The position numbers and the translations under genes were made by a program. The notes beneath the pieces were generated by a model. The model was not told the origin of the DNA and did no database searches. It saw only the letters and a list, made by a program, of their open reading frames with translations. Positions 1 through 26,449 of a stretch of DNA of 26,449 nucleotides are shown in pieces. This DNA comes from a virus, in the IMG/VR virus record IMGVR_UViG_3300042924_004685, positions 1 to 26,449 of that record, one strand, 5' to 3'. Each line of letters starts with the position of its first letter. The first letter of the stretch is position 1.

Positions 1-40
1 CGAACGGAAACTTACACCACCTACAGCAGAGGAATGGAGA

Positions 41-298
41 ATGCGTAACCGTGAAGCCCGTGCTAAGAAACAAACAGAGTTAGCTGAACAGATAGCTGAC
101 CGTATTACACCGGTGAACTGCTCCACTATTATGACCGTAGCTGATAAGATAAAGGAAATTGCAGACCACATTGGGTTCTGGAAGAGACACGATATACAGG
201 TTCCGGCTATGAATATCATTGAACTGCAGAACCATATCCATGAGTTGCAGACTTATCTTGTTCGTTTAGAAGAAACTGCTATTGGAATGCATGACTAA
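41..298 (+). CDS. Small helical protein, possibly 5'-truncated by the window edge
   Basis: I do not recognise this 85-residue protein. It starts with a basic, charged stretch (MRNREARAKKQTELAEQ) and continues with helices and a leucine-rich end (ELQNHIHELQTYLVRLEE) that could form a coiled coil. GAGG lies 8 bases before the ATG at 41. However, the same frame stays open leftwards to the first bases of the window and reads plausibly as protein (ending TPPTAEEWR just before this Met), so the true start may lie outside the window. The next gene follows after 48 bases. Confidence 0.6.
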   Translation: MRNREARAKKQTELAEQIADRITPVNCSTIMTVADKIKEIADHIGFWKRHDIQVPAMNIIELQNHIHELQTYLVRLEETAIGMHD

Positions 299-319
299 TC
301 ATTGTTAGTATAGTATTAT

Positions 320-339
320 TATTTTAATTACCGTAAGGA
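320..339 (+). promoter_or_regulatory. T-rich/TACCG/GGA leader, copy 1
   Basis: ATTTTAATTACCGTAAGGA sits 8-27 bases before the ATG at 347. It is one of twelve copies of a leader made of a T-rich tract, TACCG or a close variant, and a GGA Shine-Dalgarno core. Confidence 0.6.
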
Positions 340-346
340 AACAACC

Positions 347-613
347 ATGAACTTGAACCAAGAAGCCGAATTGCAAAGTGCTATTACACACTATGAGAAC
401 CTTGTTCTGCAAGTTATGCAGGTAGATGCTCAGATGAAACTACTTGCTATCAAACGCAGTAGATTGCTTGAAGATATGCTCCAACACCATGAGGAATATA
501 TCGGAGACGAATATGAATTGCGTGGCTACTATGAGGATCTTATTGCTGAGGATGAAGATGAACCAGACTATGTAATTCATCGTGACGAAGAAGATGATGA
601 AGATGGTGAATAA
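347..613 (+). CDS. Small protein with helical N-terminus and very acidic tail
   Basis: This 88-residue protein is not recognised. Residues 1-55 look helical and amphipathic (EAELQSAITHYENLVLQVMQ), suggesting oligomerisation or a partner-binding coil. The last 25 residues are almost all Asp and Glu (EDEDEPDYVIHRDEEDDEDG), giving a strongly negative tail as in some phage proteins that mimic DNA or bind basic host proteins; that role is inference only. It has a copy of the repeated leader just upstream. Confidence 0.75.
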   Translation: MNLNQEAELQSAITHYENLVLQVMQVDAQMKLLAIKRSRLLEDMLQHHEEYIGDEYELRGYYEDLIAEDEDEPDYVIHRDEEDDEDGE

Positions 614-626
614 TCAATAGTATTTT

Positions 627-646
627 TATTTTAATTACCGTGAGGA
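627..646 (+). promoter_or_regulatory. T-rich/TACCG/GGA leader, copy 2
   Basis: TTATTTTAATTACCGTGAGGA lies just before the ATG at 654. It is nearly identical to copy 1, including the following AACAACCATG. Confidence 0.6.
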
Positions 647-653
647 AACAACC

Positions 654-956
654 ATGACAAATACAAAAACAAAAAAGCCGTCATCTATGCTTAGGAATGG
701 CGTATCGCTAATACAATCAAGAATGGGTGGCTATGACTGCGTATTCAAATACCATGACCACTATTGGAAACGCAAGTATGTGCAATTCCATATTGAATCG
801 GTTAATGGTGAACCTGCTGATTGGGTTGGATCATATAAGAAGTATGAGATTCCCGGTTGGAATGGCAAGAAGTTTCTTGATACCCATATCATAGTGAACA
901 GGTCAACATTCAATAAACTAGTAGAATGTGGTGCCTATAAAATTATACAGTATTGA
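654..956 (+). CDS. Hypothetical 100-residue phage protein
   Basis: No family is recognised. After a basic, Thr/Lys-rich N-terminus (MTNTKTKKPSS) the protein is rich in aromatic residues (YDCVFKYHDHYWKRKYVQF and WVGSYKKYEIPGWNG), suggesting a compact beta-rich fold. It has no signal peptide or membrane segment. It follows its neighbour by 40 bases, which hold a repeated leader. The gene ends immediately before a GCCAACTAACAA box and a Bacteroidota-type promoter, so the next gene is probably separately transcribed. Confidence 0.75.
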   Translation: MTNTKTKKPSSMLRNGVSLIQSRMGGYDCVFKYHDHYWKRKYVQFHIESVNGEPADWVGSYKKYEIPGWNGKKFLDTHIIVNRSTFNKLVECGAYKIIQY

Positions 957-957
957 T

Positions 958-1013
958 GCCAACTAACAAAGTAAAATAATGCTTGTATATGTCAGAACTA
1001 TTCCGTATATTTG
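958..1013 (+). promoter_or_regulatory. Bacteroidota-type promoter with upstream box (P1)
   Basis: A GCCAACTAACAAA box (958-970) is followed 24 bases later by a -33-like CTTG (982-985). After 20 bases comes TATATTTG (1006-1013), which fits the Bacteroidota -7 consensus TAnnTTTG. It should drive the gene starting at 1038. Confidence 0.75.
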
Positions 1014-1037
1014 TATATTCAAAATGAGAAACAACCT

Positions 1038-1274
1038 ATGAAAAAGAAACAAGAAACATTCTATCGTCTTACTATCAAAAACTCCATAGATAATACCCAT
1101 GAAGAATACATGGAACCGTTGGCATACCATACGGAAAGTGCTGCTCTTGATAGGGCATATAACTTGCTCGAAGAAAGAGGCGGTATCGGTAGTATGATGC
1201 AGGTGGACTGTGACTATATGTTCTGGTCACAAGACAACACATTGCAGATAGATGTGAAACCCATACTGATATAA
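1038..1274 (+). CDS. Hypothetical 78-residue protein
   Basis: This small soluble protein begins MKKKQETFYRLTIKNS. The ATG at 1038 is preferred over an in-frame start at 1011 because 1011 falls inside the promoter -7 box, and GAGAAAC precedes 1038. The sequence alternates short beta-like strands with a helix (ESAALDRAYNLLEERGG). The layout suggests a small alpha/beta protein, but no family or function can be assigned. The stop is immediately followed by another upstream box and promoter, so this is probably a single-gene transcription unit. Confidence 0.7.
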   Translation: MKKKQETFYRLTIKNSIDNTHEEYMEPLAYHTESAALDRAYNLLEERGGIGSMMQVDCDYMFWSQDNTLQIDVKPILI

Positions 1275-1275
1275 T

Positions 1276-1331
1276 GCCACCTAACAAAGTTAGAAAGTGC
1301 TTGGAATTGACGGATAAATTACTTATATTTG
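1276..1331 (+). promoter_or_regulatory. Bacteroidota-type promoter with upstream box (P2)
   Basis: A GCCACCTAACAAAG box begins at 1276, CTTG is at 1300-1303, and TATATTTG is at 1324-1331 after 20 bases. Downstream bases TATCAAATTTTGACAA match those after P3 and P7. It should drive the gene at 1425 with a leader of roughly 85 bases. Confidence 0.78.
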
Positions 1332-1355
1332 TATATCAAATTTTGACAATAACAC

Positions 1356-1391
1356 GGTAAGTAAAAAACAATTAACAACATCTTACTTACC
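1356..1391 (+). promoter_or_regulatory. Leader hairpin before the 1425 gene
   Basis: GGTAAGTAA (1356-1364) is perfectly complementary to TTACTTACC (1383-1391), giving a 9-bp stem with an A-rich 18-base loop in the 5' leader of the next gene. It could stabilise the mRNA or control translation. No T-tract follows, so it is not an intrinsic terminator. Confidence 0.55.
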
Positions 1392-1424
1392 ACATTTACA
1401 ATACCCTATTACAGGAGTGCTACT

Positions 1425-1691
1425 ATGGCTAAGTCCACATCATCAACCCCAGTTTACGCTCGTTCAAATGGCCAGAAGGTTGCTATTGCAACTATGAACG
1501 AAAACCATTTGCGTAATGTTCTTTTGAACTATGTAAACAACGGTAAACCTAATGGACGCAAAACAACATGGACATCATCTGATGGAAAGAGAGTTTCTAT
1601 CGCATCCATGAATGTTGGCTATCTTCGCAATGCACTTGCTTCTATCGTTACCCCATCCGGTAAAATTAGAACAAGTACAACATCACGCTAA
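1425..1691 (+). CDS. Small basic protein with two tandem repeats
   Basis: The protein is 88 residues long and consists mainly of two copies of one unit. The first copy (about residues 14-37) contains SNGQKVAIATMNENHLRNVL and the second (about 51-75) contains SDGKRVSIASMNVGYLRNAL. The shared pattern is S-(N/D)-G-x-(K/R)-V-x-I-A-x-M-N-x-x-(H/Y)-L-R-N-x-L. Such M-x-x-x-(H/Y)-L-x-N-A units occur in small phage proteins, but I know no established function. The product is basic (a Lys/Arg-rich tail after GKIRTSTTSR), so nucleic-acid binding is possible. It has its own promoter and leader hairpin, and it is followed directly by a structured-RNA candidate. Confidence 0.78.
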   Translation: MAKSTSSTPVYARSNGQKVAIATMNENHLRNVLLNYVNNGKPNGRKTTWTSSDGKRVSIASMNVGYLRNALASIVTPSGKIRTSTTSR

Positions 1692-1703
1692 TCATGCGTG
1701 ATT

Positions 1704-1910
1704 GATAGGTGAACCTAAGAGGACTCTAAGAGTCAATGGTTGGCAGTAACCTATCTGGTCGGACATGATGGAAGGCAAGTCAAACGGTTTCGTTTACTGA
1801 TGGTTTCGATTACCTCCATGTCCACAAATGAACTCCTTAGAAAACAATACCGGTGTAGACGGCACGGCTGATGGCTCCCCTGCCACAATCTATAAGGCCA
1901 CTACATCGGT
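1704..1910 (+). ncRNA. Candidate structured RNA with three successive long-range helices
   Basis: There is no convincing ORF here, but strong complementarity is present. GATAGGT (1704-1710) pairs with ACCTATC (1749-1755) and encloses the hairpin GACTC/GAGTC (1722-1734). GGACATG (1761-1767) pairs with CATGTCC (1817-1823) and encloses AAACG/CGTTT (1782-1795). ACCGGTGTAG (1849-1858) pairs with CTACATCGGT (1901-1910) over 10 bp with one G-U, enclosing GGCA/TGCC (1861-1884). A T-rich run follows at 1911-1921. It could be an independent non-coding RNA or a long structured leader of the 1969 gene. It does not match an RNA class I know. Confidence 0.5.
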
Positions 1911-1968
1911 ATTTCTTTTTTACTTTGACGGTAACTATATTACATATACAGTATAAGGAATAACAACC

Positions 1969-2589
1969 ATGAGCAACGGAATCTATCTAACACTTGAACA
2001 ATACAAAGACAAAGACTTACCGCTAACAATAACGATCAATGGGCATACATACCATTCCCAATTTGCACTTGCTACTGCACAGGCAACATACTTTGAAATG
2101 GGTAAACAACATGGCATGGAATTGGGTGGTGATAAAACCTATTCCGATAAAGACATGACTCGATATGGTCATGCATGGTATGACGAAGGGTATACGAAAG
2201 GATATGATGACGGTATCAGTAAAATAAACTTGAATACCGAACCAGTTGAACAAACAGAACTATCAAAAGAATACGATAAAGGATTTACCAAAGGATATGA
2301 AGAAGGATTTGAAGAAGGTAAGAGTGAAGGATATGAGATTGGTAAGAAAGCCAACGGTATCAGTAAAAAAGAAATACCAGGTGAATACCTTGCACATATA
2401 GAAGAAGCAAGACTTGAAGGATATAAGGAAGGATATAGCGATGCTAAAGAAGGTGGACAAGCTGAAGGATATGAAGATGGTCCCGAACAAACTGAATACG
2501 CTAAAGGATATGAAGAAGGATATGCTGAAGGAAAGGAAGCAGGATTTGAAGAAGGATTTATGAACTTGAGATTTCTCATCAAGAAGTAA
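1969..2589 (+). CDS. G-Y-x-E-G repeat protein
   Basis: The protein is 206 residues. Residues 1-65 form a unique domain (MSNGIYLTLEQYKDKDLPLT). From about residue 66 onwards it is dominated by short repeats of the form G-(Y/F)-x-(E/K/D)-G, such as YDKGFTKGYEEGFEEGKSEG and KGYEEGYAEGKEAGFEEG. Similar glycine-spaced repeats occur in Yae1-like and FliH-like proteins, where small-residue spacing allows close helix packing, but no orthology is claimed. The charge is strongly mixed Lys/Glu. The start follows AAGGAATAACAACC. The gene lies between two helix-rich non-coding stretches, which may mean RNA association, but this is inference. Confidence 0.75.
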   Translation: MSNGIYLTLEQYKDKDLPLTITINGHTYHSQFALATAQATYFEMGKQHGMELGGDKTYSDKDMTRYGHAWYDEGYTKGYDDGISKINLNTEPVEQTELSKEYDKGFTKGYEEGFEEGKSEGYEIGKKANGISKKEIPGEYLAHIEEARLEGYKEGYSDAKEGGQAEGYEDGPEQTEYAKGYEEGYAEGKEAGFEEGFMNLRFLIKK

Positions 2590-2590
2590 G

Positions 2591-2830
2591 GTGGTGAGTA
2601 TCTAGAGACTACCACATAGACGAGGGCATCTTTCTTAAAACACCTGTGGTCTGAATACGATTGATGCCCAAGTCCCGGTTATATGAATGACATACCATTC
2701 GGTAAGTGTGTATATCGGTGTTAGTGAATGAGACATCATACGGCAATGGTGTTCCCTGGATGATAGAGCCAGACTGTTATGCGCGTATGCGCGAGGCAGG
2801 ACAGGAGGACAGGGCTGATCACACACCAGT
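2591..2830 (+). ncRNA. Second candidate structured RNA downstream of the repeat protein
   Basis: This stretch lacks a good gene but contains several helices. GTGGT(G)AGT/ACTACCAC (2591-2615) forms the first. GGGCATC (2624-2630) pairs with GATGCCC (2663-2669). Further hairpins are GAATG/CATTC (2685-2700), CTGG/CCAG (2756-2772) inside a possible CCCTG/CAGGG closing helix (2754-2814), and GCGC-GTAT-GCGC (2781-2792). It begins 2 bases after the preceding stop codon and is presumably on the same transcript. The helices were found by eye; no covariation is available. Confidence 0.4.
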
Positions 2831-3028
2831 TCCATTTTCTCCCACATTCACCCACAGTATCATACTTACTACCCACAGGTGTCATATTCATAAATGCCGC
2901 AATAACAAAAACACTAACACATTATCTTTTATTTACATATAGGTGATCAACTCATTGGGCAGTGCTAAAATAATAGTTATGTAAGTATGTAGTCGGTATC
3001 ATAATATATCATTTTAGAGAGAACCCTT
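2831..3028 (+). other. AT-rich spacer without an identifiable gene
   Basis: I see no supported gene here. A reading frame spanning 2706-2942 has an improbable composition and no ribosome binding site. The end of the spacer (GAGAGAACCCTT, from 3015) provides the ribosome binding site of the small membrane-protein gene at 3029. Confidence 0.5.
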
Positions 3029-3196
3029 GTGTCTTTACTTGTTCTTTGTGGTTGGTTATCCTTGTTATTCTATCTAGCATATAGAAGTATTGTGAATAGG
3101 AATGGCCATAGATGGTTAGTCTATCTTGTTATTCCTTATCTTATTCTTCTTATTCTTATATGTGTGTATAGTGTGTATCATGTGTTATTCATATAG
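3029..3196 (+). CDS. Small two-helix membrane protein, GTG start
   Basis: This 55-residue reading frame starts with GTG after AGAGAG. The translation has a first membrane segment (SLLVLCGWLSLLFYLAYRS), a short basic turn (IVNRNGHRW) and a second segment (LVYLVIPYLILLILICVYSV). The positive turn between two hydrophobic helices predicts a hairpin inner-membrane protein with the loop in the cytoplasm. Small membrane proteins are common in phage early regions, where they alter the host envelope or exclude rival phages; the specific role is unknown. It is followed by about 70 bases of AT-rich sequence and then a repeated leader. Confidence 0.6.
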   Translation: MSLLVLCGWLSLLFYLAYRSIVNRNGHRWLVYLVIPYLILLILICVYSVYHVLFI

Positions 3197-3267
3197 TATT
3201 CATATCTTATCCATATAATTGTTTTGATCTTATATCTGTATTCCTTATATTAGCATATACAGTATTT

Positions 3268-3288
3268 TTATTTTAGTTACCGTTGGGA
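3268..3288 (+). promoter_or_regulatory. T-rich/TACCG/GGA leader, copy 3
   Basis: TTATTTTAGTTACCGTTGGGA lies 8 bases before the ATG at 3296, followed by TTTTGTTATG as in copies 4 and 6. Confidence 0.6.
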
Positions 3289-3295
3289 TTTTGTT

Positions 3296-3577
3296 ATGGA
3301 TAATAGAATTACTGGACATCCATTTTGCCAAACCCGTGTTATACACATACCAATTCTTGATTTCTATGCAGGTGGATATAGATTAGAGTATGATGGTAAA
3401 TACATAACACTATTTGGTAAAAATAAAAACTACAAGGGGTTTAAGTTTAATGACGAAGATGAAGATTGGTTTGAAGAAATGGTTTTAATTCCTGTAGTAG
3501 AAGAAATACGAAAAGCAAGTCCACGAATAATTGAAGTTACAGATACAGAGATTCTTGTAGATTTGGGTTGCGTATAA
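3296..3577 (+). CDS. Hypothetical 93-residue acidic protein
   Basis: The protein is unrecognised. It begins MDNRITGHPFCQTRVIHIPI and contains a beta-rich stretch (YAGGYRLEYDGKYITLFGK) followed by an acidic helix region (NDEDEDWFEEMVLIPVVEEI). The C-terminus (VTDTEILVDLGCV) resembles an edge strand. There is no signal peptide or membrane segment. It is the first of a series of genes at 3296-5045 that are each preceded by the repeated leader. Confidence 0.72.
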   Translation: MDNRITGHPFCQTRVIHIPILDFYAGGYRLEYDGKYITLFGKNKNYKGFKFNDEDEDWFEEMVLIPVVEEIRKASPRIIEVTDTEILVDLGCV

Positions 3578-3623
3578 CTATCTGATAGACGATACTAACA
3601 TTAGTCAATACACAATTACAATT

Positions 3624-3644
3624 ATTATTTTACATACCGTTGGA
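3624..3644 (+). promoter_or_regulatory. T-rich/TACCG/GGA leader, copy 4
   Basis: TTATTTTACATACCGTTGGA lies 8 bases upstream of the ATG at 3653. ACATACCG replaces AGTTACCG, as in copies 5 and 9. Confidence 0.6.
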
Positions 3645-3652
3645 GTTTTGTT

Positions 3653-3865
3653 ATGGTTTTGTTTGAAACAATAAATCCCTATAATAATATGGTGTCTTAC
3701 ATAAATCCAGAATACATTATGGATATAGGAGACTACCGTGATAGTGTCAATAAGGTATATGCCGGTAGTAAGATTCATGTACAAGGTGCTATGATTACAA
3801 CTTACTATGATTATCGTACACCACAAGAGATAGCAGAAGCTATCAACAAATTATATGGAAGATAA
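3653..3865 (+). CDS. Small protein with weak FlbD-like layout
   Basis: The 70-residue product reads MVLFETINPYNNMVSYINPE, then I-x-x-I, a beta stretch around GSKIHVQGAMITTYYDY, and a final helix (TPQEIAEAINKLYGR). The order 'N-P-E-x-I ... G-x-x-I ... T-P-x-E-I-x-x-x-I' resembles small FlbD-like proteins, but the likeness is weak and may be convergent. It is cytoplasmic by composition. Its stop codon lies within the leader of the next gene, so the genes are close-packed. Confidence 0.68.
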   Translation: MVLFETINPYNNMVSYINPEYIMDIGDYRDSVNKVYAGSKIHVQGAMITTYYDYRTPQEIAEAINKLYGR

Positions 3866-3882
3866 TTTTACATACCGTTGGA
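3863..3882 (+). promoter_or_regulatory. T-rich/TACCG/GGA leader, copy 5
   Basis: TAATTTTACATACCGTTGGA overlaps the preceding stop codon and sits 6 bases before the ATG at 3889. Confidence 0.6.
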
Positions 3883-3888
3883 ATCCTT

Positions 3889-4101
3889 ATGAAACATAAA
3901 CTCATTGGTTATGGATTGGCCATAGCAACATTGACCGTATTCTATATTGTGCCTGCAACAAGTGGGTGGAATGTCTTATCTGCATTAGTCTGTCTCATTG
4001 CTGGCATATACTATACCTACAAGGGTGAAATGATATTGGGTATGATATTGTTATTGATTTCATTGATAGTTGATATAGTCTTTAATTGGTATGTAGTGTA
4101 A
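3889..4101 (+). CDS. Small multi-span membrane protein
   Basis: The protein is 70 residues and almost entirely hydrophobic. Likely membrane segments are LIGYGLAIATLTVFYIVPA, VLSALVCLIAGIYYTY and MILGMILLLISLIVDIVF, separated by short loops containing SGWN and KGE. The N-terminus MKHK is basic, so it probably faces the cytoplasm. No function is recognisable; it could be an envelope-modifying or exclusion protein. It has its own leader copy and is followed after 3 bases by the next one. Confidence 0.72.
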   Translation: MKHKLIGYGLAIATLTVFYIVPATSGWNVLSALVCLIAGIYYTYKGEMILGMILLLISLIVDIVFNWYVV

Positions 4102-4104
4102 GCA

Positions 4105-4124
4105 TTGTTTTAGTTACCGTTGGA
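4105..4124 (+). promoter_or_regulatory. T-rich/TACCG/GGA leader, copy 6
   Basis: TTGTTTTAGTTACCGTTGGA lies 8 bases before the ATG at 4133. Confidence 0.6.
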
Positions 4125-4132
4125 GTTTTGTT

Positions 4133-4375
4133 ATGGATATTAGAGAAGAAGTAAACAGTTGTTTAACGAAAAACAAACACGGTTTCACCCGCGATGAATA
4201 TATGAAACTGCTAGAGAACTATCCTGGCATAAACATGGACAGATTTTGGGATGCACTCAATGGTATTACCTGCATGAGTATTGATGGCGAAACCGTTGTG
4301 TTCCACCATGACATTGAGTTGGCTATCCGTTGTGGTATGGAAGATAGAAGTCCAACCATATCAGAATGGGATTGA
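4133..4375 (+). CDS. Hypothetical 80-residue protein
   Basis: No family is recognised. The N-terminal half looks helical and may be a small winged-helix-like unit: MDIREEVNSCLTKNKHGFTR, then DEYMKLLENYPGINMDRFWD, then a beta pair GITCMSIDGETVVFHH. That helix-helix-helix-hairpin order is compatible with a DNA-binding or protein-binding winged helix, but no conserved residues confirm it. The final residues (GMEDRSPTISEWD) are acidic. It is flanked by repeated leaders on both sides. Confidence 0.7.
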   Translation: MDIREEVNSCLTKNKHGFTRDEYMKLLENYPGINMDRFWDALNGITCMSIDGETVVFHHDIELAIRCGMEDRSPTISEWD

Positions 4376-4376
4376 T

Positions 4377-4398
4377 TTTTATTTTAGTTACCGATGGA
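4377..4398 (+). promoter_or_regulatory. T-rich/TACCG/GGA leader, copy 7
   Basis: TTATTTTAGTTACCGATGGA begins right after the previous stop and selects the ATG at 4405 rather than the in-frame 4366. Confidence 0.6.
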
Positions 4399-4404
4399 AT
4401 TGTT

Positions 4405-4590
4405 ATGAGTAAGCAAACAGCAACTACAAACAAACAAAAAGTTATGAAAATAGAATTTCTCTTAAACAGATTGGAAGGCGATTGGTGGTTTGATTTAGGA
4501 ATCAGTTGTCAAAAAACAGATTTTCACCCCAGTAAAAAAATGGTGTTTACGATTGCTTTGGGTTTTGCAACTGTATACATTAGATGGTAA
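4405..4590 (+). CDS. Hypothetical 61-residue protein (MSKQTA start)
   Basis: The start at 4405 is chosen because the leader GGA lies 6 bases upstream; an in-frame ATG at 4366 would lie inside the preceding gene. The protein begins MSKQTATTNKQKVMKIEF, continues LLNRLEGDWWFDLGISC and ends in a hydrophobic strand (MVFTIALGFATVYIRW). Its first six residues equal those of the next gene product, hinting at gene duplication or exchange at the start region. No function is known. Confidence 0.65.
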   Translation: MSKQTATTNKQKVMKIEFLLNRLEGDWWFDLGISCQKTDFHPSKKMVFTIALGFATVYIRW

Positions 4591-4604
4591 AATTACCTAC
4601 GGAG
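4588..4604 (+). promoter_or_regulatory. Leader, variant copy 8
   Basis: AAAATTACCTACGGAG keeps TTACC and GGAG but lacks the full T tract. It overlaps the previous stop and selects ATG 4611 over the in-frame 4584. Confidence 0.5.
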
Positions 4605-4610
4605 ATAACA

Positions 4611-4826
4611 ATGAGTAAGCAAACAGCAGTAGATTGGTTGATGAAAGAATTTTATGGTGAATTACAATATGTTCCAATTACACGATGGGATCGTGTGCAG
4701 GATATATTTCAACGAGCGAAACAAATGGAAGAAGAACTCTTGCTTGAGTATTGGAAAGGTGGTCAAGCATCGGATGATGAAGGTGGTTTATCATTTGATG
4801 TATACCACAATGGTAAGGATGAATAA
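4611..4826 (+). CDS. Small phage protein of the K-x-T-A-V-x-W-L family type
   Basis: The 71-residue product begins MSKQTAVDWLMKEFYGELQY, has a central helix (VQDIFQRAKQMEEELLLEYW) and ends acidic (GGLSFDVYHNGKDE). An initial K-x-T-A-V-x-W-L followed by a helix rich in A-K-x-M-E is familiar to me from small conserved proteins in Bacteroidota phages; the function is unknown. It supports the host assignment but gives no biochemical role. The ATG at 4611 has GGAG 7 bases upstream. Confidence 0.72.
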   Translation: MSKQTAVDWLMKEFYGELQYVPITRWDRVQDIFQRAKQMEEELLLEYWKGGQASDDEGGLSFDVYHNGKDE

Positions 4827-4847
4827 TTATTTTACATACCGAAAGGA
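4826..4847 (+). promoter_or_regulatory. T-rich/TACCG/GGA leader, copy 9
   Basis: TTATTTTACATACCGAAAGGA lies 6 bases before the ATG at 4854. Confidence 0.6.
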
Positions 4848-4853
4848 TTTGCT

Positions 4854-5045
4854 ATGAGTAAGTTAGTTGGCTATAACGGGTTCTTTGCAGTAATAGAACC
4901 AACCAAAGATGATACAGACTTGGACATAAAGGATAAATTCATTGAGATTGCTAAGAACAATTCCATTGAGGATATTTCCGAAATGAAGTTAGAGGATATT
5001 ACCATTGAGGACTGTGAGGTAATGCCAACTAACAATGATGCATAG
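4854..5045 (+). CDS. Hypothetical 63-residue acidic protein
   Basis: This small acidic protein begins MSKLVGYNGFFAVIEPTKDD and then reads DIKDKFIEIAKNNSIEDISE. It may be one strand plus two helices. The last codons (MPTNNDA) overlap the GCCAACTAACAA box of the next promoter, so the gene end and regulatory box share bases, as also happens at 12163. No family is recognised. Confidence 0.65.
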   Translation: MSKLVGYNGFFAVIEPTKDDTDLDIKDKFIEIAKNNSIEDISEMKLEDITIEDCEVMPTNNDA

Positions 5046-5079
5046 TGCTTTGATCTTTCAGAATAATTACTTATATTTG
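5024..5079 (+). promoter_or_regulatory. Bacteroidota-type promoter with upstream box (P3), drives tRNA-Leu
   Basis: GCCAACTAACAA (5024-5035) is followed by TTTG (5049-5052), 19 bases, then TATATTTG (5072-5079). The tRNA begins 19 bases after the -7 box, so this is most likely the tRNA promoter. Confidence 0.82.
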
Positions 5080-5097
5080 TATATCAAAATTGAACAA

Positions 5098-5179
5098 GCG
5101 GATATGGTGAAATTGGCAGTCACGCCAGATTTAGAATCTGGTGGGGAAACCCGTGGGAGTTCGAGTCTCTCTATCCGCA
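5098..5179 (+). tRNA. tRNA-Leu (anticodon UAG)
   Basis: The acceptor stem GCGGATA (5098-5104) pairs with TATCCGC (5172-5178) and the discriminator is A5179. The anticodon arm is CCAGA-TTTAGAA-TCTGG, giving anticodon UAG for leucine CUN codons. A long variable arm (GGGGAAACCC) fits class II tRNA-Leu, and the T-arm loop is TTCGAGT. The CCA end is not encoded (ACA follows). Transcription should come from the promoter directly upstream. Confidence 0.95.
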
Positions 5180-5225
5180 CAAGTAACCATTAAACATTAA
5201 CTATTAACCATTAAGGACTAACGCC

Positions 5226-5576
5226 ATGTTGAAAAAATTCCTCGCCTCTATCCTCGCCCCTATTATTGCAGAAGAACTGCAGAACACAATCGTAAGAATG
5301 GAAGACATTGAACGCGGTATCAATTCATCCCTTGCAGATATAAAGGATGATATGGATGATATTCGCCGTAATGTAGATGACATTGATGCATACAATCTCG
5401 GTAGTAACATTGCTGACTATATTAGTATTGATGAAAGGTCTATTGCCCGTGAGATTGCTGACAATATGGATGATGCCAATTCTGATAATTGGAATGATTT
5501 ATGGTCATCGTTTACCAAGTTAGAACAAAAGATGGATAGCTTGGTATTGTTGTTGGGTAATCAAAACAATCAATAA
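5226..5576 (+). CDS. Coiled-coil-like protein, 116 residues
   Basis: The N-terminus MLKKFLASILAPIIAEELQN forms an amphipathic, hydrophobic helix that might touch a membrane. It is followed by acidic heptad-like helices (RMEDIERGINSSLADIKDDM, DDIRRNVDDIDAYN) and a last helix (WSSFTKLEQKMDSLVLLLG). The pattern suggests an elongated coiled-coil oligomer. AAGGA precedes the start. No homologous family is recognised. It follows tRNA-Leu and may share its transcript. Confidence 0.72.
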   Translation: MLKKFLASILAPIIAEELQNTIVRMEDIERGINSSLADIKDDMDDIRRNVDDIDAYNLGSNIADYISIDERSIAREIADNMDDANSDNWNDLWSSFTKLEQKMDSLVLLLGNQNNQ

Positions 5577-5598
5577 ATTTATTTTAGTTACCGAAGGA
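5577..5598 (+). promoter_or_regulatory. T-rich/TACCG/GGA leader, copy 10
   Basis: TTATTTTAGTTACCGAAGGA lies 9 bases before the GTG start at 5608. Confidence 0.6.
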
Positions 5599-5607
5599 AA
5601 CATAACC

Positions 5608-5865
5608 GTGAACAGAACTATAAAGGATTTCATTACGAATAACTCTATGCACCTGTTTCTCGGTTATGCTGTCCCCGGTTCCTTGGCAGACCGTTATGTT
5701 TCCTACATGGGAAAGAACTACGAGAAGATGGCGGACAGAAAAAGACAGAACACGATAAACTATTTCAATGATGATGGTGAACATATTGCAACCATTGTCC
5801 GTGATAGTCAAGGCATTTTCAAAATGTATTTCGATGATATTACAATAATTCAAATTGAGGAATAA
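5608..5865 (+). CDS. Hypothetical 85-residue protein, GTG start
   Basis: The GTG start is supported by the repeated leader with its GGA. The product (N-terminal NRTIKDFITNNSMHLFLGY) has a helical first half with a basic stretch (EKMADRKRQNTINYF) and a second half that looks like a four-strand sheet (DGEHIATIVRDSQGIFKMYF). It has no membrane segment. It stops 5 bases before the next ATG, indicating co-translation with the 5871 gene. Function unknown. Confidence 0.7.
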   Translation: MNRTIKDFITNNSMHLFLGYAVPGSLADRYVSYMGKNYEKMADRKRQNTINYFNDDGEHIATIVRDSQGIFKMYFDDITIIQIEE

Positions 5866-5870
5866 CAACC

Positions 5871-6410
5871 ATGGGTCAATACTATAAGGCCATAATCCTT
5901 GAAGATAAAGACACAGACGATGCACCGGAAGTTATCGCCGGTTGTCTGGAGTCTTGGACATACAATAACGGTGCAAAGTTGATGGAACATTCTTGGATTG
6001 GTAATGAGTTTGTTGAGAGAGTAGAAGCAAAACTTATCAATCAATACGATGGTAGAAGAATAGTTTGGGCTGGTGACTATGCCGATCCAGAACCAAATAC
6101 AGAAGAAAACTTATACGATATGACAACAGAATTTCATAACTACCATATTGCGAAACCTACACAAACATTTCGGTATATCATTAACCATACCATGAAACAG
6201 TATGTTGATAAGGAAAGAGTTTTCCCGGATAAAGATGGTTGGAAGATACACCCATTGCCACTACTTACTTGTGAAGGAAACGGCAGAGGCGGTGGAGACT
6301 ACGGTGGAATAGATAGGTATTTAGTTGGTCTTTGGGCAAGAAATAGAATATCAGTTTCAAATGATATACCAGACGGTTATGAAGAATTACTTTTTACATT
6401 ACACGAATAA
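5871..6410 (+). CDS. Conserved phage hypothetical with GAKLMEHSWIGN motif
   Basis: The protein is 179 residues. It begins MGQYYKAIILEDKD and contains GAKLMEHSWIGNEFVERVEA, followed by a strand with W-A-G-D-Y-A-D. From memory, this combination (an MGQYYK-type start, a GAKLMEHS block, and WAGDYAD) marks a conserved family of uncharacterised proteins in phages and some bacteria. The middle contains many His and Asp residues (HNYHIAK, HPLPLLTCEGNGRGGGDYGG), which could bind metal, but no enzyme is established. It starts 5 bases after the previous stop and ends 12 bases before the ArdA-like gene, forming a small operon. Confidence 0.8.
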   Translation: MGQYYKAIILEDKDTDDAPEVIAGCLESWTYNNGAKLMEHSWIGNEFVERVEAKLINQYDGRRIVWAGDYADPEPNTEENLYDMTTEFHNYHIAKPTQTFRYIINHTMKQYVDKERVFPDKDGWKIHPLPLLTCEGNGRGGGDYGGIDRYLVGLWARNRISVSNDIPDGYEELLFTLHE

Positions 6411-6422
6411 AGGATAACAACC

Positions 6423-6944
6423 ATGAGTTACAAACAAACATTTGAAATTAGTGTAGACATTAGTTGGGATGGTGGTGAAACAACCGAAAAGGTTATCATT
6501 GATGACGCCACCTATGATTACGATGACATTGTATCAGCTGCATTTGATGCAGCCGAAGATGTTGGTGTATTTGAAAACTTTGAAGATATAACACAAGAAG
6601 ATTGTGATTTTGAAATTCATATAGACGATGGTGATTTAGAAGATCTTGGTATATCCAATTCAGATGAACTGTATGAGTTTTGTGACATATTCTATTCCGA
6701 TAATAATTCCTACGAGATAGAGGTATTTCAGGCGGCATACGAATGTGATATTCCATTCGAGGATATTGATGAAATGTATCAAGGTCAATGGGATGATGAC
6801 GAGACATTTGTTATGCGTCTGTTAGAAGATACTGGAATGATTCCAAGTGATTTGCCAAACTTCATTTATATTGATTGGGAAAGAACTGCGGAAAATGTTA
6901 TGGATGACTATGTTGAACATCGTGGTCATTATTTTAGACAGTAA
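6423..6944 (+). CDS. ArdA-like antirestriction protein (DNA mimic)
   Basis: The protein is 173 residues and extremely acidic throughout. The C-terminal half matches the ArdA layout I know: a helix followed by FEDIDEMYQGQWDDDETFVM, then a strand-helix with IYIDWERTAENVMDDYVEHR and a terminal G-H-Y-F. ArdA proteins are about 165-170 residues, form elongated acidic dimers that mimic bent B-DNA, and block type I restriction-modification enzymes. The N-terminal third (FEISVDISWDGGETTEKVII) departs from typical ArdA, so it may be a divergent or fused form. The location downstream of other small early genes fits a counter-defence role. Confidence 0.72.
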   Translation: MSYKQTFEISVDISWDGGETTEKVIIDDATYDYDDIVSAAFDAAEDVGVFENFEDITQEDCDFEIHIDDGDLEDLGISNSDELYEFCDIFYSDNNSYEIEVFQAAYECDIPFEDIDEMYQGQWDDDETFVMRLLEDTGMIPSDLPNFIYIDWERTAENVMDDYVEHRGHYFRQ

Positions 6945-6965
6945 TTATTTTAGATACCGAGTGGA
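6944..6965 (+). promoter_or_regulatory. T-rich/TACCG/GGA leader, copy 11, ahead of a tRNA-like gene
   Basis: TTATTTTAGATACCGAGTGGA starts at the ArdA-like stop. It precedes no clear protein gene; the next feature is the tRNA-like RNA at 7000. A GTGG/CCAC hairpin follows at 6961-6975. Confidence 0.45.
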
Positions 6966-6999
6966 TGGTGAACCACTCAATAGATAAAAAATGCCGGTT

Positions 7000-7109
7000 A
7001 GTTAGGTGGCGTAATTGGTTAAACGCATGGACAGTAGGGTGAGATAGAATCAACCCCGGCTTATGAAAGTGGCTCCCAAACTTTGCAGGTTCAAGTCCTG
7101 CCCTAACTA
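7000..7109 (+). tRNA. tRNA-like RNA with oversized, non-canonical centre
   Basis: Three quarters of a tRNA are clear. Acceptor AGTTAGG (7000-7006) pairs with CCTAACT (7102-7108). The D-arm is GCGT-loop with GG-ACGC (7009-7026). The T-arm is GCAGG-TTCAAGT-CCTGC (7085-7101), and the discriminator is A7109. The D-arm resembles class II tRNA-Leu. Between D-arm and T-arm there are 58 bases instead of about 23-40. No standard 5-bp anticodon stem with 7-base loop is visible; instead GGGT/ACCC (7037-7056) and AAAGT/ACTTT (7066-7084) can form. It may be a decayed tRNA, a tRNA carrying an insertion, or a new tRNA-like RNA. I cannot name an amino acid. Confidence 0.55.
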
Positions 7110-7137
7110 CACTTTCGGTGATGTTGAAGCTGATAGT

Positions 7138-7174
7138 ATCGGCATCAAACCGATGACGGCTCGGAAAGACGAGC
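7138..7174 (+). other. Tandem hairpins after the tRNA-like RNA
   Basis: ATCGG-CATCAAA-CCGAT (7138-7154) and GCTCG-GAAAGA-CGAGC (7159-7174) are adjacent perfect 5-bp hairpins between the tRNA-like 3' end and the leader of the 7207 gene. They could be a processing signal or part of a larger RNA. Confidence 0.45.
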
Positions 7175-7177
7175 TAA

Positions 7178-7199
7178 TTTATTTTTACTTACCAAAGGA
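7178..7199 (+). promoter_or_regulatory. T-rich/TACC/GGA leader, copy 12
   Basis: TTTATTTTTACTTACCAAAGGA lies 7 bases before the ATG at 7207 and decides that start over an in-frame codon at 7063 inside the tRNA-like gene. Confidence 0.55.
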
Positions 7200-7206
7200 T
7201 TTAGTT

Positions 7207-7752
7207 ATGAAAAAGATAATCATGTTATTTATTGCCATCCTATTTGCAACACCGATGTTTTCCCAAACAGATGAATTGACATTAACCGGTTGGAGACAGA
7301 ACTTTGTAACATCATACTGTGATGAATACGATATGATGGTTGGCGATAAGGGATATTGGATTCTTCGATGGGGAACATCCAGAGAAGCAATTCGTGGTGC
7401 TCTAACACGAGACGGTTTTACATACACAGAAACAGACACTACAATTTCGTGGTATCAAAACTCAATATACAAATGTGAGTTACAATTCAATGCGAATCAG
7501 AAAGTGAATAGAACAATGTTTGTAGTTTCCGTTCCAATCAGAAACGGTATCGAAATCAGTAACAGTCTCAAAAAGAAATTTGATGCAGTCTATGGCATTC
7601 CTGGTAAATTCAAAATGATTGGTGCATCATCATCTTATTCTTGGTTGGACAATCGTTGTGGTTTGAAACCAATATATTCATTGCAGGCCAATACTGTAAT
7701 TGAAGGTGGTCAATATATCGTGACAGTTATTGCATCAAGAATTGGCGAGTAA
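7207..7752 (+). CDS. Exported hypothetical protein with signal peptide
   Basis: The 181-residue product begins with a classical signal peptide, MKKIIMLFIAILFATPMFSQ, with likely cleavage after FS and Gln at +1, a pattern common in Bacteroidota secreted proteins. The mature part has WGTSREAIRGALTRDGF near residue 50, followed by beta strands and aromatic residues, and resembles small periplasmic beta-sheet proteins of that phylum. Two cysteines (about C29 and C76) and one at C156 could allow a disulphide. I do not know its role; a phage protein sent to the periplasm could affect superinfection, lysis timing or envelope stress. Start 7207 is set by the GGA leader. Confidence 0.75.
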   Translation: MKKIIMLFIAILFATPMFSQTDELTLTGWRQNFVTSYCDEYDMMVGDKGYWILRWGTSREAIRGALTRDGFTYTETDTTISWYQNSIYKCELQFNANQKVNRTMFVVSVPIRNGIEISNSLKKKFDAVYGIPGKFKMIGASSSYSWLDNRCGLKPIYSLQANTVIEGGQYIVTVIASRIGE

Positions 7753-7758
7753 CATTTA

Positions 7759-8108
7759 GGGGGCGAAATGGCCTCGATTGGTTACAACGAACAAACGGAG
7801 CATACCGAGCTACGCTGGTGGAGCTCGTTAATACAACTGGCGAAAACATAAGTGGCAACACTACATCTTACGCATTGGCTGCTTAAGCCAATGCCGTTCA
7901 TCTAATACCACAACCCTTTGGGATTGGAATGGGCGTTGCAAATTAGGGTTATACTATATCGTTGAAACGCCGGCATAGTGAACAACAGTTTCTCGTAGTG
8001 CAGAGGATTGTCAATGTTCCAAATCACTATTAAATAAAAACATAGACTATGTATGTAGCGCCTTTGGTCAATGTGAGCAAGACGCGGGTTCGACTCCCGC
8101 CGCCTCCA
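7759..8108 (+). ncRNA. ssrA: Transfer-messenger RNA (tmRNA)
   Basis: This is a complete 350-base tmRNA. The 5' acceptor GGGGGCG (7759-7765) pairs with CGCCTCC (8101-8107) and the discriminator is A8108. The T-arm is GCGGG-TTCGACT-CCCGC near the 3' end. The mRNA-like part starts at the resume codon GGC (7839) and encodes GENISGNTTSYALAA with stop TAA at 7884-7886. The stop lies in the loop of hairpin GCATTGGCT/AGCCAATGC, as in other tmRNAs. Upstream, CGAGCT/AGCTCG forms the expected pseudoknot-region hairpin. tmRNA rescues stalled ribosomes and tags products for proteolysis. Here the gene sits among phage genes, 6 bases after the exported-protein gene. CCA is not encoded. Confidence 0.96.
7839..7886 (+). 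other. tmRNA tag-peptide reading frame
   Basis: Fifteen sense codons give GENISGNTTSYALAA, then TAA. The ALAA end is the canonical ClpXP-type degron, and the GEN beginning resembles Bacteroidota tags. It is longer than the short tags I recall from that phylum. Confidence 0.93.
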
Positions 8109-8131
8109 CAAATTTATTTTAAGGTTATGGT

Positions 8132-8359
8132 ATGAACACAGAAGTTGCTGAACATAATGGAATAATATCCATACATGATTACCTACAATGTATATGGGAA
8201 AACTCAAACAATTTCCGTAGAACTTGGAAACTCATTCATGTATCGGATATGAACTACTATTTTCGTGATACCGGCGATGGTAGGGTTGGCATAATGAATA
8301 AGGACAAGTTGCACAGTCAGATTGAGACTGGCTACTATGCCGTAATCAAACCACAATAA
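8132..8359 (+). CDS. Hypothetical 75-residue protein
   Basis: This small soluble protein begins MNTEVAEHNGIISIHDYLQC, with a middle helix (ENSNNFRRTWKLIHVSDMNY) and a C-terminal half containing a D-T-G-D-G turn. AAGG lies upstream (TTTATTTTAAGG), a shortened form of the repeated leader without TACCG. It is the first gene after the tmRNA and ends just before a strong hairpin terminator. No family is recognised. Confidence 0.68.
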   Translation: MNTEVAEHNGIISIHDYLQCIWENSNNFRRTWKLIHVSDMNYYFRDTGDGRVGIMNKDKLHSQIETGYYAVIKPQ

Positions 8360-8364
8360 AACGA

Positions 8365-8385
8365 GGTATGACATTTTGTCATACC
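8365..8385 (+). terminator. Perfect hairpin after the 8132 gene
   Basis: GGTATGACA-TTT-TGTCATACC forms a perfect 9-bp stem right after the stop. Only a weak T run follows (TTCAT), so it is either a weak intrinsic terminator or an mRNA-end stabiliser. Confidence 0.55.
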
Positions 8386-8463
8386 TTCATAACCCCTTGA
8401 AAATAAAAGACTTACACCCGGCCGTAACTCCTTACAAATCAACGACTTACATAGCCCTCCTTA

Positions 8464-8480
8464 TTTAGATTCAGTCTAAA
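8464..8480 (+). other. Short AT hairpin in spacer 8360-8562
   Basis: TTTAGA-TTCAG-TCTAAA is the only other structure in this roughly 200-base spacer, which contains no gene. It lies upstream of promoter P4. Confidence 0.35.
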
Positions 8481-8508
8481 TATGAATTTCATCCCCATAA
8501 AATAATGC

Positions 8509-8539
8509 TTTGATCTTTCATGCCTATGCCTTATATTTG
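8509..8539 (+). promoter_or_regulatory. Bacteroidota-type promoter (P4)
   Basis: TTTG (8509-8512), 19 bases, then TATATTTG (8532-8539). The core AATAATGCTTTGATCTT and downstream GTAATGTAAGTTAAGG recur at P5 and P6. Confidence 0.82.
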
Positions 8540-8562
8540 TAATGTAAGTTAAGGTTAATGAT

Positions 8563-8778
8563 ATGAAACAATGTATGAAATTCTTTCCGTTGGCAATAAC
8601 AGTAGGCGTATTGGTGCTTCTTGGTCTAAGTTACCAGAAACACGAATTGCCTAACTTGTTGAACCTCAACGACTTAAACAAAAAACTCCGTGTCCTCCAA
8701 ACTACTTCTCGTAAGTCATTGGTAGATAATGAGTTAGCAGAACAGTTAGTAGAACAAAAAAATTATTCGTCAAAGTAA
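8563..8778 (+). CDS. Small single-span membrane-anchored protein
   Basis: The 71-residue product has a hydrophobic segment (FFPLAITVGVLVLLGLSYQ, about residues 7-25) and a soluble tail (LNDLNKKLRVLQTTSRKSLV, then ELAEQLVEQKNYSSK). MKQCMK before the segment is basic, predicting the N-terminus inside and the tail in the periplasm. It could equally be an uncleaved signal anchor. No family is recognised. AAGG in the conserved post-promoter sequence supplies the ribosome binding site, and the last codons run into promoter P5. Confidence 0.68.
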   Translation: MKQCMKFFPLAITVGVLVLLGLSYQKHELPNLLNLNDLNKKLRVLQTTSRKSLVDNELAEQLVEQKNYSSK

Positions 8779-8786
8779 AATAATGC

Positions 8787-8817
8787 TTTGATCTTACAAA
8801 AAAATGCCTTATATTTG
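8787..8817 (+). promoter_or_regulatory. Bacteroidota-type promoter (P5)
   Basis: TTTG (8787-8790), 19 bases, then TATATTTG (8810-8817). The flanks are nearly identical to P4 (CAAAGTAAAATAATGC upstream, GTAATGTAAGTTAAG downstream). Confidence 0.82.
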
Positions 8818-8851
8818 TAATGTAAGTTAAGAACAACCAAAGGAAACAACC

Positions 8852-9076
8852 ATGTTATTCTCAAAAACACTAACCGATAAACTATCAGATGCCTGGTCTG
8901 ACTATTCAAAGCTCATCCGTGAAAGAGAAACCCGCGTCAATCCAATGACATTAGAGGAATCAATGGACTATATGAACCGCAAGGAATCAGTCTTGTATCG
9001 TATTGCTCTCTTGTCCGAAGCCGTGGACATGGTAAAAAATGGTGCAGGTATTCCATCTTCAAAAATAATGCTTTGA
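8852..9076 (+). CDS. Hypothetical 74-residue helical protein
   Basis: The product begins MLFSKTLTDKLSDAWSDYSK and appears to be two helices: one charged (LIRERETRVNPMTLEESMDY) and one rich in Ala/Leu (VLYRIALLSEAVDMVKNGAG). A two-helix antiparallel hairpin is plausible. AAAGGAAACAACC precedes the ATG. The last codons overlap the -33 region of promoter P6, so stop and promoter are interlocked. The function is unknown. Confidence 0.7.
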   Translation: MLFSKTLTDKLSDAWSDYSKLIRERETRVNPMTLEESMDYMNRKESVLYRIALLSEAVDMVKNGAGIPSSKIML

Positions 9077-9102
9077 TCTTATCTGAAAATTCCGTATATT
9101 TG
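9072..9102 (+). promoter_or_regulatory. Bacteroidota-type promoter (P6)
   Basis: TTTG (9072-9075), 19 bases, then TATATTTG (9095-9102). It belongs to the P4/P5 subtype, followed by GTAAAGTAAGTTAAGGACA. Confidence 0.82.
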
Positions 9103-9124
9103 TAAAGTAAGTTAAGGACACAAA

Positions 9125-9247
9125 ATGAAACGCTTAAAACACATTCTCAAAGAGACTGTAATCATTACCGGTATCATCCTGTTTGTTCTCATTGCATCCA
9201 GTATTGATAGTCTCTTAGACATGGCAATGAATTATTTTAGACAATAA
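9125..9247 (+). CDS. Tiny single-span membrane protein (40 residues)
   Basis: This 40-codon frame begins MKRLKHILKETVIITGIILF with a basic N-terminus, then a hydrophobic segment to about residue 25, and ends DSLLDMAMNYFRQ. AAGGACACAAA supplies a Shine-Dalgarno sequence directly after promoter P6. Size and layout fit a small inner-membrane regulatory or toxin-like peptide, but no family is identified. The next gene follows after 18 bases. Confidence 0.62.
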   Translation: MKRLKHILKETVIITGIILFVLIASSIDSLLDMAMNYFRQ

Positions 9248-9265
9248 CCACAAGGAAAAACAACC

Positions 9266-9472
9266 ATGGAAACCACAAAACACATTCGCGAATATGTAGT
9301 CACCGTTTCTGGTGTTTACAACAACAAAGTAGTTTCAATTCCAGAACGCAGGATTCATGCTTACAGTTTTGGAGAAGCCAGTGACATTGCAAACGCTTCG
9401 TTCCAACAAATCTTCGGTGTAGAACATTCGATCACATCTAGTATCTATATCAATACATTCAACAACCAATAA
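9266..9472 (+). CDS. Hypothetical 68-residue protein
   Basis: The protein METTKHIREYVVTVSGVYNN continues with a strand pair and a helix (YSFGEASDIANASFQQIFGV), followed by a short beta end. Such beta-alpha-beta small proteins with an H-A-x-S-F-x-E-A turn are seen in phage accessory regions without known function. AAGGAAAAACAACC precedes the ATG. It is followed after 12 bases by another small gene with the same AAGGAACAACAACC ribosome-binding context, implying a polycistronic unit driven by P6. Confidence 0.7.
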   Translation: METTKHIREYVVTVSGVYNNKVVSIPERRIHAYSFGEASDIANASFQQIFGVEHSITSSIYINTFNNQ

Positions 9473-9484
9473 GGAACAACAACC

Positions 9485-9655
9485 ATGAGCACCATTGATG
9501 CAGTTATGAATATCGAATGCAACCCAGAATGTAGTGAAGAACTGTATATCCAATCATTTCAGTCACTAATTGATAGTGGCGATGTTTGGGGATTGCAAGG
9601 CTGGTATGGTAGAATCGCAATGACATTGATTGATGCTGGTCTTTGCACACGATAA
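9485..9655 (+). CDS. Small conserved phage protein (L-x-x-W-Y-G-R type)
   Basis: This 56-residue frame begins MSTIDAVMNIECNPECSEEL and ends with a helix pair containing YIQSFQSLIDSGDVWGLQGW and YGRIAMTLIDAGLC. The pattern 'LIDSG-x-x-W-x-L-Q-G-x-x-G-R-x-A-x-x-L-I-D-A-G' is one I recall from tiny conserved phage proteins of unknown function. It has AAGGAACAACAACC before the ATG. It belongs to a run of small co-directional genes. Confidence 0.72.
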   Translation: MSTIDAVMNIECNPECSEELYIQSFQSLIDSGDVWGLQGWYGRIAMTLIDAGLCTR

Positions 9656-9681
9656 ACAACAAACAATAAGGAACAACAACC

Positions 9682-9924
9682 ATGATAATGACATATAAAA
9701 TGAGAGCCGAAGGCGTCAATGATGTATTTGAATTTGTGAGAGCGATGGGTAGGAATATCAAAGAATACCGCATCATTGGTAATACTATCATTCCAGATGT
9801 TGAATTTGAATTTGAAACCAAAAAAAGTTTACATATTGTCTTGAACACTTTGCGTCAAATTCCTGACAGTCATGTAATGGTAGAAACAGTCAAACCAATT
9901 TCAGAATATACAGGAGTTAGATGA
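9682..9924 (+). CDS. Hypothetical 80-residue alpha/beta protein
   Basis: The protein begins MIMTYKMRAEGVNDVFEFVR, contains IIGNTIIPDVEFEFETKKSL and ends IPDSHVMVETVKPISEYTGV. A beta-alpha-beta-beta-alpha-beta ferredoxin-like order is plausible. The family is unknown to me; no catalytic residues stand out. It overlaps the start of the next gene by four bases (ATGA), the sign of translational coupling. Confidence 0.72.
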   Translation: MIMTYKMRAEGVNDVFEFVRAMGRNIKEYRIIGNTIIPDVEFEFETKKSLHIVLNTLRQIPDSHVMVETVKPISEYTGVR

Positions 9925-10148
9925 TGGGAATGGATAGACATATCTGGGAAGGATGGACCGTAAGAGCATACATAGAGGATCTTGAACCAATCTTCAATAT
10001 GATTATGATGGGTCGCTCTTGGCAAAGACCATTTCAAACCAAAGAAGAACTTGCACAATGGTGCAAGGACAATCAACCTGGCTATAAGAAACATATTCCA
10101 GAAGTAGTGACATATTTTTGGCAACAAATTAAATCAAGGAAATACTAA
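9921..10148 (+). CDS. Conserved phage hypothetical (WEGWTV-type)
   Basis: The 75-residue product begins MMGMDRHIWEGWTVRAYIED. It contains MGRSWQRPFQTKEELAQWCK and DNQPGYKKHIPEVVTYFWQQ. The sequence looks like small proteins of large T4-like phages with an E-G-W-T-V start and an N-Q-P-x-Y-K-K-x-I-P block; their role is unknown. CAGGAG supplies a strong ribosome binding site. The start overlaps the preceding stop, and the stop overlaps the following ATG by one base, so three genes are translationally coupled. Confidence 0.75.
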   Translation: MMGMDRHIWEGWTVRAYIEDLEPIFNMIMMGRSWQRPFQTKEELAQWCKDNQPGYKKHIPEVVTYFWQQIKSRKY

Positions 10149-10438
10149 TGAAAACGCTTCAACAAATCAAGACTGCAATGGCAAAATGTTCAACAGAAGA
10201 ACTTTTTGAATTGAATGAGTTTATCAAACATCAAGTCGCTCTCAACGGCAGAGAGACAAGAAGTAAATTGAAAACCGGAACAATCTGTAAATGTTCAAAG
10301 AGACCTGGAAGGTATTTCATGGTCACTAAGATCAATCCAAAGTATGTTGTATGTGAAGAAGTGGATGCAAAAGGCAACCCAAAGGGTTTTGTCAAATATA
10401 ACATTATGCCGTCTATTTTAGAACCAATCAAGAAATAA
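10148..10438 (+). CDS. Hypothetical 96-residue basic protein
   Basis: The first 35 residues form a helical region (MKTLQQIKTAMAKCSTEELF, ELNEFIKHQVALNGRE). This is followed by a basic, beta-rich domain containing KTGTICKCSKRPGRYFMVTK and INPKYVVCEEVDAKGNPKGF. The second half resembles a small SH3-like barrel that might bind nucleic acid; the first may be a dimerising helix. Function is not assigned. It is coupled to the previous gene (TAATG). Confidence 0.72.
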   Translation: MKTLQQIKTAMAKCSTEELFELNEFIKHQVALNGRETRSKLKTGTICKCSKRPGRYFMVTKINPKYVVCEEVDAKGNPKGFVKYNIMPSILEPIKK

Positions 10439-10448
10439 GGAAACCAAT

Positions 10449-10808
10449 ATGGAAACAACAACACAAACACCTAGTCTGGTATCTGCTATTGGGTTTTTAG
10501 TAAACCACAAACTACCAGAACTTGATACGAACAAAACATGGCTGTATTCAGTCCAATACGGAAACAAGTATGCTAAGATTATTTCAGAAACAAACCGTGG
10601 TCCTGCCGGCGGCCAAAAGTCTGTTTGGGGTTTTGTTGCCCTACAAGACATGAATGTGAGCGGAATACAATACAAACGAGGAGATTTGCTCAAAGCTGCA
10701 TCATACAAGGCACCTGCAAAACACGCTCGTGGTAACCTGTTAGAAGGAACAGCCGAATATGATCTATACGGACCCGCTTACCTAAACAACCCGAGGTCAT
10801 CGTGGTAA
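10449..10808 (+). CDS. Conserved phage hypothetical (KAPAKHARG motif)
   Basis: The 119-residue product begins METTTQTPSLVSAIGFLVNH. The middle strand region WLYSVQYGNKYAKIISETN leads to a VWGFVAL strand. The conserved-looking end is LLKAASYKAPAKHARGNLLE followed by YGPAYL. I recall this KAPAKHARGN...G-x-A-x-Y-x-x-Y-G-P-A-Y-L ending from uncharacterised proteins of large tailed phages. The predominantly beta fold is compatible with a single-stranded nucleic-acid-binding or inhibitor protein, but this is inference. AAGGAAACCAAT precedes the ATG. Confidence 0.78.
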   Translation: METTTQTPSLVSAIGFLVNHKLPELDTNKTWLYSVQYGNKYAKIISETNRGPAGGQKSVWGFVALQDMNVSGIQYKRGDLLKAASYKAPAKHARGNLLEGTAEYDLYGPAYLNNPRSSW

Positions 10809-11038
10809 GGAAACCGCATATCCGAGACAAAAGGTCACACCATGTTAAGCGTGGCACCAGATTCCAATGGTATTGTCCAAGTAGGGGCAAGTGGATTGAC
10901 TGCACTGTGACTGGAACAAATCGTTCTTGGGTGCGGTATATTGAGAATCACCGAACCGGTGCTGCGTTCAATGGTGAATTTAATTTTACCCGCAGAGACT
11001 TTAATGAATTTACGAATATCAAAATTACCCAATGGTGA
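10802..11038 (+). CDS. Small basic protein, GTG start
   Basis: The protein is very basic at the N-terminus (KPHIRDKRSHHVKRGTRFQW) followed by a beta-barrel-like segment (GKWIDCTVTGTNRSWVRYI, TGAAFNGEFNFTRRDFNEF). The GTG at 10802 overlaps the previous stop and has GAGG 6 bases upstream. Charge and size suggest nucleic-acid binding, with a small SH3/Tudor-like barrel as one possibility. The next ATG is 3 bases past its stop, so it is part of the same operon. Confidence 0.68.
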   Translation: MVRKPHIRDKRSHHVKRGTRFQWYCPSRGKWIDCTVTGTNRSWVRYIENHRTGAAFNGEFNFTRRDFNEFTNIKITQW

Positions 11039-11041
11039 ACC

Positions 11042-11287
11042 ATGTTTTTACAAGATGACCATGCATACGAACTTGCAACAGACTTGTTGGTAAAGTATCA
11101 CAATGCCAGTGAAACCTATGATGCATTGAAGGATATTCTGAACCACGAAGAACCCGATACGGAAAGGTATGAACTTATCCGTAGGGAATACCTGAAGGCA
11201 GCTGAATACGCAAAGATAAGACATACACACGCGATGATTATATCGTGTGACATTATACAATCTATACAAGAATACCGTTGGAATTAA
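11042..11287 (+). CDS. Hypothetical 81-residue helical protein
   Basis: The product begins MFLQDDHAYELATDLLVKYH and consists mainly of helices (SETYDALKDILNHEEPDTER, YELIRREYLKAAEYAKIRHT). It contains no membrane segment and several His residues toward the end (RHTHAMIISCDI). It may be a three-helix bundle. It follows the preceding gene by 3 bases. A family cannot be assigned. Confidence 0.7.
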   Translation: MFLQDDHAYELATDLLVKYHNASETYDALKDILNHEEPDTERYELIRREYLKAAEYAKIRHTHAMIISCDIIQSIQEYRWN

Positions 11288-11312
11288 ACATTAACAATTA
11301 AGGAATAAAACA

Positions 11313-11534
11313 ATGAGAATCGAAACAAGAGAAGTTAAAGTTGTAAGCAAACAAGAAGCAATCGATTTGGTAATTGACTTTTGCACCGAATACCTCAGTG
11401 AAATGGAACACGTTTGGATTGATTGGCAACTCAACGGAACCAGCCATAAAGGTTTGGTAAACATGAACGATGAAGAATTGATAGCAGAACTTTACAGACA
11501 TTATGGCACAAGTGAAACATTTATTATAGAATAA
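11313..11534 (+). CDS. Small protein paralogous to the 11556 product
   Basis: The 73-residue product reads MRIETREVKVVSKQEAIDLV and contains WIDWQLNGTSHKGLVNMNDE followed by ELIAELYRHYG. It shares with the next gene product the order 'S/A-K-x-A-I-D-L ... G-x-K-G-x-V-x-x-x-N-x-E-L-x-x-E-L'. The pair probably arose by duplication. No function is known. AAGGAATAAAACA precedes the ATG, as also for the next gene. Confidence 0.72.
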   Translation: MRIETREVKVVSKQEAIDLVIDFCTEYLSEMEHVWIDWQLNGTSHKGLVNMNDEELIAELYRHYGTSETFIIE

Positions 11535-11555
11535 GCATTAACAAGGAATAAAACT

Positions 11556-11981
11556 ATGTCTATGCCTCATCCATCACAAATTGATTGGCAAGGAATTGAG
11601 AAGAAAATGAATGAACTAAAGACTACGCCTACTCACAGTAACGGTGAGGAATGGCGAGAAGGTTATACAAAGATTGAACATCCCGAATGGGGAACTGCAT
11701 TTGTCCGTAGGATAGAGAGAGCAAAGGCAATCGATCTATTGCGTGAATGGAACTCAGAGAACTTTGATCCATACGATATGAATACTCACGATATGATAGA
11801 ATACTGTCTTGACATGATGGAATCTGGTGTCAAAGGTTGGGTGGAATGGACCAACGCAGAACTTGCTGAGGAACTGAATAGAATGAACACCGATGCAGAT
11901 TGGCACTATGAAAATGAAGAAGATGAAAATGGTGAGGAATGTCCAGTCTTTTATGAAGTTTACAATGGAGTGCACGGATGA
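11556..11981 (+). CDS. Larger paralogue of the 11313 product
   Basis: The product is 141 residues: an N-terminal part beginning MSMPHPSQIDWQGIEKKMNE, a shared domain of about residues 52-105 (RAKAIDLLREWNSENFD, then GVKGWVEWTNAELAEELNRM), and an acidic end (YENEEDENGEECPVFYEVYN). Only the shared domain matches the upstream gene, so the ends were gained or lost after duplication. The Trp-rich, acidic nature suggests a protein-binding adaptor rather than an enzyme. The ATGA overlap with the next gene indicates coupling. Confidence 0.72.
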   Translation: MSMPHPSQIDWQGIEKKMNELKTTPTHSNGEEWREGYTKIEHPEWGTAFVRRIERAKAIDLLREWNSENFDPYDMNTHDMIEYCLDMMESGVKGWVEWTNAELAEELNRMNTDADWHYENEEDENGEECPVFYEVYNGVHG

Positions 11982-12193
11982 TAAATACCTATCAAGAATG
12001 GATGGTCATACTTGAAGATGACCACCAAGAACTGTTTACCTATGCAACTTGGGCGTCTTGTGAGAGAGACGCCGAAGAGGATGCGGTATTCAACACGAAC
12101 TTGCAAGGTGTCCGTAATGTGACCGCAATCCCAATGGACACTTACAGACTTGCTCTGCGTACGCCAACTAACAAAACCGAAAGAGTGCTTTGA
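11978..12193 (+). CDS. Hypothetical 71-residue protein
   Basis: The product begins MINTYQEWMVILEDDHQELF and continues YATWASCERDAEEDAVFNTN with a final beta part. The start overlaps the preceding stop (ATGA). The end of the gene contains the GCCAACTAACAA box (12163 onward) and its stop falls beside the -33 element of promoter P7, another case where a coding end and a promoter share bases. No family is recognised. Confidence 0.68.
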   Translation: MINTYQEWMVILEDDHQELFTYATWASCERDAEEDAVFNTNLQGVRNVTAIPMDTYRLALRTPTNKTERVL

Positions 12194-12219
12194 TCTTACA
12201 GAAAAATTACTTATGTTTG
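12163..12219 (+). promoter_or_regulatory. Bacteroidota-type promoter with upstream box (P7)
   Basis: GCCAACTAACAAA at 12163-12175, TTTG at 12189-12192, 19 bases, then TATGTTTG at 12212-12219. The -7 box has G for A compared with the other copies. The downstream TATCAAAATTTGACAA repeats that of P2 and P3. Confidence 0.8.
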
Positions 12220-12310
12220 TATATCAAAATTTGACAATCTAAAATTGCTTTTTAACGGGATTGCATTGCGCCTTCCCACATTATACAACTGTCATATAAG
12301 GATTAAAACT

Positions 12311-13717
12311 ATGGCAAACAAGCAAACGAAGCTTAATGCTTCAAAATCAATGGTTCAAAGAAATCGCAAATCTATCGGTGATAAATTTGAGAAAGAAATG
12401 GACCGGAAACTCACATCAGCCGGTTTGTATAGCAGTAAAAAAACTGTTAAAACATCAATCGGAGATTTCATCTGTGACCATTTTGTTGAGACTAAAAAAT
12501 CAACCTACTGGATCGAATCAACCATATTCGTTGATACACCACAAGCAAGAAAGCTCAATGAAAAGAAACGAGCTATTGAATCAACAACGAATCACATTGA
12601 CAGATGGGTGATTTTCTATAAAGAAGGTCCTGGACAAAAGTCCAGAAAAAACATTAACGCATATACAAAGACTCTCGAAAATGAAGGATGGACTGTGTTG
12701 AATGGTATCAATGAAATTGATTTATTCATTAACATTCTTTCCGATGATTCAATGTCTATTGCACTAAATGAACGCGGATATATCCGTAAACCAAAACTCA
12801 TGGAAATTCCATTTGAGGACATCCTACCAAACGAAACCAATCGTGACATACACGATAAGGCAGCCGAAAAAGACCTGTTAAAACTATGTAAGTGCATATT
12901 GAAATACGGATTCCTAACACAGCTGAATGTTGTTCCTGAAACCATCAACGGTGTTCGCACTGGCAAATACAAACTAATTGAAGGACACCGCAGACATCAT
13001 GCCGTTGTGGAACTTATCAGAAAGTTTTATGGTAAAGAACTTGAAGGTGGAACATTCCCTTGTGTAGTGGTTGATTGGGTTACAACAGAAATGCACAAAC
13101 AGGTGCACGAATTGATGATACTTTTGAACACAACAACAAAACCTTGGAATGTTGAGAACTATGTGAACTCACATTTCAAAGCCGCTGAACAAGTAAACAA
13201 TGTAGAAAAGTTTTTCTCATACGGAACTTTGAAGTGGATGTATAAGACTGCAGACGCTAACAAATTCAAACACAGTAAGCTCCTATACATTTTAGGTCCA
13301 GTTTCAGACGCTAACACAGCTGCTTCAAAATGGATTGACCGTGAACAAATCAAAGATGGTGACTATCGCATAACCGAAAAGGAATTTGATAAAAAGATGA
13401 AACCATTTGTTGATAATCATTTGATACCGTTTATCAAGTGGCACATGGGTTCTCGTAACTATGATGCGTCAAATACAACGGTTGCTGATGTGTTTATGAA
13501 ATCCTTATTCTTCCAATATAGAACCGGAATGATGAAAGATGCGGAGGTATCTGCAAACGTTGAGGCGTTCAAAAAGATTAAGAAGAAAGATATGCCAACC
13601 GATGCGAATGACGAAGGTATGGACACCTTGAAAACTTTGATAAAAAACATTCTTGATTCACAGAACAACGGTGTTTCATTAAATGTTAAGACACCGAAGA
13701 AAAGAATCGCGGTTTGA
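12311..13717 (+). CDS. ParB-like (sulfiredoxin-fold) protein with N-terminal nuclease-like region
   Basis: The protein is 468 residues. The start at 12311 is preferred because the in-frame ATG at 12245 has no ribosome binding site and lies in the transcript leader. Residues 165-240 match the ParB/Srx fold: MEIPFEDILPNET opens it, and the box IEGHRRHHAVVELI (about 223-236) corresponds to the ParB G-E-R-R-x-R-A motif that binds CTP or ATP. Residues 20-140 (GDFICDHFV around 51, YWIESTIF around 66) look like a restriction-endonuclease-type core, but the usual E-x-K lysine is Thr, so activity is doubtful. The C-terminal 200 residues are helical and Lys-rich. ParB-like phage proteins act as nucleases, transcription regulators or DNA organisers. 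It has its own promoter and terminator. Confidence 0.78.
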   Translation: MANKQTKLNASKSMVQRNRKSIGDKFEKEMDRKLTSAGLYSSKKTVKTSIGDFICDHFVETKKSTYWIESTIFVDTPQARKLNEKKRAIESTTNHIDRWVIFYKEGPGQKSRKNINAYTKTLENEGWTVLNGINEIDLFINILSDDSMSIALNERGYIRKPKLMEIPFEDILPNETNRDIHDKAAEKDLLKLCKCILKYGFLTQLNVVPETINGVRTGKYKLIEGHRRHHAVVELIRKFYGKELEGGTFPCVVVDWVTTEMHKQVHELMILLNTTTKPWNVENYVNSHFKAAEQVNNVEKFFSYGTLKWMYKTADANKFKHSKLLYILGPVSDANTAASKWIDREQIKDGDYRITEKEFDKKMKPFVDNHLIPFIKWHMGSRNYDASNTTVADVFMKSLFFQYRTGMMKDAEVSANVEAFKKIKKKDMPTDANDEGMDTLKTLIKNILDSQNNGVSLNVKTPKKRIAV

Positions 13718-13725
13718 TAACGGAT

Positions 13726-13755
13726 GGGGCAGTTTATGACTGCCCCCTTTTTTTA
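13726..13755 (+). terminator. Rho-independent terminator after the ParB-like gene
   Basis: GGGGCAGT-TTATG-ACTGCCCC is followed by a run of seven or more T. It is a textbook intrinsic terminator 9 bases after the stop. Confidence 0.92.
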
Positions 13756-13757
13756 TC

Positions 13758-13813
13758 GCCAACTAACAATCTTAAAAATAGTTTGGTCATGTCAAATAAA
13801 TTCCCTATATTTG
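13758..13813 (+). promoter_or_regulatory. Bacteroidota-type promoter with upstream box (P8)
   Basis: GCCAACTAACAA at 13758-13769, TTTG at 13782-13785, 20 bases, then TATATTTG at 13806-13813. It sits immediately after the terminator and should drive the operon starting at 13836. Confidence 0.82.
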
Positions 13814-13835
13814 TATAACAATAAAGGATAACTCA

Positions 13836-14078
13836 ATGGATTGGATTGAAGAATACTATGATGTTGGACAGAAATACAAAGGTTATTTCATAAAGGAAAA
13901 TGAATGTCCAGAATGTCATTCGGATGCGGACATTGAATATCTTGATAGTGGTATCGGTGACGAGTTTTATTTCTATGAAATGAAATGTGGTTGCGGTGCC
14001 CGTTGGACAGAATTTCACAGACTTGTTTTTGACAGTATCAGAATTGACCAACCCGTAAATAAGGAGACAGACCAATGA
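13836..14078 (+). CDS. Small zinc-ribbon-like protein
   Basis: The 80-residue product has a four-cysteine pattern: CPEC at about residues 24-27 and CGC at about 51-53, separated by an acidic beta region. Two such knuckles would hold one zinc in a zinc-ribbon fold, as in many small proteins that touch nucleic acids or RNA polymerase. The rest starts MDWIEEYYDVGQKYKGYFIK and ends RIDQPVNKETDQ. AAAGGATAACTCA precedes the ATG. It is the first gene of an operon whose next start overlaps its stop (ATGA). Confidence 0.74.
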   Translation: MDWIEEYYDVGQKYKGYFIKENECPECHSDADIEYLDSGIGDEFYFYEMKCGCGARWTEFHRLVFDSIRIDQPVNKETDQ

Positions 14079-14350
14079 CAGATGACAAGAACTTTCATCA
14101 TGGCTACACAAGACAAGAGATAGTGGATGCTATCATTGATTTTGAATTGGACAATGATATACTACCCGATTGGCGTGAGGTATTGGAATATGGATTCGGT
14201 GGATATTCTTATACCGATGATGATGTCCTCCGTGAAATGTATGATGAATACTTTACGGAACCTGAAAGGGTTGCTGAGGAATCACCTGAGGATATGTGGA
14301 CATTCGATATAGATGGAGTCGCAACCGATGGCCGAGGTAATCATGTTTAA
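14075..14350 (+). CDS. Hypothetical 91-residue acidic protein
   Basis: The protein begins MTDDKNFHHGYTRQEIVDAI and contains DFELDNDILPDWREVLEYGF and YTDDDVLREMYDEYFTEPER. It is strongly acidic and mainly helical. Translationally coupled to the zinc-ribbon gene by a 4-base overlap, it may act with it. Its tail overlaps the start of the next gene by 8 bases. No family is recognised. Confidence 0.72.
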   Translation: MTDDKNFHHGYTRQEIVDAIIDFELDNDILPDWREVLEYGFGGYSYTDDDVLREMYDEYFTEPERVAEESPEDMWTFDIDGVATDGRGNHV

Positions 14351-14555
14351 CCCAAGTCTCGAATATCTTATCGGACTGTCAAAGCTCTCCGGTCGATCAT
14401 TTAATCAAACTCTAGGTCGGATTATTTCCAGTCTTCCCGAAGATGAAAGACCACCACTATTTGTCAGAGACGATGATGGAAGTCTTATATCCGCTAAACA
14501 AGTAATCCAAGAACATTTTGGACCCAAGCGTATTGGGTTTATACACAATCAATAA
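14343..14555 (+). CDS. Hypothetical 70-residue protein
   Basis: The start is placed at ATG 14343 (MFNPSLEYLIGLSKLSGRSF) because GAGG lies 6 bases upstream; an alternative ATG at 14313 would overlap the previous gene by 38 bases. The first helix resembles a ribbon- or helix-like DNA-binding segment (GLSKLSGRSFNQTLGRIISS), and the second half is a beta-turn with D-D-D-G-S. A regulator is conceivable, but no motif is decisive. Confidence 0.66.
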   Translation: MFNPSLEYLIGLSKLSGRSFNQTLGRIISSLPEDERPPLFVRDDDGSLISAKQVIQEHFGPKRIGFIHNQ

Positions 14556-14566
14556 GGAATCATGTA

Positions 14567-14758
14567 ATGGAATATCTAACATTCACCTTACTCTTTATCG
14601 CGGCCGTTGCAGGTGTCACCGCAACCGCACTAATGATTATCTACCACATAAACCGTAAATGGTTATGGTCTCGTGACGCCGCTTGGTTACACGCGGATAT
14701 TTGTAAATATGCTCTATGGTCTGCTCTAGCATCCGGTGTATTGGAGTTATATCTATGA
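14567..14758 (+). CDS. Small membrane protein (63 residues)
   Basis: The first segment, LTFTLLFIAAVAGVTATALM, is a clear membrane helix. After a basic, Trp-containing loop (HINRKWLWSRDAAW) a second weaker hydrophobic segment (YALWSALASGVLELYL) ends the protein. The positive loop predicts it stays inside. It overlaps the next membrane-protein gene by four bases, so the two may form a complex. No known family; spanin or holin roles cannot be excluded but lack support. Confidence 0.7.
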   Translation: MEYLTFTLLFIAAVAGVTATALMIIYHINRKWLWSRDAAWLHADICKYALWSALASGVLELYL

Positions 14759-14928
14759 CTGCATTACTCTCATCAATCTTACTTGCTATTGCACTTGTAT
14801 TCGGAGTGGTGTATTGGATTGATTGGATAAACCGTGTCCGCATCCGTTGGAACATGAGGCGTGAAAGTAGTAATCAAACCCATACGGATTGGGAATTTGT
14901 TAAATATGTTTTAAGGAGGCACCGATGA
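14755..14928 (+). CDS. Small single-span membrane protein (57 residues)
   Basis: The start at 14755 overlaps the preceding stop (ATGA) and is preferred over an upstream in-frame start at 14716. The hydrophobic N-terminal segment (LLSSILLAIALVFGVVYWI) is followed by a strongly basic cytoplasmic tail (RVRIRWNMRRESSNQTHTDW, then KYVLRRHR). That layout predicts a single membrane span with N-out/C-in topology. It is also coupled to the following gene by a 4-base overlap. Confidence 0.68.
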   Translation: MTALLSSILLAIALVFGVVYWIDWINRVRIRWNMRRESSNQTHTDWEFVKYVLRRHR

Positions 14929-15062
14929 AAGTCTATGTGCTTTACAACCAAAGATTTTGCGAGATTCGTGGTGTTTATTCTACACACGATCTTGCAATGG
15001 AAAATGCGGAATACGGAACAGACTTTGTATACGAATGCGTACTTGACGAGGTATTTGCATGA
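14925..15062 (+). CDS. Small 45-residue protein
   Basis: This short frame has AAGGAGG 5 bases upstream, the strongest Shine-Dalgarno sequence in this operon. It begins MKVYVLYNQRFCEIRGVYST, continues HDLAMENAEYGTDFVYE and ends LDEVFA. The strand-helix-strand layout resembles tiny phage proteins with a 'V-Y-x-x-x-E-x-A' block. Both ends overlap neighbouring genes, which strongly supports that it is translated. Confidence 0.7.
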   Translation: MKVYVLYNQRFCEIRGVYSTHDLAMENAEYGTDFVYECVLDEVFA

Positions 15063-15214
15063 TGGGATTCAATGTTAAACCTGGAGTGTGGACAGAGGAT
15101 AGTCCAAGAACTGTTGATGTTCTAATGAACATTGTTCTATGGTTAGTAGGATTGACTGTGTTGAATACTGTGTTGATTGGCATGATACTCTGGATGATAT
15201 TTAGGAACAAATAA
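15062..15214 (+). CDS. Small single-span membrane protein (50 residues)
   Basis: The ATG overlaps the preceding TGA by one base. After a hydrophilic start (MGFNVKPGVWTEDSPRTVDV) comes a long hydrophobic stretch (NIVLWLVGLTVLNTVLIGMI) and a short basic tail (FRNK). It is a likely single-span protein with the N-terminus outside. No family is known. It is the third small membrane protein in this operon. Confidence 0.65.
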   Translation: MGFNVKPGVWTEDSPRTVDVLMNIVLWLVGLTVLNTVLIGMILWMIFRNK

Positions 15215-15227
15215 ATTGGAGTAAGTG

Positions 15228-15845
15228 ATGACAAGAATTGATATTATCAATCATCTTATACAAAAATATGGGTATAAGAACTATCTTGAAATCGGTGTTC
15301 GTACAAATAATGATTGCTTCAATCATATCAACATAGAAAATAAAGTTGGTGTAGATCCGGGCTATGAGAATCCAAATGAACGGTATGACTACCGAATGGA
15401 ATCTGATGAATTTTTTGTTCAAGTTCGTTCTGGCCAAACCGAGTTTTCTAAGGACCACAAGTGGGATATAATCTTCATTGATGGGTTGCACCTTGCAGAC
15501 CAAGTTCATCGTGACATACTCAATTCATTGGAACACCTTGATCAAAATGGAACGATTGTTATGCACGATTGCTGTCCACCATTTGAAAATGCTTCTCGTG
15601 AAGTCAATACGGGTTTATGGTGTGGAACTGTGTGGAAGGCGTATATGTGGTTTAGAAATAATAGACCAGATTTGTTTATGACCTGTGTTGATGATGACTT
15701 TGGTGTTGGGATTATACAACGAGGTAAACAAGAACTTGCACCGAATACGAATCCTATGTATGAATACAATAACTTCTTCGGGAATAGAAGTGAGTATTTG
15801 AATATGATTACACCTGAACAATTTTTGAATATGTTTCCACAATAA
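15228..15845 (+). CDS. Class I SAM-dependent methyltransferase
   Basis: The protein is 205 residues, with ATG at 15228 (an in-frame GTG lies one codon earlier) and GGAG 7 bases upstream. Motif I is YLEIGVRTNND (about 19-29), the acidic residue at the end of strand 2 is in VGVDPG, and later motifs are WDIIFIDGLHLADQV and GTIVMHDCCPP. This fits the Methyltransf_24 group of Rossmann-fold methyltransferases, many of which act on sugars or small metabolites rather than DNA. The substrate cannot be read from the sequence. It probably acts in the cytoplasm and might modify nucleotides, surface sugars or virion glycans. Confidence 0.82.
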   Translation: MTRIDIINHLIQKYGYKNYLEIGVRTNNDCFNHINIENKVGVDPGYENPNERYDYRMESDEFFVQVRSGQTEFSKDHKWDIIFIDGLHLADQVHRDILNSLEHLDQNGTIVMHDCCPPFENASREVNTGLWCGTVWKAYMWFRNNRPDLFMTCVDDDFGVGIIQRGKQELAPNTNPMYEYNNFFGNRSEYLNMITPEQFLNMFPQ

Positions 15846-15908
15846 GTGGTGAGGTATGTGACAAACTCAAACGAAGTTTGAAGTTGGAAGATACCGAACA
15901 CAATAACA

Positions 15909-16076
15909 ATGGTGAATACTATGGACAAGCAACCGAAAACAATACTGGAAAACGGCGACGAGCGACTGACAAATTGGTTGATTGGATTGGGTTTGGCAAA
16001 TGCAATACTCTTTCTATTCATTGGTGGAAAGTTTCTATCTGCAATTCGTGGATTACTAGAAGTATTTGGAGAGTGA
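15909..16076 (+). CDS. Small single-span membrane protein (55 residues)
   Basis: The frame can start at ATG 15909 or ATG 15921. The earlier one is chosen because the preceding GATACCGAACACAATAACA resembles the TACCG leader spacing. The protein begins MVNTMDKQPKTILENGDERL and has a hydrophobic helix (NWLIGLGLANAILFLFIGG) followed by a short basic amphipathic tail (KFLSAIRGLLEVFGE). The next gene begins one base after its stop. No family is recognised. Confidence 0.6.
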   Translation: MVNTMDKQPKTILENGDERLTNWLIGLGLANAILFLFIGGKFLSAIRGLLEVFGE

Positions 16077-16077
16077 C

Positions 16078-16404
16078 ATGAAAAACATAACGACAGACAT
16101 GATAAGAGAATGGATTGTCCAATGTGATTCTCAACTGAAACACTTACAGAACGCAAGGGAATTTATCAAACGTGAATACTATGAAAGACACACGATTGAT
16201 TGGTCATTGGAAGAAGATTTGTTGATGGTAATAGGCAATCTTATCGGTGAACATAAAGCAAAGAAGCAACTGTTAGAAAAGATGTTGATTCATTGTGAAA
16301 CTGAAAACGTAGTCCAAATGTTTGATCCTTTCCTTAAAAGAATAGATAACAGACTTCCAGAATATATGCTAAAAGAATTTTGGAATTATGTATACGAGAT
16401 TTGA
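16078..16404 (+). CDS. Hypothetical 108-residue coiled-coil-like protein
   Basis: The start is ATG 16078, one base after the preceding stop, with GGAGAG upstream; an in-frame ATG at 16066 lies inside the preceding gene. The product MKNITTDMIREWIVQCDSQL continues with long charged helices (KHLQNAREFIKREYYERHTI, LIGEHKAKKQLLEKMLIHCE). It is probably an all-helical, partly coiled-coil protein. Its stop is 4 bases before tRNA-Leu(UAA), so the tRNA may be processed from the same transcript. Confidence 0.72.
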   Translation: MKNITTDMIREWIVQCDSQLKHLQNAREFIKREYYERHTIDWSLEEDLLMVIGNLIGEHKAKKQLLEKMLIHCETENVVQMFDPFLKRIDNRLPEYMLKEFWNYVYEI

Positions 16405-16408
16405 TTTG

Positions 16409-16491
16409 GGTCCGGTGGCGAAATGGCAGACGCACAGGACTTAAAATCCTGAGAGGGAGACTTCGTGCGGGTTCGAGTCCCGCCCGGACTA
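16409..16491 (+). tRNA. tRNA-Leu (anticodon UAA)
   Basis: Acceptor GGTCCGG (16409-16415) pairs with CCGGACT (16484-16490), with a G-U first pair and A16491 as discriminator. The anticodon arm CAGGA-CTTAAAA-TCCTG gives anticodon UAA for UUA codons. The long variable arm (GAGGGAGACTTC region) and T-arm GCGGG-TTCGAGT-CCCGC are typical of tRNA-Leu. CCA is not encoded. UUA is a frequent leucine codon in AT-rich genomes, so this tRNA may match phage codon demand. Confidence 0.95.
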
Positions 16492-16497
16492 CAATCA

Positions 16498-16537
16498 ATG
16501 GGTAGTGGTTTTTTAATCACTACCCATATTTATTTTG
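16498..16537 (+). terminator. Terminator after tRNA-Leu(UAA)
   Basis: ATGGGTAGTG (16498-16507) pairs perfectly with CACTACCCAT (16518-16527), followed by ATTTATTTT. It separates the early-type operon from the lysis genes. Confidence 0.8.
16525..16534 (+). promoter_or_regulatory. Putative late-promoter motif L1 (CATATTTATT)
   Basis: This lies 38 bases before the holin-like ATG. It is a variant of CATATTTATAT found at four other positions ahead of late-type genes, always in sense orientation. Confidence 0.4.
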
Positions 16538-16572
16538 GTAGATATGTTTTTTTTATTATATGAGGTTATATC

Positions 16573-16836
16573 ATGTTAGATACCTTAAAGACATTCATAC
16601 CATTACTTGTTTTGTCCGTCATCGCAATCGGTGCAACATTTGGGGATGGTAACTTCAGCACATTCGCTGTTGGTTTAAGTAAGTATGCACTTGCCGTTGG
16701 AGCTGCATGGTTTGTTGATTCATACTTAATCAAGGAGGTAAAGACCCGTGAGATACTTGCAGAAAATCCTGTTGCTTACGCTATTTGGTTGTTTGCTAAC
16801 ATCCTTACCGCTGCTCTCTGCTTCTCAAACAGTTGA
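16573..16836 (+). CDS. Holin-like membrane protein
   Basis: The 87-residue protein has three hydrophobic segments: FIPLLVLSVIAIGATF (about 8-23), TFAVGLSKYALAVGAAWF (about 30-47) and AYAIWLFANILTAALCF (about 68-84). A charged loop (KEVKTREILAEN) separates the second and third. Size and topology match class I holins, and the next gene is an endolysin. Holins form lesions in the inner membrane at a set time; with a secreted endolysin the holin may act as a pinholin or trigger. Sequence identity to a known holin family is not claimed. GAGG precedes the ATG. Its 3' 89 bases overlap the endolysin start in another frame. Confidence 0.7.
   Translation: MLDTLKTFIPLLVLSVIAIGATFGDGNFSTFAVGLSKYALAVGAAWFVDSYLIKEVKTREILAENPVAYAIWLFANILTAALCFSNS
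16733..16739 (+). promoter_or_regulatory. Strong ribosome binding site inside the holin-like gene
   Basis: AAGGAGG, the full Shine-Dalgarno sequence, ends 8 bases before the GTG at 16748 and fixes the endolysin start within the holin-like frame. Confidence 0.8.
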
Positions 16837-17329
16837 ACAGACAGACGGTGAAAGAGTAAGAAACATTGCTTACGGATTCGTTGGAACGAAAGAGGAAGGA
16901 AACAACAGCGGTTATTGGGTAAACAGATTTCTCAAATCAGTTGGGTTACGACCTGGTAATCAATGGTGTGCAGCATTCGTTTCATTCTGTCTTGATAGTG
17001 CTAAGATAAAGTCTATGCGTGTTCGCTCTGGTTTAGCCAGACACTTCATTACGAAGAACAAGACAATCCGTGCTACGAAAGTTATGAACTCAAATATGGA
17101 GATTCCTATGGGAACCGTGGTGGTTTGGCGTAGGGGAACAACAATGTTTGGCCATGTTGGGTTCGTTGATAAATGGAAAGGGAAAGGTGGAACTACCATT
17201 GAAGGTAATACATCTTCCGGTAAAAGCGGTAGAGAATGGGATGGTGGGGGAGTATGGTATCGTAAGAGAACGATAAATCCATACAACCATTTCCGAATAA
17301 CAGACTTTGCTCTGTTAGACCAAAGATAA
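16748..17329 (+). CDS. Secreted CHAP-domain endolysin
   Basis: The protein is 193 residues. Residues 1-26 form a signal peptide or signal anchor (YLQKILLLTLFGCLLTSLPL, then SASQ), so export by the host Sec system is likely. The CHAP fold follows: the catalytic Cys in NQWCAAFVSF (C74), the His in FGHVGFVDKW (H136) and the polar residue in IEGNTSSG (about E152/N154). CHAP enzymes cleave amide or peptide bonds in peptidoglycan. The start is GTG, supported by AAGGAGG inside the upstream gene. The signal-peptide codons double as holin-like codons. A strong terminator follows. Confidence 0.86.
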   Translation: MRYLQKILLLTLFGCLLTSLPLLSASQTVEQTDGERVRNIAYGFVGTKEEGNNSGYWVNRFLKSVGLRPGNQWCAAFVSFCLDSAKIKSMRVRSGLARHFITKNKTIRATKVMNSNMEIPMGTVVVWRRGTTMFGHVGFVDKWKGKGGTTIEGNTSSGKSGREWDGGGVWYRKRTINPYNHFRITDFALLDQR

Positions 17330-17333
17330 AATG

Positions 17334-17360
17334 AAGGTGAGTTTCTACTCACCTTTTTTA
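17334..17360 (+). terminator. Rho-independent terminator after the endolysin
   Basis: AAGGTGAGT-TTCT-ACTCACCTT followed by TTTTATTTTT is a clear intrinsic terminator 4 bases past the stop. Confidence 0.92.
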
Positions 17361-17366
17361 TTTTTG

Positions 17367-17398
17367 CTTGTTTGTTACCGAAAGTTTTTGTATATTTG
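17367..17398 (+). promoter_or_regulatory. Weak Bacteroidota-type promoter (P9)
   Basis: TATATTTG (17391-17398) fits the -7 element; CTTG at 17367-17370 gives a 20-base spacing. There is no upstream GCCAACTAACAA box. It lies between the terminator and the late-motif L2, so either may drive the 17466 gene. Confidence 0.55.
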
Positions 17399-17421
17399 TT
17401 TGTGGTTTTGATATATTATAC

Positions 17422-17432
17422 CATATTTATAT
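17422..17432 (+). promoter_or_regulatory. Putative late-promoter motif L2 (CATATTTATAT)
   Basis: Located 33 bases upstream of the ATG at 17466, in sense orientation. Confidence 0.45.
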
Positions 17433-17465
17433 CTACAATGTTTTAGTGTTATGAGTTAGTATGTT

Positions 17466-18161
17466 ATGAATGGAAAAAAGGGTAGACCACCTTTGATATT
17501 AACGGAAGCACAAATCCGTTATGCAATGCAAAACAGTTTCGGTAATAAAGATGCATCACGATTTCTTAAAGTAGATTACAGAACATATAAGAAATGGGCA
17601 AAAGAACACATAGATTCCGAAACAGGTAAGACATTATTTGAACTACATTCAAAGGTTGGTATTCCACTAACAAGAGAAAAGAAAGATGACAAGTGGAATG
17701 GTAAATCATTTGACTGTAACAAAGGTTACAAAGAAAAGTTAGAGGATATACTTGACGGTAAACATCCTGCATACGATTCGAGAAAGTTACGAAAGAGATT
17801 ACTATTATCAGGATGGGTTCCATGTGTTTGTGCCGCTTGTGGGTGGGATGAACCGAGAATGACTGATGGGAACTATCCACTACTGATAGACTTTATAGAT
17901 AACAACTGGCGGAATACTCGTTTAGAGAATCTTCGTCTGTTGTGTTTTAATTGTTACTTCAATCTTGTAAGGACACCATCAACATCGTATCAAGGATGGA
18001 CATACGGAACAGTCTCAAAGACACCGTGGTATGGCGAGAAACGCCCGAGAGACGGCAGATACCGTAGAAGATTGGAAGAACGAATCAAACAACAAGAAAA
18101 AAAGAAAAAAGAAGAACAAGAAAAATTCTTTGATTGGAATGAAGAAGGAGAAGAACAATGA
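17466..18161 (+). CDS. HNH-type nuclease-like protein with N-terminal helix-turn-helix
   Basis: The protein is 231 residues. The N-terminal 50 residues (ILTEAQIRYAMQNSFGNKDA, then a DYRTYKKWAKEHI helix) look like a helix-turn-helix. A zinc-binding HNH-like region follows, with CVCAAC at about 119-124, PLLIDFIDNNWRNTRLENL at about 137-155 and CFNC at about 160-163. The usual HHxD histidine is replaced by Asp-Phe, and the final His by Tyr, so catalysis may be altered. Closely similar proteins (K-T-Y-K-K-W-A-K start, L-x-L-D-F-I-D-x-N-x-x-N motif) are, from memory, common in T4-like phages of aquatic bacteria. The Lys/Glu-rich tail is basic then acidic. Start overlap (ATGA) couples it to the next gene. 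Confidence 0.76.
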   Translation: MNGKKGRPPLILTEAQIRYAMQNSFGNKDASRFLKVDYRTYKKWAKEHIDSETGKTLFELHSKVGIPLTREKKDDKWNGKSFDCNKGYKEKLEDILDGKHPAYDSRKLRKRLLLSGWVPCVCAACGWDEPRMTDGNYPLLIDFIDNNWRNTRLENLRLLCFNCYFNLVRTPSTSYQGWTYGTVSKTPWYGEKRPRDGRYRRRLEERIKQQEKKKKEEQEKFFDWNEEGEEQ

Positions 18162-18631
18162 ATGACATAGAAATGCTTTTATCGGGTGAGTATTTTATAG
18201 GTGATCTAAATTGTATTTTTCACAAGAATTTCACCACCGATTACGATGTTATAGATGAAAATGATCCCGATCCTGAAATAGACAATTTGAGAGAAAATCT
18301 ATACTACATTGAAAGTAGTTTGAATCCGGATAAGGAAGGTGGCATTTTTAACATAGATAATGTATCATTTTATTGGTATAGAGCAAAGAAAGGCAGAAAT
18401 GAGTATACCGATAATTTTTACAGAAAATATCCATGTGATTCTGGAATACTAATCTGTTTTCCGGTTTCAAAATTAAAACAAGATGAAAAAGATACACTAT
18501 TCAACGCAGTTGGTAATTGTTGTTACATTAAAAATTTCCAAAGTAACTTTGGATGTTTTCATACAAACGGAAGGATTACATTTGGTGATGTGACAATAGA
18601 TACTAATAGTGGTGAATATGATTTTGAATAA
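18158..18631 (+). CDS. Hypothetical 157-residue protein
   Basis: The product begins MNDIEMLLSGEYFIGDLNCI and contains long acidic loops (DENDPDPEIDNLRENLYYIE), a central segment FRKYPCDSGILICFPVSK-like in layout, and a C-terminal part with FGDVTIDTNSGEYDF. Four cysteines occur (two adjacent, NCCYI). It may be a beta-rich domain. No family is recognised. It is translationally coupled to the HNH-type gene and precedes groES by 39 bases. Confidence 0.72.
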   Translation: MNDIEMLLSGEYFIGDLNCIFHKNFTTDYDVIDENDPDPEIDNLRENLYYIESSLNPDKEGGIFNIDNVSFYWYRAKKGRNEYTDNFYRKYPCDSGILICFPVSKLKQDEKDTLFNAVGNCCYIKNFQSNFGCFHTNGRITFGDVTIDTNSGEYDFE

Positions 18632-18670
18632 CATTTTTTCTAAACAATTTCTAAAAATTAAGGAGGTTAT

Positions 18671-18958
18671 ATGCAACTCATACCTTTGTATGACGGTATT
18701 TTAATCAAACAGGCCGAGGCAGAAGAAGTTAGCACTGGAGGTATTATCATTCCAGATAGTGTAAAACAGGCACCACTAAAAGGCGAAGTCCTTGCAGTAG
18801 GTGAAGGTGCAGTTAATCACGATGGGACAATAAGACCATTACGAGTTAAAGTTGGTGATATAGTTTTGTATAGCCAATTTGCAGGAAGTGAAGTAATCGT
18901 TGATGGCGAAGAAAGATTGATGGTAAGAGAACAAGATGTTTTAGCAATTTTAAGGTAA
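18671..18958 (+). CDS. groES: GroES co-chaperonin
   Basis: The protein is 95 residues, the normal length for GroES (Hsp10). The mobile loop that contacts GroEL is present: EEVSTGGIIIPDSVKQAP (about residues 18-35). The core strands follow: GEVLAVGEG, then VGDIVLYSQFAG and the C-terminal E-x-D-V-L-A-I-L. It caps the GroEL cage to create the folding chamber. AAGGAGGTT 4 bases upstream gives strong translation. It is followed after 18 bases by groEL, the standard groES-groEL operon order. Phage copies usually serve the folding of phage structural proteins, as T4 gp31 does for the capsid. Confidence 0.95.
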   Translation: MQLIPLYDGILIKQAEAEEVSTGGIIIPDSVKQAPLKGEVLAVGEGAVNHDGTIRPLRVKVGDIVLYSQFAGSEVIVDGEERLMVREQDVLAILR

Positions 18959-20653
<1,695 letters not shown>

Positions 20654-20662
20654 ATGAAATAG

Positions 20663-20690
20663 AGCCCGTCATTTGACGGGCTTTTTTTTA
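20663..20690 (+). terminator. Rho-independent terminator after groEL
   Basis: AGCCCGTC-ATTT-GACGGGCT followed by eight T is a strong intrinsic terminator. Confidence 0.93.
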
Positions 20691-20695
20691 CAAAT

Positions 20696-20706
20696 CATAT
20701 TTATAT
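20696..20706 (+). promoter_or_regulatory. Putative late-promoter motif L3 (CATATTTATAT)
   Basis: Located 35 bases upstream of the ATG at 20742, directly after the groEL terminator, where a new promoter is required. Confidence 0.5.
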
Positions 20707-20741
20707 TTATGTTTTTATTCAGTTAATATAGAGTATTAGTA

Positions 20742-21521
20742 ATGTCAATGCCATCATTAGTATCATTGTTAAAAAGAAGGGATTTATCGGGAGTTGTAAA
20801 CGATACTATATCTTATCTATCGTCACAGAAAAATAAAAAAGTATTGTTTCTAACAACCTCAACACGATACCCATTTAATACAGAATACGATAAAGGGGGT
20901 GTTCAACTAGAATTACCCAAATCAACCGAACTCGCATTATTCATAAAAGAACAAATACCAAATAAATCAGAATGGATTGATATACCACAGTTAAAAATAT
21001 ATCCATGTGAAGGCAATGTTTCACATATAAAAGGAAATAGTTGTGGGGTTATTGATGCAAAATTAAATGATAAAACAAAAAATCCAACAGGACACCACAG
21101 ATGTTGGGCATCAATAAATGATAGAAAAGATGAATTATGGCGTGTGAGTAGTGAGTTATTCAAATCAGATATTGTATTGTTTTTTGCTTCTATTCGTTGG
21201 GGACAAACTAATGCAGAATATCAAAAGTTAATTGAAAGATTGACTTGGTTAGAAAATAGACATAGCACATTAGGTGAAGATAATTTATTACAAGGTAAAC
21301 AAGCGGGATTTATTTGCATTGGTCAAAACTGGAATGGTGCAAATGTAACCAAAATACAAAAAGATGTTTTATCATTTTATGGATTTGACACACCTGAAAA
21401 TTTATTTTGGAACTGGCAATATACAACAGATTCAAATGATGAAACACAAGAATCTTACAAATCATCACACAATCAATTTCATTTAGATTTAGGATTACCT
21501 CACATGGAGATAAAAAAATGA
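20742..21521 (+). CDS. Flavodoxin-like NAD(P)H-dependent oxidoreductase
   Basis: The protein is 259 residues. The strand and loop KKVLFLTTSTRYPF (about 32-45) correspond to the FMN-phosphate loop of the flavodoxin-like fold. Later come PQLKIYPCEGNVSHI, a Cys-containing block like the C-x-x-C-V-x-C region of NADPH-dependent FMN reductases, then SELFKSDIVLFFASIRWGQT and AEYQKLIERLTWLENRHSTL, matching the 'aDgiil.tPvYwg..sa.lk.fiDR' pattern of that family. A role in redox metabolism or nucleotide supply is possible; its link to the neighbouring chaperonin is unclear. It overlaps the next gene by four bases (ATGA). Confidence 0.72.
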   Translation: MSMPSLVSLLKRRDLSGVVNDTISYLSSQKNKKVLFLTTSTRYPFNTEYDKGGVQLELPKSTELALFIKEQIPNKSEWIDIPQLKIYPCEGNVSHIKGNSCGVIDAKLNDKTKNPTGHHRCWASINDRKDELWRVSSELFKSDIVLFFASIRWGQTNAEYQKLIERLTWLENRHSTLGEDNLLQGKQAGFICIGQNWNGANVTKIQKDVLSFYGFDTPENLFWNWQYTTDSNDETQESYKSSHNQFHLDLGLPHMEIKK

Positions 21522-22681
21522 TACGATTAAAAAATTTGATAACAGAAAAAATGACACCATTTCAAGAAAGAAAAAAAAGATTCACTTTAATGTTTGAAGG
21601 TGGTGAAGTTGGATTTGAATTGGATGCAAAAGAATTTGCAGACTTGAATGCAGTTGCTAAAGAAGTTGGTGCAGAAATTGCTCCATTCGTTGAAATGGAA
21701 TTGGAAGAAAAAGAAAAACCAAAGTATCTTCAAATGACATCTGCAGAATTAGAAGAAGGTGGATATGTTTTGAAAATAGACAAATCAGTTTTCGATGGTG
21801 TTGAAGAAATCGTAGACTTGGGTATTTCTGCAAAGAAATGGTATGAAGAAATGAATCAGAAGATATTGAGTGCAATGGATGAATCTGATGGTTGTTTGTT
21901 CTTATTACTATTGGGAATCTTTGCATCATTTGCTAGATTGTCTGATAACTTCAAATTGGCATCACAAGTTTACACTGGAATTAAGAAAGACTTATCCGAT
22001 CCAAAAACAGAAGCACAGTTATTGAGAATGATACAAATGTCAAGCACAGAACTATATCAGAGTATAAAACAGAGAAATGAATTTAAGAACTTGGCAACTG
22101 TTAAAGGTATGATAAAAGGAAATAAAAGTCTACCAACAGTTTTGCCAAATATATTGAGAACGTTGAAACTATACAAAGAAAAAGGATATACATTTCAGAA
22201 AACAGACCTTGCACAAGAATTGGGTAAACACATCAAACCAACAACTGGTGAATTGATGGACACAAAAGTTATATCATCGGAAAAGATACTAGCGTTCTGT
22301 CTTAATCTTTTGGATCCAACATACAAAACAGAAACAGGTTGGATGCCGGTTACAATGGATATTTGGATGGCAACATTCTTCTACCCACACTTATCTACTG
22401 CAGAAAAGAGAAAGATACTTGCACAGAATAGAAGTTATCAATATCTTTCAAAAAAGACACATGAACTTGCAGAAAAATTTGGAATGGAACCACTTGAAAT
22501 ACAGGCAATCCTTTGGGTAGGAACTATTAGAAAGAAGAAAGGGGACGCTTACCTATCAACATTCGACCAAGCAATCCAACACAATCTTGATAAGTTTAAG
22601 ATTAAAGTTGATGAAATGAAAGAATCTGGAAAAGTGTTCGAGGAAATAATATCATTGATTGGCAATAAGGCATTTGAATGA
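21518..22681 (+). CDS. 387-residue protein with C-terminal HhH-glycosylase-like domain
   Basis: The N-terminus MIRLKNLITEKMTPFQERKK has the L-K-x-L-I-x-E pattern often seen at the start of virion proteins in T4-like marine phages. Residues 20-230 are acidic and helical. The C-terminal third carries SEKILAFCLNLLDP, then VTMDIWMATFF, then YLSKKTHELAEKFGMEPLEI and QAILWVGTIRKKK. That order (K-I-x-x-F-x-x-N-L, V-T-x-D-x-W/H, lgi-x-P-x-x-(I/V)-Q-A-x-x-W) resembles small phage and plasmid proteins with a helix-hairpin-helix DNA-glycosylase-like fold. Whether this one acts on DNA is not known. Coupled to the oxidoreductase gene, it ends at a bidirectional terminator. Confidence 0.68.
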   Translation: MIRLKNLITEKMTPFQERKKRFTLMFEGGEVGFELDAKEFADLNAVAKEVGAEIAPFVEMELEEKEKPKYLQMTSAELEEGGYVLKIDKSVFDGVEEIVDLGISAKKWYEEMNQKILSAMDESDGCLFLLLLGIFASFARLSDNFKLASQVYTGIKKDLSDPKTEAQLLRMIQMSSTELYQSIKQRNEFKNLATVKGMIKGNKSLPTVLPNILRTLKLYKEKGYTFQKTDLAQELGKHIKPTTGELMDTKVISSEKILAFCLNLLDPTYKTETGWMPVTMDIWMATFFYPHLSTAEKRKILAQNRSYQYLSKKTHELAEKFGMEPLEIQAILWVGTIRKKKGDAYLSTFDQAIQHNLDKFKIKVDEMKESGKVFEEIISLIGNKAFE

Positions 22682-22688
22682 TAAAAAG

Positions 22689-22716
22689 AAACCCCTACAA
22701 TTTGTAGGGGTTTTTT
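22689..22716. terminator. Bidirectional terminator between convergent operons
   Basis: ACCCCTACA-ATT-TGTAGGGGT is followed by TTTTTT on the + strand and by a T-rich run on the - strand. It lies between the ends of the + (22681) and - (22718) genes. Confidence 0.9.
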
Positions 22717-22717
22717 A

Positions 22718-23011
22718 TTAGAAGATGTCTTGTTTCAGATCACTCGTTATTATGTTAAGAAATTCTACACCCTTAATAGTCAATGAACAATCACTAAATT
22801 TTATTCTGTTTTTTATACCCATCACAATATCATAATCGTATTTTCTTTTATCCTTTATCTTATGCAATTTTAGTAATACCCAATCCACCTTTTCCAAAAC
22901 ATCTTCTTTTTGTTCTTGTGTTTTATATGCAGAGTATTCTGTATATCCCAATTCAGATACATCATCTATTTCTAAACTTGCCCAAAACGAATCTAACATA
23001 TTATTATTCAT
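22718..23011 (-). CDS. Hypothetical 97-residue protein
   Basis: The start is taken as ATG at 23011 (MNNNMLDSFWASLEIDDVSE) rather than a TTG at 23029. It overlaps the end of the upstream 503-residue gene by 8 bases, so it is coupled to it. The sequence continues with charged helices (TQEQKEDVLEKVDWVLLKLH) and a C-terminal IKGVEFLNIITSDLK. It could be an accessory or chaperone-type partner of the preceding protein; no family is recognised. Confidence 0.7.
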   Translation of the reverse strand: MNNNMLDSFWASLEIDDVSELGYTEYSAYKTQEQKEDVLEKVDWVLLKLHKIKDKRKYDYDIVMGIKNRIKFSDCSLTIKGVEFLNIITSDLKQDIF

Positions 23012-24515
23012 CTGAAAGTAATGAACCAATAGGGAAATCTGTATCAGTTGATGTTACACTCGTTCCTTCTTCATCAATATCAAACCCAAAGAACTCCATT
23101 AAACCGTCAATAATTTTAGCGCCAAGTTTTTTAATCGAATCAAATGCTTGTGAAATCTTTTCAAATATATTTTTAACAATATCTACAAATTTATCTTTCA
23201 CACCTTTTACAGCACCAGGTATCTTTTCTATAAAGTTTGTTAGATTGTTAAGTATACCCAATTCATTTATATTTGATGTTTCACTCATTAAAGTCTCTTT
23301 GATACCTTCACCGAGTTCTTTGTTAAATTTGCCAAATTCACTTACCAAGATTTCTGATAGTGTTGGTATTTTTTTCTTTGATTTGCCTTCCCCAAGTTGT
23401 CCTCTCAAAGAAATCATCGGATTCTTTCCTGTACTCTTGAATGAAAAATAAAACTTGGTTGCATCTGCAATGGGTTTTGCATCTTCTATTTGTTTAACGG
23501 TAAGTATTTTACTAACAATACCGTTGTCAGCATCAAAACCAACAAGTGTATCTGCTACTGCCTCTTTACTTGAAAACTTTGAAGTTCCGGTTGCCGCTTC
23601 AAATGTAAATGCCAATTTGAATTTTTCACTATTAAAAATTTCATCATTCAACATTTTAGTAAGTTCTTTTATGTCCAAAACCATCTTCTCGTATTCCTTA
23701 ACAACCGCATCTTTATTTGCTTTAAGTTCTCCACTTGCAACTTTATTTTTCAAATCAGTTACCGTCCCATCGTAATATAGAGTTTTCATTTTCTTCTCTA
23801 ACATATCAATGAAATTTGATAAAAGTTTAGTTTCATTTTTAGAAACATATCTTGATGCAGCAAAAAATGTTGATATTACTTCTTCTTTTGATCCACTTAA
23901 TACTTGTGAACCACCCTTTTTCTTCAATGATATGTTTATATTGTTACCAATAATATCTGTTTTCGGTGTGCTGTTTTTACCACGCCAATCTTTGCTCAAT
24001 GTTGCTCTTGATGAACCGAATTGTTTCAAAGATTTTTGCTTCAATTTTGATTTGAAGTCTTTAGCAATTTTTTGTGCGGCTTCACCATAAGTTTCCCAAA
24101 ATTTTTCAGCTCTTTCCCATTCTGGACCTTCAAACTTTTTATTATGAGCAACAACTATCAATGCCTCCCAATCTTCACCAGCAGGAGAAACTGCAGTTGA
24201 ACCGGATTTTATTTGATTGAAAAATGTTTTATATGAAATTATACCGCCTGAAAATGTGAACTTTTTACCATCAGGTGCCTGTAATGTTTTCAAATATATC
24301 TCGCCTTCTTTTGCTTTGGTTGCGAAATCAACTTTATTTTTTAATTTTGCTACAACGAATATATCACCTTTCTTATATCCAGCATCATCCAGTTTTCTGA
24401 AACCACCGTTGTAAAAGAATTTATCACCTTCCACATATCCTGGTTTCAAAATAGTTGCTTCAGATAATCGTTTACCTAACAATCTAACGAGTGATATATC
24501 ACTATTCTTTTTCAT
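23004..24515 (-). CDS. Large virion-type protein with nuclease-like core
   Basis: The protein is 503 residues. The N-terminus SLVRLLGKRLSEATILKPG contains an L-S-E-A site that could be cut by a T4-type prohead protease (L/I-x-E). Residues about 180-210 read STPKTDIIGNNINISLKKKG followed by GSQVLSG, which I recall from virion proteins of T4-like marine phages and which resembles the PD-(D/E)XK endonuclease core (Asp in T-D, then S-L-K-K), except that Ser replaces the acidic residue. A long Lys-rich helical region follows, and the last 90 residues contain amphipathic helices (FIEKIPGAVKGVKDKFVDIV, GAKIIDGLMEFFGFD). A virion structural or ejected nuclease-like protein is likely; which is not resolved. 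Confidence 0.62.
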   Translation of the reverse strand: MKKNSDISLVRLLGKRLSEATILKPGYVEGDKFFYNGGFRKLDDAGYKKGDIFVVAKLKNKVDFATKAKEGEIYLKTLQAPDGKKFTFSGGIISYKTFFNQIKSGSTAVSPAGEDWEALIVVAHNKKFEGPEWERAEKFWETYGEAAQKIAKDFKSKLKQKSLKQFGSSRATLSKDWRGKNSTPKTDIIGNNINISLKKKGGSQVLSGSKEEVISTFFAASRYVSKNETKLLSNFIDMLEKKMKTLYYDGTVTDLKNKVASGELKANKDAVVKEYEKMVLDIKELTKMLNDEIFNSEKFKLAFTFEAATGTSKFSSKEAVADTLVGFDADNGIVSKILTVKQIEDAKPIADATKFYFSFKSTGKNPMISLRGQLGEGKSKKKIPTLSEILVSEFGKFNKELGEGIKETLMSETSNINELGILNNLTNFIEKIPGAVKGVKDKFVDIVKNIFEKISQAFDSIKKLGAKIIDGLMEFFGFDIDEEGTSVTSTDTDFPIGSLLSDE

Positions 24516-24516
24516 A

Positions 24517-25122
24517 TCAAATTACTCCGAGTATTTTACCGAACTTTGTTGTATATTTTATGCGGTCTTGTAAACCATTTGTTCCACCATTTATTCGTTT
24601 TGTCAATTCTAATATAACTGCATCAGTCAATCCTTTATCCGATATTGTGTTTAGTTTATTCTTATGAAAGAACCAACCAGCAGAAAGAAGTGGATATTTT
24701 TTAGCAACTAAATCTGGTTCCGAAAGTATATTTTCATTTACAAATTTATCAAATGCAGAATAATTACTTTTGCCAGTTAATTGAATATATCCTCTGCCTC
24801 TAAATTTCCAACCATCTGATGTACCTTCTGCACCATTACCCATTCTGTCAGCATAAACTCTTGAAGCTATTCTTTCTGGATTTCTTGCATATGCCTCTGC
24901 AAGTCCAGGTTGTTTGAAATACTTTGGGAACGTTGCAATCAGACCTTTGGTTGAATAGTTTAGATTCTCTGATGTAAACTTAAAGTTACCACTTTCGTGT
25001 GCACATTGACCGAGAAAATGTGACAGTCGCATCGGTGTGTTGATGAAAAATACATCCATTACTGATTGTATTTCACCATATACATTATCTGGTATTTGTC
25101 CTTTTAGTTTACTAATATCCAT
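24517..25122 (-). CDS. GH19 (chitinase/lysozyme-like) glycoside hydrolase
   Basis: The protein is 201 residues, with ATG at 25122 just after the upstream stop (TAAGATG). The GH19 core is clear: RLSHFLGQCAHESGNFKFTS with the catalytic Glu in HES, SENLNYS, then ADRMGNGAEGTSDGWKFRG and RGYIQLTGKSNY. Bacterial and phage GH19 enzymes cleave the glycan strands of peptidoglycan. It has no signal peptide and sits among possible virion genes rather than beside the holin. It may be a virion-associated lysozyme used at entry, distinct from the secreted CHAP endolysin. Confidence 0.88.
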   Translation of the reverse strand: MDISKLKGQIPDNVYGEIQSVMDVFFINTPMRLSHFLGQCAHESGNFKFTSENLNYSTKGLIATFPKYFKQPGLAEAYARNPERIASRVYADRMGNGAEGTSDGWKFRGRGYIQLTGKSNYSAFDKFVNENILSEPDLVAKKYPLLSAGWFFHKNKLNTISDKGLTDAVILELTKRINGGTNGLQDRIKYTTKFGKILGVI

Positions 25123-25123
25123 C

Positions 25124-25510
25124 TTAATCACCAGTCCAATGTTCAACTCTAACTGGAACTATTATATTATCACCCTTTTCTATTGGTCTACCTGAATTGT
25201 AACTTGTGTTATAGTTCTCTAATTTTTTACATATATCAGTAGCGATAATAGAAGCATCACGCATGAGTTTATCTGAATTTATCATTTGGTTCATACCATC
25301 TGATTTCATTCCAAACACAATTTGCATACGAGTTGTTCCTCTGTTACTACCAGAGTATCCAGAGTTATCGTCTTGTATAGTTAATACGGTCAATACAGGA
25401 TGGTTTATCTTATAGTGTAAGTCTGCCTTTGATGGACCTGTTGATTCTTCTTTTAATTTGTTCTTAAAATTATCTTGAAGATGTCTACCTTCATTTACTA
25501 AATCTTTCAT
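25124..25510 (-). CDS. Hypothetical 128-residue protein
   Basis: The start is ATG at 25510 with CGGAG upstream (sense strand ACGGAGTATTTG). The N-terminal part is helical and charged (NEGRHLQDNFKNKLKEESTG), then a beta-rich, Ser/Gly/Asn-rich domain (SGYSGSNRGTTRMQIVFGMK) and a final strand (DNIIVPVRVEHWTGD). A structural role is possible given the context between GH19 and other minus-strand genes. No family is recognised. Motif L4 lies 26 bases upstream. Confidence 0.7.
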   Translation of the reverse strand: MKDLVNEGRHLQDNFKNKLKEESTGPSKADLHYKINHPVLTVLTIQDDNSGYSGSNRGTTRMQIVFGMKSDGMNQMINSDKLMRDASIIATDICKKLENYNTSYNSGRPIEKGDNIIVPVRVEHWTGD

Positions 25511-25536
25511 CAAATACTCCGTTAATAATATACCAC

Positions 25537-25547
25537 ATATAAATATG
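25537..25547 (-). promoter_or_regulatory. Putative late-promoter motif L4 (CATATTTATAT on - strand)
   Basis: Read on the - strand it lies 26 bases upstream of the ATG at 25510. The flanks are palindromic (ACATATTTATATGT). Confidence 0.5.
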
Positions 25548-25561
25548 TAATAATTTACAAA

Positions 25562-26197
25562 TCAATCAACTTCATTATTGTAAAAATAGTATGCAGTATT
25601 TCCATAACTGCGGTCAATATCCTCACTTGACATAAGGGGATTGTTAATTCGTATTTTTGGTGGTTTGTTCTTATCATAAGGAACTATGAAATCTGGATTA
25701 TGCCATCTTAACAAATTGTTTGGATGAATAGAAAAGTTTCCATCTTCCATTTCTATAAAATGATAACACTTACTATCCATATCTTGTGAATAACCAACAT
25801 GAATTTCATTTGGATCCGTATAGTAATCGTCTATCGTGAAGTGGTATATTCCACTACGCCATTTTTTATCTCTACAAAATACATCCACTCGTTTATGTTG
25901 TAAGAATTTGAAACAACAAACTGATATTGCAGTTGATTGACAATCCCAAGTCTGCAACAACTGTAATCTTTTTTGTTCATTGTCTGACAGTATATCAAAA
26001 TTTTCTTTATGAAAGAACGCACTAATTGGCATATTCCAAAATATCGCTCCAATCTCACTTTGAAAGTGAAATAACATTGGATAATTTAACATAGATTTTA
26101 CACCAAATATGTAACCGTGTAAGTGTTTATCGTAACCTGTTATTTCTTTTCTTATGTAACATTGTACATAAGGAGTATTCGCATTGAGTTGTGCCAT
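25562..26197 (-). CDS. Conserved phage hypothetical (MAQLNANTPYVQCY type)
   Basis: The 211-residue protein starts MAQLNANTPYVQCYIRKEIT. It contains VKSMLNYPMLFHFQSEIGAI and a long stretch of aromatic-rich strands (HFTIDDYYTDPNEIHVGYSQ, SKCYHFIEMEDGNFSIHPNN), ending with NLLRWHNPDFIVP. From memory, the start and the Q/H-P-N-N-x-x-x-W-H-(D/N)-P block occur in uncharacterised proteins of T4-like marine phages. Predicted beta-rich; a virion or host-takeover role is unknown. GGGAGACTTTA precedes the start, and motif L5 lies 24 bases upstream. Confidence 0.8.
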   Translation of the reverse strand: MAQLNANTPYVQCYIRKEITGYDKHLHGYIFGVKSMLNYPMLFHFQSEIGAIFWNMPISAFFHKENFDILSDNEQKRLQLLQTWDCQSTAISVCCFKFLQHKRVDVFCRDKKWRSGIYHFTIDDYYTDPNEIHVGYSQDMDSKCYHFIEMEDGNFSIHPNNLLRWHNPDFIVPYDKNKPPKIRINNPLMSSEDIDRSYGNTAYYFYNNEVD

Positions 26198-26221
26198 TAA
26201 AGTCTCCCATGTTTAACATAC

Positions 26222-26232
26222 ATATAAATATG
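26222..26232 (-). promoter_or_regulatory. Putative late-promoter motif L5 (CATATTTATAT on - strand)
   Basis: Read on the - strand it lies 24 bases upstream of the ATG at 26197 and directly downstream of a terminator hairpin for the previous gene, where a new promoter is expected. Confidence 0.5.
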
Positions 26233-26254
26233 TAGACATGGATATAAACAGAAA

Positions 26255-26275
26255 TCGCCAGACATAATCTGGCGA
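26255..26275 (-). terminator. Terminator hairpin for the partial minus-strand gene
   Basis: TCGCCAGA-TTATG-TCTGGCGA on the - strand is followed by TTTCTGTTT. It ends the transcript of the partial gene at 26309-26449. Confidence 0.75.
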
Positions 26276-26308
26276 CTTCGTAACTTCATTAACACATGGT
26301 TATTGAGA

Positions 26309-26449
26309 TTAGTTTCTTGATGGGTAAACACCATTGAGACAAATAGAGTATTCCATATAAGGTTTCCCTTGATAGATGTCTCCAAATTCAATATGCAATG
26401 GATTACCATGTTCATCCTTTGGTCTCAAATCTGGTAATCCAAAATTATG
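26309..26449 (-). CDS. C-terminal end of a minus-strand protein (partial)
   Basis: The - strand frame is open from the window edge to a TAA at 26309-26311 and gives 46 residues including DLRPKDEHGNPLHIEFGDIY and GKPYMEYSICLNGVYPSRN. The composition is clearly protein-like, and a terminator follows 34 bases later. The start and most of the gene are outside the window, so function cannot be judged. Confidence 0.7.
   Translation of the reverse strand, partial: HNFGLPDLRPKDEHGNPLHIEFGDIYQGKPYMEYSICLNGVYPSRN

Follow-up and report, generated by a model that had tools for sequence, protein, structure and literature searches.

The 26,449-base IMG/VR virus fragment analysed here (the window) carries an intact one-piece tmRNA gene (ssrA) with a complete tag reading frame, which lies in a phage context, is conserved in another viral contig and is patchily present among related phages. 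With a probability of about 0.8, the gene encodes a functional phage tmRNA that would carry out standard trans-translation; we infer its expression, charging, host partners and benefit from the sequence. The benefit to the phage would most likely be a dose of ribosome rescue while host RNA is being replaced and mRNA is being broken by phage or host nucleases.

Structure of the tmRNA gene

The gene was read by ARAGORN as a one-piece tmRNA (Table 1), and the Rfam covariance model RF00023 matches positions 7759–8111 with 142.7 bits (gathering score 47; E = 2.6e-56, far beyond chance), the alignment being full-length over model positions 1–374 of 374. Since the model fits and the tag stop sits in the P5 loop, the description in an earlier note on this DNA, of a complete tmRNA with acceptor stem, T-arm and a stop codon in a hairpin loop, was confirmed. 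The acceptor stem (GGGGGCG/CGCCUCC) contains the alanine identity pair G3–U70 and is followed by the discriminator A8108; this pair and a discriminator A are what alanyl-tRNA synthetase reads. The CCA positions read C-A-A, and a complete CCA is thus not encoded. All four pseudoknots, PK1 to PK4, are present in the helices drawn on the window sequence and compared with a single homologue, and stem 2 of PK1 is formed by CGCUGGU (7813–7819) and ACUGGCG (7836–7842).

The permuted two-piece form (RF04321) was ruled out by ARAGORN and Rfam, the gene order being that of a one-piece tmRNA. In addition, no Rfam riboswitch match was found in the window.

Table 1. Features of the tmRNA gene and its surroundings in the window (G012 is the viral contig with the homologous tmRNA; G007, G008 and G011 are further relatives).
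Feature	Position	Strand	Basis or remark
tmRNA gene (ssrA), one-piece	7759..8109 (Rfam end 8111, over CCA positions)	+	ARAGORN, RF00023, G012 homologue
Acceptor stem, 5' strand GGGGGCG, carries G3	7759..7765	+	pairs with 8101–8107
Acceptor stem, 3' strand CGCCTCC, with U70; discriminator A8108 next	8101..8107	+	sequence and pairing
T-arm, GCGGG-TTCGACT-CCCGC, standard	8084..8100	+	RF00023 and helix drawing
Pseudoknot PK1: stem 1 7807–7811 with 7822–7826, stem 2 7813–7819 with 7836–7842	7807..7842	+	every pair kept in G012
Linker of 11 nt, AAAACATAAGT; T(-5) and A(-4) are the equivalents of E. coli U85/A86	7843..7853	+	comparison with PMC2481249
Tag reading frame GNTTSYALAA (10 aa); resume codon GGC, stop TAA 7884–7886	7854..7886	+	ARAGORN; frame homologous in G012
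P5 hairpin, 8 pairs (7872–7879 with 7887–7894), tag stop codon in loop	7872..7894	+	helix drawing
PK2 7895–7950, PK3 7953–7992, PK4 7995–8030	7895..8030	+	helix drawing
Nearest Bacteroidota-type promoter element upstream of the tmRNA, TTTG...TATATTTG; precedes tRNA-Leu(tag)	5049..5079	+	
ArdA-like anti-restriction protein	6423..6944	+	phrog_14321, E = 6.3e-7; PF07275, E = 0.003, below its cut-off
180-aa ORF, ends 6 nt before the tmRNA	7210..7752	+	98% identical in G011, there without a tmRNA after it
75-aa ORF downstream of the tmRNA, marks the locus	8132..8359	+	95–99% identical in G007, G008 and G011, 75% in G012

Conservation in a second viral contig

The only orthologue found lies in the 123.5-kb viral contig G012 (locus L183, positions 455–808), where the tmRNA is 84% identical and specifies the tag GNTTSYAMAA. 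This identity stands at the upper end of that of the flanking phage genes (about 66–87%, in longer matches). In the tag frame, the two genes differ by a leucine-to-methionine replacement, one synonymous change and the stop codon, which is TAA in the window and TGA in G012. In this one pairwise comparison, based on helices that we drew on the window sequence, 60 of the 70 valid window pairs are unchanged, three are altered on one side, four are altered on both sides yet still pair, and three are broken (two in P5 and one in PK2), which leaves 67 of 70 kept. Three of the four both-sided changes fall in PK2 and PK3, and the outer pair of the T-arm, G–C in the window, has become U–G in G012, with both sides changed and pairing kept. 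This single pairwise comparison supports the reading that the RNA is under selection.

The same small 75-aa ORF lies downstream of the tmRNA in G012 as in the window. Unlike in the window, however, two N6/N4 methyltransferase genes flanking a gene for a weakly restriction-enzyme-like protein (L183 870–3346) stand between the two, directly downstream of the tmRNA.

A variable phage locus

Besides the genes in Table 1, the window encodes a ParB-like protein, an HNH endonuclease, CHAP and chitinase-like endolysins, GroES and GroEL. Relatives were recruited through a conserved 387-aa protein and share long DNA stretches with the window, Microcystis phage Mel-JY01 being a more distant relative. Close relatives share the genes flanking the tmRNA, which bears out the earlier claim that the tmRNA is phage-encoded and lies among phage genes. 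Other searches yielded no further relatives: a whole-window megablast against phage records gave no match, a query of viral contigs with the ParB-like protein gave no relative, and a strict resume-plus-tag pattern in viral contigs, which would miss G012 (AMAA, TGA), found no additional ones. In the search for a host tmRNA, a tRNA-Leu pattern scan of genome contigs gave no match and a plasmid search gave T-arm matches only.

The content of the site varies among relatives, which marks the tmRNA as an accessory gene; across them, the site holds an anti-restriction gene, a tRNA-like RNA, restriction-modification-like genes or the tmRNA. In G011, the 180-aa ORF is followed directly by the 75-aa ORF, so that exactly the tmRNA is absent, G007 is without both the 180-aa ORF and the tmRNA, and G008 has a shorter tRNA-like sequence instead. 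RF00023 scored above its cut-off in one of 23 further relatives, many of which are fragments that possibly do not cover the locus. The ArdA-like protein belongs to the variable locus as well, and several relatives possess it at 41–91% identity. Since relatives without the tmRNA persist, the gene is dispensable.

This patchy presence in close relatives, at a locus that elsewhere contains the ArdA-like gene, tRNA-like RNAs, or two methyltransferases with a weak restriction-enzyme match, could also point to a benefit in counter-defence, in which the tmRNA frees ribosomes when mRNA-cleaving toxins or anticodon nucleases yield non-stop mRNAs, or when the host tmRNA is lost or attacked. The tmRNA would then be an interchangeable item of a counter-defence locus, in which ArdA-like and restriction-modification-like genes, tRNA-like RNAs and the tmRNA occupy the same site, and would protect against RNA-cleaving defences via the freed ribosomes. 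Such a role is compatible with the standard trans-translation mechanism and differs from dose support in the benefit. It is nevertheless a tentative and rather unlikely reading, in that the same sequence features would be expected from dose support during infection, and the patchy presence also fits a neutral passenger.

A neutral passenger or a remnant of integration at the host ssrA, unused by the phage, would agree with the close relatives that are without the tmRNA, and host ssrA genes are prophage integration sites, ssrA fragments having been found in prophages (PMC9004378). However, this origin is improbable: the gene is complete and not a 3' fragment, no integrase family match was found among the 20 window proteins scanned, and constraint appears to act, because the homologous gene of G012, which occupies the corresponding locus, has retained most pairs and the tag frame.

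Two further observations concern the neighbourhood. A tRNA-like RNA at 7000–7109 (+) matches RF00005 with 41.9 bits and was missed by ARAGORN without the intron option; with this option, it was read as a tRNA-Tyr(gta) whose anticodon loop contains an insert of 21 nt, the anticodon arm being doubtful. It is 98–99% conserved in three relatives (L185, L188 and L189), and the variant of G008 (L186) is shorter, at about 83 nt, and has a compensated acceptor pair. The phage GroES and GroEL genes lie at 18671–20653, and the GroEL is 66% identical in the sister contig L121 and mostly 49–56% identical in the listed phage records.

Resume codon and tag

ARAGORN and the Rfam alignment agree on GGC 7854 as the resume codon, which gives a 10-residue tag. 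It is short, and its hydrophobic end ALAA is the usual degron, as the earlier note had claimed, with the stop codon UAA in the P5 loop. In the RNA, an 11-nt linker, AAAACAUAAGU, separates PK1 from GGC 7854, and its positions -5 and -4 are the frame-setting U and A. The corresponding distance in E. coli is 12 nt; there, the frame is set by the five nucleotides immediately before the resume codon, and A86 (position -4) is nearly invariant (PMC2481249). The spacing of 11 nt observed here falls within the expected range of about 10–12 nt, with the conserved A at -4.

A tag of 15 residues, GENISGNTTSYALAA, resuming at GGC 7839, had instead been proposed in the earlier note, with a longer spacer that might alter adaptor binding. 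The reading frame is open from 7839, and GGCGAAAAC resembles GEN, a tag start of Bacteroidota; however, the first five codons of this tag (GGC GAA AAC ATA AGT, 7839–7853) overlap the 3' strand of PK1 stem 2 (7836–7842) and the 11-nt linker, so that GGCG 7839–7842 is paired and the linker between PK1 and the resume codon would vanish. Both programs place the resume codon at 7854, with the U–A element upstream, and the extra codons are not kept as peptide in G012 (AAC to CTG, Asn to Leu), whereas codons 1–7 of the 10-residue tag are identical. The longer tag is thus very improbable. At 10 residues, the tag is of about the length of the roughly 9-residue Bacteroidota tags that it was said to exceed, and the proposed effect of seven additional spacer residues on adaptor binding therefore loses its basis. 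Our search found no literature on Bacteroidota tag sequences.

Host and transcription

That the stretch is host bacterial DNA wrongly binned as viral is suggested only by the fact that tmRNA genes are normally bacterial and has a negligible probability, as the flanking genes are common to several other viral contigs, phage endolysins, an HNH endonuclease, a ParB-like protein and a phage GroEL lie nearby, and the relatives show the stretch to be phage DNA. The host is probably a Bacteroidota bacterium because of repeated TTTG-N17-21-TA(C/T)(A/G)TTTG elements, a pattern established as the Bacteroidota promoter consensus. Six such elements occur on the + strand, whereas 200 dinucleotide shuffles gave 0.17 on average; the shuffle figure is somewhat favourable to the pattern, which was tightened after the repeats had been seen. 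Strongly similar intergenic promoter-like elements of this type lie at 983, 1301, 5049, 8509, 8787, 9072, 12189 and 13782, and the Bacteroidota context assumed earlier thus appears to be right.

Because no Bacteroidota-type promoter was found between the 5049 element and the tmRNA, the gene may be transcribed within a longer RNA that begins ahead of tRNA-Leu(tag). Between the tRNA-like RNA and the 180-aa ORF lies a weak terminator-like hairpin (7158–7175), which could speak against such a transcript. The counts of sigma-70 promoters and terminators in 4900–9200 equal those in shuffles and were not used as evidence for the mechanism.

Proposed mechanism

In the proposed pathway of standard trans-translation, the tmRNA would be transcribed during infection, perhaps within the longer transcript, and processed by host RNase P and 3' nucleases. 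A host CCA-adding enzyme would have to supply the CCA, because these positions read otherwise in the gene. The RNA may then be charged with alanine via G3–U70, and host SmpB and EF-Tu could carry it to ribosomes stalled on broken mRNAs. These ribosomes would resume at GGC 7854, append alanine and GNTTSYALAA, stop at TAA and be released, and the tagged product may be degraded by host ClpXP-type proteases. Host SmpB is presumed because a search of 12 records from this and other phages, most of which, the window included, are fragments, found no match to SmpB (PF01668). Some huge phages possess an SmpB of their own, which is not a required feature (PMC7162821).

Comparison with known phage tmRNAs

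As the earlier note had stated, phage tmRNAs are known, with mycobacteriophages and Bacillus phage G among the listed carriers (PMC4131195). Its view that they are rare was wrong: a survey reported tmRNAs in 402 of 18,146 phage genomes, or 2.3% (PMC9004378), and a 29-nt piece of the window tmRNA recurs in viral contigs, in at least 119 stretches, most of which are read as tmRNAs by ARAGORN. Mycobacterium phages Bxz1 and Wildcat, Bacillus phage G (PMC4131195) and Streptomyces phages likewise carry a tmRNA gene in a tailed-phage genome, and Wildcat expresses its tmRNA strongly during the lytic cycle (PMC7474061). The present gene differs from these in lineage and tag, with GNTTSYALAA in place of the ANSKFAFALAA or ANSNVASAYALAA of Streptomyces phages and with promoters of the Bacteroidota type. 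The ssrA of Bacteroidota hosts is a one-piece gene whose tag starts with G and ends in ALAA, and the window tmRNA shares all three traits. The Methylophilales phage Melnitz likewise carries a complete tmRNA (ssrA), with a presumed role in supporting or redirecting trans-translation; in contrast to the one-piece window tmRNA, this one is of the permuted two-piece form and follows a glutamine riboswitch (PMC9004378).

Permuted two-piece tmRNAs were also observed in two crAss-like phages, Bohxovirus sp. 'endotrachealis' (L125, PV686213.1) and cr130_1 (L124, NC_055901.1), with RF04321 scores of 70.6 and 54.4 bits (gathering score 47) and matches at L137 1538–1727 and L139 1536–1804. The Bohxovirus tmRNA is not annotated in its record, and the tag of cr130_1, DNYNVVDYTHVA, does not end in LAA.

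Significance

The window tmRNA is genuine but fairly ordinary, since phage tmRNAs are already known and its tag is of ordinary length. It adds one-piece tmRNAs to a Bacteroidota-type phage lineage distantly related to Microcystis phage Mel-JY01. Close relatives with and without the gene, which have nearly the same neighbouring ORFs, would provide a natural pair for tests of its benefit if they can be isolated.
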